DNA of 64,000 nt from Synechococcus sp. PCC 7335 (GTDB taxonomy: Bacteria; Cyanobacteriota; Cyanobacteriia; Phormidesmidales; Phormidesmidaceae), in assembly GCF_000155595.1 (NCBI RefSeq), contig NZ_DS989904.1, positions 380,477 to 444,476 of the forward strand, read 5' to 3'. Under the pieces are notes generated by a model. It was not told the DNA's origin. It did not search any database and saw nothing but the letters and a program-made list of their open reading frames with translations. This document shows, one piece after another, positions 1 through 64,000 of this stretch (position 1 is the stretch's first letter; each line of letters begins with the position of its first letter). A program made the translations under genes and the position numbers.

Positions 1-539
1 AAATCAAGCGAGACACCCGCAAGCGTGGCTATACAGATGAGCAAGTCCTCGAAGCTTTACGCAAGCGTGAGCCCGATTCAGAAGCCTTTATCCGTCCGCA
101 GAGGCAGTGGTCCGATGTAATCGTGTCTTTTATTCCACCTGAAAACAAGGACGATCAGGGCAACGACCTGCTGCTCGATGTCAAACTGGTTCTACGGCCA
201 ACGCTGCCTCACCCAGACTTTACCCATATCCTCGATGACAAAGGTAATGACCTAGGTGATGCAATCCGCTTACTGCTAGATCGCGATATGGGCAAGCCAG
301 TCGATGTATTGTCTGTAGATGGCCACGCTAACGAAGCACAGGTACAGCAGCTAGAGCGTATCCTGTGTAGCGAGGTACCTTATCTGGGTCAGTTCTGTAG
401 CCTAGAGGGTAATCAGGATGTGGGCAAGGTAGTCGGTACGACAGGCGAGTCGCTGCAAAGCTATCCGCTGGCGCTGACACAGCTATTGATCACCTATCAC
501 ATGCTGAAGGCTGTAAAGCGAACTCAAGGGAGGAAGTAA
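1..539 (+). CDS. Phosphoribulokinase/uridine kinase-like P-loop protein, 3' part
   Basis: The reading frame is open from base 3 and ends at the TAA at 537-539, so only the C-terminal part is present and the start lies left of the window. The first visible residues (IKRDTRKRGYT, then EALRKREPDSEAFIRPQR) resemble the lid and substrate region of the phosphoribulokinase/uridine kinase P-loop family. They do not match the canonical Calvin-cycle PRK, whose equivalent region and C-terminus I recall as clearly different. This looks like the second, PRK-like protein seen in many cyanobacteria, whose substrate is unknown to me. The GTG at 123 is internal to this frame and is not a plausible start. Confidence 0.7.
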   Translation, partial: IKRDTRKRGYTDEQVLEALRKREPDSEAFIRPQRQWSDVIVSFIPPENKDDQGNDLLLDVKLVLRPTLPHPDFTHILDDKGNDLGDAIRLLLDRDMGKPVDVLSVDGHANEAQVQQLERILCSEVPYLGQFCSLEGNQDVGKVVGTTGESLQSYPLALTQLLITYHMLKAVKRTQGRK

Positions 540-678
540 GCTGCCTAGTTCGTCAAAAGCCGCAGAGCAAGCTGGAGCGAACTGAGACGAAAGTCTGTGG
601 CCGACAGCGACAAGATAAGATGAGGCGAACGGTGTAACTTTGGTTCATCGGCTGTTTTTTTAGGGTAAGTAGCACATT

Positions 679-1293
679 ATGGTTCAGTCTCTAGCTCAAA
701 GCCCGATGAGTTTTGAGGCTTTCCTAGATTGGTACCCGAACGACGGCTGTCGGTACGAATTTATTGAGGGAGGTATTGTTGAAGTATTGCCAACTGGCCC
801 TCATGAAGACATCGGTGGGTTCTTGAGTGCTGAGCTTAACTTTGAAATTCGTCGCAGTCAAAAGCCCTATTCCATTCCTCGTAATTGCTTGATTCGGCCA
901 CGAGCGGAAAACTCTGGCTATATGCAAGATGTTGTTCTTCTCGACCGTGAACAATTGCCTCAAGAGTCTATGTGGCCAACCGCGTCGGTGATTCAGCACG
1001 GTGCCACTGTGCTCTTAGTGGTCGAGGTAGTCAGCAAAAATTGGCGAGATGATTATGGACACAAGTTCGTTGAATATGAAGCGATGGGCATACAAGAATA
1101 TTGGATGGTGGACTTTCGAGCGCTGGGGGCAGTGCGCCATATCGGCAAGCCCAAGCAACCGACAATTACGATCTGCCAGTTGGAGGGTGAAGAATATCGA
1201 GTTCGGAGATTTGTTACTGGCGAAAAGCTGGTTTCTGGAATATTTCCTCAGCTTAATCTGACGACAGATGCGGTGTTTGCAGCCGCAGAATGA
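679..1293 (+). CDS. Uma2 family (DUF820) putative restriction-endonuclease-fold protein
   Basis: A 204-residue protein with the layout of the Uma2/DUF820 family, which is greatly expanded in cyanobacteria. An N-terminal segment FEAFLDWYPNDGCRYEFIEG gives the conserved E near residue 30. The core follows with VVEVVSKNWRDDYGHKFVEY and then EYWMVD. The E of VVEV and the downstream K match the PD-(D/E)xK nuclease pattern. Family function is not established; nuclease activity is inferred from fold. It starts at ATG 679, about 140 bp after the PRK-like gene, and has no obvious operon partner. A second member lies at 16791-17354. Confidence 0.85.
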   Translation: MVQSLAQSPMSFEAFLDWYPNDGCRYEFIEGGIVEVLPTGPHEDIGGFLSAELNFEIRRSQKPYSIPRNCLIRPRAENSGYMQDVVLLDREQLPQESMWPTASVIQHGATVLLVVEVVSKNWRDDYGHKFVEYEAMGIQEYWMVDFRALGAVRHIGKPKQPTITICQLEGEEYRVRRFVTGEKLVSGIFPQLNLTTDAVFAAAE

Positions 1294-1359
1294 CTTCATA
1301 TACTAGAGACTGTGAGCATGTGAAGCTCAGCATAGGGATTCTACTCTTTTTCTTTTCTT

Positions 1360-2919
1360 CTACAATTGGGTGAGTAATGCAGCAGATTCTTTCGGCGTGA
1401 CTAGGCTATTAGCGCAGAGGATACCGGAGGCGGCGACCGCTGGCACACCGATACCGGGTAGAGTGCTGTCACCGACTAGATGCAGCCCTTCGATTGGGGT
1501 TTTACCGCTGGGGAATCGACCTGCTTGGGCAGAGATGGCTGGGCCATAAGTGCCTTTGTGTCGACGGAGGAATCGACTGTGGGTCAGTGGGGTGCCAATT
1601 AGCTCTAGCTCAATGCGATCGCGCAGATCAGGAATAATCCTCTCTACCGCTCGAAACAGCGTTTCTGCCTTCTCTCTTTTCTTCTGTTCGTAGTGTTCAT
1701 CTTTCTGCCAACCAGCAAAGGGCTCTAGTGTGTAGGCATGCACCGTGTGATAGCCCGCTGGCGCCTGCTGAGGATCGAGCACGGTTGGGATAGACACCAT
1801 ACAGGTGTTCCCAGGTACTGTGATATCTTTTTGATTGTCATGAACAACAACATGGTGAATAGGCACTGACTCTAGTCCATCTGCTCTGATGCCTAAGTGC
1901 AAATGCATAAAGCTATCCACCGCTGGCGTAGAAAGTGCTGCTTGACGGTAGTTAGCGCCTAACTCTGTTGGATCGAGTAAGTGGCTATAGGTATCCCAGC
2001 GAGTTGCATTAGAAATAACCATAGGCGCGTTGATCTGCTCACCATTTTTCAAAACGACACCCTTCGCTTTGCCGTTATCTACAACGATTTTTTGAACGTG
2101 AGCGCCGAGTCTTAATTGCCCGCCCCAACGCCTCAGTCCTCGCACAAGCGCCTCTACAATTGCACCGCTGCCGCCGACAGGATAGTCAATGACAGAGCTA
2201 GCCCGCTCTCCAAACATAAAGGCCATTTCTGGAGCGACAGTATCCTCGCACTTCATTCCAGAAAGCAAGAAGCACTCAAGATCAAGTAGACGTTTTAGCC
2301 AAGGATCGCTAACGTAAGGGGCCATAACCTCGCCCATAGATCGACTGAGATCTAGAAGGTTAGGTAGAAGGGCCGCGAGCGATCGCCCATACCGCTTTGC
2401 CAATAGCGGTAGCGCCCACAGATCGGCTCGTAAAGCCAACGATGGCATTTCCTTGAGCGGCGCATAAATCTTTAGTAGCCTGGCTTCTAGCGCTGCCATC
2501 TGAGCGGCCGCACCAGGACTAAATTGCTCGATTGCCTGCTGGTACTTTTGAGAATTGCCATAGACGGGTAGCGTTCCTTCAGGCAGATGATAGTAGCCAA
2601 AGGGCTCGTAGGGAATGGTCTCTAAACGCTCGCCCAATACCGCAAGCACCTGCGTTAAAGGATTGGCTGACCCCGATTCGCCTAGCCCGCTGTAAAAAGA
2701 GGGCCCAGAATCGAACGTAAAGGTATCACCTCGATGTCGCCGGGTGAAAGCGTGCGCCGCGCCGCCAGGTAGCGTATGGCTTTCAAAAACAATCACTCGC
2801 CGTCCGTATCTTGCGAGTAGCGAACCTGCGACAAGTCCACCTAGTCCGCTACCAATCACAACAGCGTCAACAGTTTTCTCTATGGGCGATTTGGGTCGAG
2901 TCGTTACACTTTGGGTCAT
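1360..2919 (-). CDS. CrtH/CRTISO-like FAD-dependent carotenoid isomerase or oxidoreductase
   Basis: A 519-residue flavoprotein. The N-terminus carries a Rossmann dinucleotide-binding motif (VVIGSGLGGLVAGSLLARYG, residues 20-39) followed by FESHTLPGG. The C-terminus has the second FAD-contacting segment (GLHLVGDSTLPGIGVPAVAASG). Blocks such as ISNATRWDTYSHLL and YPVGGSGAIVEALVRGL match the prolycopene isomerase CrtH/CRTISO branch of the phytoene desaturase superfamily, and the length fits (about 500). Whether it is the genuine carotenoid isomerase or a CRTISO-like paralogue cannot be decided here. It stands alone, transcribed toward the Uma2 gene, with no other carotenoid gene beside it. The start is the ATG at 2919. 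Confidence 0.75.
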   Translation of the reverse strand: MTQSVTTRPKSPIEKTVDAVVIGSGLGGLVAGSLLARYGRRVIVFESHTLPGGAAHAFTRRHRGDTFTFDSGPSFYSGLGESGSANPLTQVLAVLGERLETIPYEPFGYYHLPEGTLPVYGNSQKYQQAIEQFSPGAAAQMAALEARLLKIYAPLKEMPSLALRADLWALPLLAKRYGRSLAALLPNLLDLSRSMGEVMAPYVSDPWLKRLLDLECFLLSGMKCEDTVAPEMAFMFGERASSVIDYPVGGSGAIVEALVRGLRRWGGQLRLGAHVQKIVVDNGKAKGVVLKNGEQINAPMVISNATRWDTYSHLLDPTELGANYRQAALSTPAVDSFMHLHLGIRADGLESVPIHHVVVHDNQKDITVPGNTCMVSIPTVLDPQQAPAGYHTVHAYTLEPFAGWQKDEHYEQKKREKAETLFRAVERIIPDLRDRIELELIGTPLTHSRFLRRHKGTYGPAISAQAGRFPSGKTPIEGLHLVGDSTLPGIGVPAVAASGILCANSLVTPKESAALLTQL

Positions 2920-3102
2920 GTCTGTCTTTTCTTACAGACACTGAGTCTGCGTAAGCAACTGTTCGATTTTGCGGTTACTACCATTTTAGGCACTTTCTCT
3001 TAGGCAAAAAACCTTACAATTTTTCAGTCGCTTGTTTTGCTAACTACATTTTCCCTGATGTCAGAGCACTTTCCTACTTCGGCCGCTACAGCAACTTAAT
3101 TC

Positions 3103-3828
3103 ATGACTTTAAAGGCAGTACTCTTTGGTTTCAACGGCGTCATGATCAACGACGAGGAGATTCGTCAAGCTTTGAGCAACCAGCTGTTGCTAGACGAGAA
3201 CTTGCGCCCAGATGCTGATGACTACAAACAGGTCTGTATCGGGAGGAGCGATCGCGCCTGTCTAAAAGCACTGTTTGCTCAAAGGGGCCGTACGACAAGT
3301 GATGAAGCCCTAGACAAGATGCTGGCAAAAAAATCGATGGCCTACAAAGCCTGGTTAGATGGCTTAGATAAGCTGCCGCTCTATCCAGGACTGCACGATT
3401 TAATCTTTCGTTGCCGAGCTGCTGATATCAAAATGGCAATTGTCACAGGTAGCTCTCGGCAGCAGGTCACTGACGTACTTACTTACACAGAGTGGGCCGA
3501 ATACTTTTCTACGATTGTTTCAGGTGATGATGTTCCCCCTAACGGCAGTAAACCTGCGCCGGATGCCTACCTGCTAGTAATCGAACGGTTGAATCAGATG
3601 AATCCTGGCTGGAACCTACAGCCTAGCGAATGTATTGCAATTGAAGACTCCTTTGCCGGTATCGAATCAGCCAAGCGCGCTGATATTCCAGTAGTCGGTG
3701 TGGCTCATACCTATCCCAACCACATATTACAGCGGCGCAGCACTTGGGTTGTAGACTATCTACGAGAGATAAAGTTGGACTGGATTGGTGAGATGTTCGA
3801 CTATCTTCCGAATAAAGAGCAAGCCTAA
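3103..3828 (+). CDS. HAD-superfamily phosphatase/phosphomutase-like protein lacking the nucleophile Asp
   Basis: A 241-residue HAD-like protein of the beta-phosphoglucomutase/phosphatase subgroup. Motif II is visible as AIVTGSS, motif III as the Lys in GSKPAPDAY, and motif IV as IEDSFAGIESAKRADIPVVGV. Motif I is unusual: it reads AVLFGFNGVMINDE where the family has FDxDG (or FDFNG in cyanobacterial relatives). The nucleophilic aspartate at residue 9 is therefore glycine (codon GGT, one base from GAT). The second motif-I Asp is Asn, which some cyanobacterial members share. As written it should not form the phosphoaspartyl intermediate. Explanations are a pseudo-enzyme, a recent point mutation or a base-call error. 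It is monocistronic. Confidence 0.8.
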   Translation: MTLKAVLFGFNGVMINDEEIRQALSNQLLLDENLRPDADDYKQVCIGRSDRACLKALFAQRGRTTSDEALDKMLAKKSMAYKAWLDGLDKLPLYPGLHDLIFRCRAADIKMAIVTGSSRQQVTDVLTYTEWAEYFSTIVSGDDVPPNGSKPAPDAYLLVIERLNQMNPGWNLQPSECIAIEDSFAGIESAKRADIPVVGVAHTYPNHILQRRSTWVVDYLREIKLDWIGEMFDYLPNKEQA

Positions 3829-4042
3829 GTGGCGGCAGAGCCGCAGGCAAAGTAGTCAGAAATCCCATTTTCGCGCTCCAACTTTTGCCCTGGCTTTTGT
3901 ACGATTGATAACTTAAATTAAAATATTTTGTATAAATCGCGACAGTTTTGCACTGTGCCGGGGATAATTAGAGTGTGCGCTATCTTTATTGTTTCTATGG
4001 CGCATCACTTGTATGACCCTAGAATAAGGACATGGAGAGACT

Positions 4043-4483
4043 ATGGCTGCTAATTTGCCCGTCGATGAGCTATTGCTTGAGCCCCTACACGAGGGCGATC
4101 GCGGTCCGGCCGTTGCTCAACTGCAGGCTAGACTCGCTGAGCTAAATGCCTACTCTAGCCAGATTACAGGCCTGTTCGATGTAACTACAAAGCGAGCGCT
4201 TACTGATTTTCAAGCTGACTATGGGATTACCGAAGAAGCTGGTTTCTTTGGGCCTCAAACCTGGTACGCGCTTACTTTTTGGAGCCATGAGACTGAACTA
4301 CCGACCTCTTTGTTCGCGATAGGACTGCCTCTCAAGTCTTGGCTATTACAGCTCTTTGCTGCTGCTGCCGTTCAACCGGAGCCTTTACTCTCTAGCGTGG
4401 GAAACCGACCAGAAATCGCACCCGGTAAGATTCTGTTTTGGCCATTTACAAACCCATTTGCGCAGAAAGTCCCTTTTAGCTAG
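4043..4483 (+). CDS. Peptidoglycan-binding (PG_binding_1) domain protein
   Basis: A 146-residue protein. Residues about 15-75 form a peptidoglycan-binding-like repeat: LHEGDRGPAVAQLQARL, then TGLFDVTTKRALTDFQADYGI, then GFFGPQTWYAL. The remaining 70 residues show no catalytic domain, only a hydrophobic stretch (LKSWLLQLFAAAAV). There is no signal peptide, so its cellular location is uncertain. It starts at ATG 4043, just after an AAGGACATGGAGAG stretch that supplies a ribosome site. It is convergent with the GTPase gene that follows. The domain assignment is good; the function is unknown. Confidence 0.75.
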   Translation: MAANLPVDELLLEPLHEGDRGPAVAQLQARLAELNAYSSQITGLFDVTTKRALTDFQADYGITEEAGFFGPQTWYALTFWSHETELPTSLFAIGLPLKSWLLQLFAAAAVQPEPLLSSVGNRPEIAPGKILFWPFTNPFAQKVPFS

Positions 4484-4517
4484 TTGCGATACATACTGAT
4501 ATACGTAATAGCTACAT

Positions 4518-5972
4518 CTAAGAGATTTCAGGATCTGCCTTCGGCTGTGAACTACCGATCGTCTCTTTAATCTCCGCCTGTAATCTTTCTAGCGTGGAAT
4601 CGGTTTTGGCTTGAGAAAGGATGTTCTGCATGACGGTATTGACACCTTTTGGCCCCCAGGTGCAGCCTTGCTGCAAGTAGACCTTAGCGGCTTGTCCGAC
4701 GGCAAAGGTTCCATAGCCTGCTGCTCCTGCTTGAGCGCTCATCGCTCCAGCGTAAGCGCTCAGCCCAGAAAAGCTTTCGAATGCGCTCCAGATAGCTGCC
4801 CCACTCTTGCCAAAGCCTAACAGCAGACTAGTGCCAAACTCACTGAGTAATAGCGTGCCAGAGCTGCCGATAATGGACTGCCACAGCTTAGTCGCTTCAA
4901 ACCGGGTCATTGGAAAGCCATAGAGCTGCGAAAGCGCCCGAATCATCACCATATCGGAGCTGATACCACCAAGTAAATCAAGTAGGGCAATGGGATTAAA
5001 AGCAACCGCGATCGCCTTGTACTTGGCATATTTCCAGATCAGCTCGTCGGCGCCTGCCTGATTCAGCTCAGCAGTTTCCTTCGACAAGTTTTCTTCAACA
5101 ATGCTCGCTTGCCTAAGCGCATTCAGCGCAATCAATGTCGGACCTTCTTCGGCCACAATCTCCAACAGCCTCTGTTTTAGGGGCTCAATTTGTGGCGGGG
5201 GGTTTTCCCATTCCTCTGTGATTCGGCCATCTGGCCACTCCACTCGCACTTGAAGCGGAGCAGGGGCAGCAGAGATCATCACAATATCATCGACTAGCCT
5301 AGCGCCCTGAGGAAGGTTAGCGCTTTCTTCTGCCTCTCGCCATAGCGTCTGTAAGTTGTCAGCAACGGTGGTCCTATCCGTCTCTGGGTACAGATCGACT
5401 TTGTTGAAGACTAGCAGTAGGGGCTTTCGAGTGGCATAGAGTTCTTGAAGTGCGAGATATTCGGTTTGAGTAATATCGCCAGAAACTACAAACAAAATGA
5501 GATCTGCTTGCTGTGCAACCTCTTGGGCCATTTTGCTACGAGACTGACCTTCTATCTCGTCTAGCCCAGGTGTATCAATTAATTCTAGCTTTAGAGGTTG
5601 TCTTCCAAAATCCGATTGACCAAAGTGCGATCGACTATCGGTAGGCACCCAATAAACCGAACGAGGCCATTGAGTTACGCCATTGAGTGGGCCAGTTTCT
5701 AGAATATTTTCACCCAGAAGGGCATTAATAACTGCTGATTTCCCTCGACTGACTAGGCCAAAGACGGCAACCCTAAGCAGCGAGCTATCTAGCTTGTTCA
5801 TCAAAGCACTCAGCCGATCTATGCCACTTTTGACTGCGGCTTGACGAGTCAGCTCCTGTTCAGAAAGCTGAGTCATCTTGAGCTGTGGAATATAGCGATC
5901 TATCGCCTGTCTCAGGCTGGTGCGAGCTTGTTCGACAAGCTGGTTAGGCGCAGGCTGTACCGGTGAGGACAT
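4518..5972 (-). CDS. Dynamin/Era-like membrane-associated GTPase with C-terminal DUF697-like region
   Basis: A 484-residue GTPase with all main nucleotide-binding motifs: G1 GLVSRGKS (72-79), G2 Thr near residue 100, G3 DTPG (133-136) and G4 NKVD (190-193). The C-terminal third is Ala/Gly-rich and hydrophobic (about 310-450: ALLDLLGGISSD, then the LLLSEFGTSLLLGFG region). This matches the DUF697-type membrane region of cyanobacterial Era/dynamin-like GTPases. The role is unproven; family context suggests membrane or envelope dynamics. It lies 106 bp downstream of a second, related gene on the same strand, so the two may be cotranscribed. The start is the ATG at 5972. Confidence 0.8.
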   Translation of the reverse strand: MSSPVQPAPNQLVEQARTSLRQAIDRYIPQLKMTQLSEQELTRQAAVKSGIDRLSALMNKLDSSLLRVAVFGLVSRGKSAVINALLGENILETGPLNGVTQWPRSVYWVPTDSRSHFGQSDFGRQPLKLELIDTPGLDEIEGQSRSKMAQEVAQQADLILFVVSGDITQTEYLALQELYATRKPLLLVFNKVDLYPETDRTTVADNLQTLWREAEESANLPQGARLVDDIVMISAAPAPLQVRVEWPDGRITEEWENPPPQIEPLKQRLLEIVAEEGPTLIALNALRQASIVEENLSKETAELNQAGADELIWKYAKYKAIAVAFNPIALLDLLGGISSDMVMIRALSQLYGFPMTRFEATKLWQSIIGSSGTLLLSEFGTSLLLGFGKSGAAIWSAFESFSGLSAYAGAMSAQAGAAGYGTFAVGQAAKVYLQQGCTWGPKGVNTVMQNILSQAKTDSTLERLQAEIKETIGSSQPKADPEIS

Positions 5973-6078
5973 ACAATGGGGGCATCACGGTGTGGATGAC
6001 AAAGGTGAAAGTAGAGCGCTGGCTGAATGTACATGACTCTAGCTAGCTTCTATCAACCGCCTACTCAAAAAACAACTG

Positions 6079-7533
6079 CTAAACCGCTGCTGTTTTTGCC
6101 TTGGTGGGTAAATGTGACAAGGCTTGCTGAAGGAAAGCTTGTAGTCCCATACCTTGCTTTGTTGCTTTGAAAAGCGCTTGCAAACGCTCACCCATCTCAG
6201 CAAAAGCAAACGTTCTCTCTTTCTCTGAAAGTAGACTTTGTTCTTCAAAAAATTCGATTAGGCTCAGGCTAACAGTTCGAGTTAGGTAAGCGGCGCTGAC
6301 CCCTTGAATGACACCGCCAGCGACGTAGGTAAGCGCATGTGCCTTTAGCAAGCTACCAAATGCCTGTGTCGTGAGTTCAACCAGACCAAGTTTAACTAAC
6401 AGCTCTGCTAGGGTACTTGCAGCTTTCTTGGCCTGTTCTACAGAGAAAGTCTGCCCGTAAACACTGCCTAAATCAACGATAAGCTGTGCATTAATCGCCG
6501 TAGAAGCCAGTAAGTCTAGACTAGGCAGAGGACTTGCGAAAGCACTACCCGCGGCGATCCACTGCATTTGTTCAACAATAGGCAGGGCTCTCTGCTTTCT
6601 TTGCGCATTTAGTAACTGTTGCGTTTCTACTTGAAGCGCTTTTGCTTGGCGAAGGGTTGTGGTTAAAACGAGCTGCTGCCTTTCGTGATTGACAAGGTAG
6701 GTCAATTTATCTGTGAGACTGGAGAGCTGCGGTTCAGGCTGTTCGGTAAATTCTTCTACATCGCCATTCTCTGCATGCTTGCGGACTTTGATAGCGGCAG
6801 GGTTAGCAGCGATCGCACTCACCCCAATGCCTAAATCTTCTACCCGCGTCTGAATCTGCTGCAATACAGAGTTCCTATCTGCCGGCAGCAGCTGGTCTTG
6901 CTTATTCAAAACGATCTCTAGCCGATAGCCCGCCTTCAGCAAGGTATGAACTTGCTGAAGCTCAGAGTGGGTCAAGTCGCCAGCCGCCATGAAAAGGACT
7001 AGATCTGAGTTAGTAGCAGGTAGGGCTGTCTCTCCGTTAGCTTCTGTGATCTCTTCGAAACTTGAAAGCGAAGTTGGCCTATAACTCGCCAACTGCGAGA
7101 TTAGCGTTGTTTTTCCAGTAGACCTGTTGCCAACTACAGCTAAAGAAAGGGTCTCTCTATCTAAACTGGAAAGAAGATCGGCGATCGCCTTTCTCTTTTC
7201 TGCGATTTGTGACCAAATAGGCAAAGACTTGTCTGACCTGGTCTCTTCAGAAAGTTCTGTAATCAGCGTCTCTAAAGTAGCTTCTATCTTTGTGATGACG
7301 GTTTCAATGGCCGCTCTATCTACAGGGCCAACAGCCAAAGGCATCTCAGCTACTACGTTAGGCCGCTTCGATTTATTAAACAGCCAGAAGCCTGCGCCGA
7401 TTGCGACCATTCCTAGCAAACCAGTACTATCTCCCCACACATGCCCCACTGGAGAATGACCCACAATATTCAATAGCCATAAGCTGGCTGAAAGACCTAG
7501 ACCACCGACTAGAATGGGACGTTTCAGTTGCAT
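6079..7533 (-). CDS. GTPase-like membrane protein with incomplete G motifs (DUF697 type)
   Basis: A 484-residue paralogue-like neighbour of the GTPase at 4518-5972. Two N-terminal hydrophobic stretches (about residues 7-24 and 38-52) anchor it. A P-loop GNRSTGKTT (135-143) and a G4-like NKQD (210-213) are present. Between them, residues 144-177 contain no DxxG, so G3 and a normal switch II are absent. The C-terminal half is helical and Ala-rich, again of DUF697 type. It may bind nucleotide without normal hydrolysis, or act as a regulatory partner of the complete GTPase. It is the upstream gene of the probable pair. Confidence 0.7.
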   Translation of the reverse strand: MQLKRPILVGGLGLSASLWLLNIVGHSPVGHVWGDSTGLLGMVAIGAGFWLFNKSKRPNVVAEMPLAVGPVDRAAIETVITKIEATLETLITELSEETRSDKSLPIWSQIAEKRKAIADLLSSLDRETLSLAVVGNRSTGKTTLISQLASYRPTSLSSFEEITEANGETALPATNSDLVLFMAAGDLTHSELQQVHTLLKAGYRLEIVLNKQDQLLPADRNSVLQQIQTRVEDLGIGVSAIAANPAAIKVRKHAENGDVEEFTEQPEPQLSSLTDKLTYLVNHERQQLVLTTTLRQAKALQVETQQLLNAQRKQRALPIVEQMQWIAAGSAFASPLPSLDLLASTAINAQLIVDLGSVYGQTFSVEQAKKAASTLAELLVKLGLVELTTQAFGSLLKAHALTYVAGGVIQGVSAAYLTRTVSLSLIEFFEEQSLLSEKERTFAFAEMGERLQALFKATKQGMGLQAFLQQALSHLPTKAKTAAV

Positions 7534-7666
7534 GAGAGGTTACCTGGTGCTGATTTATCTATTCTATCGAGTGAGATCAAATCGGGGAAGTAGTGAGAAC
7601 CGGGGCGGAGGAGTGACAGACAAAGAGAGGGAATGAGCGTCGCTAGATGTCGCAAGTTGCAGACCT

Positions 7667-8569
7667 TTAGCCTGTTCTTCTTAGGTAATAAGTTAGCTGG
7701 TTTGTTTCGCCTTCTGTATAGAGAAGATCTTTTTCAATCAGCTGCTTAAGATCTCGCTGAAGGGTACGGCGAGAGGGCATAGGACATAGGGTTTCAAAGG
7801 TCTGAATAGTGAGTGAGCTATGGGTTTGAAGATATGATAGTGCCTTTTGTTGGCGGTGGTTGAGTTGGTGGGTTTGGGTGAAAACGGTAGAGGGTGAAGC
7901 GGTAGCTGCAGGTGTCATATCTGGACGTGAAGGACCTTGGCTATCGTAGGGATGCAGATAGCTTGTAAGAAGCGTCCTCAGCTCCTGGTAAAGGCAATCC
8001 CGATGAGATGGACTGCTTCTAAGAGCAGACAAAAAAAGCGCATTGAAGGAGCGATGACAGACTTCGGCGAGGAGTTCGCTTTTGTCTATAGGGAGAGTTG
8101 GGTTGCGTATGCGTAGTGCGATCGCCAGCCGTCGAATGAAGCTATAGTCAACGGTCTCATCGAAGTGAATAAATATTTCTGGGTTGAGATAGTACTGGGT
8201 ATAGACAACCCTAGGCCCCAAGTCCTCAAAATACTTAGCGAAAGTTTCGACCATCGAAGCAATCATCAAATCCAAAGGCTGTCGCATGAATTCAGGCGTC
8301 ACTATAGAGGACTGAATCGCTTCAACGCTTTGTCGATGCTGCTTCTCAAGCGCGTGGAAGATAGCGAGCTTGTTAGGAAAGAAGCGGTAGAGCGTACCAA
8401 CAGCAGTGTTCGCACGCCTGGCAATGTCGCGAGTTGTCGCAGCATCATACCCTACTTCCCAGAAAACTTCAGCAGCAGCTCTGAGAACTTTCTCAACTCG
8501 TTCTTGGCTTCGCTGTTGCTGCGGTTGGCGACGTTGCGATGCTTCTTGCAGTGGTTTTTCTGATGCCAT
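7667..8569 (-). CDS. TetR/AcrR-family regulator with an additional C-terminal winged-helix domain
   Basis: A 300-residue regulator, longer than the usual 190-220 for TetR. Residues about 20-70 are a typical TetR HTH (VLRAAAEVFWEVGYDAATT, RDIARRANTAVGTLYRFFPN). Residues 75-205 form the helical ligand domain. After a Pro/Ser/Thr-rich linker (about 210-235), residues 236-300 look like a second DNA-binding domain: NHRQQKALSYLQTHSSLT, then SRRTLQRDLKQLIEKDLL, as in DeoR/Fic-associated winged helices. It is divergent from the Rieske oxygenase, with 122 bp between start codons, so control of that gene and of itself is likely (inference). The two-HTH layout is unusual for TetR. Confidence 0.85.
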   Translation of the reverse strand: MASEKPLQEASQRRQPQQQRSQERVEKVLRAAAEVFWEVGYDAATTRDIARRANTAVGTLYRFFPNKLAIFHALEKQHRQSVEAIQSSIVTPEFMRQPLDLMIASMVETFAKYFEDLGPRVVYTQYYLNPEIFIHFDETVDYSFIRRLAIALRIRNPTLPIDKSELLAEVCHRSFNALFLSALRSSPSHRDCLYQELRTLLTSYLHPYDSQGPSRPDMTPAATASPSTVFTQTHQLNHRQQKALSYLQTHSSLTIQTFETLCPMPSRRTLQRDLKQLIEKDLLYTEGETNQLTYYLRRTG

Positions 8570-8691
8570 GTTTTTCTTTGGATAAATCTAGAGTCAATGG
8601 GCTAAACGTGATATAACATGAAAAAATATTCGTTTTTACATAGGCTTACGCTTTTATTAGCCGCTGCATATTTTCAAGGAGCTGTCTTGCT

Positions 8692-9759
8692 ATGTCTATT
8701 TCCAAAGGAATAACCCGTGAAGTATCAGAGGATGATGCTGCCGTACTGTCAGAAGAAGTACTGCCAAAGGAAATGCTGCCGGGTGCACCATGGCTGCTTG
8801 CACACAAGTCTATGCTGTCAGTCAACCAACCCGTCAAGGTTTCGCTATACGGATGTGACTATGTGCTATGGAAAGATAGCAACGGTACCGTTCAGGCGCT
8901 GCCTAACTGTTGTCCGCATATGAGCGCGATGCTATCTGAGGGTTGGTGCGCAGCGCAAACAGACGGGTCTAGCAAGATTGTTTGTCCGTTCCATGCGTTG
9001 GCATTTGATGGCGCAGGCTGCACTGTTTTACCAGAGAGTCAGCAGGGGAGAACGCTGCCACAGATGCAGCCTTTAGATCTAGTTGTTCAGGGCGATTTCA
9101 TATGGTCTTACGGCGGAGCAGAACCCAAGATACCTATCCCTGATGTTTTGAATGAGATTGTGAGAAATTATCAGCTGGTGGGCGTTGCAGGCGAGGTAGT
9201 TGTGGATACACCGCTATTGCCGATGCTGCTAAACATGCATGATTACAATCATCAGAACGGTACGCATCGAGAGATGTTTCGAATCAAGGAAGTGCGCTTC
9301 GAGCGGTTTGTAGACAAAGGACATTATTCAGAGGCATTTATGAGAATGCCAAAGGCAGCTTCGACCCTTGGAGAAATTCTGAAGAATCCGGCGGTTCTGA
9401 TGATGCCGAAGATGATAGAGGCACTGCTAGAAAATTATTTTCCTTCGATTGTGGTTTTCCATGGTGAGAGCTTTGCAGGGCCGATCGTTCAGTGCCATTT
9501 CTTTGTACCTGAGTCAGCGCAGCGGACTCGCACATACGTACTGTTATTTTCTCAGCCAAAGTCTCCCATCTTTTGGCTCATTAAAGACTCTTTTCTAAAG
9601 CTTGTGGCTACGGTAGTCGAGCAAGACGCTGATATTTTGAGTAAGCTTTACACGGAGCAGCCTCAAAAGATAAAGCTGAACAACGAAGTTGGTATGGACT
9701 GGGTGCGACGCAATTTTGAAAGCTGGCCGGAGATAGCACCACCTAACCTATCTCGATAG
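8692..9759 (+). CDS. Rieske [2Fe-2S] non-heme iron oxygenase
   Basis: A 355-residue ring-hydroxylating/PaO-type oxygenase. The Rieske cluster ligands are C74-x-H76 (CCPH) and C98-x2-H101 (CPFH). The mononuclear iron site is seen as D184, H187 and H192 in HDYNHQNGTH. The catalytic domain is short, as in cyanobacterial aromatic or lipophilic-substrate oxygenases. The substrate is not identifiable. An AAGGAG ribosome site at about 8678 supports the ATG at 8692. A P450 follows 82 bp downstream in the same direction and a TetR gene diverges upstream, so it is probably part of a small inducible oxidation module. Confidence 0.88.
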   Translation: MSISKGITREVSEDDAAVLSEEVLPKEMLPGAPWLLAHKSMLSVNQPVKVSLYGCDYVLWKDSNGTVQALPNCCPHMSAMLSEGWCAAQTDGSSKIVCPFHALAFDGAGCTVLPESQQGRTLPQMQPLDLVVQGDFIWSYGGAEPKIPIPDVLNEIVRNYQLVGVAGEVVVDTPLLPMLLNMHDYNHQNGTHREMFRIKEVRFERFVDKGHYSEAFMRMPKAASTLGEILKNPAVLMMPKMIEALLENYFPSIVVFHGESFAGPIVQCHFFVPESAQRTRTYVLLFSQPKSPIFWLIKDSFLKLVATVVEQDADILSKLYTEQPQKIKLNNEVGMDWVRRNFESWPEIAPPNLSR

Positions 9760-9841
9760 CTCTGGGTCAATAGGCCTGCTTGATAGTCCTCGCGTATTCC
9801 CTCAGCTTAACCAACCTGAACTCGTCCTAAATAAAGAAACA

Positions 9842-11194
9842 ATGCAAACACTTCCTCGCCCGGTGGCGCTCCCGAAGCTCAAGCAGTTGACGAACTGGAT
9901 TGCTAGGCCCTATGACTATCTCGATGAATGTGCCAAAACCTACGGCGATACATTTACAATGCATCTCTTTGGCTTTGAGCCGCTGGTGTTTTTGAGCGAC
10001 CCGCAGGCGATCAAGGAGATTTTCGCAGCAGATGCGAAGTGTTTTGAGGCCGGGCGCAGTCAAGAACTGCTGAGGCCTGTGGTGGGTGATAATTCTTTGC
10101 TGCTGCTAGATGGAGAGCGGCACAAACGCGATCGCAAGCTACTGATGCCGTCTTTTCATGGCGCCAAAGTCAAAGCCTACGCTGATACCATCTGTGAAAT
10201 TGCAGGAGAAATTAGCAGTTCGTGGCAGCCGAATCAACAGATCCTAGCGAGTGAGGTGATGCCAGAAATCACGTTAGAAGTGATCTTGCAGACGGTGTTT
10301 GGTCTGCGCGAAGGTGATCGCTACCAGCAGCTCAAAACGCTTCTGGTTAGGTGGCTAGATCTAACGGGCTCTCCGCTTAGCTCTAGCATGCTATTCTTCC
10401 GCTGGTTTCAGCAAGACTGGGGAAGCTGGAGCCCTTGGGGAAAGATGGTGCGGCTAAAGCGACAGGTATACGATCTGCTTCAGTCTGAAATCGACGATAG
10501 ACGGGCTCAGATTGCGGCGGAAAATGAAAGCGAATCGGGGGATGACGTTCTAGGTTTGATGCTGCTGGCGCGTGACGAAGACGGTCAGCCGATGCAAGAT
10601 ATTGAGCTAAAAGATGAGCTGGTGACGATGCTGTTTGCAGGTCATGAAACCACCGCGATCGCACTCACCTGGGCGATGTATTGGATACACAAATTGCCTG
10701 ATGTGAAAGCGAAACTGATGGCTGAGTTGGACAGTTTGGGAGAAGATGCGGATTCGATGGCGATCGCCTCTCTTCCTTACCTTAGTGCCGTTGCCTCAGA
10801 AACCCTGCGAATATATCCCATCGCGCCCATTGCCGCCCCTCGCATCGCCACCGAAGAGGTCACCATCAACGGTCACACCTTCCCACCCAACACCTACCTC
10901 GCCCCTGCTATCTACTCAGTTCATCACCGCCCGGATCTTTATCCCAATCCCAAAGAATTCAAGCCCGAACGCTTCCTAAACAGGCAGTTTTCGTCCTCAG
11001 AATTTATCCCCTTTGGTGGCGGCGCTCGCCGCTGCCTCGGCTACGCCCTCGCTAAGCTAGAAATCAACCTGGTGCTGGCAACCCTACTGACTCAGCACGC
11101 CTTCAAACTGGCTAATGATGATCCCGTTACGCCGAGACGACGAGGAGTTGTATTAGCAACAAGCGATGGCGTACCTTTGGCCATCCAGTCATAA
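9842..11194 (+). CDS. Cytochrome P450, CYP110-like
   Basis: A 450-residue soluble-type P450 with every hallmark: I-helix AGHETT (266-271), K-helix ETLR (320-323), PERF (375-378) and heme loop FGGGARRCLG (391-400) with axial Cys398. Overall similarity suggests the cyanobacterial CYP110 group, reported to act on fatty acids, terpenes and alkanes; the substrate here is unknown. The electron donor would have to be an external ferredoxin, since no fused reductase is present. It lies just downstream of the Rieske oxygenase, probably in the same transcript. The start is the ATG at 9842, with no strong Shine-Dalgarno. Confidence 0.9.
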   Translation: MQTLPRPVALPKLKQLTNWIARPYDYLDECAKTYGDTFTMHLFGFEPLVFLSDPQAIKEIFAADAKCFEAGRSQELLRPVVGDNSLLLLDGERHKRDRKLLMPSFHGAKVKAYADTICEIAGEISSSWQPNQQILASEVMPEITLEVILQTVFGLREGDRYQQLKTLLVRWLDLTGSPLSSSMLFFRWFQQDWGSWSPWGKMVRLKRQVYDLLQSEIDDRRAQIAAENESESGDDVLGLMLLARDEDGQPMQDIELKDELVTMLFAGHETTAIALTWAMYWIHKLPDVKAKLMAELDSLGEDADSMAIASLPYLSAVASETLRIYPIAPIAAPRIATEEVTINGHTFPPNTYLAPAIYSVHHRPDLYPNPKEFKPERFLNRQFSSSEFIPFGGGARRCLGYALAKLEINLVLATLLTQHAFKLANDDPVTPRRRGVVLATSDGVPLAIQS

Positions 11195-11292
11195 ATCATG
11201 GTTAGTTCAGGTACACTAGATTCACATTAGCCCTCTTCAAGTATCATCGCTTTTGGAATTCTGCCGAGTCCCGCTTCTTTAGTATCTGCCCT

Positions 11293-11505
11293 ATGGAAAT
11301 CACCCTTAACCTTGATGAGGCCTTGGGAGATGAAGCACTGCAGCTCACTAATATTGATACTAAAGACGAGCTGATTAAGCTGGCTCTAAGAGAACTTGTG
11401 CGATCACGTCGTAAAAAAAGCCTGCTCGATCTTGCTGGACAAATTCAGTTTGCTCCCGATTTTGACAATAAAGTCCTGCGTGAGACTAATCATGCTGCTG
11501 ATTGA
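11293..11505 (+). CDS. vapB: VapB-type antitoxin
   Basis: A 70-residue protein with a short N-terminal beta-strand (MEITLNLDEAL), the segment TKDELIKLALRELVRSRRKK and LLDLAGQI. This is the ribbon-helix-helix VapB/DUF2191 pattern common in cyanobacteria. It overlaps the start of a PIN-domain toxin reading frame by 14 bp, the usual VapBC arrangement, but that toxin is truncated after about 13 recognisable residues. If expressed, it is an orphan antitoxin, perhaps acting on other VapC proteins. No other function is evident. Confidence 0.72.
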   Translation: MEITLNLDEALGDEALQLTNIDTKDELIKLALRELVRSRRKKSLLDLAGQIQFAPDFDNKVLRETNHAAD

Positions 11506-11569
11506 TACATCAGTTGTCATCGACACCAAGAGCGTAATCGACCATGGCAGACTCCGAAGCGAAGACTAG
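11492..11569 (+). pseudogene. vapC toxin remnant, N-terminus of PIN domain only
   Basis: The frame opens at ATG 11492 inside the end of vapB and reads MLLIDTSVVIDTK, the first strand of a VapC PIN domain including its first catalytic Asp. It then diverges and stops at TAG 11567-11569 after 25 codons. VapC is normally about 130 residues, so the rest, including the other acidic residues, is gone. The methyltransferase gene begins inside this frame at 11544. A deletion joining the vapBC operon to the methyltransferase gene is the simplest explanation. Confidence 0.65.
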
Positions 11570-12407
11570 CTGGTATGAGTGGTATCAGTCTTTTGACCAG
11601 ACCCATAGCCCGGAAGCTCGGCAGCAATGGTACAGCGATTCGACGCAGGCTTATCGGTGGGCGAGACCTAGCTATCCAGATTCGTTAGTAGATCAAGTGA
11701 TTCAGAAAGCGGGTCTATCACCAGATAGCTCTGTTCTAGAAATTGGCTGTGGGCCAGGGATAGCGACGGCCTCTTTTGCCGCGAGAGGGCTGGCAATGCA
11801 GAGCGTAGAGCCTAGCGCAGCGGCTTGTGAACTGGCTCGTCAGGCTTGCCAGGCTTATCCGCAGGTGGCGATCGCAAATAGCACTTTTGAGTCTTTTGAT
11901 TTGGAGAACCAACAGTTTGATGCAGTCCTCGCTGCGACCTCCTTTCACTGGGTTTCACCAGAAGTCGCCTGTCAGAAATCGGCAGCAGCCCTAAAACCAG
12001 GGGGCTCGTTAATTTTGCTATGGGCGACGCCACCCCAACCGGACGAAGAGCTTAGGCGGTACTTGCAGCCAGTCTATGAGCAGTATCAGCTAGCTGAGAG
12101 AATTCGCTATCAGTGGCAAGGACAGGACTACTACCACACCAACTTCGATCATTTCGCGCAGATTGTAGGCAAATCAGGTTGGTTCGAGCGGACAGAGGTG
12201 GCGATAGAGCAGCATCAGTCTAGCTACAGCGTAGAGAAATATCTGGCTCTGCTGACTACGCTATCTGACTACATTGCGTTGGATGAACAAACGCGATCGC
12301 GCCTTCTCGCAGATCTATCAACACGGCTAAAGGAAAGGCAGATAGATGACTTGTCCCTGATGCACTGGTTTGGGTGGCAGGTGGCTCCTCTAAAGGGCAC
12401 GCCATAA
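11544..12407 (+). CDS. Class I SAM-dependent methyltransferase
   Basis: A 287-residue protein of the Methyltransf_11/UbiE-like type. The SAM-binding motif I is SSVLEIGCGPGIATASFAARG (about 62-82), followed by an acidic VEPS position. Further blocks are FDAVLAATSFHWV and KPGGSLILLW. The acceptor cannot be predicted. The first ATG falls within the truncated vapC frame, so the original upstream control may have been lost. No Shine-Dalgarno is obvious before 11544; I see no better internal start that keeps the N-terminal helix. Confidence 0.85.
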   Translation: MADSEAKTSWYEWYQSFDQTHSPEARQQWYSDSTQAYRWARPSYPDSLVDQVIQKAGLSPDSSVLEIGCGPGIATASFAARGLAMQSVEPSAAACELARQACQAYPQVAIANSTFESFDLENQQFDAVLAATSFHWVSPEVACQKSAAALKPGGSLILLWATPPQPDEELRRYLQPVYEQYQLAERIRYQWQGQDYYHTNFDHFAQIVGKSGWFERTEVAIEQHQSSYSVEKYLALLTTLSDYIALDEQTRSRLLADLSTRLKERQIDDLSLMHWFGWQVAPLKGTP

Positions 12408-12592
12408 AAGAAGCAATAGAAAATAGTCGCTGAAGACGAGTTGTTTAACCGTTACTGAACTTTGCAAAAGGTAATGATTGGTTGTGCTTGTTCAACAATA
12501 TGGCAGCATAAATGATGAGCTGGTTAACGTTGTTTAACGTCATATCTTCTTCATTTCCGTTTGTCATCCTGAAGTGTCACCTCGAAGTATAA

Positions 12593-13576
<984 letters not shown>

Positions 13577-13969
13577 GTGTTCGATCATCTCTCTATTGGT
13601 GTAGCTGATTTGCCAAAGAGTTTAGCGTTCTACGACGCAGCGCTAAAGCCATTAGGAATCAATCGGATGTTTGCAATGGGCGATCGCGGTATTGCCGCCT
13701 ATGTTGATTCTGACCAGGTTTCCTTCTGGCTGTATTCCAAAGACGCCGACCAGCAGGAACTGGACAAACGACTCCATCTGCCTCGATTTCACCTAGCATT
13801 CAAAGCCACGGACCGAACGGCCGTAGACGCATCCTACCAAGCGGCACTCGCCGCAGGCGGCACCGACGCAGGCGCACCCGGCGTCCGCGCTCAGTATCAC
13901 CCAAACTACTATGCTGCCTACATCCGCGATCTAAACGGCTACAAGATAGAGGTAGTCTGTCAAAAGTGA
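13577..13969 (+). CDS. VOC/glyoxalase-fold protein
   Basis: A 130-residue protein of the vicinal oxygen chelate superfamily, starting at GTG 13577 immediately after the por TAG. It begins MFDHLSIGVADLPKSLAFYDAAL, the classic beta-alpha-beta start with the first metal-ligand His. It ends YAAYIRDLNGYKIEVV, with the last Glu ligand. Members include lyases, dioxygenases and resistance proteins; the substrate is not predictable. Abutment with por and a downstream gene 16 bp away indicates cotranscription and translational coupling. A dedicated role in pigment metabolism is only a guess from position. Confidence 0.82.
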   Translation: MFDHLSIGVADLPKSLAFYDAALKPLGINRMFAMGDRGIAAYVDSDQVSFWLYSKDADQQELDKRLHLPRFHLAFKATDRTAVDASYQAALAAGGTDAGAPGVRAQYHPNYYAAYIRDLNGYKIEVVCQK

Positions 13970-13985
13970 AAGGAGTTTTCTAACT

Positions 13986-14381
13986 TTGCACGATGTTATC
14001 GCCATCCGGCTGCACCCAGGAGCAGATGTTCGCCAGCATTTAGAAGACTTTTCCAAAGAACAGAAGATCAGCGCTGGTGCGATTCTTGGCGCGGTTGGTA
14101 GCTTGTCAAAAACTTGCTTACGCTTTGCCGATAGCGGCGTGCATACAGAACTGAGCGGAAAACAGGAAGTGCTTACCCTATCTGGAATGCTCAGCGAAGC
14201 GGGCGTACATCTACACATGAGCGTGGCTGACTCCACCGGTGAATGTAGGGGCGGGCATGTGGTGTATGGCTGTATCGTTTATACGACGTTAGAGCTTGCG
14301 ATCGCGCTTTTACCAAACACAACCTTCCAGCGCATCTTCGATATCAACACCGGGTTTAAAGAATTAAAAGTCATATCATGA
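13986..14381 (+). CDS. PPC/DUF296-domain protein
   Basis: A 131-residue single-domain protein of the plant-and-prokaryote-conserved (PPC, DUF296) family: IRLHPGADVRQHLEDF, GAILGAVGSLS, GVHLHMSVAD and GGHVVYGCIVYTT. In plants this domain trimerises beside AT-hooks; the function of stand-alone bacterial versions is largely unknown. The start is TTG 13986, chosen because AAAGGAG lies at about 13968-13974 with normal spacing. The stop overlaps the next gene's ATG in an ATGA (14378-14381), a sign of coupling to the now-disrupted P450. Confidence 0.82.
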   Translation: MHDVIAIRLHPGADVRQHLEDFSKEQKISAGAILGAVGSLSKTCLRFADSGVHTELSGKQEVLTLSGMLSEAGVHLHMSVADSTGECRGGHVVYGCIVYTTLELAIALLPNTTFQRIFDINTGFKELKVIS

Positions 14382-14449
14382 GCAAAGCGCCTGGGCCATC
14401 CGGATACATTCTCTTCCAAATGTCAGAGCTTCAGTCGCAACCGTTGGCG

Positions 14450-14455
14450 TATTTA
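14450..14455. repeat. Target-site duplication, left copy (TATTTA)
   Basis: The six bases TATTTA immediately left of the element's terminal inverted repeat are repeated exactly at 15431-15436 on the right. This defines the insertion boundaries. An exact duplication suggests an insertion recent enough not to have decayed. Confidence 0.85.
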
Positions 14456-15430
14456 ACGTCAGTTCGGGATAAGGAAAGCTCGAAGAAAGGAGGATAGGTA
14501 AGCTGAAGTTGTAAAACCCATCAGCCCTATCCTCCACTATGTTCAGCTTAGAAGAACTGTTCTGCCACGTCGATGACTTCTGCCAAGTGTTTGAACCCCT
14601 CTGGCAGCGTCAACTGCTAAGCCACCATCTAAAGACGCGACAACGCGCTCGTTCGCTGAGCCTAAGCGAAGTGATGACGATACTCATCGGCTTTCACCAA
14701 AGCCACTACCGCACCTTCAAACACTACTACGTTCATCATGTATGCCAGTACTGGAAGCAAGCGTTTCCAACGCTAGTCAGCTATAACCGCTTTGTCGAAT
14801 GGACGCCCTCTTGTTTGTTTCCCTTGTGTTGTTATCTGAAGCGCTGCTTCGGCCGTTGTACAGGCATTAGTTTTATCGATGCGACCAGTCTATCGGTCTG
14901 CCACAACCGTCGGATCTGGCAGCATAAGGTCTGCAAAGATACGGCAGCTAGGGGCAAAACCTCTGTCGGCTGGTTCTATGGCTTCAAGCTACACCTCGTG
15001 GTGAACGAGTGCGGTGAACTACTCAACCTCACCCTGACCCCGGGCAATACGGACGACCGTGAGCCCGCCTTTGACTTACTTACTGGACTATGGGGAAAAG
15101 TCTGCGCAGACAAAGGCTATGTATCGAAGCAGCTGGCCAAGCAACTACTCGACGCGTTCAACATCGAGTTCTTTGCTAAGCCTCGGTGCAACATGAAGAA
15201 CCAGCTAGTGCGGCTAACTGACAAGCTACTCTCGCGCAAACGTTCCATCATCGAAACGATTATCGACCAACTGAAGAACATTTCGCAGATAGAGCATTCT
15301 CGTCACCGTAGTCCGGTCAACTGCTGGGTCAACATCCTCTGTGGACTGATTGCTTATTGCCACCAACCGAAGAAGCCTTCTCTCCATATGGAATGGGAAC
15401 TTCCCCCTGCTGCTTAACCCGAACTGACGT
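14456..15430 (+). mobile_element. Complete IS982-family insertion sequence (975 bp)
   Basis: It is bounded by 18-bp terminal inverted repeats. The left one, 14456-14473, begins ACGTCAGTTCGGG; the right one, 15413-15430, ends CCCGAACTGACGT. They match at 17 of 18 positions. A 6-bp duplication TATTTA flanks it. It carries a single intact transposase gene whose stop codon lies inside the right inverted repeat. Size, one ORF and transposase sequence fit the IS982 family. It is inserted in the sense direction in a P450 gene. A decayed relative lies at about 39115-39256. Confidence 0.9.
14539..15417 (+). CDS. IS982-family transposase
   Basis: A 292-residue DDE transposase. Candidate catalytic acids are the D in [12 protein letters not shown] (about residue 114), the D in [10 protein letters not shown] and the E in [12 protein letters not shown]. 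The block [19 protein letters not shown] is characteristic of IS982. The N-terminal helical region precedes these. There are no frameshifts or stops, so it could still be active. It starts at ATG 14539, after a GGAGGATAG ribosome-site-like stretch at about 14490. Confidence 0.9.
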
Positions 15431-15436
15431 TATTTA
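15431..15436. repeat. Target-site duplication, right copy (TATTTA)
   Basis: This is the exact copy of 14450-14455, directly following the right inverted repeat. With the element and one copy removed, the P450 reading frame is continuous. Confidence 0.85.
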
Positions 15437-15442
15437 GGCAGA

Positions 15443-16705
15443 ATGTGGCGCGAGTATGGCGACCTGGTGCGACTGCGGGTGATGCCCGGATTCACTATCT
15501 TTCTCTCAACGCATCCAGACCATGCAGAGCATATTCTATCGACGCACTGCGAAAATTATCAGAAGCCAGATTTCTTCTTGAAGCCAATGGGCCTCGTACA
15601 GGGAAAGGGACTGTTTTCTATTGAAGGAAAGTTTTGGCAGAAGCATCGGCGGCTAATGCAGCCTGCTTTTCAGCAGCGGCGACTGATACGGCTTCATAGC
15701 GTGATGTGGGACTGTGTAGAGTCGCTTTTGCAAGAATGGGAAGAGCAGCCAGCAGATGAAGTGATTGACATCGCGGCTGAGATGAAGCGGTTAACGCTGA
15801 AGATTGTAGGATTAGCTTTGTTCAGTGTAGATCTGAGCGATGAGTTTAATCGACTGGCGCGGGCCCTGCGGATCGGGGTGGAGTATGTCTATGGACGACT
15901 CACTGCGCCGCTTTCTTTGCCTGTATGGGTGCCGACGCAGACAAATCTCCAGTTTCAACAGGCAAAAAGAACAATTGATAGTGTAGTGCTAGAGATTATT
16001 CAAAATCGGAGGAAAGAGTCCGAACAAAGTGATGATCTGTTGTCGATGTTGATGGATGCAACCGATGAAGAGACAGGCAAGGGTCTAAGCGATCTTGAGC
16101 TACTCAACGAAATGATCACTTTGTTCAATGCCGGACATGACACGACTGCAACAAGTTTGGCGTGGACCTGGTACTTGCTAGGTTTACATCCTGAGGTTGC
16201 TGACACGATGCGCTCGGAAGTAGATGCAGTTCTACAAGGGGGTGAGCCAACTTTCGAGAAGTTGCCAAAGCTGGAATATACTCGCCGCGTTTTTGATGAA
16301 TCGCTACGGCTGTGCCCACCAGGAATGGGACTAGCACCTAGAGCGGCACTCGCCGCCGATGAGCTTGACGGCTACGCTATTCCCAAGGGCGCTATCGTCA
16401 ACATCGCTTTTTACTTTACGCTGCGCCATCCTGATTTTTGGGAGCGTCCAGAACAGTTTGAGCCTGACCGCTTTTTACCTATGAACGTAGCCAGGCGACC
16501 AAAGTATGCCTACATGCCTTGGGGAGCGGGGCCGCATGTGTGCATTGGCAAAAGTTTTGCGGTGATGGAGTCAGTGATGATTTTGAGCGCGATCGCTCAG
16601 CGCTTTCGAGTCAACCTCGTCTCAAAAGAGCCAGTCGAGATTGACCCCAGGTTCACGCTACGACCTAAAGGTGGCGTCAGAGTTACGCTAGATAGAAGAG
16701 CCTAA
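15443..16705 (+). CDS. Cytochrome P450, large 3' fragment downstream of the IS
   Basis: A 420-residue open frame holding nearly the whole P450 fold: I-helix AGHDTT (230-235), K-helix ESLR (286-289), PDRF (341-344) and heme loop PWGAGPHVCIG (359-369) with Cys367 as axial ligand. Only about 28 N-terminal residues, mainly the Pro-rich leader, are cut off by the IS. ATG 15443 (MWREYGDL) could act as a new start, with AGGCAG 8 bp upstream as a weak ribosome site, so a shortened protein is possible. It resembles bacterial P450s close to the CYP4-like class rather than the CYP110-like gene at 9842. The substrate is unknown. Confidence 0.8.
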   Translation: MWREYGDLVRLRVMPGFTIFLSTHPDHAEHILSTHCENYQKPDFFLKPMGLVQGKGLFSIEGKFWQKHRRLMQPAFQQRRLIRLHSVMWDCVESLLQEWEEQPADEVIDIAAEMKRLTLKIVGLALFSVDLSDEFNRLARALRIGVEYVYGRLTAPLSLPVWVPTQTNLQFQQAKRTIDSVVLEIIQNRRKESEQSDDLLSMLMDATDEETGKGLSDLELLNEMITLFNAGHDTTATSLAWTWYLLGLHPEVADTMRSEVDAVLQGGEPTFEKLPKLEYTRRVFDESLRLCPPGMGLAPRAALAADELDGYAIPKGAIVNIAFYFTLRHPDFWERPEQFEPDRFLPMNVARRPKYAYMPWGAGPHVCIGKSFAVMESVMILSAIAQRFRVNLVSKEPVEIDPRFTLRPKGGVRVTLDRRA

Positions 16706-16790
16706 GCGCAGCTCAACCTCTCTATGCCTTCTCTAAAATGAAAGTCGCTATGAGGCAATACTGCGTCTGATAATGCTGTAGGGATTGAGT

Positions 16791-17354
16791 CTACACCTGT
16801 AGCCAACCAAATAAAGTTCCTACTGTCAAAGTAAATGCGCTAAGCACATCGGGCATCGGCAGTTGAGCATCTGCGGCTTCTAGAATTGCGATCGCCTGGT
16901 CGGGACGAAAAACCAAAACCGTTCTTTCCTGCGGATCGATCAGCCAGCTAAGCTCGGTGCCATGCGCCAGACAGTGAGAAATCTTCTTGATTATTTTTGT
17001 TTGGCTCTGCTGCGGTGACAGAATCTCCACAACTAGCTCTGGCGCAACCTCGACGATATCTGCAATATCGCCATCGGCATCGCGAGGAATCTGACTGCTT
17101 TGCAAAACAACAACATCTGGAACAACAACCGCACCGCCAAAATTACACCGAAGCTCAGTCAAGGCCAAACCCGTTCCTGCTGATTCTAGGAAGTCACTTA
17201 ACACGATAGAGAGTTTTGTCTGTAATCGACTGTGCTTCCCTTTCGGCATTGGTTTCTGCGTAATTTTCCCATCTATAAACTCACTTGCAGGCTCGGTTTC
17301 AGGCAGTGCCAGAAACGCTGATAGGGTAATTGGCTTGATTGGTGTCTGTACCAT
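16791..17354 (-). CDS. Uma2 family (DUF820) putative nuclease-fold protein
   Basis: A 187-residue Uma2/DUF820 protein and the clearer of the two here: ASEFIDGKITQKPMPKGKHS, VVVPDVVVLQ, PELVVEILSPQQSQTKIIKK and WLIDPQERTVLVF. The PD, E and K positions of the PD-(D/E)xK core are visible. The biological role is not known. It is convergent with the P450 fragment and stands beside a HicAB pair. The start is the ATG at 17354. A 17-bp stretch identical to its PELVVEI codons recurs at about 17604, probably a relic of another copy. Confidence 0.88.
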   Translation of the reverse strand: MVQTPIKPITLSAFLALPETEPASEFIDGKITQKPMPKGKHSRLQTKLSIVLSDFLESAGTGLALTELRCNFGGAVVVPDVVVLQSSQIPRDADGDIADIVEVAPELVVEILSPQQSQTKIIKKISHCLAHGTELSWLIDPQERTVLVFRPDQAIAILEAADAQLPMPDVLSAFTLTVGTLFGWLQV

Positions 17355-17380
17355 AGTAGGTCGCTTGAAAGCGGCTGAGT

Positions 17381-17572
17381 TTATGATATAGCAGCATTAT
17401 GGCTTTCTGAGTGTGAAGAGGAGTCAGGTCCCATCAGTGGCAAACAGTTCTCTTCCCGTTCCATATCTTTCATAATCAACCGCCGCTGCTTACCCGCTGA
17501 GATATCCCACCTCACAAACAATTGCCGCACCCCGGCCTTCAGATTCGCCAGCAGCTCATCTCCCGACTTCAT
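17381..17572 (-). CDS. Small ORF of unknown function
   Basis: A 63-codon frame starting MKSGDELLANLKAGVRQLF, with an AGGAAA ribosome-site-like sequence seven bases upstream. The first 40 residues are amphipathic and charged; the rest is Ser/His-rich and looks non-conserved. I do not recognise a family. It lies between a Uma2 gene and a Uma2 relic on the same strand, so it may be genuine or residual sequence. Low confidence. Confidence 0.3.
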   Translation of the reverse strand: MKSGDELLANLKAGVRQLFVRWDISAGKQRRLIMKDMEREENCLPLMGPDSSSHSESHNAAIS

Positions 17573-17594
17573 AACTATTTCCTGCCATCCCTAT

Positions 17595-17640
17595 CTCCAC
17601 AACTAGCTCAGGGCGATGATTACTTAGAAGAAGGAAATCA
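17595..17640 (-). pseudogene. Short Uma2-like relic
   Basis: Read on the minus strand, this stretch gives RPELVVEIGMAGNS. It shares 17 consecutive bases with the PELVVEI codons of the Uma2 gene at 16791-17354. Nothing Uma2-like surrounds it, so it appears to be a fragment left by deletion or recombination. The rest of 17573-17690 shows no gene. Confidence 0.3.
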
Positions 17641-17690
17641 CTTTCCTACATCTCATCAGTATCGTAAAGACTGACAGCAATCTAGCTCCC

Positions 17691-17879
17691 ATGAAAGTTA
17701 AGCAAGCGATAAAATTGATCGAAGCAGACGGATGGTACTTATCGCGGACTCGCGGTAGCCATCGTCAATACAAACACTCTGAAAAGAGGGGATTAGTTAC
17801 TATTCCTGGCAAACCGAGCGACGAGTTAGCACCCGGAACGCTCAACAGCATTCTTAAACAGGCGGGCCTGAAACCATGA
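17691..17879 (+). CDS. hicA: HicA family toxin (mRNA interferase)
   Basis: A 62-residue double-stranded-RNA-binding-fold toxin that cleaves mRNA. Diagnostic are MKVKQAIKLIEADGW near the start, TRGSHRQYKH with the catalytic His, LVTIPGKPSDELAPGTL and LNSILKQAGL at the end. The length is normal for HicA. Its stop overlaps the hicB start by four bases (ATGA), the standard toxin-first HicAB order. The ATG at 17691 gives a full-length product with no truncation. Confidence 0.9.
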   Translation: MKVKQAIKLIEADGWYLSRTRGSHRQYKHSEKRGLVTIPGKPSDELAPGTLNSILKQAGLKP

Positions 17880-18091
17880 AGTACTTAATTATCATCGAGA
17901 AAACTCAAACCGGATTTTCAGCGTATTCTCCCGATTTACCTGGCTGTGTCACAACCGGAACCACTCCAGAAGAAACGACTAAAAATATGGAAGAAGCCAT
18001 CACCTTCCACATAGAAGGGTTACAGCTCGAAGGTGACCCTGTTCCAGAACCATCGAGCACGTCTGCTTATGTAGAAGCCGCTGTTGCCTAA
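17876..18091 (+). CDS. hicB: HicB family antitoxin
   Basis: A 71-residue partner of hicA. It has the partial RNase H-like fold of HicB: YLIIIEKTQTGFSAYSPDLPGC, then TTGTTPEETTKNMEEAITFH. It lacks the extra C-terminal DNA-binding domain found in longer HicBs, so autoregulation would need another route. It is translationally coupled to hicA through ATGA. Confidence 0.9.
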   Translation: MKYLIIIEKTQTGFSAYSPDLPGCVTTGTTPEETTKNMEEAITFHIEGLQLEGDPVPEPSSTSAYVEAAVA

Positions 18092-18332
18092 AAGCAAAGA
18101 GAATATAGTGCTGAAAATACAACTCTACAGGTCTATCCCAATTCTGTAGCTGGTTGGCGCGGGCAGCGGCATCCAACGTCAGCCCAGAATCTAGTTCTTA
18201 AATCGGCGGTAAAGCCGGACTGCCCATCTTCACCGAAGGCACCGCCGAAAGCAACTTTGAAGTCAGCGTCAAATGCAAATTCCCCAGTAAGCCGCCAGAT
18301 GGCAAATAACGCTTCACACCACCTTCTAGCAA

Positions 18333-18923
18333 TCACAAACAGCGCTTGAAAACACTCAAAGAGCGGCGGGTTGCAAAGAGAAGCGATAGTGTGGCTATGC
18401 CCAGAATGCTGGCAAGTAACCAAGAATTAGCCGCGATCGCCGCGAACAACCAAGTCCCTATTCCAAAGGCCAAAGCATAAGCACAGAGTCCGTTGATTAG
18501 GGCGATCGCACCTCCAATCAGCCGCCTACTCTCACTCATCCGCCCACCATAAGACCAGAACGCGATCACCCCGAACAACAGACAGCCGACGACCAACCCC
18601 ACCATTACCCAGAAGATCTGCTGTCCACTGATTCGCCCTGCCACAAACACACCTAAAACTGCTCCCGATGCAGCGCTGCTGGTAGTGCCCAGCCATTGGT
18701 AGATTGGCTGTCGGGTTATCAGACTTTGTAGACAGACAGTGGCGGATGCGATCGCCAACACCCCGACCAAGATCAGTCCCTTCGACCAGTTTGCCGTCCC
18801 TGGCACCTGTCCTAAAGCCGCAAACACTAGCACGCTTAGCGCATGAAAGGTAAAAAGCACAATGGCAATTAGCCCAGTGATGAGCCCTAGTTTCAACAGC
18901 CGAGGAAGTTTAGAACAAGTCAT
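18333..18923 (-). CDS. Multi-pass membrane protein of unknown function
   Basis: A 196-residue, strongly hydrophobic protein with about six predicted membrane segments, including LGLITGLIAIVLFTFHALSV near the start and LLASILGIATLSLLFA near the end. No family motif is recognised. It is divergent from the phosphodiester-glycosidase-like gene, with only 38 bp between start codons. The start is the ATG at 18923. Confidence 0.6.
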   Translation of the reverse strand: MTCSKLPRLLKLGLITGLIAIVLFTFHALSVLVFAALGQVPGTANWSKGLILVGVLAIASATVCLQSLITRQPIYQWLGTTSSAASGAVLGVFVAGRISGQQIFWVMVGLVVGCLLFGVIAFWSYGGRMSESRRLIGGAIALINGLCAYALAFGIGTWLFAAIAANSWLLASILGIATLSLLFATRRSLSVFKRCL

Positions 18924-18961
18924 GGTATAAAGCTAAATCAGCCTTCAGGATACAAGCTGCG

Positions 18962-19891
18962 ATGAGCCGTTCTCAGAAATGGAAAGAAGTCCTTATTTGG
19001 ACAAGTTTGTTGCTTCCTATCGGTCTGTACGGCTACGCGATCGCAATGCGGCCAAAGAGCGAGCCCATCGACAGCCAGCCTCTGTTTGAAGGAATCACCT
19101 ATAGTCGCTACATAGAACAACAACCCCGTCCGCAGCTAATTCACCTATTAGAAATTGATCTAAGCGCGTCGGGGATTGTTCCTTTTGTCACACCTGGAAT
19201 TAGTAAGACTAGCCCAAAAGCTGACCGAGAGGTCGACATAGAAGCTACTCAGCCACACGAAACGCTTGCTCAAAAGACGTCTAGTTTCTTGAAAACGCAT
19301 CGGCTACAGCTCGCTGTCAATGCCAACTTTTTCAATCCCTTTAATGAGACAACGCCTTGGCAATACAGCCCCAGAGAAGGTGAGCTAACAAACCTAGTGG
19401 GTTTAGCGATCTCTGATGGTCAGATTGTCTCACCAGGAGACAAAAACTATCCCGCCCTTTGCTTTCTAGAAGGGCGTGCGGAAATTCGGGATGAGGGGGT
19501 TTGTGCTCCAGATACCAAGCAGGCAGTTGCCGGCCTACGGCTAAATCTAGAGAATCGTCCGCCGCCAGATGTTGAGACTATCTACAAGTTCTATCCGGTT
19601 TGTGTCGCCGCTTTAGATGCTGAGGGAACAACGCTTTGGCTACTGCTAGTAGATGGGAAACAGCCGCTCTACAGTGAGGGGATGACTCGCCCGGAAGTGG
19701 CAGATTTTCTGCAGGCGCTAGGGGCAACAACGGCAGTGCAGCTAGATGGGGGTGGATCTACTACGCTAGCGATCGCATCTGAGCGTGACGTAGCTATCAT
19801 CAACTCAGTCATTCATGCCAAAATTCCTGGGAATGAAAGAGCAGTGGCCAATCATCTGGGATTTTTTGCCCGCCCGCTTAAGGATGAGTGA
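18962..19891 (+). CDS. Phosphodiester glycosidase (NAGPA/DUF2233) family exported protein
   Basis: A 309-residue protein with an N-terminal signal anchor (EVLIWTSLLLPIGLYGYAIA). The catalytic-domain signatures of the NAGPA family follow: LAVNANFFNPF (about residues 118-128), a Gly-containing ISDGQIVSPG and the active-site block AVQLDGGGSTTLAI (about 259-272). The family cleaves GlcNAc- or glycosyl-phosphodiester bonds; the physiological substrate in cyanobacteria is not known and is probably envelope or exopolysaccharide (inference). The start is the ATG at 18962. Confidence 0.85.
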   Translation: MSRSQKWKEVLIWTSLLLPIGLYGYAIAMRPKSEPIDSQPLFEGITYSRYIEQQPRPQLIHLLEIDLSASGIVPFVTPGISKTSPKADREVDIEATQPHETLAQKTSSFLKTHRLQLAVNANFFNPFNETTPWQYSPREGELTNLVGLAISDGQIVSPGDKNYPALCFLEGRAEIRDEGVCAPDTKQAVAGLRLNLENRPPPDVETIYKFYPVCVAALDAEGTTLWLLLVDGKQPLYSEGMTRPEVADFLQALGATTAVQLDGGGSTTLAIASERDVAIINSVIHAKIPGNERAVANHLGFFARPLKDE

Positions 19892-19969
19892 GTGCGGGAG
19901 TGGGGGCTTTGGCTTAGGGGTCGCTAAACTGAAGATAACCCTGTAGAGCAAAGTTTTGAGGTAAGCACG

Positions 19970-21043
19970 GTGGACGTGGCAATCATTCGACAAGGTGAAC
20001 TCGTTGGTCGCGGCATGATGGCATACGAGACGACTGAAGAAGTCGGCGTGGTAGAGCATCTGCTAGTGAATGTACAGCAGGCAAAGGTTGTTGGCCTCTC
20101 ATACAAGACGCTAGGTCTGATCGGGCGGCGACAGCATTTAGACTGGACGCAGCTTGTGAAGATTGGTAAGGACCGGATTGTGGTGCAAGCAGAGATTGCG
20201 GAAGCGGTAGATTCTAGGCTATCAGCGGCGCAGGATATGACAGATCTAGAAGTTTGGACAGATGGTGGCGATCTCATCGGGCGAATCGTCGATATCTGCT
20301 TAGACCAAAGCAGTGGGCAAATTGAGCAGTATTTGTTTGCTTTGAAGGGTGAGGGGTCAGAAAGTGGAGAGGTAGCAAGTAAAGAGATAGCAGGCAAAGA
20401 GATAGCGGCTGAGCCTATTGATAAAACGGCAGTGCTCTATGGGGAAGAGGTAAGAGAAGAGGTAGATGAGCCGGCCCAGAAAGTAGCAACGAGCGTCTAC
20501 GCGATTGAACCTCGAGTAATTATCAGCGCTGGGCGCAAGCGGATGATGATCGCTGAAGAAGATGCTCAGCGATTACAGCCCTATCATCAATTACTAAACC
20601 TACCTCCCAAGCAGTCGGCAGAACCGCTGAGATCAAACTGGAAACCGGATCAAATCTCGGAGATGCCAACAGATTTTGGAGAACTGCTTAAAAAAGGTCA
20701 GTCTCTCGCAGGGCAAGTCGGCGAGCGGATGCGAGAACAAGCGAAGCGGTTAGCTGAAGGCAGTGAGAGTGAGGAATTGCCTGAGATTACAGAGCAGCTT
20801 CAGGAGAAGACGGAGCAGGTGAAGCTGCAAATGCAAAAACAGTTTCAAAGAGCCAGAGAAAGGGCTAAGGCACAAATTGATAATCAAGGATTAGAAGAGA
20901 AGCTAGGTAAGACAGCATTCGGGCGAGTCTTAGGTAAGACGTTTAGTAAACTCAATCCTCAAAATTCTGATTTGGCAGTCGACCCGATTGATGTAGAGTC
21001 TTTTGAAGTATGGGAAGAAGACGAAGCGAATAATGGAGAATAG
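19970..21043 (+). CDS. PRC-barrel domain protein with charged helical C-terminus
   Basis: A 357-residue protein starting at GTG 19970, after a GAGG ribosome site. It contains two PRC-barrel-like units: residues about 5-75 (GELVGRGMMAYETTEEVGVV) and about 82-130 (TDLEVWTDGGDLIGRIVDICLD). A low-complexity charged region (GSESGEVASKEIAGKEIA) and a long Gln/Glu/Lys-rich coiled-coil-like C-terminus follow. PRC barrels occur in photosynthetic reaction-centre H subunits and in RNA-processing proteins; the cyanobacterial role is unknown. It is cytoplasmic, with no membrane segment. It is followed 64 bp downstream by ycf46, so cotranscription is possible. Confidence 0.75.
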   Translation: MDVAIIRQGELVGRGMMAYETTEEVGVVEHLLVNVQQAKVVGLSYKTLGLIGRRQHLDWTQLVKIGKDRIVVQAEIAEAVDSRLSAAQDMTDLEVWTDGGDLIGRIVDICLDQSSGQIEQYLFALKGEGSESGEVASKEIAGKEIAAEPIDKTAVLYGEEVREEVDEPAQKVATSVYAIEPRVIISAGRKRMMIAEEDAQRLQPYHQLLNLPPKQSAEPLRSNWKPDQISEMPTDFGELLKKGQSLAGQVGERMREQAKRLAEGSESEELPEITEQLQEKTEQVKLQMQKQFQRARERAKAQIDNQGLEEKLGKTAFGRVLGKTFSKLNPQNSDLAVDPIDVESFEVWEEDEANNGE

Positions 21044-21107
21044 CTGCTCAATCCAGTGAAGGCTTATGATTTACAGGCTGACGAAGCGGAGCTAGCAAGA
21101 AGCTGAC

Positions 21108-22634
21108 ATGAGTTTTAAAGACGAGCTGAGTTTGTTGGTGCGATCGCGCTATCCTCTAATCTATATTCCCACCCGAGAAGAAGAACGCGCCGAAAGCGCC
21201 ATTGCCGACTGTGCAAAAGAGATTGGAGGTAGCCGCACCGTCTACACCTGGGACTACGTGGACGGGTATCAAGGCAACCCTACAGACACTGGCTTTGGTA
21301 GGCGTAATCCCCTACAGGCACTAGAGCTGATCGAAAAAATTCCTAGCTCAGCCGCTGCGCTTTTTGTCCTACGAGATTTCCACCGCTTCTTAGAAGACAT
21401 CACTATCTCTCGTAAGCTTCGCAACCTGCTGAAGCTTTTGAAATCGCAGCCCAAGAACATTATTATTCTTTCTGCTGAACTCACCATTCCTAGCGAACTT
21501 AGCAGCATCATTACTGTCCTAGAATTTCCTTTGCCCAATGCTGATGAGATTCGCACCGAAGTCGAACGCCTGCTTGCGGCCACTGGCAGCAATCTTTCCT
21601 CTCGTGATATCGATGAGCTGGTGCGCTCATGTCAAGGTCTGGCAATGGAGCGTATCCGCCGGGTCTTAGCAAGAGGCATCGCGGCTCACGGTAGCTTTGA
21701 ACCAGATGATATCGATCTAATTCTAGAAGAAAAGCAACAAACCATTCGCCAAACTCAGATTCTAGAGTTCCATCCGGCTAGCGAAAAGATCTCTGATATT
21801 GGTGGTTTAGATAACCTCAAAGACTGGCTGCTAAAGCGCGGCGGCGCTTTTTCTGAGCGCGCCCGACAGTATGGACTACCCCATCCTCGTGGTTTGATGC
21901 TAGTCGGTATCCAAGGAACAGGCAAGTCTCTGACTGCCAAGGCGATCGCCCATCACTGGCACCTGCCGCTCTTGCGACTAGATGTAGGCAGGCTCTTTGG
22001 CGGACTAGTCGGCGAATCAGAATCACGCACCCGTCAAATGATTCAGCTAGCCGAGGCGCTTGCGCCCTGCATCTTATGGATCGACGAAATCGACAAGGCG
22101 TTTGCTGGGTTCGATGGCCGGGGCGATTCAGGCACAACCAGCCGCGTCTTCGGAACTTTCATCACTTGGCTCGCCGAAAAAGCCTCACCTGTTTTCGTTG
22201 TCGCCACCGCTAACAACATTCAATCGCTTCCCCCCGAAATGTTGCGCCGAGGCCGCTTCGACGAGATTTTCTTTGTCGGCCTTCCCTGCCAAGAAGAACG
22301 CGAAGCCATCTTTTCAGTCCATCTGGGTCGCTTGCGTCCACACAACCTTAATAGCTACGACATCAATCGCTTAGCCTATGAGACCCCTGACTTTTCTGGC
22401 GCAGAAATAGAGCAGTCCATTGTCGAAGCTATGCACATCGGCTTTAGCCAGAACCGAGATTTCACTAGTGACGATGTGCTTGAAGCCGTTAGCCAGATCA
22501 TTCCGCTCGCTCGCACCGCTAAACACCAGATAGAAGCGCTTCAGCAATGGGCCGCCGACGGACGCGCTAGACTAGCCTCTAGGCAATCCCCTCTATCAGA
22601 GCGGATTGAGCAGCAGCGAAAGGGTGAAAATTAA
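21108..22634 (+). CDS. ycf46: Ycf46-type AAA+ ATPase
   Basis: A 508-residue AAA+ protein of the plastid/cyanobacterial Ycf46 family (Synechocystis slr0374-like). The N-terminal domain begins [20 protein letters not shown]. The AAA core has Walker A GIQGTGKS (about residues 267-274), Walker [10 protein letters not shown] (about 321-329), sensor ATANN and the arginine-finger region RRGRFDE. The role has been linked to regulation of photosynthesis and inorganic-carbon response; the exact substrate is unsettled. The length and N-terminus are standard, giving good support for ATG 21108. Confidence 0.92.
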
Positions 22635-22711
22635 TTTCTTTACCAATCTACGCCTTCACGCTATAACCGTAGAAATCTTTTGCCTTAGCAAGACGCTAAG
22701 GCTTGGTGACA

Positions 22712-23206
22712 ATGGTGATAAGAAACTTTCTACTAGGTCTAAGCAAATTTATCTTGGGCTTGATTCTAGCCATGCTAATCATGACGCTAGCAGGCGCTTC
22801 GATGCTGAGATATTTCATGGCTCGCAATGCCGAGCCACCAGAAAGACCCACCTACACCAACGATCTGCCTGAAGAGCCGCCTGCTGAAGCTACCGTGCCC
22901 GAGTCTAATCAACCATCAGTAAGCCCGGCTATAGAAACCGCACCTGAAGAGCCGCCCGCCGAGCCCGAAGCTCCCGAAACTCCCGAAGCTCCTACAGTCG
23001 AAACCTCAGATGGAACCTATAGCGTGGTAGTCACTCAGCCAGTCGGCCTCATTCTACGCTCAGGGCCGGGAACGGACTATGCCAATATTGGCGGTGTCGA
23101 CTATGAAGAGAGTGTAACGGTCCTAGCTGAAGAGAATGGCTGGCTAAATATCCTGCTTAGCAATGGAGAAGAAGGTTGGGTGAAAGACGGCAATGTCAGT
23201 GAGTAG
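22712..23206 (+). CDS. Membrane-anchored bacterial SH3 (SH3b) domain protein
   Basis: About 164 residues. It has an N-terminal membrane anchor (FLLGLSKFILGLILAMLIMT), a Pro/Glu-rich periplasmic linker (about residues 40-95) and a C-terminal SH3b domain: VTQPVGLILRSGPGTDYANI, then EENGWLNILLSNGEEGWV. SH3b domains usually bind peptidoglycan or cell-surface ligands. The frame opens at TTG 22703. I prefer ATG 22712 because the TAAGG upstream is then about ten bases away rather than one. It has no operon partner beyond ycf46, 77 bp upstream. Confidence 0.75.
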   Translation: MVIRNFLLGLSKFILGLILAMLIMTLAGASMLRYFMARNAEPPERPTYTNDLPEEPPAEATVPESNQPSVSPAIETAPEEPPAEPEAPETPEAPTVETSDGTYSVVVTQPVGLILRSGPGTDYANIGGVDYEESVTVLAEENGWLNILLSNGEEGWVKDGNVSE

Positions 23207-23257
23207 TAATATCTTGACCTATGAGCGATCGCCGCTTAGCTCTACACACTCGCGATA

Positions 23258-23300
23258 GGTAGAACCGTTGATGTAGGTAGAACCATTGATGTAGGTAGAG
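23258..23300. repeat. Short tandem repeat, 18-bp unit
   Basis: Two 18-bp units, GGTAGAACCGTTGATGTA (23258-23275) and GGTAGAACCATTGATGTA (23276-23293), differ at one base; a partial third (GGTAGAG) follows. They lie in the 265-bp gap between the SH3 gene and the small membrane-protein gene. No open frame crosses the gap. Confidence 0.7.
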
Positions 23301-23516
23301 CTAAGTTAGAGCTAAGCAATCAGCAATTGCCGAATGCATCCGGCGATTACTTCTAGTGATCGCTATAGATAGCTCCGGTTTCTGAGAGCCGTGTTAAGAA
23401 AGCTGTCTCAATTCAACGGTTAGTTACAGAACCTTCCTGAAGAACTAGGTGAGGTTACGCCCAATGATAGGTTGAGGATGATCGACGCAAGACATCCTCT
23501 ATCGGGAGAACTACCG

Positions 23517-23681
23517 ATGCAACAATCAGGTAAAGACTGGGTAAGTTCGCTATTGATTGCGGCACTTGGAGCAGGTGTGATCACTAGTTTTGCAGTCAGC
23601 CTGGGTCAAAATCCAATCGATGGCATTGGGATTACCGCGATCGCCGCTATGTTGGCTGTGACTATCGATAGCCTGCTCTAG
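23517..23681 (+). CDS. Small single-pass membrane protein
   Basis: A 54-residue protein from ATG 23517, preceded by GGGAGA at a normal ribosome-site distance. The frame is open further upstream (to 23472), but that stretch lacks a good start. The sequence WVSSLLIAALGAGVITSFAV followed by TAIAAMLAVTIDSLL gives one or two membrane helices. I believe similar 50-residue proteins occur in other cyanobacteria, but I cannot name a family. The function is unknown. Confidence 0.5.
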   Translation: MQQSGKDWVSSLLIAALGAGVITSFAVSLGQNPIDGIGITAIAAMLAVTIDSLL

Positions 23682-23813
23682 CGCTCCATTGTCATACTGT
23701 TTGTGACCCAGCAAGTCTTAGAGCAAGTGAGTCTTGGAGCATCAGTCTTGTTCGCAATCATAAGAGATGAAGTTATTCCGCTAATTATGACTCTGTGATA
23801 ACGACTAAAGCTA

Positions 23814-24917
23814 ATGATCTCTTTCTCCCATTCTATTGCTTTAGTAGGTCTAAGTAGCTTAGTTGCGATCACCCCTAGCACTAGCCCAGCAGGATCACCT
23901 ACTGTCGTCCCTATTGCAGCCATTCCGATCATTCGCGAGGCACCTACCAATCTACAAGGTGCATTAGCAGATGATTTTGTGGTGTCCCAACAGACGCCTT
24001 ACAGTACGGGACGTAATGAAATTCTAAGTATCTCGCCTTCTACAGGCACTCGGCAGCTGTATGAGGTGAGTTTGCCAGACACTGGCACATTCCAACTATA
24101 TGAAACTCACTTTAGCAATGTATCTGTGCGAGAACCTAGTAAGGTAGTTGATGAGAGTCAGTCGCTAGGTGATGAGCAGATTGAAACAAGCTTGAGCCAG
24201 TTTAGCATTCGCTATGACAACAACCAGCCCGCGATCGCCTATCTGGCGGACGGTGCTTCAGCCACGTTTGAATCAGGACAAGTCGTTGTGCGATCGCCCA
24301 GCGGTCAAGTGATAGAGACGCTCAGCAGCCAATCTTCTACCCCCCTCACTCACAACCAATCCATAGCGAATCAGGCGAGCAAGTCCTTACAGCTAGCACA
24401 GGCTAACACCGATAGCTGTCAGCAAACCATTCGCACTCAGTTTTACCATGTGTCGGTTGCTGTTAGCAGTGGGGCAAAAACGCTCAAACAAGCCCAGTCA
24501 GACTACGGAAAAGTGTTCAACTGGATACTAACTTTTAGCGCCAAAGCGCTTGAGAATTCGACCGTACCTAATTCTCGTAATATTACCTTTCAATCTGTTG
24601 CCTGTCAGCCACCCGTACTTTGCAACGAACCACAGACTTACGCAGGCGCTAACGAAATCAGGACCGATCTGTTTCGTCTCCCCCAAGGCCGCAACCCTTT
24701 AGTCACTTTGCAGTACGAGTTTTATGAGATTCCCGATCGAATAGAGCTGTACTACAACGGCGAAATGATCTTTTCTGTTGGACCAGCATCGGGTTACGAC
24801 ATTACTCAGATTGCCTCTTTACCAGACAACACCAATTATGTCGGCGTCAAAGTGATTGGAAATACTGACTCTGGCACGCTGTGGAACTACACCATCCTCT
24901 GTGATAGCCAGCTTTAG
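23814..24917 (+). CDS. Exported protein of unknown function
   Basis: A 367-residue protein. A signal-peptide-like N-terminus (ISFSHSIALVGLSSLVAITP) is followed by a Ser/Thr/Gln-rich middle. The C-terminal domain (about 270-367) contains LFRLPQGRNPLVTLQYEFYE, then PDRIELYYNGEMIFSVG, which reads like a beta-sandwich adhesin-type module. Four Cys in the second half (in TDSCQQTI, SVACQPPVLCN and ILCDSQL) could form disulfides after export. No family is recognised. It is followed by an M48 protease gene 135 bp downstream. Confidence 0.6.
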   Translation: MISFSHSIALVGLSSLVAITPSTSPAGSPTVVPIAAIPIIREAPTNLQGALADDFVVSQQTPYSTGRNEILSISPSTGTRQLYEVSLPDTGTFQLYETHFSNVSVREPSKVVDESQSLGDEQIETSLSQFSIRYDNNQPAIAYLADGASATFESGQVVVRSPSGQVIETLSSQSSTPLTHNQSIANQASKSLQLAQANTDSCQQTIRTQFYHVSVAVSSGAKTLKQAQSDYGKVFNWILTFSAKALENSTVPNSRNITFQSVACQPPVLCNEPQTYAGANEIRTDLFRLPQGRNPLVTLQYEFYEIPDRIELYYNGEMIFSVGPASGYDITQIASLPDNTNYVGVKVIGNTDSGTLWNYTILCDSQL

Positions 24918-25052
24918 CCCTCGCTAGCGAGCCTTTGGCTCATCGCTATCCTCAGCTCACCGGTATCAAGGTGTAACAGCTTTATACCAACAGCGCAGTT
25001 CTAACTTAAATTGTCTGTAGATTAAATTGATTTGTATACAAAAGAATTGAAT

Positions 25053-26474
25053 ATGTTAAAGCGTCGCTTACTCTCTTCTGGACTGTCCGCAATCACTCTC
25101 CTCACTCTTTTTGCTCCGAACAGCCGCGCCGAAGAATATAGTGCTGCCTGTGTTAGTACGATCAGCCAAGCTGACCAGCTCTACCTAGAAGGCGATACTA
25201 CTGCCGCCGAACAGCTCTATCGCCAGTGCAAGTCAGCAGGATCGAGTACCGTTACCACCTATTTCCCAGAGCCGATCACCGACATTACTCAGCTTGAGCC
25301 TAACGAACAAAGTAACTGGCAGCAGGCTCAAACGAGCCTTAGCAGAAATCGTCAAGAACGGGCGCTGGTTTTTCTCAAAAATCTGTTGGAACGATCCCCT
25401 GAGTTTGTTCCCGCTTATAGCCTGCTAGCCGAAGCCCTTCAAGATACTGAAGCATCAGATGAAGCATTGGCTGTTCTAGAGCAAGCCTCCACACTGTTCC
25501 CACACGACGCAGATATTGCAAATGCTCGAATTAGCGCGTTACGTAGTGTCGACCAGCCATTAGAAGCTTCGATTGCGGCTCGGCTGTTTGCAATGGTGAA
25601 CCCTGACCACCCGGAGGTAAACGGCTTTCAGAAAAGTGCCCAGAAGGATCTAGAGCGGTTCAAGTCTTCTGTGCGATCGCAATATCTAGCTCAGACGGGA
25701 CTTGGCATCGTAGGCAACATTCTTCTAGGCGGTGGCAGTGTCCTCGAGAACGCGCTCAATCCGCAGACACTACAAGCTGTTCAAATGGTCGTAGAAGGCG
25801 AATCAAAGATGGGAAGCCGCTTTGCGGCTCAATACGTGTCCGACGCCAAATCCAGCGACAAATTGTTTGAAGATCCCGTCGTCGTGGACTACGTTACCCG
25901 CATTGGCGAAGATGTCGCAGAACTCATGGGCCGAGACGAATTCGAATACGAGTTTTGGGTGATTGAAGATCCTTCGATTAATGCCTTTGCCCTACCAGGG
26001 GGCAAGGTGTTTGTTCATACAGGAGCAATTCTAGCCGCGAATTCTGAATCTGAGCTAGCTGGTCTCATTGGCCACGAGGTCGCTCATGCCGTCCTTTCAC
26101 ACGGCTATCAGCGCATGTCTCAAGCAAGCCTCCTAGCCGCTGCCAACAACGTCATCCCAGCTGGCGGTAATCTGTTGGGGTTAGTGGCTCTAAGTGGCAG
26201 TCGCCAAAATGAGCGCCAGTCAGATATCTTAGGTACCCGCGCGGTTGCCGGGGCAGGCTACGCAGCCGATGGCCTCCACAACTTCTTTCGAACGCTCAAT
26301 GAACAAGGTGGACAAAGCCCCCCTGAATATCTTTCTACTCACCCAGCAACGACAACACGACTGTCTTACTTAGACGCACTGATTGATGAGAATGGCTACA
26401 ATCGTTTTGCTTACGAAGGGATTGCTCGTCATCGAGAGATTCAGCAGCGGGTTCGCGAAACGCTAGGCAACTAA
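25053..26474 (+). CDS. Periplasmic M48-family metalloprotease with TPR-like region (BepA-like)
   Basis: About 473 residues from ATG 25053, chosen over TTG 25032 because it starts a clean signal peptide (MLKRRLLSSGLSAITLLTLF). Residues 35-190 form TPR-like helical repeats. The C-terminal M48 peptidase domain has the zinc motif HEVAH (341-345), preceded by NAFALPGGKVFVHTGAI. A downstream Glu in NERQSDILGTR is the likely third ligand. The family does quality control of envelope or outer-membrane proteins. TPR before M48 is the reverse of E. coli BepA, where the TPR is C-terminal. It acts in the periplasm. Confidence 0.85.
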   Translation: MLKRRLLSSGLSAITLLTLFAPNSRAEEYSAACVSTISQADQLYLEGDTTAAEQLYRQCKSAGSSTVTTYFPEPITDITQLEPNEQSNWQQAQTSLSRNRQERALVFLKNLLERSPEFVPAYSLLAEALQDTEASDEALAVLEQASTLFPHDADIANARISALRSVDQPLEASIAARLFAMVNPDHPEVNGFQKSAQKDLERFKSSVRSQYLAQTGLGIVGNILLGGGSVLENALNPQTLQAVQMVVEGESKMGSRFAAQYVSDAKSSDKLFEDPVVVDYVTRIGEDVAELMGRDEFEYEFWVIEDPSINAFALPGGKVFVHTGAILAANSESELAGLIGHEVAHAVLSHGYQRMSQASLLAAANNVIPAGGNLLGLVALSGSRQNERQSDILGTRAVAGAGYAADGLHNFFRTLNEQGGQSPPEYLSTHPATTTRLSYLDALIDENGYNRFAYEGIARHREIQQRVRETLGN

Positions 26475-26526
26475 TAACCCAGTCACCAAAGCGATGAAGA
26501 ACGCGATGAACCCTACGCGATGAACC

Positions 26527-27822
26527 CTAGTTGAGCACTTCTAGATAGTCGCGAACGCGGTTGCGGCGCTTAGGCTGGCGTAGCTTTTGCAGTGCCTTTG
26601 ATTCAATCTGCCGAACACGCTCGCGCGAAAGCTCTAGCGTGCGACCAATCTCTGCTAGGGAGTAGGGCACACCATCATCGAGGCCAAAGCGCAAGGTGAT
26701 CACCTCTTGCTCTCGGGTCGTTAGATCAGTAAGTAGCTGATGAAGCTCGCGTTTTAGAGACTCTCGCATTAGCCGATCTTCAGGGGAGATATCTTCTGTC
26801 TCTAGCAGATCGCCTAGCTCCGTATCTCGGTCTTTACCGACTTTGGTATCTAGCGAAACCGAACGAGGCACTTTTAAGAGAACTTCGCGGATCTGAGCCA
26901 CAGTCATATCAAGCTCTTTGGCAATGTCTTCAGCTTTAGCAGTGCGGCCTTGGGTCTGAGAGATCTTACGCTGGGCTTTTTTGATTTTGTTGAGTTTTTC
27001 GGTGATGTGAACTGGTAGACGAATAGTGCGGCTTTGGGTAGCGATCGCGCGGGTAATGCCCTGGCGGATCCACCAATAAGCATAGGTACTAAATCGATAG
27101 CCCTTAGTCGGGTCGAACTTTTCAACCGCGCGTTCTAACCCTAAGGTACCCTCCTGAATTAGATCGAGTAGTTCTAGACCCCGGTTCTGATACTTCTTGG
27201 CGACAGAGACAACCAAACGCAGGTTGGCCTTGATCATGTGTTCTTTTGCCCGCGTCCCTTCATTTTGGATCTCGACAATCTCTTCTACACTCATTCCAGC
27301 TATCTCTGCCCAGAGACGTTTTCCTTGTGCAAGGGTCGGCTTTAGATCTGGCATATCAACGCCAGATGCCTTTGCCCAACGCTCTAGTGAAGGCCGATGA
27401 CCTAACTGCGCCGTCAGTCGAGCTCTTGTATTTAGAAGATGGACGTAGGTGGCAAGCAGACCACCTGTCTTCTCAGCGGCCCGATCTCGTAGTGCTAACA
27501 GCTCCATATGCTGCTGTACTCGCTGAGCTTCGGCAACTTCTTCATCGCGCTCTAGCAAGCTAACTCTACCAATTTCTTGCAGATATAGCCGGACTAGATC
27601 TGTTGAGCGGGTCGCTCTAGGATTTGCATGAGTATCTGAATCCAATCCTTCGATATAAACATCGCTAGACTCGTCGTCTTCCTTCGTCAGTGTAAGCTCT
27701 GTATCAGAAGGATCGTCTATTACATAGGTGCTACTGTCTGATACGTAGGCATTACTATCTGGTGGTGCGCTGGCCGCAGCGCCAGTGGTAGGTTTTGCGA
27801 CTGAGTCATAGGTAGCTTTCAT
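26527..27822 (-). CDS. sigC: Group 2 sigma-70 factor, SigC-like
   Basis: A 431-residue RNA polymerase sigma factor. Region 1.2 reads STDLVRLYLQEIGRVSLL, region 2 includes DLIQEGTLGLERAVEKFDP and YAYWWIRQGITRAI, and region 4.2 reads SLAEIGRTLELSRERVRQIE. There is no long acidic region 1.1. The RNRVRDYLEVLN C-terminus and the variable 65-residue N-terminus fit cyanobacterial group 2 factors. SigC is my best match by memory; SigB or SigD cannot be excluded without alignment. It is divergent from a histidine kinase 400 bp away. These factors usually serve stress, light or nitrogen responses. Confidence 0.85.
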   Translation of the reverse strand: MKATYDSVAKPTTGAAASAPPDSNAYVSDSSTYVIDDPSDTELTLTKEDDESSDVYIEGLDSDTHANPRATRSTDLVRLYLQEIGRVSLLERDEEVAEAQRVQQHMELLALRDRAAEKTGGLLATYVHLLNTRARLTAQLGHRPSLERWAKASGVDMPDLKPTLAQGKRLWAEIAGMSVEEIVEIQNEGTRAKEHMIKANLRLVVSVAKKYQNRGLELLDLIQEGTLGLERAVEKFDPTKGYRFSTYAYWWIRQGITRAIATQSRTIRLPVHITEKLNKIKKAQRKISQTQGRTAKAEDIAKELDMTVAQIREVLLKVPRSVSLDTKVGKDRDTELGDLLETEDISPEDRLMRESLKRELHQLLTDLTTREQEVITLRFGLDDGVPYSLAEIGRTLELSRERVRQIESKALQKLRQPKRRNRVRDYLEVLN

Positions 27823-28223
27823 GGTTATGCGAGATAGCGAGTACAGGCTGAGAATTGGCGAAGCTCACCCCTTGTAAAAGAAGTATGCCCAACCGATAGG
27901 GGCTTGGAGCAGAACGAGGCGTTGCTAAAGACCCGCGTCACTACAGAACTTTCAGTAAAAATCACAAATGTTTTGCTAGTTTCCAGTGAAATTACATAAA
28001 GTTAATAACTAACCTGCTCTACTGAAGAGATACCAGCTTGCTCTTACCCATTGGAATTCGCTATTCCAGGTTTGTCATTGGCACAAAGCGAAAATTAGCA
28101 GCCTTGGTGATAGGGGTATTCAACGACCTCTCACCGAAAACTACTCTAGAACCAGCAAAGTGTGAGTGGTCAACTCCTTAAGCACGGCTCTTTGCTTTTA
28201 ATAAACTTATCGGCGCTTCAGCC
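27823..28223. other. 401-bp divergent intergenic region
   Basis: This separates the sigma factor gene and the histidine kinase gene, so both promoters should be here. It is AT-rich around 27955-28015 (AAAATCACAAATGTTTTGC). I see no convincing ORF, tRNA or perfect operator. Confidence 0.5.
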
Positions 28224-30416
28224 GTGAGCACCTGGTATTCTGACTCTAGAGCGAACTTGTCTTCCGCTTTCACTGTTACAGCGAACGAACACATGGGTAA
28301 TCCAGCTTCCATTGTGGAAGAAATGTTTGAGCTGCTGCCCAATTTGCGCACTCAAATGTACTTCAAAACGTCGCTGACGGCGCTCTCTCATGCTATGGAA
28401 GATCAGGTCCTAGCGGGTTCAGAACAGCGGCCGTTGATTATTGCTAGTTTCCAGCAGGAAAGGTTCTATCGCCAAGAAGCACAGCGCTACGTGCGTATCG
28501 GCGAGGTCAGTGACCAAGTCTATGTGCTTTCAGCTAGCGATACTCAGTTTAGTGAGACAGCTAAAGAGCAAAGCAGTGACTATGAAAGGATAGATTTTGA
28601 TGAGGAAGATGCACTTACTCAAGAGTGGCATCTAGTTGTAATTGGTGAGCACTACAGCGCTGCGCTGATCTGCCGTGAGCGACAACCAATGCTGGTTAAT
28701 CCTAGACAGCTAGAAACGGAGACAGGCCCAGATCAAGCGGTCTCTCATCTCGATCAGGCTCGGCGGTTTGAGGGCATCTGGACTTTGAATAGGCAGGTCA
28801 GTTTGCGAGCGGCGAAATTGCTGCTAGATCGCATTCAGGAGTATCGGCCAGGTCTAGCGGCCAAGATTGATCAGGCACGCGATCGCTTTATTCCCAAGGT
28901 CTTGACCGACGCGCTAGATCTAGACGAGGTTGAGAAAGACCCCTTTGCTCAGCGGCTGATTACTTACCTACAAGCAGGCCAGTACAAGCAGCTCAAGGCC
29001 TACCGGGCGATCGCACTTCAAGAACAAAGGGCTCGCTTAGTTAATTCCATCACCGCCGCTATTCGAAAATCGCTCAATCCTTCTGAAATTTTTGCGATCG
29101 CTACCGCAGAACTGGGCCGGGTTCTAGACGTTAGCCGCTGTATTATCTACCGCTGCGCCGCTGACGATCCAGACGCCACCATTCAGCACGAATATCGCCA
29201 GCCGCATATCAACTCCCTAGAAGGTGCTACCTGGCCGCTAAAGCATAACCCGCTCTACCAGTGGGTGAAAGCGCATCACCAGACCCTAGCGATCAACGAT
29301 ATCAGCGATCCCAGAAGTGAATCGAGTGAAGTAAGTATAGATATTGATCTCAATACGGCTCAAACCAGGTTACGGCGCTGGCAAATCTTTAGCTGCCTGT
29401 TAGTACCGCTCATTCATAAGAATCGGCTGCTCGGCATGGTTGAGCTACATCTAGATGACAAACGCAAGCACCGGTGGAGCGACGATGAGATTGGTCTGGC
29501 CGAAGCGATCGCCAATCAGCTCAGCGTTGCCCTAATCCAGGCCGAGGCCTATGCCCATCTAGAAGACTTCAACCAGCAGCTTGCAGACCTAGAGCGCACC
29601 CGTAGCAACCTCATTGCGATCACTGGCCACGAGCTACGCACTCCGCTCTCTACTATTCGCGTCTGTCTAGAAAGTTTGATAACAGAACCTGATATGTCTG
29701 CTGATCTGCGACAGGTGATGCTAGACACTGCTCTGACCGATGCCGAACGTATGCGTAAGCTGGTTCAAGACTTCTTAACGCTTTCACGCTTAGAAAGCCA
29801 ACGCGTAGAATGGAACCTAGAATCACTTTCTTTGTGTGAATGTGTAGCCCTAGCCCTTAGCAGTTTGCGCTGGCAGAACTCGTCTAATTCAGCGCCTGCT
29901 ATCCAAATTGAAACAGACATACCCGACGATCTGCCCTTTGTGCGTGCAGATGGCGAATGGATTGTAGAAGTTCTCTCTAAACTTCTCCATAACGCCTGTA
30001 AGTTTACAGAAGGCACTAATCAAGCAGCCAATGGGATCACCGATAATGGGAAAGTCACCGTCAGCGCCAGGGTTCGAAACAAACACACCGTTGAAGTCAT
30101 CGTAGCGGATACCGGTCGAGGTATCGAAGCTGAGCGGTTAGAAACGGTATTTGAACGGTTCTATCAAGAAGAAGGAGCTTTGCGCCGCTCTGTTGGTGGA
30201 ACAGGCCTAGGACTAGCTATCTGTCAGCAGATCATAGAAGGACTAAAAGGTGAGATTTGGGCAACATCTGCTGGTAAAAATCAGGGCACTCAGATTCACT
30301 TCACTCTGCCTGCTGTCGGTCAGACCAGTCGCTATTCGACAACCCGTCGCGCCAAAGAAGGAGCTGCTAAAGGTAGCTCTAAAATAACCTCCAAATCATC
30401 CTTGAAAAGACGCTAG
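28224..30416 (+). CDS. DICT-GAF sensor histidine kinase
   Basis: A 730-residue soluble kinase. Residues about 25-240 form a DICT-type sensory domain (TSLTALSHAMEDQVL, FQQERFYRQEAQRYVRIG). Residues 270-440 form a GAF domain (SEIFAIATAELGRVLDVSRC). HisKA has the phospho-acceptor His469 in GHELRTPLSTIRV. The HATPase has N590 (HNACKF), DTGRGI (629-634) and GGTGLGL (658-664). All kinase motifs are intact. No membrane segment is seen, so it senses a cytoplasmic signal; no response regulator is adjacent. The start is GTG 28224; ATG 28293 (MGNPASIVEE) is an alternative close to the DICT boundary. Confidence 0.88.
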   Translation: MSTWYSDSRANLSSAFTVTANEHMGNPASIVEEMFELLPNLRTQMYFKTSLTALSHAMEDQVLAGSEQRPLIIASFQQERFYRQEAQRYVRIGEVSDQVYVLSASDTQFSETAKEQSSDYERIDFDEEDALTQEWHLVVIGEHYSAALICRERQPMLVNPRQLETETGPDQAVSHLDQARRFEGIWTLNRQVSLRAAKLLLDRIQEYRPGLAAKIDQARDRFIPKVLTDALDLDEVEKDPFAQRLITYLQAGQYKQLKAYRAIALQEQRARLVNSITAAIRKSLNPSEIFAIATAELGRVLDVSRCIIYRCAADDPDATIQHEYRQPHINSLEGATWPLKHNPLYQWVKAHHQTLAINDISDPRSESSEVSIDIDLNTAQTRLRRWQIFSCLLVPLIHKNRLLGMVELHLDDKRKHRWSDDEIGLAEAIANQLSVALIQAEAYAHLEDFNQQLADLERTRSNLIAITGHELRTPLSTIRVCLESLITEPDMSADLRQVMLDTALTDAERMRKLVQDFLTLSRLESQRVEWNLESLSLCECVALALSSLRWQNSSNSAPAIQIETDIPDDLPFVRADGEWIVEVLSKLLHNACKFTEGTNQAANGITDNGKVTVSARVRNKHTVEVIVADTGRGIEAERLETVFERFYQEEGALRRSVGGTGLGLAICQQIIEGLKGEIWATSAGKNQGTQIHFTLPAVGQTSRYSTTRRAKEGAAKGSSKITSKSSLKRR

Positions 30417-30581
30417 TGAATAGCCTACGAATGGCAGTCAGCGCTTTACTTAAGCAGGGTATAAGTCAAACGCAAATTGCTAGGTGAGTACAGTTGAAGA
30501 ACTGTTACGCTTCTTTTCAAGGCTGTTAAAGTCTTTACGACGCGATGTTACGATTTGGGGCATCGTTGAGAGAGATTATCC

Positions 30582-31049
30582 ATGGCACTAACTGGCTCAA
30601 TGCCCAAATTTGGCGGCAGCACCGGCGGTCTCCTAACAGCTGCTTTTGTTGAGGAGCGGTATGCAATTACCTGGACTTCTAGCAAAGAACAGGTCTTTGA
30701 AATGCCAACCGGTGGGGCAGCCACCATGAACGAAGGCGAGAACCTATTGGAGCTAGCTCGCAAAGAACAGTGCTTAGCACTAGGCGCTCAGCTTAGAACG
30801 AAGTTCAAGCCTAAAATTACTGACTACAAAATCTATCGTATTTTTCCGAACGGCGAAACTACCTTCATTCATCCAGCGGATGGTGTGTTCCCCGAAAAAG
30901 TCAATGAAGGTCGCGGATATAGCGGTAAGAAAGATCGTCGCATTGGAGAAAATCCAAACCCTGCAACTATCAAGTTCAGCGGTCAGAATACTTTTGAAAC
31001 CGACATGAAAAGTACCGATGTTAAAACGACTGGATTGCCTCGTCCATAG
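30582..31049 (+). CDS. psaD: Photosystem I reaction centre subunit II (PsaD)
   Basis: The stromal PSI subunit that docks ferredoxin and binds PsaC. Conserved blocks are [22 protein letters not shown]-like [41 protein letters not shown] and [17 protein letters not shown]. At 155 residues it is longer than the usual 139-143. The excess is a C-terminal tail ([18 protein letters not shown]) after the normal IKFSG ending. A strong terminator follows at 31181-31222, so it is probably monocistronic before trpE. Its promoter lies in the 165 bp after the kinase gene. Confidence 0.96.
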
Positions 31050-31180
31050 GCGTCTGTTTCCGTCCATTTCATATTCGTCCATTTCATAGTTGTTTGACCT
31101 ACGGTTATCTATCAAGTTGGCTGGTTGATTCATCAGAGCAGCGCTTAGGCAGCTCAATAGGTAACTAAGCTATCTATCTG

Positions 31181-31222
31181 GCGAAAGGGCCGCTATCTTT
31201 TTAGCTGTCCTTTCGCTTTTTT
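31181..31222 (+). terminator. Rho-independent-type terminator after psaD
   Basis: Stem GCGAAAGG (31181-31188) pairs with CCTTTCGC (31209-31216), with additional pairing inside the loop. Six T residues follow directly. It sits 132 bp after psaD and 106 bp before trpE, separating the two transcripts. Confidence 0.8.
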
Positions 31223-31328
31223 AGTAGCTGGTGCAAAATCTGTTTGTGGCGCGTCAGCTTATATCAAAATAAGGATACGCGCTTACCTTGATCACCCTGC
31301 TAGCGGTTGTCCCATAGCACCTCCTGTC

Positions 31329-32861
31329 ATGATCTTTCCAGACTTTGAAGCCTTTTCGGGCTTAGCTTCACAAGGAAACTTTGTACCGGTATACCAGGAA
31401 TGGGTAGCTGATTTAGACACACCTGTTTCCGCTTGGTACAAAGTTTGCGCTGGGCAGCCATACAGCTTTTTGCTTGAGTCGGTTGAAGGTGGAGAAACAC
31501 TAGGTCGCTACAGCTTCTTAGGCTGCGATCCGCTATGGATACTAGAGTCGAAAGGAAATCAGACCACACAAACCTTTCGCGATGCTAGTCAACAGGTGCT
31601 AGAAGGAAATCCGTTTGATATTTTGCAAGCGTGCATCGAACCTTTGAAACCAGTTCGTCTACCTCAGCTACCACCTGGAATTGGGGGTCTATTTGGATTT
31701 TGGGGCTATGAGCTAATTAAGTGGATTGAGCCAACAGTCAATATTCATGAGCGTACGGAGAATAGTTTGCCAGATGGGCTGTGGATGCAAGTGGACAATC
31801 TGCTGATCTTTGATCAGGTGAAGCGGAAGGTATGGGCGATCGCCTATGCGGATCTTAGAGATCCTAATACGGATCTAAAAGCGGCGTATGAAGCCGCTTG
31901 CGATCGCGTTAGCAAGCTGGTGACTAAGTTGCGATCACCGCTAAGCGAAAAAGACACTCTGCTCACATGGACCTCGCCTGAAGCTAGTACAGCGCCTCCA
32001 CTGGAATACACTAGCAACCGTACCCCAGAAGAATTCTGTGCCAGCGTTGAGAAAGCCAAAGCCCATATTCGCGCCGGAGATATCTTTCAAGTTGTCATTT
32101 CCCAGCGGTTGCAGGCGAGCTATGACGGCAACCCCTTCGATCTCTATCGCTCCTTGCGCTTGGTTAACCCCTCTCCTTACATGTGCTACTTCAACTTCAA
32201 CGGCTGGAAGCTGATCGGCTCTAGCCCCGAAGTCATGGTAAAGGCCACCGTCACTGGACCCAACAGTCCGATGCAAGCGACTTTGCGCCCAATTGCTGGC
32301 ACCCGCCCCAGAGGAAAGAACGCAGCTGAAGATGCTGACTACGCAGCGGATCTCCTGGCTGATCCAAAAGAAATTGCCGAGCATGTCATGCTAGTCGATC
32401 TCGGACGCAATGACCTAGGCCGCGTCTGCAGTAGCGGCACCGTCAAAGTAGATGAGCTGATGGTGATCGAAAACTACTCTCATGTCATGCATATTGTCAG
32501 CAACGTTGTTGGCGATCTTGCTCCTGACCAGACAGCTTGGGATCTGCTAAAGGCTAGCTTCCCAGCAGGCACCGTCAGCGGCGCACCCAAGATCCGCGCG
32601 ATGCAAATCATCAAAGATCTAGAGCCGGACTACCGAGGCCCTTACTCTGGGGTCTACGGCTACTACGACTTTGAAGGTCAGCTCAACAGCGCTATCACTA
32701 TCCGCACAATGGTGGTTCAATCAGCTGAGGATGGCAGTCAAACAATCAGCGTACAGGCAGGCGCTGGGCTCGTAGCAGACTCAATACCTGAAAACGAGTA
32801 CCAAGAGACACTCAACAAAGCAAAAGGAATGCTGGAAGCAGTGCGGTGTCTGAAGGCCTAA
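31329..32861 (+). CDS. trpE: Anthranilate synthase component I
   Basis: A 510-residue chorismate-utilising enzyme making anthranilate for tryptophan. The N-terminal domain has the feedback-site region LLESVEGGETLGRYSFLG. The catalytic domain has DIFQVVISQRL, ISPSPYM-type VNPSPYMCYF, GSSPEVMV, PIAGTRPRG, EHVMLVDLGRNDLGRV and GAPKIRAMQII. There is no fused glutaminase (TrpG) domain, so a separate amidotransferase is needed. Length and motif order are complete. It starts at ATG 31329. The psaD-trpE order occurs in other cyanobacteria to my knowledge. Confidence 0.95.
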   Translation: MIFPDFEAFSGLASQGNFVPVYQEWVADLDTPVSAWYKVCAGQPYSFLLESVEGGETLGRYSFLGCDPLWILESKGNQTTQTFRDASQQVLEGNPFDILQACIEPLKPVRLPQLPPGIGGLFGFWGYELIKWIEPTVNIHERTENSLPDGLWMQVDNLLIFDQVKRKVWAIAYADLRDPNTDLKAAYEAACDRVSKLVTKLRSPLSEKDTLLTWTSPEASTAPPLEYTSNRTPEEFCASVEKAKAHIRAGDIFQVVISQRLQASYDGNPFDLYRSLRLVNPSPYMCYFNFNGWKLIGSSPEVMVKATVTGPNSPMQATLRPIAGTRPRGKNAAEDADYAADLLADPKEIAEHVMLVDLGRNDLGRVCSSGTVKVDELMVIENYSHVMHIVSNVVGDLAPDQTAWDLLKASFPAGTVSGAPKIRAMQIIKDLEPDYRGPYSGVYGYYDFEGQLNSAITIRTMVVQSAEDGSQTISVQAGAGLVADSIPENEYQETLNKAKGMLEAVRCLKA

Positions 32862-32946
32862 GCCAAGTACCTGGCAATATTTTGTTGAATTCCTAGCCCG
32901 CTAGCAGAGTCTTATAATCAAGTGGCCTAAGAGAGGGTTGGAAGCT

Positions 32947-33318
32947 GTGAGCTTATTCAAAAATCTGCGCGGCGGTGCACTCATTAGCATTGGCTACATG
33001 CTATCTCCTCTGTCATGGTGGAATGACCTATTCTTCAACTTACTGATTGCTTTGATAGTTGGCTACGGTATGAGATGGATCAATTCCCAGTGGTTTATAC
33101 CTGGAACGATAGTTGGCTATTGGCTCTCTAACATCCTGGGAATGGTCATGATGCAGTTTGGGGCGGCGGATGTATTTCTACCTGAAGCCAAGCAAAATAT
33201 GAAGCGAGATATCTTGCTTGGTTTTGGTGGGGCGACGCTATACACCGCGATCGCGGCTACGTTAATCTTTTGCCACGTATTAGATCTTCCTGACTTCTTA
33301 GCAGATTTGCAGCTGTGA
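32947..33318 (+). CDS. Small conserved membrane protein
   Basis: About 123 residues. Hydrophobic segments lie near GGALISIGYMLSPLSWW, FFNLLIALIVGYGMRW, TIVGYWLSNILGMVMM and ATLYTAIAATLIFCHVL. I believe related proteins with SPLSWWND and GYWLSNI occur in other cyanobacteria, but I know no function. The frame opens at TTG 32938; I prefer GTG 32947 because GGAAG then sits at ribosome-site distance. It follows trpE by 85 bp. Confidence 0.6.
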   Translation: MSLFKNLRGGALISIGYMLSPLSWWNDLFFNLLIALIVGYGMRWINSQWFIPGTIVGYWLSNILGMVMMQFGAADVFLPEAKQNMKRDILLGFGGATLYTAIAATLIFCHVLDLPDFLADLQL

Positions 33319-33456
33319 GCGCGATTTCACTCTGTTGAATGAACAGTTATGGGTACGCTAGGAAATAGCATAGGTATGTGCAGCTAAGCTAGAACTAGCT
33401 GTTTGGCACAAACTATTCGAGCTTAAATTCAAGGGAGTACCTGTTGATAAGGCATT

Positions 33457-34305
33457 ATGAGCGATCAATCTTTCGGGTCATCTAGTAGCAGCGATACTGC
33501 TAAGTGGATCGAGTTCCTAGCCCGCTTTGGCTATGCTGCCAAGGGCGTTATCTATGCCTTAGTAGGCATACTCGCTATTCAAGCTGCTTTTAACTGGGGC
33601 GGTAAGGTTACGGGTTCAACAGGTGCGTTTGAGACGATTGCCAGTCAGCCCTTCGGTAAAGTCATGCTGTTCATAGTGGGTGTCGGTTTAGTCGGATACG
33701 TTATCTGGCGGCTTGTGGCGGCTATCTTCGACCCCGAGCATGATGAGAGCGGTGCGAAGAACATCATTCGTCGTTTGTCTTACGCTGCTAGCGGCATTGT
33801 CTATGGAAGCCTAGCCTTTGTCGCATTCCGTATCGTGTTTAGTAGTGGCTCATCTGCCGGTGGTAGCAGTGGTAGCAGTAGCGGCTCTAGCCAGCAAACA
33901 GCGACACTACTCTCTCAACCTTTTGGTCGATGGTTGGTCGGATTAGTCGCAGCCGCGGCCGCCGCTTATGGGTTTTACTGCATCTATCGCGGTGTCAAGA
34001 TCAAGTTTCGTAAGAAGCTAAAGTTAGCTGAGATGAGCTCAACAGCACAGACTTGGGTCGTTCGGATTGGACGATTTGGACTTATCTGTAAGGGCATTGT
34101 GTCTATCGTTGTGAGCTATTTCTTTGCTCAAGCGGCTCGTTCTTCTGATGCTAGCGAAGCCAGGACAACAGCTGGCGCACTGCAGGCTATTCAGCAACAG
34201 CCTTTCGGCGCTATCTTAATGGGTATTATCGCTTTTGGCATGCTGGCCTACGGCATTCACCTTATGGTTCAAGCGCGCTATCGACGCATCTCTCCTGAGC
34301 AATAG
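33457..34305 (+). CDS. DUF1206 family membrane protein
   Basis: A 282-residue membrane protein built from three DUF1206 repeats, each a pair of helices with the signature F-G-Y-A-A-K-G-V-I-Y followed by QPFGK. Copies begin near residues 22 (ARFGYAAKGVIYALVG), 105 (RLSYAASGIVYGSLAF) and 203 (IGRFGLICKGIVSIVV). A Ser/Gly-rich hydrophilic loop (about 130-145) separates the second pair. The function is unknown. It starts at ATG 33457. Confidence 0.88.
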   Translation: MSDQSFGSSSSSDTAKWIEFLARFGYAAKGVIYALVGILAIQAAFNWGGKVTGSTGAFETIASQPFGKVMLFIVGVGLVGYVIWRLVAAIFDPEHDESGAKNIIRRLSYAASGIVYGSLAFVAFRIVFSSGSSAGGSSGSSSGSSQQTATLLSQPFGRWLVGLVAAAAAAYGFYCIYRGVKIKFRKKLKLAEMSSTAQTWVVRIGRFGLICKGIVSIVVSYFFAQAARSSDASEARTTAGALQAIQQQPFGAILMGIIAFGMLAYGIHLMVQARYRRISPEQ

Positions 34306-34407
34306 ACTTGGTTCTCTAAGCAATAGACTCGGTTTATAGCGCTTCCGTAGATTAAGCCTTCAAGCGCGTCCTATTGGTTCGATATTGAACACACAGGACT
34401 AAGACAA

Positions 34408-35550
34408 CTATTTGTTTGCCTGTATTCGCAAGGCCTCGATGATTTGACTGTTCGCCTTAGGAAAGGGGTAGTCGTCGATCTCATCTAACGTCACCCATCT
34501 GATCTCGTCACATTCAAGGGGTTTGGGGTCGCCGCCAAGATAAGTGCAGTTAAAGACGTTCAAGGTCACCTTAAAGTGAGTATAGGTATGTTCAATAGTG
34601 ATCAGCTTTGAGCCTACTTTGATTTCAATATCTAATTCTTCTTTGATCTCACGTTTAACGCAGTCTTCCTCGCTCTCGCCGGGTTCAATTTTGCCCCCTG
34701 GAAACTCCCATAGGCCGCCAAGAAGGCCTTCTTGCTTACGGCGATCGATTAGGATCTTGCCTTGATCGTCGGTGATGGCGGCGACGCCAATATTTTTGTG
34801 GGGAAGAGGCTTGCGAGATTCTGTCATAGGAAAGCGGATGACTGCATTTAGATTGTACGCTGCGCACTTGCTTTGCCAGGGACAGAGCAAACAGGCAGGA
34901 TTATGACGGGTGCAAAGGGTCGCACCTAGATCCATGATTGCTTGGTTGAAGTCTCTAGGATAGTTAGGATCTAATAGCTGCTCAGAAAGTTCCCACAGGG
35001 GAGCTAACGCTTTGTTGGGAACGGCAGGATAGGCAATCAGGCGAGACAACACCCGTTTGACGTTGCCATCAAGGATAGGAACAGGAGAGTTGAAAGCAGC
35101 ACTAAGGATACCGCCTGCAGTCGTGCGTCCGATGCCTTTAAGCGTGATCGCGTTCTCAATCTTGCGCGGAAACACGCCACCAAATTTAGTCACAATCTGC
35201 TGGGCCGCCTGATGCAAATTCCTGGCCCTTGCATAGTAGCCTAGCCCTTCCCACAGCTTCAAAACCGCCTGCTGGTCGGCAGCGGCTAGCGCTTGAACCG
35301 TCGGAAAAGCCTCTAGCCAACGCTTGTAGTAAGGAATAACGGTTTTGACTTGCGTCTGCTGAAGCATGACTTCCGAAATCCAAATAGCGTAGGGATCTCG
35401 AGTTCGGCGCCAGGGCAGATCTCGGCCATGCTGTCGGTACCAAGATAGAAGCGATCGCCTGAGCTGAATAATCTCGTCGTTAGACATAGCAAAGCTCGGC
35501 GGGAAAGATCCTGCCGAGCTAGTAGACTGGCGCTTTTGTCTTTTGACCAC
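34408..35550 (-). CDS. mutY: A/G-specific adenine glycosylase with C-terminal NUDIX domain
   Basis: A base-excision repair enzyme that removes A mispaired with 8-oxoG. Catalytic Glu60 is in SEVMLQQTQ, the helix-hairpin-helix is LKGIGRTTAGGI (about 138-149) and catalytic Asp162 is in ILDGNVKR. The [4Fe-4S] cysteines are C214-x6-C221-x2-C224-x5-C230. Residues about 255-375 are a MutT-like domain with the NUDIX box starting GGKIEPGESEEDC. The first 21 residues look non-conserved; Met22 (position 35487) may be the true start. It lies 6 bp downstream of a DUF760 gene, so an operon is likely. Confidence 0.92.
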   Translation of the reverse strand: MVKRQKRQSTSSAGSFPPSFAMSNDEIIQLRRSLLSWYRQHGRDLPWRRTRDPYAIWISEVMLQQTQVKTVIPYYKRWLEAFPTVQALAAADQQAVLKLWEGLGYYARARNLHQAAQQIVTKFGGVFPRKIENAITLKGIGRTTAGGILSAAFNSPVPILDGNVKRVLSRLIAYPAVPNKALAPLWELSEQLLDPNYPRDFNQAIMDLGATLCTRHNPACLLCPWQSKCAAYNLNAVIRFPMTESRKPLPHKNIGVAAITDDQGKILIDRRKQEGLLGGLWEFPGGKIEPGESEEDCVKREIKEELDIEIKVGSKLITIEHTYTHFKVTLNVFNCTYLGGDPKPLECDEIRWVTLDEIDDYPFPKANSQIIEALRIQANK

Positions 35551-35556
35551 TGCTGA

Positions 35557-35916
35557 CTACGAATCAGTCTCTGTATCGAAGTCTTCACCGAATAGCGTAT
35601 TGCTAAAGCGCTCTTCAAAAGCAAGTCGCTGTTCCGCGCCCCGTAGAAAGTAGCCGCTCATCATCGCAGAAGCGAGTAGACGGCCCAAGTTCTCACGGTT
35701 TGTCGTTACAGAGACATCAAACTGACCCGATGGAAGGCCCCCTAATAACCCAATGACATTGTGCTCCATAACCTGCATCACTTCAGACGAGTCAGGACGC
35801 GACAGCTGAGTGATAGTGTCCGAGTCCATAGACTTGACATAATCAAGCAGTGAATTATCTGTCATCGGTTTTGAGTCGGTACTAAATTCTGGGATTCTTC
35901 CGGTTACATCATCCAT
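35557..35916 (-). CDS. DUF760 family protein
   Basis: A 119-residue protein with the DUF760 pattern found in cyanobacteria and plastids: SLLDYVKSMDSDTITQLSRP, then VMEHNVIGLLGGLPSGQFDV, then NRENLGRLLASAMMSGYFLR. It is soluble with no signal. The molecular role is not known to me; plant homologues are chloroplast proteins. It is only 6 bp from mutY in the same direction. Confidence 0.85.
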   Translation of the reverse strand: MDDVTGRIPEFSTDSKPMTDNSLLDYVKSMDSDTITQLSRPDSSEVMQVMEHNVIGLLGGLPSGQFDVSVTTNRENLGRLLASAMMSGYFLRGAEQRLAFEERFSNTLFGEDFDTETDS

Positions 35917-36126
35917 GCTGATACCTTCTATGAATGGCTAGAACGCGATTCTAAAAGTGGTTTCGCTCTAATATGTCTTTGAGGTGTAAACCTTTCTCTA
36001 CTTCGGTTACTACTGTAACAATGCTATTTACATACCACATTGGGTGAAACCGAATGGTAACCGAACATACGGCTTCGAGGTGTTAGGCACCTAGAAGCTC
36101 GATCTGGAGCTAAAAACGAAGGAAAA

Positions 36127-36381
36127 TCACCAAGTTGGATCGTCAAGGAGATTGATTTCTACCAGATTGGTGGTGTCGGGGACGGCGGTAAGACAGGCGC
36201 GTACGGATATGTCCGAATCGTTTTTTGAACTCGTCATCTCGACTTCACAGGCATAGCAAGAGCCCATTAAGCAGCCAGTAGAGATGTGAACGCCGACCCG
36301 ATGGGCAACGTCCAAAAGGGCTTCACCAGGTTCAGCGGTGGTAGTGATGTTGTCAGGGAGAAAGCGGATCTGAACAGACAC
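36127..36381 (-). CDS. Small [2Fe-2S] ferredoxin-like protein
   Basis: An 84-residue ferredoxin. The cluster ligands are C-x4-C-x2-C (CLMGSCYAC) and a fourth Cys 17 residues later (RACLT), a shorter spacing than in photosynthetic PetF. The frame can start at ATG 36438, but the extra 19 residues (PCCEHNLSLL) overlap the upstream gene and look random. The GTG at 36381 gives SVQIRFLPDN, a typical first strand, so I use it. It directly follows a DUF2470 gene and may work with it. The partner is unknown. Confidence 0.8.
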   Translation of the reverse strand: MSVQIRFLPDNITTTAEPGEALLDVAHRVGVHISTGCLMGSCYACEVEMTSSKNDSDISVRACLTAVPDTTNLVEINLLDDPTW

Positions 36382-36418
36382 AAAAAAGTCACTTAGATAA
36401 AAGGCCAATAGAGAAAGA

Positions 36419-36724
36419 TTATGCTCGCAGCATGGCAACTAAGGTAGTGTGCGCATCAGCGGCATCTTTGAGTTCGTGATCAAAGGGAATTCGTAAAGGT
36501 AGCATTTGACCGTCGACTTCGGCAGTAAGATCCATGCCAGTGTGATCAATGGCAGTCAGGGTGGCCGCAGTCGCTTCGGTCTGATTGCCGTAGCGATGGG
36601 CGTAGGTCAAAACAGCCTCAGCATGATCTTTGTTCATATGCTTGCAGATGCGATCGCTAATCTTTGCATCAATCTTTTCAGATGCTTTCTTGGCAGATGC
36701 TTGGGTGGCCGTATTCTCTGACAT
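36419..36724 (-). CDS. DUF2470 domain protein
   Basis: A 101-residue single-domain protein: RICKHMNKDHAEAVLTYAHR, then ATAATLTAIDHTGMDL, then LRIPFDHELKDAADAHTTLV. DUF2470 is the C-terminal domain of HugZ-like heme oxygenases and of chloroplast proteins such as DGR/PGR-type factors. Here it stands alone, without the split-barrel flavin or heme domain. A ferredoxin gene follows 37 bp downstream (using the GTG start), suggesting a redox or heme/tetrapyrrole link (inference). Confidence 0.82.
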   Translation of the reverse strand: MSENTATQASAKKASEKIDAKISDRICKHMNKDHAEAVLTYAHRYGNQTEATAATLTAIDHTGMDLTAEVDGQMLPLRIPFDHELKDAADAHTTLVAMLRA

Positions 36725-36841
36725 AATCCTGCTCTAGACCTTACAATTTCGGCAGCCTCTACAAACTTGCACAGTCTGAGTCCGCCGATCCTTTGAATAT
36801 TGTAACCGGATTACTCTTTCCTAATCGATACGCCATTTTCT

Positions 36842-37186
36842 ATGAACGCGAGTTCTCATCCTTTACCAACAGGCACTATCTTTGAAAGTCCAGGTGCCCA
36901 TCTTACCTACCGAGTAGTTGGCCCGTGCTGTCGCCTATATGATCGTGAGCAGCTACCCTGGCCCTGCTGCCGCATTCAGTGGCGTAGCAAAGAGCCCAGC
37001 TGGCGACGCATTGGAAAACGGTTCACAGTTGATCTAGCCACACGCCAGCATCCTTCATATTGTGTAGAAATTATCGGGCAAAGCTACCGAAGCAACCCCA
37101 TTGTGATGACACTCTATCCAGTTAAGTTATCTGCAGCGCAGCAGGATTGGTGGCATACGAAGCGGAGTCATCTGCAAAAGGGTTAG
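36842..37186 (+). CDS. Hypothetical cyanobacterial protein
   Basis: A 114-residue basic protein, rich in Arg, Trp and Cys: YRVVGPCCRLYDREQLPWPCC, then RIGKRFTVDLATR. The two CC pairs could bind metal or be coincidental. I recognise no family. Good support for being real is the rho-independent terminator beginning just before its stop codon (37176-37209) and the clean ATG. There is no signal peptide or membrane segment. Confidence 0.55.
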   Translation: MNASSHPLPTGTIFESPGAHLTYRVVGPCCRLYDREQLPWPCCRIQWRSKEPSWRRIGKRFTVDLATRQHPSYCVEIIGQSYRSNPIVMTLYPVKLSAAQQDWWHTKRSHLQKG

Positions 37187-37209
37187 CAAACGGAGTCGCT
37201 AACCCTTTT
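37176..37209 (+). terminator. Strong hairpin terminator
   Basis: AAAAGGGTTAGC (37176-37187) is the exact inverted repeat of GCTAACCCTTTT (37198-37209) around a 10-nt loop; pairing continues imperfectly on both sides (CATCTG and CAGATG). The A run on one side and the T run on the other make it usable in both directions. It serves the 36842-37186 gene and perhaps also frp, transcribed toward it. Confidence 0.8.
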
Positions 37210-37275
37210 ACAGATGACTGTGTCTACCCATATCTACCCTTTAGTCACGCATGCATATAGTCACCTATACGTAGC

Positions 37276-37608
37276 CTACATACGGGTTAAAACAGTGACT
37301 TTTGCCCGCTTATCGGCGGCTAAGCCTTGCAAGTCGGATTTGTCTAATAATCCTGTCTTGATGAGCTTAGATAGCGTGAACATCAGAAAGTCTTCTCGAT
37401 CGTCATACTTACCATCGATATCGTGCCTCTTTGCACTCAAGAAATCATGCAGCTGCCAAACGTCTTCGAGCCGTGTAACGTTGGCAGCGTTCTCCCGAAT
37501 ATTCGCAATCAGTGCTTCTGTTTCTTTTCTGTATGCTTTCTTGAGCGCAGATTCTGCAATCCTTCTTTCTTCGTTGCTCCATTGACCGTCTGTCTGTGTT
37601 GTCGTCAT
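37276..37608 (-). CDS. frp: Fluorescence recovery protein (FRP)
   Basis: A 110-residue helical protein that binds active OCP, detaches it from the phycobilisome and speeds its return to the orange form. The sequence WQLHDFLSAKRHDIDGKYDD carries the conserved Trp51, His54, Asp55 and Arg61 (one residue later than in Synechocystis FRP numbering as I recall it). The rest (ESALKKAYRKETEALI and LIKTGLLDKSDLQGL) also matches. The length is typical. It lies 172 bp downstream of ocp on the same strand, separated by two strong hairpins, so its expression may be uncoupled from ocp. Confidence 0.93.
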   Translation of the reverse strand: MTTTQTDGQWSNEERRIAESALKKAYRKETEALIANIRENAANVTRLEDVWQLHDFLSAKRHDIDGKYDDREDFLMFTLSKLIKTGLLDKSDLQGLAADKRAKVTVLTRM

Positions 37609-37663
37609 CTATTGAAAGTTATACCTTTACCGAAAATCGCTGAAGTCCAGCAGTGACAATGCT

Positions 37664-37691
37664 AACAAACTGCCTCGTGTCACAGTTTGTT
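37664..37691 (-). terminator. Second hairpin in the ocp-frp gap
   Basis: AACAAACTG (37664-37672) and CAGTTTGTT (37683-37691) form a 9-bp perfect stem with a 10-nt loop. It lies between the first hairpin and frp. No U tract follows on the minus strand, so it may be an mRNA structure rather than a classical terminator. Confidence 0.45.
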
Positions 37692-37703
37692 ATTCTAGAA
37701 ACC

Positions 37704-37748
37704 CATCTCTTTGACATCGTGCTCATGTAGGGATACGTCAAAGAGATG
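37704..37748 (-). terminator. Hairpin downstream of ocp
   Basis: CATCTCTTTGAC (37704-37715) and GTCAAAGAGATG (37737-37748) are perfect 12-bp inverted repeats with a 21-nt loop, placed 32 bp after the ocp stop codon. No clear T run follows in the minus direction. It is a probable terminator or RNA-stabilising end for the abundant ocp transcript. Confidence 0.6.
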
Positions 37749-37780
37749 AGTCAGCACTTCTTGTTGATCAGTAAGCTTGC

Positions 37781-38740
37781 TTAGCGCACTAAGTTCAGTA
37801 GTTCCTTAGGAGAAGCTAACAAATCAATCGCGACAAAGAAGATCTTGCCATCTGGGTTGAGAAGAAAGCGCCAAGCGATATTCATACCAACGGCAGCGCC
37901 GAACCAAGGCGTTTGACATTTGCCCGTCACCTTGATAGGGGTGTAGCCATCTTCAGCCGCTTCGACTACACCGCGCTCGGGCACAAGCTTTAGGTTTTGA
38001 CACTCTTCTCTAAAGAACTGTAGGATAGTCTCTTTGCCTACAATCGGTCTTCTAAAAGGCGGCTGCAAAGCACCATCAGCCGTGAATAGGCTCACCAATT
38101 CATCGAAGTCGTTGGCATTTAAGTTGTTCATGTAGCTCAAAACTGTGGCGTTATCAACGCCTTCGATTGAGACTGGCGTCCGTTCTCCGATTGACTTGGG
38201 TGCGATAACCGGCTCTGACACTTTTTGGTAGCTACCCATCTTGCTAGTGTCGTAGCCCATATCAACCACAGCGTTTCTTAAGACGGTAATCTGTTGGCCG
38301 GACTCTAAGTCTCTGATAGATTGTAAAACGGCTGCAGCATTCGCTGAGAGCTTATACCCTTCTGGGATAGGCGCGACGAGCCCTTGCTCCATCAGTTCTC
38401 CTAACCGATACCAGAAGCCCAGTTTGATATTAGGGGTCCATACCGCATAAGCACGAGATACTTCAGTATCCGCCCGGTTGGCCAAGTCACACATCGCCTG
38501 AGATTGCTCTAGAGGCGTCATGTTCTTGATAGTGTTCAGTGTGTTCTCAGCAAACTGTAAGTTGGCTGCACCGGGGGCTGCGATGGTAATAGACTGGCCC
38601 ATTTCGAGGTAAGCGAACCAAATGAGCGCTAGCTGATCTTCAGCGCTGAGCTGAGCAAACCTTGCCGTCGTCGCTGGGATAGCACCTGCGGCCAGCGTAC
38701 TGGGGAAAATGTTGCGTGCGCGATCAATGGTATATGACAT
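37781..38740 (-). CDS. ocp: Orange carotenoid protein (OCP1 type)
   Basis: A 319-residue photoactive ketocarotenoid protein that quenches phycobilisome energy under strong light. The N-terminal helical domain contains Tyr44 and Trp110. Arg155 (TVLRNAVVD) and Glu246 (REECQNL) form the interdomain salt bridge. The C-terminal NTF2-like domain has Tyr203 and Trp290, which hold the carotenoid keto group (two residues later than Synechocystis because the linker is longer). The frame extends upstream to 38785, but MSYTIDRARNIFP at 38740 is the genuine start, with AAGGAG in front. Neighbouring frp supports the OCP1 class. Confidence 0.96.
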   Translation of the reverse strand: MSYTIDRARNIFPSTLAAGAIPATTARFAQLSAEDQLALIWFAYLEMGQSITIAAPGAANLQFAENTLNTIKNMTPLEQSQAMCDLANRADTEVSRAYAVWTPNIKLGFWYRLGELMEQGLVAPIPEGYKLSANAAAVLQSIRDLESGQQITVLRNAVVDMGYDTSKMGSYQKVSEPVIAPKSIGERTPVSIEGVDNATVLSYMNNLNANDFDELVSLFTADGALQPPFRRPIVGKETILQFFREECQNLKLVPERGVVEAAEDGYTPIKVTGKCQTPWFGAAVGMNIAWRFLLNPDGKIFFVAIDLLASPKELLNLVR

Positions 38741-39114
38741 AGAATGTTGCTCCTTAAAATTCAAGGTAGACAGCGCATCAAGCATCTCGCTTGGTGCTGA
38801 AGCGCTCCAAGTGAGGCATATTCAGCTGAAGACTAGAGAAAAGAAGCTGATTTTATACGACACTTAGATCTACTATCATCTCACGTGTTAGAGACATGAA
38901 TTCCGAAGAGCTATAATCGACAAGTCTCAAAAGAGGGCGATGGTGCCACTTCTTACCTGACCAGATTGTTGTTGGCGAATTCTATAAACATCTGGTCAAA
39001 TCCAGTAACTGATCCAATATCGCTATTGAGTCAAAGTCGCTAGAGAAGAAAGGTTTCCTATTTTCCTCCGTTCCTATATTTTTCTCCAGCGCGACAATTA
39101 GCTCGATCACGAGA
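38741..39114. other. Region upstream of ocp without a gene
   Basis: It contains the ocp ribosome site (AAGGAG on the minus strand at about 38750-38756) and presumably its promoter. AT-rich sequence at about 38840-38870 is suitable for a promoter, but no motif is certain. There is no ORF. Confidence 0.4.
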
Positions 39115-39256
39115 TCAAGGTTTTGCGCAGCAGGAAGAACTAGCTAGCGCGATTATTCGACAGGCTTCTCTCCAGCAAGCGTTCTATCATCAGAACGGTG
39201 ATTGACCAACTGAAGAACAGCTTGCAGATTGAGCATTCGCCTCACTGCAACAATAA
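39115..39256 (+). pseudogene. Decayed IS982-family transposase fragment
   Basis: The plus strand reads DRLLSSKRSIIRTVIDQLK followed by NSLQIEHSPH. This aligns with [19 protein letters not shown] and [10 protein letters not shown] near the C-terminus of the intact transposase at 14539-15417. Just upstream, AGGAAGAACTAGCTAGCGCG matches the intact gene but contains an in-frame TAG. Only about 45 residues' worth remains, with no inverted repeats visible. The catalytic E region shows R instead of E. It is a dead copy of a related but different element. Confidence 0.7.
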
Positions 39257-39289
39257 AATTAGTGCGATCAAGAATGGTAAGGCTGGGCT

Positions 39290-39470
39290 TACATCTATCA
39301 GGCTGGCCTTTGGCGGAGGCACCATCTAAGTTAGCATACACCCAAAATTAGCTCCTTCTGGTTTAGGTCGGTAAGAGTCGCTTTTGAGAGATCTAGCCTA
39401 CGAAAGTCGGCGTTATGTAGATTGCATTCCAGACGGTGACTGGCTTCTATCGGCTGAGAGGCAGTGGTTA
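39290..39470 (-). pseudogene. Pentapeptide-repeat protein relic
   Basis: On the minus strand, one frame reads NLHNADFRRLDLSKATLTDL (about 39420-39361), the A(D/N)LxX pattern of pentapeptide repeats. After a stop, a second frame reads YANLDGASAKGQ (about 39340-39305). The frame shift and stops show a broken gene. It has no start or full length. It lies directly beside the IS982 fragment, which may have caused the damage. Confidence 0.5.
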
Positions 39471-39805
39471 GATCGGCTGTGATTACACTTTCTATTCTCA
39501 GCTCGTTCTAGTAACAGCAGTCATTGCAGCTGTGCCGACTACAAAAGCGCCCCTACAGTAATAGCGTGTGGGGAACAAATCTTTTATTTCTATAAAAGAT
39601 AGCTGATGCTCTGCGGCCACTCCTCACAACATATCTTGAAATGATTTGGCTGACTTTCCGGGTAATCTGTACTCAGTCAAATCAACAAAGTTAAAATCGT
39701 CAGCTATCCACACGCCCCTGTAGCTCGGTTTTCTATGTTTTGATGTTGGGTGCGCAACCCCACGCTGTCGTAGACCAACGCGAACTCTACTCATTAATTT
39801 AAGAT
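39471..39805. other. 335-bp region without a recognisable gene
   Basis: This lies between the pentapeptide relic and the SLH protein gene. No ORF, hairpin terminator or RNA gene is supported. The sequence just before 39806 should hold the SLH gene promoter. Confidence 0.4.
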
Positions 39806-41113
39806 ATGCAAATGAAATTATTTCGACTCACAGTTACTGCGCTTGCCGCTACTACTGTTGCCGTCACAGCTGGCAATCTCCCCTTAGCGATCGCGCAGAA
39901 CCCACTAGCTTCTGAGACATCAACTGCTATAGAGCTAGCGCAGTCCTCTATGTTTGGGATGCAAGAAACAGATCAAGATCCTTATTTGCTAGTTGCCAAC
40001 CCTACCTCCAAAATCGGTGGCAGCCAGCGCTACGGCCTGATGATTCTAGAGCAAAGACAGCCAGCGCCCCCGGCCCAACCTTGCTTTTCGACAAGCGGCT
40101 CCAATCCAACTGTTGTTACACCCCTAACATTCAACAACTCAGCCTGTAGGCGTAGTACAGATACCAATGGCTATCTGCTGAGAACAGCAGGTAATGATAT
40201 TAAGTACACGCCTGTTCTAGTCGAAGAAAATGGCGTTTTGGTTCTCTATGCAAATCCTTCACCCTTTGCGGGCAGCGGTGCCAGGAAATTTATAATTGGC
40301 CAGACTGATGGAATTGTACCTGGTGGCTATACTCAGATCTTTTTGAAGCCTGGCTGGAGACTAGCTAAACAGACCTTTGAGGGTAATGTAACTGGGCGAA
40401 CCTATATTGCCAACGACTCGACCGCAGCCGAACTTATCGAGCAGTCCGAGGCTATCATCGCTGGACCTACTGATCCAGATGTGACTACGCCTATCGTGGT
40501 TCCGGTACCTGGGGGAGAGTCTTTTCCTGACGTAGCAGGCGACATCTATGAAAGTGAAATCAACCGGGCTGTTCAACTTGGATTTATCTCTGGTTTTGCA
40601 GAGGACAATACGTTTAGACCTAGAGCAACAGTCACTCGCGAACAGATGATGTCTATCGTGCTAGAGGCTTTAGACCTTGCGCCTGAGTCAGACGCGCTCG
40701 CTAGCGATCTGCCCTTTTCAGACGTTTCGGCTAGCCGCTGGAGCGCTGCGAAAATTGCTAGAGCTGCCGAACTAGGTATTGTCGAAGGCTATCCAGACGG
40801 GAGTTTTAGACCTGCTGATGAACTGACCCGTGCTCAGCTAATTGCAGCTATGCGCCGTGTCGCTCAGTATATCAATGATGACGATGATCTTGAGGAAAAC
40901 CAGCCTGGAGACACTTTTAGTGATATCGATGGGCACTGGGCAGAAAGTGCAATCTCTGAGCTATCTACTTTTTGCGGTATCTCTACGCCGCTGAACGAAG
41001 TAGGCAATGAGTTCCGACCAGACTCGCCAGCTCAACGAAACTATGCAGCAGCAGCGATGATTCGTTTGCTTGATTGTTCTCAGCTCTTAGAAAATGACGG
41101 AGAGCTTTTGTAG
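39806..41113 (+). CDS. Exported DUF3747/SLH-domain envelope protein
   Basis: A 435-residue secreted protein. The signal peptide is MKLFRLTVTALAATTVAV with cleavage near AIAQN. Residues about 60-205 are a DUF3747-like domain (YGLMILEQRQ, LFRPAGN-like LLRTAGNDIKYTPVLV and GWRLAKQTFEGNVTGRTY). Three S-layer homology modules follow: FPDVAGDIYESEINRAVQLG, FSDVSASRWSAAKIARAAEL and FSDIDGHWAESAISEL. SLH modules bind pyruvylated or other secondary wall polymer, so the protein sits on the peptidoglycan or cell surface. A perfect terminator follows at 41210. Confidence 0.88.
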   Translation: MQMKLFRLTVTALAATTVAVTAGNLPLAIAQNPLASETSTAIELAQSSMFGMQETDQDPYLLVANPTSKIGGSQRYGLMILEQRQPAPPAQPCFSTSGSNPTVVTPLTFNNSACRRSTDTNGYLLRTAGNDIKYTPVLVEENGVLVLYANPSPFAGSGARKFIIGQTDGIVPGGYTQIFLKPGWRLAKQTFEGNVTGRTYIANDSTAAELIEQSEAIIAGPTDPDVTTPIVVPVPGGESFPDVAGDIYESEINRAVQLGFISGFAEDNTFRPRATVTREQMMSIVLEALDLAPESDALASDLPFSDVSASRWSAAKIARAAELGIVEGYPDGSFRPADELTRAQLIAAMRRVAQYINDDDDLEENQPGDTFSDIDGHWAESAISELSTFCGISTPLNEVGNEFRPDSPAQRNYAAAAMIRLLDCSQLLENDGELL

Positions 41114-41209
41114 GAGTGTAGATCTATCACTTTCTCCACCACTTAGCTATTACACATCAGCACAGAGCAGACCTCTGCGTAATAAGCTTTATTCTAAGTA
41201 AGTAGAACT

Positions 41210-41246
41210 AAAACCCTAGTTGATAAGCATTCACTAGGGTTTTTAT
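41210..41246 (+). terminator. Rho-independent terminator
   Basis: AAAACCCTAGT (41210-41220) and ACTAGGGTTTT (41233-41243) form an 11-bp perfect stem with a 12-nt loop. The right arm runs into TTTTTATT. It ends the SLH gene and, read the other way, could also stop the convergent methyltransferase transcript. Confidence 0.85.
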
Positions 41247-41284
41247 TAAGGATTTTTGAACGGATAAACGATAAGAGTCTACCC

Positions 41285-42184
41285 TCATAGGCTCTCTTTA
41301 GTGCCGCTAAGAATTCCGTAGCGGATGAGTCCTCGGTCAAAGCCTGTCGTCATTAGTGCGATCGCGGCCGTTCCTCGAATCGTCTCCTCGCCCGCTTGCA
41401 AAATGCCTGTTATCGCCTCAACACTTAGCGCCGAACGCACGACATCCTGCCAAAAGAATTCTACCTGCCTTGACCAGTCAGCCATTCTCACGCCTGCAAA
41501 GCCAACGTCTCTAGCCAGAATGCCGTAGTCCTCTAGAGAAATCACATAGGGAAGATGATACAGCTCGTAGAGTCGATCCAAGTGCTGGGTTTCGCTATCG
41601 GTCAGTGAACCAGCAAGCGTGCGCGTAGATCGATGACACCAAGTCGCCATTAAGAAAGTACCGCCAGGTTTCAACACGCGGTAGCATTCCTGCAAAAAGC
41701 CCTGCTTGTCTGGCATATGTTCGCCGCTTTCCATCGACCAAACAAAGTCGAAGGCGCCGTCTGGGAAAGGGGTGGCAAGGGCATCGGTTACCTGGAACTG
41801 GACAGCAGGTGCCTGTGCGGTTTCAAAATTCTCATACGCAAGCAGATCGATGCCCTGTTCGGCGGCGCGTTCGCCCGCCCGTTTAGCCTGGACTGGACTC
41901 AGCGTAATGCCGACAGCTTGAGCATCAAACTTTTTAGCGAGGTATAAGGTGCTGCCGCCAATGCCGCAGCCGACATCCAGAATGGTGTGAGCGGTGGTGA
42001 GTCCGGCCCAATCTATCAACGCTTCGATCAAATCGATCTGGGCCTGTCTACGGTTTTTGCGATGCCGCCCATTTCTGCCATAGTAGCCATGGTGCATATG
42101 CTCACCCCAAGTTTTCTCCCACAGAGGCGACGATGCATCATAGAAGCGTTGAATCTTTTCGACAAGCGGCGTACTGGCGGTCAT
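41285..42184 (-). CDS. Gamma-tocopherol methyltransferase-type SAM methyltransferase
   Basis: A 299-residue enzyme. The opening VEKIQRFYDASSPLWEKTWG and EHMHHGYYG are diagnostic of the gamma-tocopherol methyltransferase family (Synechocystis slr0089-like). SAM motif I is ILDVGCGIGGSTLYLAKKF, followed by ITLSPVQAKRAGERA, SMESGEHMPDK and RVLKPGGTFLMATWCHR. It should convert gamma- to alpha-tocopherol at the membrane; related family members methylate other prenylquinones or alkaloids. No other tocopherol gene is nearby. The start is ATG 42184. Confidence 0.85.
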   Translation of the reverse strand: MTASTPLVEKIQRFYDASSPLWEKTWGEHMHHGYYGRNGRHRKNRRQAQIDLIEALIDWAGLTTAHTILDVGCGIGGSTLYLAKKFDAQAVGITLSPVQAKRAGERAAEQGIDLLAYENFETAQAPAVQFQVTDALATPFPDGAFDFVWSMESGEHMPDKQGFLQECYRVLKPGGTFLMATWCHRSTRTLAGSLTDSETQHLDRLYELYHLPYVISLEDYGILARDVGFAGVRMADWSRQVEFFWQDVVRSALSVEAITGILQAGEETIRGTAAIALMTTGFDRGLIRYGILSGTKESL

Positions 42185-42491
42185 GATGGGTCTTAGCTTC
42201 GTTGAAGCATTGTAGAAGATTGGTCATATGGTAGCTTCATCCTTCTGGGCCTGTGAGTACGTATATGCTTTTGCTTAGGCTAGTCAAGCCATTGCCCGCT
42301 ACGCTACGTCTATATAGCTACTTTTATATAGCTACTTTGCTTCAGACAGTTTTGATGAGTCAGATCGTGGGAGGTCAAGTCCCTATTCGAGATCGGCAAA
42401 TTGGCAGGGGCAAATCGACAAGGGCATACTGGCAAGACAGCTACCTGACCCACTTTCTTTTGTTTTCTATCAAGGGCTTTGAATCAAGTTT
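42185..42491. other. 307-bp intergenic region
   Basis: This separates the divergent tocopherol methyltransferase and KtrB genes. It contains a direct repeat of TATATAGCTACTTT (at about 42310 and 42326). An open frame from GTG 42253 spans it and ends in an ATGA overlap with ktrB, but its composition does not look protein-like and I do not call it a gene. Confidence 0.4.
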
Positions 42492-43826
42492 ATGACCGTC
42501 CCTAGAACGATCTGCTTTGGTTTTTTAGTGCTGATTGCAGTAGGTACTTTGTTGCTACTGCTGCCATTTTCGACGGCTAGTGGGGAGTGGAATAGTCCGC
42601 TCGTGGCTTTGTTCACCGCCACCTCAGCAGTCTGCGTGACTGGGTTAATCGTGGTAGATACAGGCAGCTATTTTTCTACGTTTGGTCAAGGGGTGGTGCT
42701 GATGCTGATTCAGCTAGGCGGACTAGGCTATATGACAGCAACCACGCTGCTATTGCTGCTGATTGGACGGCGGCTATGTTTGAAAGACAAGCTAGCAATC
42801 CAACAGGCCATGGATACGTCTGAGCTATCGAACGTGAAGGCGCTGCTGGTTTCGATTATTGCAATGACAGCGATTTTTGAGCTAACTGGCGCATTTTGTT
42901 TACTGCCAACGTTTCTAGAGGACTTTAGCCCTGGTCAGTCGCTATGGCTAGCGATATTTCACAGCATTAGCGCCTTCAATAACGCAGGATTTAGTTTGTT
43001 CTCAGATAGTCTAGTGCGGTATGCCGAGGTGGCATGGCCGATGGTGGTGATTTCGGTGCTAATCGTCATGGGCGGCATCGGTTACCAAGTAATTATGGAG
43101 GGATTCATGTGGTTGCGATCGCGTCTTAGTGGACGTAAGACACATACCGTTTTTTCCCTACACTTCAAGATTGTAACGAGTACAACGCTGGCGCTTCTAG
43201 CACTAGGAACGTTGGCTTTCTTCTTGATTGAATTTGACAACCCAGCGACGCTCGCAAACAAAAGCTTCAGCTCAAAACTACTGTTAGCCGGGTTCCAATC
43301 TGTCGTGATGCGAACGGCGGGATTTAACTCAATTGATATCGGCTCGATGGAAACCAGCGCTCTGTTCGTGGCGATCGCGCTGATGTTTGTCGGTGCTAGT
43401 CCTGGCAGCACAGGCGGCGGTATCAAAACAACGACCGTCCGCATTTTGGTGGTTAGCACTAAAGCCGCGCTGCGAGGCAAAGAGGAAGTGAACTGCTACC
43501 AGCGGCAAATTCCGTTAGTCAGAGTGCTCAAAGCACTTGCTGTGGTGGTTGCCTCAGTGATCAGCGTGGTGATCATCACCACCTGTCTGTCCCTTAGCGA
43601 TCCCAATTTGAGGTTCATCGACCTCCTGTTTGAGACGGTGTCTGCCTTTGCCACGGTGGGTGTTTCGACCGCCGCTACTGGCGATCTATCCATAGGCGGA
43701 CAGCTATTTATCATCTGCACGATGTATATCGGACGAGTAGGCATTTTGCTATTGATGTCGGCGCTGCTAGGTGATCCGAGTCCTAGCGCTATCCATTTTC
43801 CAGAGGAAGATCTGCTCACAGGCTAA
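42492..43826 (+). CDS. ktrB: KtrB/NtpJ-type K+ (Na+-dependent) transporter membrane subunit
   Basis: A 444-residue protein of the TrkH/KtrB/HKT family with four M1-P-M2 units. The selectivity-filter glycines are in TSAVCVTGLIVVDTG, SAFNNAGFSLFSD, VMRTAGFNSID and SAFATVGVSTAATG. The third transmembrane region is followed by FVGASPGSTGGGIKTTT, the intramembrane loop that gates KtrB. A KtrA (RCK) regulatory subunit is needed for full activity, but none is adjacent. It starts at ATG 42492 (MTVPRTICFGFL). Its stop is only 8 bp from the convergent kinase gene. Confidence 0.9.
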   Translation: MTVPRTICFGFLVLIAVGTLLLLLPFSTASGEWNSPLVALFTATSAVCVTGLIVVDTGSYFSTFGQGVVLMLIQLGGLGYMTATTLLLLLIGRRLCLKDKLAIQQAMDTSELSNVKALLVSIIAMTAIFELTGAFCLLPTFLEDFSPGQSLWLAIFHSISAFNNAGFSLFSDSLVRYAEVAWPMVVISVLIVMGGIGYQVIMEGFMWLRSRLSGRKTHTVFSLHFKIVTSTTLALLALGTLAFFLIEFDNPATLANKSFSSKLLLAGFQSVVMRTAGFNSIDIGSMETSALFVAIALMFVGASPGSTGGGIKTTTVRILVVSTKAALRGKEEVNCYQRQIPLVRVLKALAVVVASVISVVIITTCLSLSDPNLRFIDLLFETVSAFATVGVSTAATGDLSIGGQLFIICTMYIGRVGILLLMSALLGDPSPSAIHFPEEDLLTG

Positions 43827-43834
43827 GGCCGATT

Positions 43835-45580
43835 CTAAACAATTGGATAGGATTGCAGCCCGCTGGTTTCTAATGGCAAGAAAACTGTCCAAGTCATACT
43901 TTGATCGGAGCGCTCACGCACGGTCAGCTTAGCGCCTAACGCATGAAAGAGATTTTTGGTGGCTTCTAGGTTGAGACTCAGGCCGCCGGTTTCTGGTTGG
44001 AACATCAGTAGATGACCAAGCGACTGAAGTGGCGGAGCGGTGCAAGTAGGCTGCAAGTTAGGCTGCTTCGGATCGCTTTGGGATTGAAACTGGAGCTTTA
44101 GCTGATTACCCGCATGAAAAACGTGAAGCTGGATATGACTGCCCTGAGAAACGCTGTGGGTGAAAAGTTCGACTAGGCCAGTAAGGACGTGTTGCAGCAT
44201 AGTGGGATCACTGGCAACCATCGGCAGATTTGGCGGCAGACCCACTTCCAAAGAAAGATTACGACGCTGTGCAGCCTGTTGCCACTGAGGAATTGCCTCC
44301 TGGAAGACTTGGCTGAGCGCGATCGCACTCAAAGGTGATTTCAGTGACTGACTAGCCGCTTCTAGCTCGACTGCCTTAAAGATTAAGCTGAATCGATCAA
44401 TTTGCTGAGTACATTCGCGGTCAATACTTTCTAGACGCTTAATCACCTGGGGATGGAGATCTTTACGCTTAAGTAGCGACCGAGTATAGGTTCGAATGGT
44501 GGTTAATGGCGTGCGAATTTCATGTGCCATTGCCTGTAAAAAGGCACTATCAGAAGGTTGCTCGTCGGCTTTTGAACCTGGATTTTCGCTATCTTGGGAC
44601 GCGTTGCTTCCTAGTCTGTCTGACAAATTACGGGGTAAGCTGCCTGGTGAATTGTATAGGGAATGGTTCTGCAGATTGGATTGCGAGTCGCTTTGAATCA
44701 AACGACTTTGTGGTAAGCAAGCTAGCATCCAGCGATTAAACTGACTGACAATTCGATAGCAGGGCGCTTTAGGCGCAAACTTTTCAACGAACTTTTCAAT
44801 AAAATCTAGCTGTTGAGGACGAGTCAACATAATACGGGAGCGCAGCAAACGCCATACCGAGTTAACCACCTCAGGCATGAACGAAAACTGGAAGCTCAGC
44901 TCGCTATCGGCATCTTCACCCAAGACCAAAATTAGCGAAAACTGCTCCGTGAAGACTAAAGCGAACTGCTCTTGAATCAACGGATCGTTTTCCAAAAGTG
45001 GTAATAGGTGAGTGGTATGCGCCTGCTTTTGAAATGTCTTCTTAAATATCTGCTCTACTGGGGAGAGCGCGTTGAAAGAACTAAGTTCTTCCGAGGCTTG
45101 AGAGACAAAAGTCCAATTAGAAATCCGTGGAATCAGATCAGGATCGTTTAGGAGAGGAACCGGACCTGTCAGTAACAGCGCCTGAGGCTTCTGCTTGGAT
45201 AGCTTTCTACTATTCCTGCTAGAAGCTATCTGCGTTTGCTGGTTGAGCAGTTGGGTAAGGGCAGCGATCGCACCGGTCCACTCGTGTTTAGCTCTTTGCT
45301 GCCGAACCTCTGCAGCTAGCCCTTCACTAAGCGTAGGAATGCTAAATATCTCACCATTATGATCATCTTGGGCAAACTCTCCCAAAGCAACCAATGCGCT
45401 AATAGTGGGTAAAAGCTGATCTGGTGCGCCCATAGGATGTACAAAAAGGGGGGTCAGGGACGAATTGCCTGATGTCTTTACACTACCTGGAAGTCTTTTG
45501 GATTGACTATGGGTAGAACCGAACGTTTGAATTCGGTGCCAGATAGGTGATTCGCGAATCTGGCATATAGCGACCAGCAA
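43835..45580 (-). CDS. Histidine kinase-like protein with degenerate ATPase domain
   Basis: Residues about 50-290 are an uncharacterised N-terminal sensor region. After a Ser/Asn-rich linker comes a good HisKA box with His353 (AHEIRTPLTTIRTY). The C-terminal region occupies the HATPase position (about 420-570). The N box reads HVLTGLVELFTHS, without the usual Asn, and no DxGxG or GxGxG box is visible. It may be unable to autophosphorylate and could act as a phosphotransfer or scaffold protein. The true start may be Met50 (45433), because the first 49 residues leave only 8 bp to the divergent gene. Confidence 0.75.
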   Translation of the reverse strand: MLVAICQIRESPIWHRIQTFGSTHSQSKRLPGSVKTSGNSSLTPLFVHPMGAPDQLLPTISALVALGEFAQDDHNGEIFSIPTLSEGLAAEVRQQRAKHEWTGAIAALTQLLNQQTQIASSRNSRKLSKQKPQALLLTGPVPLLNDPDLIPRISNWTFVSQASEELSSFNALSPVEQIFKKTFQKQAHTTHLLPLLENDPLIQEQFALVFTEQFSLILVLGEDADSELSFQFSFMPEVVNSVWRLLRSRIMLTRPQQLDFIEKFVEKFAPKAPCYRIVSQFNRWMLACLPQSRLIQSDSQSNLQNHSLYNSPGSLPRNLSDRLGSNASQDSENPGSKADEQPSDSAFLQAMAHEIRTPLTTIRTYTRSLLKRKDLHPQVIKRLESIDRECTQQIDRFSLIFKAVELEAASQSLKSPLSAIALSQVFQEAIPQWQQAAQRRNLSLEVGLPPNLPMVASDPTMLQHVLTGLVELFTHSVSQGSHIQLHVFHAGNQLKLQFQSQSDPKQPNLQPTCTAPPLQSLGHLLMFQPETGGLSLNLEATKNLFHALGAKLTVRERSDQSMTWTVFLPLETSGLQSYPIV

Positions 45581-45588
45581 GAAGTGTT

Positions 45589-46275
45589 ATGAACAATCAT
45601 CAAGTCCATAGATTTTCTAGCGGCTCATTAGAATCAAAGTCGCTAGAGGCAGCGGCTAAAAAAACAATCGTGCCAGAAGAAGTACCAGAGGAGGTACCAA
45701 AGGAAAATGTTCTATCAACAGAGGGTTTAGATAGACAACTGCCTGTAGTCGTTTGCCCCGGGTTTAATCAGGCTGAGCTGACAGAGGGTCTAGTGCGATC
45801 ACTTCCCCAATTTACTCGCCCGTATGTAGTGCCTAGCCTACCGATCTTGCCCTTCGATATCTATCAGTGGTTGAGTGACACCTTTGGCAACCCGGCTACT
45901 CAACCACCGCTTATAGGCATCGGGTTTAGCGCTGGCGTAGTTGGACTAGCAGGTGCTTTCCTTTTATGGCAGCAGGCCGGTGGTAAGGTAGCACAGCTAT
46001 TCGCGATTGATGGCTGGGGCGTTCCTGTACTGGGACTAAACGTTATTCGCATCAGCCATGATCGATTCACGCATCTGACAACGCTGCTCATAGGGGCTGG
46101 TGAGCTGAATTTCTACGCCGATCCAGGCGTGGACCATCTGAGCCTGTGGGGTAGCCCAGACCAGGCGATGGGCCGCGCTGTCCCCTGGTGGCAAGTCGCT
46201 GCTAGAACGGGAGAAGTTATGAGCGCCAAGGACTTCTTAGTACAATCTTTGGCTCAAAACCTCACCATAGGCTAA
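45589..46275 (+). CDS. Alpha/beta-hydrolase-like protein of unknown function
   Basis: A 228-residue frame. From about residue 50 it reads LPVVVCPGFNQAELTEGLV, then PLIGIGFSAGVVGLAGAF (a GxSxG nucleophile-elbow pattern), then FAIDGWGVPVLGL, and a late His in GVDHLSLWGSP. This arrangement suggests an alpha/beta-hydrolase fold. The first 45 residues, Glu/Val/Ser-rich, look poorly conserved, so translation may start later, for example at the GTG coding Val28. It is divergent from the kinase-like gene. The substrate is unknown. Confidence 0.6.
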   Translation: MNNHQVHRFSSGSLESKSLEAAAKKTIVPEEVPEEVPKENVLSTEGLDRQLPVVVCPGFNQAELTEGLVRSLPQFTRPYVVPSLPILPFDIYQWLSDTFGNPATQPPLIGIGFSAGVVGLAGAFLLWQQAGGKVAQLFAIDGWGVPVLGLNVIRISHDRFTHLTTLLIGAGELNFYADPGVDHLSLWGSPDQAMGRAVPWWQVAARTGEVMSAKDFLVQSLAQNLTIG

Positions 46276-46644
46276 CCAAACGGCGAAGAGTAGACGCCGT
46301 GACCTGAAAGTAAGCTGTAAAAGGAATGCAAAAGTTAGGAAATGACAACAACCTAAATAACGAAATCTTGTTGTTCGCTAGGCTACAACTTACACTAATT
46401 AAAAGCCCTTTTCTCCTTTAGATTACTCACAAGTGGATTGCTCACGAGGATTCATATTTGAAGAATGATTCTTGGAACCTGCTTTAAGGAATAATAAAAA
46501 ATAACGCTTTGTCATAGAGACAGGTCGCTTGCTGATTAAGATCTAGAGTCTCGACTAGAGTATTGCCCCCAAGAAAAACTGAGCGTTTTAGTTAACGCGA
46601 AGTCTTTTTTAATACACAAGTTTGAATTTCCTTCGGTACCCTCT
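46276..46644. other. 369-bp region upstream of ilvB
   Basis: A small hairpin with arms ACGGCG (46280-46285) and CGCCGT (46295-46300) follows the hydrolase-like gene but has no T run. The rest is AT-rich and should contain the ilvB promoter and leader. I see no leader peptide, riboswitch or ORF. Confidence 0.4.
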
Positions 46645-48414
46645 ATGGCCTCTCCTGCTACGTTTACGTTAGATTCTTCCAAGGCTACCCAGCGAGTTAG
46701 TGGTGCTTATGCGCTGATCGATAGTCTGGTACGTCATGGCGTTGAGCACATCTTTGGTTATCCAGGTGGGGCTATTTTGCCCATCTATGACGCCCTCCAC
46801 CACGCTGAAGCCAAAGGCCAAGTCCAGCATATTTTGGTTCGGCACGAGCAAGGTGCATCGCATGCGGCAGACGGCTATGCCCGGGCGACAGGGAAAGTCG
46901 GCGTTTGCTTTGCCACCTCTGGTCCGGGTGCCACTAACCTAGTAACCGGAATTGCCACTGCCCAGATGGATTCAATCCCAATGGTCGTGGTGACTGGACA
47001 AGTGACTCGTGCGGCAATTGGGACTGATGCTTTTCAAGAAACAGATATCTATGGGATTACTCTGCCGATTGTGAAGCACTCCTATGTGGTCCGCGATCCC
47101 AATCAAATGTCGCAGATTGTGGCAGAGGCGTTCCATATCGCGAAGACGGGTAGACCCGGTCCAGTGCTGATCGATGTGCCAAAAGATGTGGGCATTGAAG
47201 AGATTGACTATATTCCGGTTGAGCCTGGGGATGTCAAAATTCCGGGCTATTCTCCTCAGATAGACATTGACGATAATTTGGTAGATGAGGCGATTGAGCT
47301 ACTACAGGCATCAGAGCGGCCTTTACTCTATGTAGGCGGTGGAGCGATCGCCTCTGGTGCTCACGCCGAGATCAAAGCACTCGCCGAAGCCTTTTATGCC
47401 CCGATGACGAATACTTTAATGGGCAAAGGGGCTGTAGACGAACACCACCCGCTTGCCGTTGGCATGCTAGGAATGCATGGCACTGCCTATGCCAACTTTG
47501 CGGTGAGCGAGTGTGATTTGCTAGTCGCTATTGGCGCTCGCTTTGACGACCGGGTAACTGGCAAACTAGATGAATTTGCCTCTAGCGCAAAAGTTATCCA
47601 CATTGACATCGATCCGGCTGAAGTTGGTAAAAACCGGGTACCTGAAGTTCCTATTGTCGGTGATGTCAAGGCTGTTCTAGCGCGGATGCTTGATCGCTTG
47701 TCAGGCCAAGCTGCTCTAGATGTCAACAGAAGTCAATCCTGGCGCGATCAAATTGAAACTTGGAAACAAGACTTTCCTCTAGTTGCGCCTGTATACCCAG
47801 ATGATATTTCACCCCAGTCTGTCATTGTAGAAATTAGTAAGCAAGCCCCTCATGCCTACTGCACAACCGATGTAGGACAGCATCAGATGTGGGCAGCGCA
47901 GTTCCTCAAGAATGGTCCGCGCCAGTGGATATCGAGCGCGGGGCTCGGGACGATGGGCTTTGGCCTACCTGCCGCACTAGGTGTTCAGGTGGCTTTGCCT
48001 GAGGCTCAGGTAGTGTGTGTCAGTGGAGATGCGAGCTTTCAGATGAATCTGCAAGAGCTAGCAACACTGGCTCAGTACGGTATCAAGGTAAAAACAGTCA
48101 TCCTTAACAACGGCTGGCAGGGTATGGTGCGCCAGTGGCAAGAAACATTCTTTGGCGAGCGCTATTCTTCTTCTGAGATGGCAGCAGGGATGCCGAACTT
48201 TGAGCTGTTGGCCCAGGCATTCGGTGTCAAAGGGATGGTCATTAGCGATCCTAGTGAATTAGAAGATGCGATCGCACAGATGCTGTCTCATGATGGTCCG
48301 GTCTTGTTAGATGTACATGTTCGACGCAATGAAAACTGCTATCCCATGATTCCGCCTGGTAAGAGCAATGCAGACATGGTAGGTCTACCTGATAAACCTA
48401 GACCGCGGCGTTAA
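46645..48414 (+). CDS. ilvB: Acetolactate synthase large subunit
   Basis: A 589-residue ThDP enzyme catalysing the first common step of Val, Leu and Ile synthesis. The catalytic Glu is in [26 protein letters not shown] and the FAD-binding middle domain follow. The ThDP/Mg motif is [17 protein letters not shown], followed by [14 protein letters not shown]. Trp and Met at the herbicide-binding positions look normal. A separate small subunit (IlvH) is not in the window. It starts at ATG 46645. A terminator follows at 48475. Confidence 0.95.
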
Positions 48415-48766
48415 GCTTTGCTAAGGCTAGAGATCAAAAAGCTAGAGATCAAATAAATATATAAACTCACTGTTTGCGCTGGTTGTTACTCATAGCCAGC
48501 GCATTTTTGTTCTGTATGTTTAACTACACCAGACGACAACTCGATCTGTCCTTTATTCACCTTAACTACGTACTTCTGCGGAGCTGTCAACCTATTTCAT
48601 AAAGTTTTTCGAAGAAAAGCTTGTTGCTAACCTTGTTCTTATTCCATTTGCAGGGTAGTATTCGCGTAATTTGATATGAGGAATCGCTACAGTAGCGCCG
48701 AGTGCCTTCTTTGGCATAGCGTAGCCTCCTTGCCAAAAGCCTAGTTCTTTTATCCCTTGCTCCCAT
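48415..48766. other. 352-bp gap between ilvB and the ftsL-like gene
   Basis: It holds the ilvB terminator (48475-48508), preceded by a short direct repeat of GCTAGAGATCAAA. The remaining 260 bp show no ORF or RNA gene and presumably carry the promoter of the ftsL-like/ftsI pair. Confidence 0.45.
48475..48508 (+). terminator. Rho-independent terminator after ilvB
   Basis: TGCGCTGG (48475-48482) pairs with CCAGCGCA (48496-48503), with a 13-nt loop and a following run of five T residues. Confidence 0.82.
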
Positions 48767-49486
48767 ATGGTCTCCGCTACTGTTTTTGAGCCTTCTGTGC
48801 AGCCCTATAAGAAATTATCTCACCGAGATCTGCCTGGCTATCAGTCTGATGCCGACCTGAGTTCTGCTCCTCGCCAATCTTCGCAACTAGTCATCCAGTC
48901 TGCCCAAGCTCATCGGTCAGCTAACTTGAGCAGGCTAGCTAGGCAGACGAAAGAGGGGTCTATCCTAGCTGCGAAGATTCCACCCGTCGGTATGCCAGCT
49001 ACCAGTACCGCGAAGCTGGCACAGCCTAGAGATACCCTGGCAAAATCGCATCTAACCCAGCTACCTAGGCAAGCGCACAAAGATCAACTTGTTAAGCACT
49101 CGCCAGTCTCAACTCCGATCAAGCTACCTAGACAGCCTCGGTTGCCATCTGGATTAAAACTCTTGCGTCAGATTCAGCAGGGGTCTACGGTCTTGGCAGG
49201 TCTGCTAGTCGCTGGGGCTTTAGTGGTCTATGGCTCCAGCGCATATACAAATAGATCAACAAATCAAGCACAAGCTCGGCTGAATGCACTACAAAGTGAA
49301 TCGCAGCAGCTGACTATAGCCAATGAGTCAATCAGGCAAAGTTTGGCAGAACAGGCAATCGAAGAAAACTCTGGCCTAGAACCTTATCAGCCAGATGATC
49401 TGTTGTTTATTACGCCTGAACCCCAACGAGCCAAAATAAACTCCGAAGAAAAAGGACAAAAGTGGTTGCAGCCTTTAGGATACTAG
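48767..49486 (+). CDS. FtsL-like bitopic membrane protein (candidate divisome subunit)
   Basis: A 239-residue protein. A long, basic, Ser/Gln-rich cytoplasmic part (1-142) is followed by one membrane helix (STVLAGLLVAGALVVYGSSA, about 145-164). A short periplasmic coiled coil follows (NQAQARLNALQSESQQLTIA and onward). This topology, plus its place 111 bp before ftsI, matches FtsL/DivIC-type divisome proteins, which are poorly conserved in sequence. The identification is inference from position and topology. The tail ends with WLQPLGY. The start at ATG 48767 has no strong ribosome site. Confidence 0.6.
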   Translation: MVSATVFEPSVQPYKKLSHRDLPGYQSDADLSSAPRQSSQLVIQSAQAHRSANLSRLARQTKEGSILAAKIPPVGMPATSTAKLAQPRDTLAKSHLTQLPRQAHKDQLVKHSPVSTPIKLPRQPRLPSGLKLLRQIQQGSTVLAGLLVAGALVVYGSSAYTNRSTNQAQARLNALQSESQQLTIANESIRQSLAEQAIEENSGLEPYQPDDLLFITPEPQRAKINSEEKGQKWLQPLGY

Positions 49487-49597
49487 GGATAATACACAGG
49501 GCATCGACTACGCTTTCTATTTCTTTGATCTCTTTGGATAAGGCAGAAGGGGGATAAGGCGGAAGGAGAAAGCAAGCGTTAGGAAAAGGAAATTTCT

Positions 49598-51508
49598 ATG
49601 TCGGCATCTAGCGAATCTGAACACCAGAAGGAATCGATGTTGCAACGACGACGACGACGATCCAAACGCTTATTAAACACTACTGCTAGAACAAATGCTG
49701 GCCCTGATATAGATATCCGTTCAAGGACAAAAGACGTTAGACAACGGGCTACAGCCAAGACTAGTCGCAGCACTCACCAACAGTTCTTGCAGCCGCGTTT
49801 GATTTTCGTATGGGGTATGCTCATACTGGCCATAATGGGACTGGGCTATCGCCTAGCTCATCTACAGATAGTCATTGCTTCTGAGCTCCAAGCGAAAGCC
49901 AAAGCGCAGCAGACAATGCAAGTAACGCCTCGAAGTGCAAGACGGCAGATTGTAGATCGTCAGGGCAACGTAGTGGCGATGGACCAATTGCTGTACACGC
50001 TCTATGTTCATCCCAAGCTGTTTAAGGAGTCATCATCAGCGATCGCAACGGCAATCAGCGGCCTGATTGACCAAGACGCACGGTCTTTAGAAAGACAGTT
50101 TCAAACTCAAGAGAGCGGTATCAAACTAGCTTCTGAGATCTCAAGTGAGACCGCCAAACGCCTGCGCTCGCTCGGACTAGATGGACTCGATCTGCTACCA
50201 TCACCGCAAAGGGTATATCCTCAAGGCCAGCTATTCTCGCAGGTCACTGGCTACGTGAATCTCGATGGCAAACCAGAATCAGGAATCGAGTTAAGCCAGA
50301 AAGATCAGCTGAAGTACGACAATACTGACACAAGAGAAATTGCATCTTCGCAGCTAGTTGCTCAAGACGATTTGAAGATGCAGTTGACGATTGATAGTCG
50401 GCTACAGCGAATTGCCCAGGAAAACTTGGCGGCGACAGTAGCTGAGTATAAAGCAAAGCGCGGTGCTCTCATTGTGATGGATGCTCAAACCGGCGAAATC
50501 CTCACATTAGCGGTTGTGCCTACCTACGATCCTAATCGTTATTATGAAGCGGATTTAGAGTATTTCAAGAACTGGGCGGTCAGCGACCTCTACGAACCAG
50601 GCTCTACATTTAAACCAATCAACGTGGCGATCGCGCTAGAAAACGGCGGCATCGACCCCAACGACACTATCTACGATGAAGGCCAGATCCAGGTTGGCGG
50701 ATGGCCAATCCAGAATGTCGACTATCACTGGGAGGGGGCCCGAGGCCGGCTCTCGATTACAGACGTTCTGCGCTATTCAAGTAACGTTGGTATGGTGCAT
50801 ATTATGCAAGCCTTACCGCCAGCCGACTACTATGCGTGGCTAGAGAAATTAGGAATAGGTCAGGCGACTGGTATAGAACTTCCCGGAGAAACTAAGGGCC
50901 AGCTTAAGGACCGAGAGCAGTTTATTAGCCGCCCAATCGAAGCAGCAACGACTGCCTTTGGTCAGGGATTCTCGCTAACACCTATCCAGCTAGTACAGCT
51001 TCATAGCAGCCTGGCCAACGGTGGTGAGATGGTAAAACCTCGAGTCGTGCGAGGGCTGCTCGACAGTGAGGGCCAACTAAGCTGGACCCCAAAGAGAACC
51101 GCGCCTAAGCAAGTCTTTTCGCCTGAGACAACAAAGCAGGTCTTAGCTATGATGAAAGAGGTTGTAGATGACGGCACGGGCTCTGCTGCTAAGGTCAACG
51201 GCTATCAGATTGCAGGAAAAACAGGGACCGCCCAGAAAGCAACAGAACAAGGCTCATACGGCGATCAACGGATCACTAGCTTTGTAGGGATTGCCCCGGT
51301 CAGCGATCCTCGCTATGTCGTTCTTGCCGTCGTAGACGAGCCTCAAGGCGAAAACGCTTATGGTGGAACTGTCGCCGCCCCTCTAGTCAAAAAGCTGCTG
51401 GATTCACTAGTGGTATTAGAAGGGATAGCTCCAGATCAGGCCTCACCTACATCAGTAGAAACTGAGTCAGCCGCAGACGAACCAACAGAATTAGAAGTAC
51501 AGAATTAG
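49598..51508 (+). CDS. ftsI: Septal peptidoglycan transpeptidase FtsI (class B PBP)
   Basis: A 636-residue class B penicillin-binding protein. It has an Arg-rich cytoplasmic tail (MLQRRRRRSKR), a membrane helix at about 68-86, a pedestal domain starting ITPRSARRQIVDRQGN-like TPRSARRQIVDRQGN, then the transpeptidase domain. Active-site motifs are S336-T-F-K339, S394-S-N396 and K541-T-G. It crosslinks septal peptidoglycan during division. The C-terminal 30 residues are acidic and variable. The upstream ftsL-like gene is probably cotranscribed. Confidence 0.92.
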   Translation: MSASSESEHQKESMLQRRRRRSKRLLNTTARTNAGPDIDIRSRTKDVRQRATAKTSRSTHQQFLQPRLIFVWGMLILAIMGLGYRLAHLQIVIASELQAKAKAQQTMQVTPRSARRQIVDRQGNVVAMDQLLYTLYVHPKLFKESSSAIATAISGLIDQDARSLERQFQTQESGIKLASEISSETAKRLRSLGLDGLDLLPSPQRVYPQGQLFSQVTGYVNLDGKPESGIELSQKDQLKYDNTDTREIASSQLVAQDDLKMQLTIDSRLQRIAQENLAATVAEYKAKRGALIVMDAQTGEILTLAVVPTYDPNRYYEADLEYFKNWAVSDLYEPGSTFKPINVAIALENGGIDPNDTIYDEGQIQVGGWPIQNVDYHWEGARGRLSITDVLRYSSNVGMVHIMQALPPADYYAWLEKLGIGQATGIELPGETKGQLKDREQFISRPIEAATTAFGQGFSLTPIQLVQLHSSLANGGEMVKPRVVRGLLDSEGQLSWTPKRTAPKQVFSPETTKQVLAMMKEVVDDGTGSAAKVNGYQIAGKTGTAQKATEQGSYGDQRITSFVGIAPVSDPRYVVLAVVDEPQGENAYGGTVAAPLVKKLLDSLVVLEGIAPDQASPTSVETESAADEPTELEVQN

Positions 51509-51763
51509 AGATAGATTAGCACTAGGGCTTAGCTCAAATACTTACTAACAAGCACGCTACGCCGATGTGTGCTCACTGACGACTTTGTCTTAGGACAATA
51601 GGCTTGGTACGACAATCTTTGTTGTATAACAGTGTGTAAACAGTCTTTCTAGAACCAGGATTCACTCTTCGAGAATGTATGAAGTGACCACTGGTATATA
51701 GCTGACTATGGTTATACAAGAGAACATTAGGTATACAGGTGACCCAGCTAGATCATCTCCTTC

Positions 51764-53293
51764 ATGAAATACATTCTTGGAATAGATATCGGTACGAGCA
51801 GTACAAAGACAATTGCGTTCGATAGAGAAGGCCGACAGCTAGCTCGTAGCGCTCAAGGATATTCACTCAATGCGCCGGTCCCGGGAGCAGCAGAACAGAA
51901 TGCAGATGAGATTTTGCAAGCGGTAGTACAAACAGTTTCCCAGGTAGTTGCAAACTTAGATCCATCACAGCTATTAGGGCTTTCGTTTAGTGCAGCGATG
52001 CACACGCTGCTATTGCTAGATGAGGATTATTACCCTTTGATACCCTTGCTGACCTGGGCCGACAGTCGCAGCGATTATCTCGTTACAGATATTTGTGAGC
52101 AAGATCCTAATCTCTATACACGAACGGGCTTGCCGATTCATCCGATGTCGCCAGTTGTCAAACTAGTCTGGCTCTCCAAAAAATATCCTGACCGTTTTGC
52201 AAGCGCCGTGCGGGTGGTTTCGATCAAAGAATACGTGCTGTACCACCTATGTAATGAGTGGGTAGTGGATTTATCAATTGCTTCAACAACAGGTTTTTTG
52301 AATTTGGAAAAACAGGACTGGGACCCAGGTGCTTTGCAAACTGCGGGTATCCAGGTCAGCCAACTTTCGCAAATTGTGCCGACGACCTATCAGCTCAAGA
52401 TGCAGCCAGGCTACGCCAAAAAGATGAATATTGCAGCGGGCACCCCGGTAATTGTAGGGGCTAGCGATGGTGTGCTGGCTAATCTAGGGGTGGGTGCGAT
52501 CGCACCTAAAACAGCTGCCATTACCTTGGGGACAAGTGGCGCAGTGCGCCGAGTAGTAGACAAACCCAAAACAGAAAGCGAAGCGCAGCTATTTTGCTAC
52601 GCGCTAACGAAGTCGCGCTGGGTGATGGGCGGCGCAGTGAACAACGGCGGATTTACTTTACAATGGACAAAAGATAGCCTCGTACCCTATTCGATACCGC
52701 CGGATGAAGCGTTAGAAGCCACCGTAGAACCGAGTCACTCTACCTACGAACGACTAACTAAGATGGCACAAAAGGTCCCGCCCGGCTCCGAAGGTCTTAT
52801 TTTCCATCCTCACCTATTAGGGGCCAGATCACCGCTGTGGGATGCTCAGGCTCGGGCTAATTTCTTCGGGTTGGGACGTAATCACGGTCAAGCTCACCTT
52901 GTAAGAGCAGTCATGGAAGGGGTAATCTACAACCTACACTCTGTCTTTGTGGCACTAGAATCGGCAAGCGGCGAGGTAGAAACGCTACGTGCATCGGGTG
53001 GATTTGCACTTTCAGGTCTGTGGCAGCAGATCCTAGCGGACGTTTTCAATCGGCAGATCCTGGTACCCGAAGTAATCGAGAGTTCGGCATTTGGCGCAGC
53101 AGTAATCGCCCTTGTGGCTTTGGGTGAGTGGGCAACACTAGAAGAAGTTGATAAGCGAGTTGCGATCGCCTGCATCCGAAATCCTATTCCAGAGAACGTA
53201 GAAAGGTACCAAAAAATATTGCCAATCTATGGCAGTTTACTATCCGATCTAAAGCAACACTATGAGAGCTTACAGCAGGCCATTCATAGCTGA
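51764..53293 (+). CDS. FGGY-family carbohydrate kinase, gluconokinase-like
   Basis: A 509-residue sugar kinase. The N-terminal phosphate-binding motif is ILGIDIGTSSTKTIAFDREG, the catalytic Asp region is LTWADSRSDYL, the second domain begins GASDGVLANLGVGAI, and the ATP-site block is RASGGFALSGLWQQILADVF. Within the FGGY family, blocks such as SFSAAMHTLLLLDEDYYPL and ITLGTSGAVR are typical of gluconokinases. Xylulokinase-like activity cannot be excluded. It would make 6-phosphogluconate for the oxidative pentose-phosphate pathway. It is monocistronic, with an ATG at 51764. Confidence 0.85.
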   Translation: MKYILGIDIGTSSTKTIAFDREGRQLARSAQGYSLNAPVPGAAEQNADEILQAVVQTVSQVVANLDPSQLLGLSFSAAMHTLLLLDEDYYPLIPLLTWADSRSDYLVTDICEQDPNLYTRTGLPIHPMSPVVKLVWLSKKYPDRFASAVRVVSIKEYVLYHLCNEWVVDLSIASTTGFLNLEKQDWDPGALQTAGIQVSQLSQIVPTTYQLKMQPGYAKKMNIAAGTPVIVGASDGVLANLGVGAIAPKTAAITLGTSGAVRRVVDKPKTESEAQLFCYALTKSRWVMGGAVNNGGFTLQWTKDSLVPYSIPPDEALEATVEPSHSTYERLTKMAQKVPPGSEGLIFHPHLLGARSPLWDAQARANFFGLGRNHGQAHLVRAVMEGVIYNLHSVFVALESASGEVETLRASGGFALSGLWQQILADVFNRQILVPEVIESSAFGAAVIALVALGEWATLEEVDKRVAIACIRNPIPENVERYQKILPIYGSLLSDLKQHYESLQQAIHS

Positions 53294-53513
53294 TCAGATA
53301 TTCCAATGCATCATCAGGCCGCTCGTCATCCAAAGGACTCTATCTGAAGAGAGAAAGCCCTAACAGAAAGGATTACCTTCTCCTTTTTTTGGACCAGAGG
53401 TTGTCAAACTATTGACTAGACATCGCTAGATCAACCTATGAGTTCAGACAGAGGAAAAACATAAAGAGAACTTACACACTTAATAAAGTAATCTCATAAA
53501 AGGAACGCTTCAG

Positions 53514-53996
53514 ATGTCTGGTGAAAAGAAGTGCGCTTTAGCGCTAGGTCTTATTTTTACGGTCTTAGGAGTAGCCGGGTTTATTCCGTCTATTGTTTCT
53601 CTACCGTCTTCTGCAATATCGGGAGGTGCGCCTATTAGTGCCGATCAACTTCCTACAACAGTAGGCGCTAACTATGGCGCTGCGTATTTACGAGGATTTG
53701 GCTACTTGTTCGGTCTCTTCCCAACTAATTTGTTGCACAACATCGCTCACCTGGCGATAGGGATAACGGGTTTATATTCTGCAACAGGTGATCGCGGCGC
53801 TTTTAATTACAACAGATTCTTCGCTATTAGCTACCTAGCCCTAGGGATCATGGGTTTAATTCCAGTCGCTAACCGCTTGTTTGGGCTAATGCCTATCTTT
53901 GGTAACAATGTTTGGTTGAATCTGGCAACTGGTGCGATCGCTGCCTACTATGCATTTGTGTGGCATCCTCAGAATGCAGACCCAACTGTTCAATAG
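53514..53996 (+). CDS. DUF4383 family membrane protein
   Basis: A 160-residue four-helix membrane protein: LGLIFTVLGVAGFIPSIV, then a hydrophilic loop, YLFGLFPTNLLHNIAHLAIG (the conserved N-x-x-H-N-x-x-H core of DUF4383), FFAISYLALGIMGLIPV and NLATGAIAAYYAFVW. The function is unknown. AAAGGAACG upstream is the ribosome site for ATG 53514. Confidence 0.85.
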   Translation: MSGEKKCALALGLIFTVLGVAGFIPSIVSLPSSAISGGAPISADQLPTTVGANYGAAYLRGFGYLFGLFPTNLLHNIAHLAIGITGLYSATGDRGAFNYNRFFAISYLALGIMGLIPVANRLFGLMPIFGNNVWLNLATGAIAAYYAFVWHPQNADPTVQ

Positions 53997-54065
53997 TGTA
54001 AGTCTATTAGATCTACACTAGATCTGATAGTAACGGCTGAGCGCAGAATTCCGTCAATCGGTGTA

Positions 54066-54107
54066 ATAAGAGGCTACGGCAACAGTTCATCAGTCGTAGC
54101 CCCTTAT
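54066..54107. terminator. Bidirectional hairpin between convergent genes
   Basis: GGCTACG (54072-54078) pairs with CGTAGCC (54095-54101), and the flanking ATAAG and CTTAT extend the stem after one mismatch. It lies between the convergent DUF4383 and DUF202 genes, each within about 100 bp. Confidence 0.65.
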
Positions 54108-54160
54108 CGTATTAACTTTAATGTGTAGTTGTTTTCTTGGGCATAGTGCTTTTGCCAGCG

Positions 54161-54583
54161 CTATCTATTCAAGCTAGAAACTCGCCTTTTAAAATCGAAA
54201 AGCAAAGCGGACGGTTTTGGACTAGCAGAACGCTGACCTAGAAGAAGAGGAATACTTAAAAGACCTAACAGAGTAACCAATCCAGCCAATATCCAAATGG
54301 TCCAACGGTCAGGCTGATATGAACCGCGCTCAATCTGATGAAACACTTGATTATAGCGCCAGCCAGCTAAGACGATGATAGCTACGCCTGAAACCACAAG
54401 GCCAAGACCTAATAATTGTGAGTTAGCTGCTGACACCTCAGAAGTTCCATTGTTAGATTGAAACTCTTGTAGAAAAAGGCCAAAGCGGGCGATCGCAAAC
54501 CCAAACCCGATTAGAGAAATCGACGTCCTTAGCCAAGCTAGAAATGTTCGCTCGTTGGCCTGATGTTCTCTTTGTCGGTCCAT
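54161..54583 (-). CDS. DUF202 (YidH-like) membrane protein
   Basis: A 140-residue protein. The DUF202 signature NERTFLAWLRTSISLIGFGF (residues 11-30) starts the first helix. Two more helices follow (LLGLGLVVSGVAIIVLAGW and WTIWILAGLVTLLGLLSI). It is an inner-membrane protein of unknown function. It starts at ATG 54583, 80 bp downstream of the metal-responsive repressor gene on the same strand. Confidence 0.88.
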   Translation of the reverse strand: MDRQREHQANERTFLAWLRTSISLIGFGFAIARFGLFLQEFQSNNGTSEVSAANSQLLGLGLVVSGVAIIVLAGWRYNQVFHQIERGSYQPDRWTIWILAGLVTLLGLLSIPLLLGQRSASPKPSALLFDFKRRVSSLNR

Positions 54584-54663
54584 AAAGAATTTAGCCTTGA
54601 AGCATTTACCTTAGGCAAACAATCGCCTTAGCATACCTCAAAAGACAACTCCAAAATCTGTTT

Positions 54664-54984
54664 CTAAATGGCAAAGCGGTCTAGAGCGGTCTTTAGCGCT
54701 TCTATCTCTTCTTCAATATTGCCTTCGGCAGCAGCTCTGGTAATGCACTCGCTCAAGTGCTCATCCAAAATCATTCGAGCTACTCGGTCTAATCCACCAC
54801 GCACTGCGGCTACTTGAATCAAAACATCTGGACACGGCCTATTTTCCTGAACCATTGTCTTGATACCGCGAATATGGCCTTCCAAACGCGACAATCGATT
54901 TACAAGTTTCTTTAAAGAGTCTTCGCTATGAACGTGAGGATGCGGACTCTGATGACTAGGTAGGTTCAAACTAGGTAGGTTCAA
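54664..54984 (-). CDS. CsoR/RcnR/InrS-family metal-responsive repressor
   Basis: A 106-residue all-helical repressor (DUF156). The hallmark LVNRLSRLEGHIRGIKTMVQ is followed by the metal-site residues Cys (RPCPDVLIQ), His (DEHLSEC) and Cys. The N-terminus is His-rich (HQSPHPHVHSED), as in the nickel sensor InrS and RcnR rather than copper CsoR. The best match is a nickel/cobalt sensor controlling the facing transport genes (inference). There is no nearby ATG; the start is TTG 54984, and TTG 54969 lies in a second copy of a 15-bp tandem duplication that contains the start codon. Confidence 0.85.
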   Translation of the reverse strand: MNLPSLNLPSHQSPHPHVHSEDSLKKLVNRLSRLEGHIRGIKTMVQENRPCPDVLIQVAAVRGGLDRVARMILDEHLSECITRAAAEGNIEEEIEALKTALDRFAI

Positions 54985-55385
54985 ATGGGAATGGTTGAAA
55001 GGATGATAATAGAAAAACTATAGGCAAAAGAACCAGCAGTTCAAAAGACCAAACTGAGGAATCATTAAGTAAAAAACTAACAAGAAAATAACAATCAAAA
55101 ACTCAAGATCAGATCACAGATCCTTAGATCCTAGAGCCTTAGAAAGCCTTAGTCACAAAACCTTGGAAAGCACCCACGTACACGATAATAACAATAGTGA
55201 CCGAATGGCTGATACGGATTGCTAGGTTTTAGGATAACGACATCAGTCTCAAAATTCCCATCTTTTTGTTATCTCTTAATGAAGGCTTTACTCCTTGATC
55301 CCCCCCGGGGCATTGCAAGGCTAGAAGTAATGTCTGATGATAAATCGAACTCTATATGAGCAAAATGAGCAAACGGGAAGACAGT
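54985..55385. other. About 400-bp divergent control region of the metal locus
   Basis: This lies between the repressor and the first transport-locus gene. It contains the C7G4 operator candidate at 55296-55314. Repeated CTTAGAT/CCTTAG motifs occur around 55120-55150. No cobalamin riboswitch core (GCCACTG-type box) is visible, and there is no ORF. Confidence 0.5.
55296..55314 (+). promoter_or_regulatory. Candidate operator for the CsoR/InrS-type repressor
   Basis: The sequence TTGATCCCCCCCGGGGCATT contains seven C and four G in a row, flanked by AT. CsoR/RcnR/InrS proteins recognise G/C tracts flanked by AT-containing inverted half-sites. This is the only such tract in the divergent region and lies 72-90 bp before the first transport-locus gene. 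The assignment is inference from family knowledge. Confidence 0.55.
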
Positions 55386-56330
55386 ATGGGTAATCGAATC
55401 TTGCTAGGTCTAAGAAAGCAAGAGTATGGGCTATCTTACATAGGAAGCCTCTCAAGAGGTATGGCACTAGGTGCAGTAGCTGTGATGATGACCGCCACGT
55501 TTGGCTGTAGTGATAGCCCAACTCAAGTCGACAGCCTTGCTGATGATCAACCTGCTGACAATCAAGTAGATGAAAGCCCTAGCGCTGCGGCCACAGACGC
55601 CTCTGGGACGTTAGAGATACGGGCTAATGGAGAAGACTTTGTCCGTCAGGGATTTGTTTCTAAAGATGGCTGGGAAATTGAGTTTGATCATGTCTATGTG
55701 ACGCTAGCCGATATCACTGCTAGCCAAAGCGATCCCCCTTTTGAACCGGGGAAAGGAGAACTCGTTGCTCAGCAGCAGGCTAAGCTGAGTGAACCCGTTA
55801 CAGTGGATCTAGCTGCTGGCGATGAGAGTGCAGAACCAGTACTAGTTGGTGAGATTACTTCGGCTCCAGCAGGTCGCTATAACGCACTGTCATGGGCACT
55901 GACCCCAGCAACAGAAGGTCCTTCGGCTGGCTATCCGCTGATGCTAGTCGGTAGCGCCACCAAAGCTGATACTGCAGACGCCACACCGATTGATTTTCAA
56001 ATGCGTCTGAGTGAGACCTATGGTTTTACCTGCGGTGATTTTGTGGGCGATACTCGCAAAGGAATTTTAACTGCCGATAAACCCGCCGATTTAGAGGCAA
56101 CTTTTCACTTTGACCATATATTTGGTGATGCGGACGCGCCAGCTACTGATGAAATCAACACAGGTGCGTTAGGCTTTGAACCTATTGCTCAGCTCGCTGA
56201 GGAGGGCGTGGTAGATGTGGATAGTGAGCAGCTAGAACAGTCACTGTCAGCATCAGATTATCAAACGTTACAGAGTGTGTTGCCCAGCTTGGGTCACGTC
56301 GGGGAGGGTCATTGCGAACTGATCGAGTAA
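55386..56330 (+). CDS. Exported lipoprotein-like protein of the metal-transport locus
   Basis: About 314 residues from ATG 55386, chosen because GGGAAG is correctly spaced; ATG 55356 has none. The N-terminal hydrophobic stretch (MALGAVAVMMTATFGC) ends in a possible but non-ideal lipobox Cys. An acidic linker follows, then a beta-rich domain: GWEIEFDHVYVTLADITAS, APAGRYNALSWAL and ATFHFDHIFGD. It recalls DUF4382-type lipoproteins. Several His and acidic residues (FHFDHIFGDADAP) suit metal binding. It overlaps the next gene by 19 bp, so it belongs to the transport operon. The function is not established. Confidence 0.65.
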   Translation: MGNRILLGLRKQEYGLSYIGSLSRGMALGAVAVMMTATFGCSDSPTQVDSLADDQPADNQVDESPSAAATDASGTLEIRANGEDFVRQGFVSKDGWEIEFDHVYVTLADITASQSDPPFEPGKGELVAQQQAKLSEPVTVDLAAGDESAEPVLVGEITSAPAGRYNALSWALTPATEGPSAGYPLMLVGSATKADTADATPIDFQMRLSETYGFTCGDFVGDTRKGILTADKPADLEATFHFDHIFGDADAPATDEINTGALGFEPIAQLAEEGVVDVDSEQLEQSLSASDYQTLQSVLPSLGHVGEGHCELIE

Positions 56331-56917
56331 AATTTTTAGTCTCCGTGCTGCTTTTGACTGTCGGCTCGGTGCTCTCAAGAGGTCCTAGCGCCCAGGCTCA
56401 CGGCGCCGTCGTTGAAGTAAATCCCGCTTCGGTCGAAATCAAGGCTGTTTTCGATACTGGAGAACCGATGAGCGACGCCCAAGTTCTAGTCTATTCGCCT
56501 ACGGATTTGTCAACGCCTGTGGCTAGCGGACAGACTGACAGTGAGGGACGCTTTCTATTCTCACCTGAACCTGATCAAGCAGTAGCAGAGTCACAGAGTG
56601 GCCGTTGGGAGGTCACAGTCAGAAAGGCTGGACACGGTCAAGTGACTACCTTTGAGCTAGGAAAGGGCGTTTTGCAACCGGTGGGTACTGATCCATCTAC
56701 CGGGCGTTCACCGCAGTTTGCGACTCAGCAGTGGATTAGCATTGCTGCAATTATTTGGGGATTTGTTGGCACAGCACTTTTTTTCAAAGCTCGCGCCGAT
56801 CAGTCTAGGCGTCTTCGTCTAGGGGCAAACTCGGCGGAGAGCACAGCGGAGGCTTCGGCTTCCCACGTTCAATCTCCTAGCGTTCAGGCTCCTAACGTTC
56901 AAAGGAGCGATCGCTAG
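56312..56917 (+). CDS. Small periplasmic subunit-like protein of a Ni/Co ECF transporter (NikL-like)
   Basis: A 201-residue protein from TTG 56312. The signal peptide is FLVSVLLLTVGSVLSRG, with probable cleavage at AQA-HG leaving an N-terminal His. A carboxypeptidase-regulatory-like or transthyretin-like beta domain follows (EIKAVFDTGEPMSDAQVLVY, ASGQTDSEGRFLFSP). A C-terminal membrane helix (ISIAAIIWGFVGTALFF) anchors it. This is the build of NikL-type auxiliary subunits. It overlaps the upstream gene by 19 bp and cbiM by one base (TAGTG). Confidence 0.7.
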   Translation: MRTDRVKFLVSVLLLTVGSVLSRGPSAQAHGAVVEVNPASVEIKAVFDTGEPMSDAQVLVYSPTDLSTPVASGQTDSEGRFLFSPEPDQAVAESQSGRWEVTVRKAGHGQVTTFELGKGVLQPVGTDPSTGRSPQFATQQWISIAAIIWGFVGTALFFKARADQSRRLRLGANSAESTAEASASHVQSPSVQAPNVQRSDR

Positions 56918-57582
56918 TGCATATCCCAGATGGCATCGTTCCAGCACAAGTTTGTATTGCAGGCTATGGGGTGACGGGCCTTTTTACCTGGTATTCACTG
57001 CGTCAAATCAATAAACGGAGCGATCCTAGTGTCAAGATTCCTAAAGCCTCTTTACTCACAGCGGCCTTCTTTGTTGCCTCTTCTATCTATATTCCGATCC
57101 CACCTAGCAGTGTTCATCTGGTGTTGAATGGTCTTCTAGGCGTTGTGCTAGGCTATTTTGCGTTTCCAGCGATTTTAATTGGGCTATTTTTTCAGGCCCT
57201 AATGGTTGGCCACGGTGGACTAACGACTCTAGGCATAAATGCCAGCATGATGGGGCTTCCGGCATTGCTGGCCTACTATATCTTTCAGCTAAGAACGGTT
57301 GGAAATCGAAAAAAAGAGACCGCAAATGAACGGGGCACCAAACTAAGAGTGGGCTTTTTCGCTTTCTTAGGCGGCGCAGTTGGCCTGTTTCTCGCTGCGC
57401 TGATTTTTACGGGGATCGTAATTACGACGGTGCCGGCTGAGTTCGACTTCGAGACGGAGAGAGCAGCGATCACAGCACTGCTACTTTTGCATGTTCCCCT
57501 TGCCCTGTTAGAAGGAACTTTTACAGCAATGCTGGCTACCTTTTTGTATCGAGTGAAGCCAGAACTATTAGCGGGGAGATAG
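56917..57582 (+). CDS. cbiM: CbiM/NikM substrate-binding subunit of a Ni/Co ECF transporter
   Basis: A 221-residue membrane S-component. It begins exactly MHIPDGIVPAQ from GTG 56917; the Met1-His2 N-terminus coordinates Ni or Co in this family, which fixes the start. Six to seven helices follow, including PPSSVHLVLNGLLGVVLGYF and FFQALMVGHGGLTTLGINAS, with the second conserved metal-site His in VHLVLNG. Ni versus Co specificity is not decidable by reading; the InrS-like repressor and lack of a B12 riboswitch favour nickel. It is followed by cbiQ at 57590. Confidence 0.9.
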   Translation: MHIPDGIVPAQVCIAGYGVTGLFTWYSLRQINKRSDPSVKIPKASLLTAAFFVASSIYIPIPPSSVHLVLNGLLGVVLGYFAFPAILIGLFFQALMVGHGGLTTLGINASMMGLPALLAYYIFQLRTVGNRKKETANERGTKLRVGFFAFLGGAVGLFLAALIFTGIVITTVPAEFDFETERAAITALLLLHVPLALLEGTFTAMLATFLYRVKPELLAGR

Positions 57583-57589
57583 CAAATCT

Positions 57590-58381
57590 ATGGCTATGGC
57601 CAACTTTGAAACTTATGTCAGCGGGCGATCGCGTCTGCATAGCTGGACGCCAAGGCTAAAGCTAGTCAGCTTGGGCTTGCTGATGTTTGCCTTTGCCGCT
57701 ATCAGAGGGCTTCCTCTGGTGTTGCCGATGCTGTGTTTTACGGCGATTTTGTATTTCCTTTCCGAGCTCCCTTTTTCTTTCTTGCTCAAACGATTGCGCT
57801 ATCCAGGACTGTTCATCCTTATGGTGGTCCTGGTTTTACCTTTCTCCTCTGGAGAGACGATCCTCTGGCAGTGGGGCGCTCTGGCTTTACGTCAAGAAGG
57901 CGTCGAAGCTATGGTACTAATCGTGGGTCGCTTTCTTTCTATTTTGACGCTAGGGTTTGTTTTGCTAGGGACTACGCCTTTCGTGACTTTGCTGCGGGCA
58001 CTGCGATCGCTAGGCTTACCCAATTTGATTGCAGATATGACCCTATTGACCTATCGCTACCTGTTTGAAACCGCAGAAATGCTCAGTACCATGCAGCGCT
58101 CAATGCGACTAAGAGGATTCGGACAGCAGCGTCGTCGGTTTAGATTACAGCGTCAGGATTTGCAGAGACTTGCAGGACTGTTAGGCACTTTGCTAATCCG
58201 CAGCTATGAGCGCTCTGAGCGCGTGTATAAAGCAATGCAGCTACGTGGCTACGGACAGCTAAAGCAACCTGTACTAAAGGCATCAGTCGATAGTAGCAGT
58301 GTACTGTTAACCGGGCTTTGTATCATTGCAGCGCTAAGCTTTGTGGTCGCAGACTTTTCTTTATCAGCTCCAAACCTATAA
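57590..58381 (+). CDS. cbiQ: CbiQ/EcfT transmembrane coupling subunit
   Basis: A 263-residue membrane protein. Its two coupling motifs contacting the ATPase are MRLRGFG (about residue 173) and MQLRGYG (about 215), the duplicated Ala-Arg-Gly-type signatures of EcfT. Hydrophobic helices precede them (LGLLMFAFAAIRGLPLVLPM and LGFVLLGTTPFVTLL). It starts at ATG 57590, with GGGGAGA as ribosome site. It is in one operon with cbiM, with a 7-bp gap. Confidence 0.9.
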   Translation: MAMANFETYVSGRSRLHSWTPRLKLVSLGLLMFAFAAIRGLPLVLPMLCFTAILYFLSELPFSFLLKRLRYPGLFILMVVLVLPFSSGETILWQWGALALRQEGVEAMVLIVGRFLSILTLGFVLLGTTPFVTLLRALRSLGLPNLIADMTLLTYRYLFETAEMLSTMQRSMRLRGFGQQRRRFRLQRQDLQRLAGLLGTLLIRSYERSERVYKAMQLRGYGQLKQPVLKASVDSSSVLLTGLCIIAALSFVVADFSLSAPNL

Positions 58382-58599
58382 TCTTTTTTACTTATAAATT
58401 CTTTTCAATTCATGCACTCCTATAAGATGAATCTCTTCTAAGCAATCCTTTTGTCAGTGCTAGAGTAGATAAGCTCTTTTGAGTACCGGCTATTAGCCAT
58501 AGTTAGCGTTAGGTTAGCGCTAGTTAAAACACTGTTTAAAACGACCCTTAAAACTCGTCTCATAAAGTATGGTCAAAGTAGACGTCAGGATAGTCCTCA

Positions 58600-59571
58600 A
58601 TGAGTCCAGTTTTCACGCAGCAGTCTGTAGGTGATGAAGCGCATTTAGTAGACCAGCAAGAACATTCATATTCAGAGAGTCACGCTAAAAAGAGCGGTGC
58701 AATCACGACTCAAAATCTTACCTTTCACTATCCTAACTGCGAGCCTGTTCTCGACAATGTTTCCCTATTTGTTCACAAGGGACAGCGGATTGGCATTATC
58801 GGTCACAACGGCTGTGGCAAAACGACTTTATTCATGCTGCTCTGTGGTGTGTTATCACCCACTGCAGGAGAAATTTTTCTTCTAGATCAACCGGTCAAGC
58901 CAGGAGAGTTTCGCCCAGAAGTAGCCATGCTATTTCAAGATCCAGACGATCAGCTGTTCTCTCCAACGGTGAGGGAAGATATTGCCTTTGGACCGCAAAA
59001 TATGGGCCTAGACCCAGAAGCTACTACCGCGAGAGTGAACAAAGCCCTCGCTATCACTGGAACAGATTTTTTAGCCGACCGTACGCCTCACCACCTATCA
59101 GGCGGAGAAAAGCAGATGGTGGCGATCGCCGGTCTATTGGCAATGCATCCTGAAGTCGTTTTGCTAGACGAGCCTACTGCAAGCCTAGATATGCGCACCC
59201 GTAGGCGGCTCATTAGTTTCTTGCAAAGATCGGCTGAGACGATGCTGATCTCTTCTCACGATCTGGAGTTTGTCCTAGAAGTATGCGATCGCGTCATTCT
59301 AGTCGACAACGGTCAAATTATTGCCGATGGTGATCCGCTAGACATTATGGGTGATCAGGCACTGATGGAGGAACATGGCTTAGAAAAGCCTCACTCGCTA
59401 ATTCCTCATGTCCGTCCGCATCATCGTCGCCTATCGGTCGCCAGCCGAAGTCCTGAAAGTCACGTCAACACCATCGATCACGCCATCGATTTTGAAAAGT
59501 TAGGGACCACAAAGTCAGAGACCACAAAGACTGAGGCCAAGCGCGGCCAGATCAAAAACGAGCAGAGATAG
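58600..59571 (+). CDS. cbiO: CbiO ATPase subunit of the Ni/Co ECF transporter
   Basis: A 323-residue ABC ATPase. Walker A is GHNGCGKTTL (about 64-73), the Q-loop MLFQDPDDQLF is typical of CbiO/EcfA, the signature is LSGGEKQMVAIAGLL, and Walker B is VVLLDEPTASLD, followed by the switch His in SSHDLEFVL. N-terminal (about 35) and C-terminal (about 60) extensions go beyond the core; the C-terminal one has HVRPHHRR and may touch metal or be disordered. A 218-bp gap separates it from cbiQ, so a separate promoter is possible. Confidence 0.9.
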   Translation: MSPVFTQQSVGDEAHLVDQQEHSYSESHAKKSGAITTQNLTFHYPNCEPVLDNVSLFVHKGQRIGIIGHNGCGKTTLFMLLCGVLSPTAGEIFLLDQPVKPGEFRPEVAMLFQDPDDQLFSPTVREDIAFGPQNMGLDPEATTARVNKALAITGTDFLADRTPHHLSGGEKQMVAIAGLLAMHPEVVLLDEPTASLDMRTRRRLISFLQRSAETMLISSHDLEFVLEVCDRVILVDNGQIIADGDPLDIMGDQALMEEHGLEKPHSLIPHVRPHHRRLSVASRSPESHVNTIDHAIDFEKLGTTKSETTKTEAKRGQIKNEQR

Positions 59572-59682
59572 CAATTTAGAAATGATGTTGAGTTAACCGG
59601 GCACGTTGGCATGTTTCATGCCAGTGCCGTGGTTCGTTTTGGGCCTACTAGAAATTCTGTATCAGAGAGCTGTACTACTGTA

Positions 59683-61341
59683 CTAAACGTTTGCCAGGTG
59701 CCTATGTACAAACTGAACGCAGATTGAGCCTTCTCCTACCCCTGAGGCCACCCGCTTCACCGAATTATGGCGCACGTCACCGACAGCAAAGATCCCAGGC
59801 ACGTCTGTCTCTAAAAGAAAGCGATCGCGCTCTAGTGGCCATCCCCTATCCTCACTTACGTCTGGGCCTGTATAGATAAATCCTCTTTGATCACGCTGGA
59901 TGGTATCACCTAGCCATTCTGTACTTGGCGTCGCGCCAATAAAGATAAACAAGTAGCTCGTAGGAAATGTCTTTGTCTCCCCTATTTGAGAGTCTTCTAC
60001 AACGATACGGTTTAATCGCTCGTCACCCTGCGCTTCTACAACGCTATGAAACGGCATTACCCTGATATTCTCGGTGTTATCGATTTGATCGATGAGGTAC
60101 TGCGACATGCTCTTGACGAGCGATTCACCGCGGACCAGCATATTCACCTGACGAGCATATTGAGAAAAATACATCGCCGCCTGACCTGCAGAATTAGCGC
60201 CGCCGACGACGTATATTTCTTCTCCTTTGCAAGCAGGCGCTTCTGTCTTAGCCGCTCCGTAGTAGATGCCTCGCCCGGTAAATGCTTCGATCCCAGGCAC
60301 TCGTAGCCGTCGCCAGGATACACCTAGAGCCAACACCAAAGCATGACAGCTAATTTCACCACCGTCTGCTAGCGTAACAATGCGATAGTCATCTTCGATC
60401 CGTAGATCTGTGGCTGACTGTGGGGTCAAAATCTCTACCCCAAATCGTTTAGCCTGAGTCACCGCTCGCCGAGCTAAGTCATCGCCGCTAAGCCCGACCG
60501 GAAACCCCAGGTAGTTTTCGATCCGAGAGCTGGTCCCTGCTTGCCCGCCAGGTGCCTCTCGCTCTATCATCACTGTTTTCAACCCTTCCGACGCACCATA
60601 GACAGCGGCTGCAAGTCCAGCGGGGCCACCGCCAACAATCACTAAATCGTAGAATGGTTTAGCCGCCTCGGTCTGCAGGCCTACTTGCTGAGCTAGCTCT
60701 GTGACACTAGGTTGAATAAGTTTGTCCCCTTGAGCGGTAATCACCAAAGGCAAAGAGGCACTATCTGAGTTTGCGTCAGAATAGTTGATTAGCTTTTGAG
60801 CTTCTTTGTCAGTTTCAACATCTAACCAACGATAGGGAATCTGGTTTCGTGACAGGAAATCACGCAGATCGTGCGATAAAGGAGACCAGCGATCGCTAAC
60901 GACTTTCACCCCTTTAAATTCTGGTTTAAAGTGAGCTTTCCAATCTTGAATAAGATCATCTAGAACGGGATAGAGCTTTTCTTCAGGGGGGTCCCAAGGC
61001 TTGAGCAGGTAGTAGTCAAGTCTAGCGTCATTGATAGCTGAAATTGCGGCGTTAGTATCAGCATAAGCAGTGAGCAAGGCCCGCTTTGCCATTGGGAAAA
61101 CTTCGCTGCCCTGTTCTAAGAATTCGACGCCGCTCATACCTGGCATCCGCTGGTCGGCCAAAAAGAGCGCCACAGTATCACCGCGCAATTTCAGTTTTTC
61201 AGTCGTTTCTAGCGCAGCTGCGCCCGAATCAGCCCGAACGATGCGAAAGCGATCGCCATACTGCTTTCTAAGATCGCGTGAAATCGATTGGAGTACAGCC
61301 GGATCGTCATCAACGGTTAGAATAACTGGCTTATCCGCCAT
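59683..61341 (-). CDS. Response regulator fused to glutaredoxin-like and thioredoxin-reductase-like domains
   Basis: A 552-residue three-part protein. Residues 1-130 are a receiver domain with phospho-acceptor Asp63 (LADQRMPG) and Lys114. Residues about 143-210 look like a glutaredoxin/thioredoxin fold without a CxxC (SDRWSPLSHDLRDFLSRNQI). Residues about 230-552 are a TrxR-like flavoprotein with FAD motif VIVGGGPAGLAAAVYGASEG (235-254) and NAD(P)H motif VVGGANSAGQAA. The TrxR CxxC is missing; that position reads YYGAAKTEAPAC. It is therefore not a thioredoxin reductase. A UBP zinc-finger gene lies upstream on the same strand. Confidence 0.88.
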   Translation of the reverse strand: MADKPVILTVDDDPAVLQSISRDLRKQYGDRFRIVRADSGAAALETTEKLKLRGDTVALFLADQRMPGMSGVEFLEQGSEVFPMAKRALLTAYADTNAAISAINDARLDYYLLKPWDPPEEKLYPVLDDLIQDWKAHFKPEFKGVKVVSDRWSPLSHDLRDFLSRNQIPYRWLDVETDKEAQKLINYSDANSDSASLPLVITAQGDKLIQPSVTELAQQVGLQTEAAKPFYDLVIVGGGPAGLAAAVYGASEGLKTVMIEREAPGGQAGTSSRIENYLGFPVGLSGDDLARRAVTQAKRFGVEILTPQSATDLRIEDDYRIVTLADGGEISCHALVLALGVSWRRLRVPGIEAFTGRGIYYGAAKTEAPACKGEEIYVVGGANSAGQAAMYFSQYARQVNMLVRGESLVKSMSQYLIDQIDNTENIRVMPFHSVVEAQGDERLNRIVVEDSQIGETKTFPTSYLFIFIGATPSTEWLGDTIQRDQRGFIYTGPDVSEDRGWPLERDRFLLETDVPGIFAVGDVRHNSVKRVASGVGEGSICVQFVHRHLANV

Positions 61342-61494
61342 GAAAGTTTCCTGGTTGTCTTAACATGCTTTTTGACTTAATTCTTATAGCGCAACTAGAG
61401 CCAAAGCGACTAGAGCCCTTCTGTACGCGCTGAATGCGTAGCCGCTGCTCACGACTAGTCACTCACTTTCTACAAGAACTAGCGAGCTAGCTCG

Positions 61495-61761
61495 TCAGGC
61501 TTCGACGTAGGTGTTATCGATATAGCACCACAGCCAATCCTCACCTGGTTCAAAAGACTGAACGATGGGGTGATTTGTTTGGCCAAAGTGCTTGCTGGCA
61601 TGTTTGTTCTTAGAAGAATCGCAGCAGCCTACATGACCACAACTTCGACATAGCCGCAGGTGAATCCAAGTGTCACCCATCTTAAGGCATTCTTCACAGC
61701 CTTTAGCACTAGGCTCAACTGTTTCGATTTGATCGGTATGAGTACAAGCGGTCTGGGGCAT
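61495..61761 (-). CDS. UBP-type zinc finger protein
   Basis: An 88-residue protein consisting only of a ZnF-UBP domain: ACTHTDQIETVEP, GCEECLKMGDTWIHLRLC, SCGHVGCCDSSKNKHASKH and HPIVQSFEPGEDWLWCY. The Cys and His zinc ligands are all present. In eukaryotes the fold binds the ubiquitin C-terminus; bacterial stand-alone copies have no known ligand. It lies 153 bp upstream of the response-regulator/flavoprotein gene on the same strand, and the two may act together (inference). Confidence 0.9.
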   Translation of the reverse strand: MPQTACTHTDQIETVEPSAKGCEECLKMGDTWIHLRLCRSCGHVGCCDSSKNKHASKHFGQTNHPIVQSFEPGEDWLWCYIDNTYVEA

Positions 61762-61973
61762 GATCTTAATTTTCTAAGAGATTAAGCCAACATGGAGTGA
61801 GGCAGGATGCTAGGTATGGCTAGATATTATCAACCTAGCGTAGTTAACAATACCTCTCGAGTGGGAGATTTAGTTTCGCGCGCTGTAGAGTAGCTCTGCT
61901 GTAGTCAAGCTATTTGTAGTCAAGCTATTTAATAAGAGCACTTTTGGTAACAGTACCTTTAAGGATAATACCT

Positions 61974-62987
61974 TCAACGGCAGCGTTGACAGAGCAATAG
62001 GCCAAACCACTGCCGCGGATCGCTAAAGGTTTCTATAACGTTAAGCTGATGGCTAGCGAGAATACGTGTCATCTCTTCAAGATCGAATTTGCGAGAGATT
62101 TCGCTGAGAATGCGATCGCCATTTTCAAAAGCAACAGTTAGTTCTAATGTCTCTAGTCTCACTGTCTGCGCCGCCATACTCTCTAAATACATCTCAATCT
62201 GATTTGCTTGTTTGTTGTAGTGGGCAATGTGCAAGAACTTGCTTAGATCAAAGTTTCCTTCAAATTTTTGATTAAGATGTCGCAGCATGTTTAGATTAAA
62301 GGCTGCAGTGATACCTTGACTATCGTTATAGGCAGACTCTAGAACAGAGATCTCCTTTTGCAGATCTACTCCTAGTAGAAAGTAATCGCTAACTTCTAAA
62401 GTTTCGCTGATGCGGGATAAAAACCTATCGCACTCTTCTGGTAAAAGGTTACCGATGGTACTACCAATAAACGCAATCATCCGAGCGGGGAACTGTTTCT
62501 TCGGCAAAGCTTTAAGCGCAGATTCGTAGGTGCTAGAGATAGCGTAAATTGATAGCCCAGAATATTCTTGTAACAACTTATCAGCCGTTTCACGCAGCAT
62601 CGTATCGCTAACATCAACAGGTAAATAGCGTAGCGGGTAGCTAGCTTTCTGATAGGCATCTAGCAAGATGCGAGTTTTCGTAGAGCTGCCGCTGCCAAGT
62701 TCAACAATCTCACAGGGGCCAGTAGCCTGAGCGATCGCGCTCCCATACGTCTGTAAAATAGCGGTTTCCGTCCGCGTCGGATAGTATTCTGGCAGCTCGC
62801 AAATCTGTTCAAATAGCTGTGAACCTCTCTCATCATAGAAGTACTTGGGCGGTAGATATCTTGGATGCGCGCAGAGCCCAGCGACTACATCTTGGCCTAA
62901 TTTTCCTGTGTCCTTAGAATCCAAAAGGTTGACTATCTTTACCCTCTGCCCATCTTTCTGTTCATCTTTTGACATTACCTTCTTCAA
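61974..62987 (-). CDS. egtD: L-histidine N-alpha-methyltransferase (EgtD)
   Basis: A 337-residue SAM enzyme that trimethylates histidine to hercynine, the first step of ergothioneine synthesis. EgtD landmarks are PPKYFYDERGSQLFEQICEL, PEYYPTRTETAIL, EIVELGSGSSTKTRILLDAY (SAM motif I), YLPVDVSDTML and FIGSTIGNLLPEEC. The residue order and length match the family. It lies 81 bp downstream of egtB, so the two form an operon. ATG 62987 starts MKKVMSKDEQ; Met5 could also serve. Confidence 0.93.
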   Translation of the reverse strand: MKKVMSKDEQKDGQRVKIVNLLDSKDTGKLGQDVVAGLCAHPRYLPPKYFYDERGSQLFEQICELPEYYPTRTETAILQTYGSAIAQATGPCEIVELGSGSSTKTRILLDAYQKASYPLRYLPVDVSDTMLRETADKLLQEYSGLSIYAISSTYESALKALPKKQFPARMIAFIGSTIGNLLPEECDRFLSRISETLEVSDYFLLGVDLQKEISVLESAYNDSQGITAAFNLNMLRHLNQKFEGNFDLSKFLHIAHYNKQANQIEMYLESMAAQTVRLETLELTVAFENGDRILSEISRKFDLEEMTRILASHQLNVIETFSDPRQWFGLLLCQRCR

Positions 62988-63068
62988 ACCAACCCCTCCT
63001 AGCTTGCGCTAAACCATCAACACTCAAAGCACACCCGCTTAAACTAATCAGGCAACGTCTTCACACGC

Positions 63069-64000
63069 CTATGAGCTCACGCAGCGAAAACCTGAAAATA
63101 TTTCCCGCCGGTGGGGATGATACCAGTTACGAAAGCTAGGCCGCTTCACCCATCTTGGCGTAGCCCAGCTTCCCCCTTTCAATACCCGATGCTCTCTATC
63201 AAAGTAAATTTGTGAATAGCCCTTGTAAGGAAAAGGCTGAAATCCTACATAACCTGAGAACCAGGTGTCTGTCCATTCCCAAACGCTGCCTGACTCAAAG
63301 TTGCCTGTATAAGCTGTTCCCCTATAGTCTGTAGGATTTAGGTCTGTAGTCAGGCCGGTAGTTGAGCCAGTAGTCGGGTCAGTAGTCGCGCCAGTAGTCG
63401 TGTGGATGCGTTCAGGCTTAAGGGTGATTGCCTTCTCCCATTCAGATTCTGTCGGTAGCCGTTTGCCTCTGTACCTTGCATAAGCATCGGCTTCATACCA
63501 ACTTACGCCGCAAACTGGATAATTATCCCAGTTTCTTTGATCCGACAGTGCTTTATATGATGAAGGGCTATCGAGTAGAGTGTCATCTGGCCAATAGAGC
63601 GGTCTATCTACCCGTGCGGACTTTAGCCACCTCCAGCCGGCTTCATTCCACCACTTTGCCTGGTGATATCCACCATCTTCTACAAACTCTCGGTACTGTT
63701 TACAGATCACAGGGGCACAATCAATCCAATAATCCCCTGTCGAAACTAAATGTGCCGGACGCTCATTATCAATAGCCTCTGGCGCATCAGAGCCCACAGT
63801 TGCACTACCCGCTGGGACATAAACCATGCGGTTACTTTCAGTAGAAGAAACTGGTCGAACTGTCGGATAAATAAACGCTCCGAAGTTTTGCTGATGCATC
63901 GCTAGCACCATCACGATCGTTTCTGCATGCTGACTTTCGTGTTGAATTAGCCAGTGCCAAAGACGACTATCTTCGAGATTGCTGTTGTTTAGATAGTCGA
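63069..64000 (-). CDS. egtB: Ergothioneine synthase EgtB, 5' end beyond the window
   Basis: An iron-dependent sulfoxide synthase joining hercynine to a thiol substrate. The frame remains open to base 64000, so the N-terminus is missing. The end of the DinB-like domain is seen as HESQHAETI (HESQH at 63927-63941), which carries two iron-ligand His. The formylglycine-generating-enzyme-like domain follows: VYVPAGSATVGSDAPEAIDN, YEADAYARYRGKRLPTESEW, GSVWEWTDTWF, VLKGGSWAT and FRNWYHPHRREIFSGFRC. A Thr-rich insertion coded by 12-bp repeats lies at 63344-63403. egtD follows. Confidence 0.93.
   Translation of the reverse strand, partial: DYLNNSNLEDSRLWHWLIQHESQHAETIVMVLAMHQQNFGAFIYPTVRPVSSTESNRMVYVPAGSATVGSDAPEAIDNERPAHLVSTGDYWIDCAPVICKQYREFVEDGGYHQAKWWNEAGWRWLKSARVDRPLYWPDDTLLDSPSSYKALSDQRNWDNYPVCGVSWYEADAYARYRGKRLPTESEWEKAITLKPERIHTTTGATTDPTTGSTTGLTTDLNPTDYRGTAYTGNFESGSVWEWTDTWFSGYVGFQPFPYKGYSQIYFDREHRVLKGGSWATPRWVKRPSFRNWYHPHRREIFSGFRCVSS
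63344..63403. repeat. 12-bp tandem repeats inside egtB
   Basis: Five consecutive 12-bp units of the form CAGTAGTCGNGY (63344-63355, 63356-63367, 63368-63379, 63380-63391 and 63392-63403) encode a TT(G/D)x four-residue repeat on the minus strand. They are in frame, so the gene is not broken. Confidence 0.85.

Follow-up and report, generated by a model that had tools for sequence, protein, structure and literature searches.

Results

A TrxR-like fusion next to a UBP zinc finger

The window analysed here is a stretch of 64,000 nucleotides from Synechococcus sp. PCC 7335, and all features discussed below are located on its minus strand. An open reading frame with an ATG start (59683..61341) encodes a protein of 552 amino acids in which a receiver domain (REC), a glutaredoxin (Grx) fold and a thioredoxin reductase (TrxR)-like flavoprotein are fused, as seen by Pfam and in an AlphaFold2 (AF2) model with a mean pLDDT of 88. 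A spacer of 153 bp (61342..61494) separates it from an upstream ATG-initiated reading frame (61495..61761) for a stand-alone ZnF-UBP protein of 88 amino acids (Pfam zf-UBP, 2.4e-15, 56.9 bits versus a cut-off of 22.7). Reading frames and Pfam thus agree with the original prediction, which had described this pair on the same strand. A scan of 59400-62100 for promoter- or terminator-like sites revealed no excess over shuffled sequences. Directly upstream follow two ergothioneine genes, one for EgtD, the histidine N-alpha-methyltransferase (61974..62987; TIGR03438, 397 bits versus a cut-off of 291), and one for an EgtB-like enzyme that is cut by the window end (63069..63998; being incomplete, it reaches 274.5 bits with TIGR03440, under the cut-off of 360). 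EgtD next to the UBP protein and the fusion is part of the context, and a functional link is possible.

The receiver domain (residues 7-119, 60985..61323; PF00072, Response_reg, 2.2e-13) has the acidic pocket, the acceptor Asp and the Thr/Ser and Lys switch residues of a response regulator. The alignment of 64 REC-type sequences (A3: the window protein and 63 from a set of 80 loci) showed D11, D63 and K114 to be invariant (64/64) and D12 and T91 to be present in 63/64; the phospho-acceptor Asp63, encoded at 61155-61153, is intact, as had been predicted. The glutaredoxin-fold domain (residues 145-219, 60685..60909) shows the order beta-alpha-beta-alpha-beta-beta-alpha in the AF2 model. A profile built from 16 such segments matched the M. 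tuberculosis glutaredoxin Rv3198.1 (2lqo) with an E value of 4.7e-9, while the window segment scored 16.7 bits with Pfam Glutaredoxin, under the cut-off of 22.9.

The C-terminal part (residues 231-548, 59698..60651) is a TrxR-like FAD/NAD(P)H module, of which Pyr_redox_2 covers residues 231-538 (4.8e-36). Pfam, PDB matches and the AF2 model all show the fold of low-Mr TrxRs, including its FAD and NAD(P)H domains. The model fits 5mh4, a TrxR in the flavin-reducing conformation, with a TMt of 0.92, and 5mjk, in the flavin-oxidising conformation, with 0.62. Its score with TIGR01292 (TrxB) is 218 bits, under the cut-off of 343. Two of the three Arg of E. coli TrxR that we take to be the NADPH 2'-phosphate ligands are mostly absent from the fusion family.

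Both cysteine pairs are replaced

The CGYC motif of Rv3198.1 aligns with S153-P-L-S156 of the fusion, and the CxxCD motif of the other TrxR-like protein of the window genome aligns with G362...T366-E367, within the stretch G-A-A-K-T-E (residues 362-367, 60241..60258). Throughout the family, position 362 is G in 63/64 sequences and position 366 is T, S, V, Q or G but never Cys (0/64); E367 is present in 64/64. Together with Y361, Y415 and the residues of the flavin and nucleotide sites, E367 is strictly conserved. The window protein contains three cysteines and one homologue (L037), from Deinococcus aetherius, just one in the entire protein. C371, found in 53/64 sequences, is Tyr in 10/64, and no CxxC recurs among the 64: a single sequence contains one (L069), as does one of the 13 sequences of alignment A1 (L042), both away from the TrxR redox site. 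The original prediction had noted that both CxxC motifs are missing and had named a hidden cysteine pair as the observation that would restore ordinary TrxR activity; cysteine counts and alignments (64 and 13 sequences) revealed no such pair. With the cysteines of the Grx and of the TrxR part both exchanged, and with a homologue left with just one Cys, the usual dithiol relay is lost.

A histidine kinase accompanies the fusion

The fusion is accompanied by a histidine kinase that carries a cNMP-binding-like (CNB) domain at its N terminus and had been missed in the original prediction. The REC-type loci inspected were taken as the best 80 among 591 candidates and are thus biased toward close REC-type relatives. 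A CNB kinase was found at most 3 kb from 69 of these best 80 loci, on the same strand in 66; eight of the loci had themselves supplied rows to the kinase model (A2; 13 rows, ten from these eight loci and three from plasmids, matches counted from at least 90 bits). The available sequence of the other 11 loci, six of them with full 10-kb flanks, contained no CNB kinase. Among 291 cyanobacteria, a full-length CNB kinase occurred in all 12 genomes that encode an intact REC-fusion and in no others, and was adjacent to the fusion in 10/12. The window genome encodes an intact CNB kinase of 475 amino acids (CNB and HATPase_c) far from the fusion.

An alternative form of the enzyme carries a cNMP-binding-like domain in place of REC (Pfam). 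The 14 enzyme-bearing plasmid loci showed a CNB kinase in 4/4 REC-type loci, three of which had entered the kinase model, and in 0/10 of the others. The canonical Arg of the phosphate-binding cassette, presumably the motif to be expected in a cNMP-binding domain, was not seen by eye in the CNB region of the kinases, in unaligned stretches of which at most 70 of 95 were viewed. In its representative L103, a frame of 1092 amino acids that recurs in 12 loci spans fusion and kinase on the opposite strand; it was taken as antisense.

Linkage and co-occurrence of enzyme and UBP protein

Co-occurrence is given as raw counts that ignore kinship and include the centre genome of every tally; genomes were scored from first-look candidates, 4 to 10 for enzyme or kinase and up to 20-29 for UBP. 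The pairing of fusion and ZnF-UBP described for the window is recurrent. Among 199 Pseudomonadota, six genomes contain a UBP gene, in every case at most 200 bp from the enzyme gene and co-directional; 17 of the 23 pseudomonadotal enzyme genomes are without one. Actinobacteria encode UBP in 34/44 enzyme genomes versus 12/153 others, with both genes at most 5 kb apart in 12 genomes, and ten of the 44 enzyme genomes lack it. UBP also occurs without the enzyme, in 12/46 actinobacterial and 4/9 cyanobacterial UBP genomes. Of the best 80 REC-type loci, 15 had a UBP gene at most 3 kb away and 65 had none. Thus, UBP is not obligatory for the enzyme. Genome-wide, UBP was present in 24/34 genomes of REC-type loci even after the 15 UBP-linked ones had been dropped (50 loci hand-picked from the 80, 49 searched, all 15 linked ones included); these counts are slightly low since PF02148 missed the UBP of L112.

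A conserved neighbourhood had been proposed as a check, and it was found across phyla. Linkage recurs with differing gene orders in cyanobacteria, Actinobacteria, Bacteroidota, Acidobacteria (here with an antiporter-fused UBP) and Pseudomonadota, and gene ends overlap in Streptomyces, Tsukamurella and Rhodococcus loci; Rhizobium and Dyadobacter are further examples of adjacent pairs. Within the cyanobacteria, however, adjacency was seen in just 2/291 genomes, in addition to the loci L055 and L066. Both genes are also found on plasmids (16 neighbourhoods, nine picked via an enzyme match and seven via a UBP match), where the annotations are uninformative or misleading (FAD-dependent oxidoreductase, thioredoxin-disulfide reductase, ATP-binding protein, UBP-type zinc finger) and some loci lie beside heat or stress genes. 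On two Paraburkholderia plasmids, enzyme and UBP have HdeD and an ATPase of the Clp or AAA type as neighbours, and one of these plasmids has Hsp20 and PsiE annotated in addition. No reading frame in 195 loci matched both the UBP and the enzyme model, so that a fusion protein of the two was rejected.

Genes of thiol metabolism recur as well. The egtB-egtD pair upstream in the window is also found in the Bacteroidota Dyadobacter and Pararcticibacter, and in Tsukamurella a mycothiol dehydrogenase gene follows fusion, kinase and UBP. Among 138 Bacteroidota, EgtD is encoded in 17/19 enzyme genomes versus 21/119 others (raw counts); since physical linkage of EgtD and enzyme is confined to the centre genome (G311), lifestyle may explain this co-occurrence.

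The bacterial ZnF-UBP protein

The window UBP protein matches 2ida (E 2.3e-35), the structure of the bacterial protein RPA1320 solved in 2006. Its model, of moderate quality (mean pLDDT 71.6, built from ten sequences), resembles 2ida with a Z score of 10.4 and HDAC6 (3phd_D) with 8.7. Fold, Cys/His positions and tryptophans are common to the window protein, RPA1320 and the eukaryotic domains of HDAC6, USP5 and USP16, and the zinc-ligand positions C22, C25, C38, C41, C46, H54, H58 and H64 are present in 62/62 bacterial UBP domains. The bacterial domains differ from the HDAC6 type in a conserved HLR motif and W76 and in position 49, which aligns with HDAC6 R1155. This residue, like USP5 R221, we take to be the carboxylate-binding Arg of readers of the ubiquitin C-terminus. 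Position 49 is S in 48, D in eight, Q in two and E, N, A or T in one sequence each, and Arg in 0/62. The proposal that the UBP protein reads free C-termini as in eukaryotes is thus doubtful, since the presumed Arg anchor for the carboxylate is missing.

We found no role assigned to bacterial ZnF-UBP proteins. The domain is also fused to cation/proton antiporters, in one case with a TrkA_N domain, and zf-UBP matches occurred in 2/14 control genomes. A UBP gene flagged as broken (one TAA) in the cyanobacterium G179 proved to be an intact frame, and the long UBP frames of L180, L167, L169 and L027 contain no second Pfam domain and were taken as frame artefacts.

Discussion

Related systems

The original prediction knew of no pathway for this pair. 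We likewise found no description of the trio of kinase, REC-TrxR and UBP in open-licence PMC text, with long match lists viewed in part and subscription literature mostly lying outside it; a response-regulator type combining REC and thioredoxin reductase had, however, already been noted. In the available excerpts of an archaeal two-component census (PMC5847659), it is listed as a 'Mycobacterium-like combination' with an enzymatic output, like the fusion; in the same excerpts no function is given, and the Grx domain, the missing cysteines, the partner kinase and UBP are not mentioned. PMC1779556 mentions neither UBP nor zinc fingers nor TrxR.

AhpF, the NADH:peroxiredoxin oxidoreductase, likewise has a domain of the thioredoxin superfamily ahead of a TrxR-like module, according to the accessible sections of PMC8945050, which contain nothing on a REC/Grx/TrxR-like fusion. 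AhpF (4o5q) was the first Foldseek match by E value to the whole fusion model, with a TM of only 0.37-0.39. AhpF relays electrons via cysteine pairs, whereas the fusion has these replaced, with SPLS where redox cysteines are expected, and carries a signalling input domain besides; the score with TIGR03140 is 169 bits, under the cut-off of 503. Ferredoxin/flavodoxin reductases (FNR) of the YumC type share the TrxR fold without CxxC and are working enzymes that use NAD(P)H to reduce an external acceptor, as stated in the accessible part of PMC10294844. Their C-terminal subdomain stacks a residue on the FAD of the partner subunit, and they reduce ferredoxin or flavodoxin. The fusion differs from them by its REC or CNB and Grx-fold domains and by being nearer in sequence to genuine TrxRs (7jyp 1.7e-45 versus 5xhu 1.1e-15). 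The two Paraburkholderia neighbourhoods share the ATPase and HdeD with tLST/LHR islands, the core of which is dna-hsp20-clpG; this likeness comes from two neighbourhoods, and most other loci inspected are without such genes. The excerpts of a tLST account (PMC8290217) name neither the fusion nor the UBP gene.

A proposed signal-gated flavoenzyme and its alternatives

The recurrence of a Cys-less enzyme beside a CNB kinase and a zinc finger suggests an undescribed redox-signalling module. Our main reading, drawn from sequence and given a probability of about one half, is that the fusion is a flavoenzyme which uses NAD(P)H under the control of a signal and forms the enzymatic output of a module that does not act through transcription, with UBP as partner and a role in stress or thiol homeostasis. 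The architecture fits the flavin enzyme off the thioredoxin route that had been predicted, namely a phospho-gated flavoprotein without the usual TrxR dithiol relay. Judging from co-occurrence and intact residues, the CNB kinase would detect a signal and phosphorylate Asp63, which may shift the REC and Grx-fold domains on the TrxR-like part and thereby control how electrons pass from NAD(P)H to FAD. In the CNB-headed form, the observed domain swap could provide ligand control without a phosphorelay. Since both thiol sites are lost, the flavin would hand hydride or electrons straight to an acceptor, as in the CxxC-less reductases. Linkage and co-occurrence point to UBP as the protein that most likely supplies the enzyme with this acceptor, or with a substrate that is damaged or carries a thiol, and the neighbouring genes hint that the module serves oxidative or proteotoxic stress or the homeostasis of low-molecular-weight thiols.

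It might also be possible that the protein is a sensor and not a reductase: the Cys-less part would bind FAD and NAD(P)H and signal the redox state conformationally to REC or CNB and to UBP, with no useful electron transfer. The loss of both dithiols next to strictly conserved flavin and nucleotide sites, Y361, E367 and Y415 is in line with this, as is the fusion to signalling input domains. We nevertheless consider it unlikely, since its CxxC-less relatives are described as working reductases in the accessible part of PMC10294844 and since an input domain is redundant ahead of a sensor and sensible ahead of an enzyme. Quite unlikely, in our view, is that the real system consists of kinase and REC-TrxR and that UBP is a passenger, carried along in horizontally transferred stress islands and having no functional contact with the two. 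The plasmid location of both genes, beside stress genes in some cases, the 65 of the best 80 loci without UBP nearby and the occurrence of UBP in the absence of the enzyme or as an antiporter fusion would agree with a passenger; against it stand the strict adjacency in Pseudomonadota (6/6), the linkage across phyla with differing gene orders and the overlapping gene ends.

A reduced flavin without a dithiol acceptor can react with oxygen, and NAD(P)H oxidases usually bear a redox cysteine or haem. A regulated oxidase that produces H2O2 or superoxide as a signal is thus conceivable for an enzyme without such an acceptor and with stress genes around some of its loci, but it appears highly improbable, as the fusion would be unusual for its kind. 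The TrxR fold, the annotation and C371 would speak for an ordinary thioredoxin reductase whose cysteine pair has been relocated or is intermolecular; this is barely credible given the homologue with a single Cys, the Tyr at position 371 in 10/64, the absence of a recurring CxxC and the TIGR01292 score.

A further reading is a long shot: in bacteria that lack ubiquitin, ZnF-UBP might act as receptor, bind a small thiol or a C-terminal glycine tag and pass this ligand to the Cys-less flavoenzyme switched by the CNB signal, forming a control module for low-molecular-weight thiols. What led us to it is circumstantial: egtB-egtD upstream, the mycothiol dehydrogenase of Tsukamurella, the UBP-antiporter fusions and the response of KefB-type antiporters to glutathione, reported in the excerpts of PMC8290217.

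If the main reading is true, this would be a two-component system with a redox enzyme instead of transcription as output, built on a TrxR that has lost its thiol chemistry. One kind of input domain would be wired in two ways, either fused in cis or acting through kinase and receiver. The bacterial ZnF-UBP would gain a recurrent partner, and the role of this ubiquitin-tail-reader fold in bacteria would become directly testable.

Results

Receiver residues are kept and thiol chemistry is lost

The minus strand of the window carries an EgtB-like gene and egtD (ergothioneine biosynthesis, 61974-63998), directly followed by the genes for an 88 amino acid ZnF-UBP protein (UBP, 61495-61761) and, 153 bp further downstream, a 552 amino acid fusion (61341-59683) of a receiver (REC, residues 7-119), a glutaredoxin-fold domain (145-219) and a thioredoxin reductase (TrxR)-like flavoprotein (231-548). 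In the assembly, which is 95% complete, zf-UBP and the full-length fusion are each matched once. Among named sequences, the closest relatives of the fusion come from cyanobacteria, including one from a Leptolyngbyaceae MAG with 80% identity across residues 3-379. A gene run on the plus strand (56312-59571) converges on the fusion; its last gene encodes an energy-coupling-factor/cobalt-type ABC ATPase (below curated cut-offs), preceded by frames that presumably resemble CbiM- and CbiQ-type parts.

The original observation of an intact Asp63 and of missing CxxC motifs in both redox domains is right. The receiver should accept phosphate, since all 64 aligned REC-type sequences have D63 and K114, and 63 have T91. 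The closest PDB match of the glutaredoxin-fold domain is M. tuberculosis Rv3198.1 (2lqo, 4.7e-9 with a 16-sequence profile), whose CGYC corresponds to S153-P-L-S156 in the window fusion, with S153 found in 62/64. The CxxCD of the other TrxR-like protein of this genome aligns with G362-A-A-K-T366-E367; position 362 is Gly in 63/64, 366 is never Cys and 367 is always Glu. Judged by this alignment, both cysteines are gone from the TrxR-like part and the acid adjoining the cysteine site is retained. A hidden cysteine pair was sought in the family and none was found: the window fusion has three cysteines and the homologue at locus L037 one, which excludes an intramolecular dithiol relay there, and cysteine counts argue strongly against such a relay in the rest of the family.

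R404 is invariant, and position 405, whose counterpart in E. coli TrxR helps to hold the 2'-phosphate of NADPH, is Arg in only 4/64, so that either NADH or NADPH may be the preferred cofactor. With a mean pLDDT of 88, the AF2 model fits flavin-reducing TrxR (5mh4, TMt 0.92) better than the flavin-oxidising form (5mjk, 0.62), which, for one predicted conformation, is only suggestive. The other TrxR-like protein (L003, G000:C2:87905-88795) keeps CAICD, but GEPPEA stands at the expected position of the common nucleotide motif GxGxxA; this protein may have an unusual electron donor.

UBP and enzyme are linked in several phyla

The neighbourhood of fusion and UBP was described correctly and is more general than had been supposed, with linkage in Pseudomonadota, Actinobacteria and plasmids, and in two of 291 cyanobacterial genomes. 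These two are the window genome and G179, whose gene orders are opposite, and G179 has the kinase together with the pair. In Pseudomonadota, all six paired matches are co-directional and separated by 83-191 bp, and in 12 actinobacterial genomes both genes are at most 5 kb apart (13 pairs, 12 co-directional). Plasmid neighbourhoods picked by the enzyme match have an adjoining UBP in 5/9 cases, and those picked by the UBP match an adjoining enzyme in 5/7. Among the 80 REC-type loci, which are the best 80 of 591 candidates, UBP is located within 3 kb of the fusion at 15; the genomes of 49 REC-type loci contain UBP in 38 cases, and in 24/34 once the 15 with UBP beside the fusion are removed.

Co-occurrence, with p values (Fisher) uncorrected for phylogeny and lifestyle and with the centre genome counted, was found in Pseudomonadota (enzyme 23/199, UBP 6/199, all six also with enzyme, p 1.3e-6, leaving 17 enzyme genomes lacking a zf-UBP match), Actinobacteria (44/197 and 46/197, both in 34, p 2.7e-19) and cyanobacteria (16/291 and 9/291, both in five, p 2.9e-5). 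Stronger evidence than these p values is that the genes are physically linked, and in more than one order.

When modelled, the window UBP has a ZnF-UBP fold (2ida, Z 10.4; HDAC6 3phd_D, Z 8.7). Eight Cys/His positions are conserved in 62/62 domains, and W32, R36, W76 and W78 in 60 to 62. Position 49 aligns with the zebrafish HDAC6 Arg that presumably holds the ubiquitin C-terminal carboxylate and is Arg in 0/62; the proposed function as C-terminus reader is therefore not simply transferable. The role of the missing Arg might fall to R36, which belongs to the HLR motif. UBP is also fused C-terminally to Na+/H+-exchanger-family cation/proton antiporters (L063:7628-9802 (-), with a TrkA_N domain, and L165:1477-3018 (-)), and the L063 gene is divergent to a REC-fusion.

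A putative partner kinase accompanies the REC form

The gene following the fusion in Nostoc, Deinococcus and Streptomyces plasmids, which combines a cNMP-binding-like domain (CNB) with HATPase_c, served together with its relatives as kinase model. The kinase is present within 3 kb of the fusion at 69 of the 80 REC-type loci (same strand at 66), and eight of the 80 contributed rows to the model; no match was found at 11, five with shortened and six with full 10-kb flanks. The fusion search matched 16 of 291 cyanobacterial genomes: 12 with full-length REC-type, three with partial (G062, G153, G161) and one with CNB-type matches (G032). With five candidates scored per genome, whole-model kinase matches (best at least 575 bits) occur in exactly these 12; G153 has a kinase fragment, and 11 further genomes match in part only (up to 305 bits). 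Kinase and fusion adjoin in 10/12; the window genome has an intact 475 amino acid kinase elsewhere (G000:C1:4710217-4711644), and in G095 both are on different contigs. G062 and G161, with their partial fusions, lack a full-length kinase match, perhaps reflecting enzyme decay following kinase loss.

The same core carries an N-terminal CNB instead of REC in Rhodococcus (L039) and both G032 copies (Pfam), and no input domain, judged by annotated length (~400-420 amino acids), in Paraburkholderia, Burkholderia and Cupriavidus. At the 14 plasmid loci with the enzyme, the kinase family adjoins 4/4 REC forms and 0/10 others; response regulators and a different annotated ATP-binding protein lie close to two of these ten (L189, L191). 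Input is therefore either fused in cis or, it seems, delivered through REC by the CNB-kinase. In CNB, the phosphate-binding region diverges, and the canonical Arg was not seen there by eye; thus the signal cannot safely be assumed to be cAMP.

Discussion

The gene surroundings point to oxidative or proteotoxic stress or to small-thiol metabolism, and do not decide between them. On the thiol side, egtB-egtD is near the fusion at 4/80 loci: Dyadobacter L079 and L086 (egtB-egtD-kinase-fusion-UBP, single strand), Pararcticibacter L117 (the same order lacking UBP) and D. sediminis L099 (opposite strand). In Tsukamurella, mycothiol dehydrogenase follows fusion-kinase-UBP. On the stress side, Rhodococcus pDK2 (L039:1-7254) encodes dnaK-grpE-DnaJ-cbpM-clpB-trxA, then UBP and the CNB-fusion, all in the same direction, and the UBP and enzyme genes overlap; in Paraburkholderia plasmids (L040, L186) a Clp-type/AAA ATPase and HdeD adjoin enzyme-UBP, in L040 also Hsp20 and PsiE, and these neighbourhoods resemble the stress-tolerance island tLST, to which they may be related. 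Neither kind of gene was found in neighbourhoods L036, L037, L042, L185 and L188. LtrA (low temperature requirement A) genes recur near REC-fusion/kinase, annotated in L036 and L037 and called by clustering with a Pfam LtrA representative in L051, L064, L066 and L121.

The reading we favour is a thiol-free NAD(P)H flavoenzyme that is gated by a signal and would act with a kinase of its own and a ZnF-UBP protein as partner; gating, acceptor and contact are inferred. The combination of REC with thioredoxin reductase is already recorded in PMC5847659. Among the matches listed in searches of open-licence PMC papers, no description was seen of the missing cysteines, of CNB wired in cis or in trans, or of UBP as a partner.
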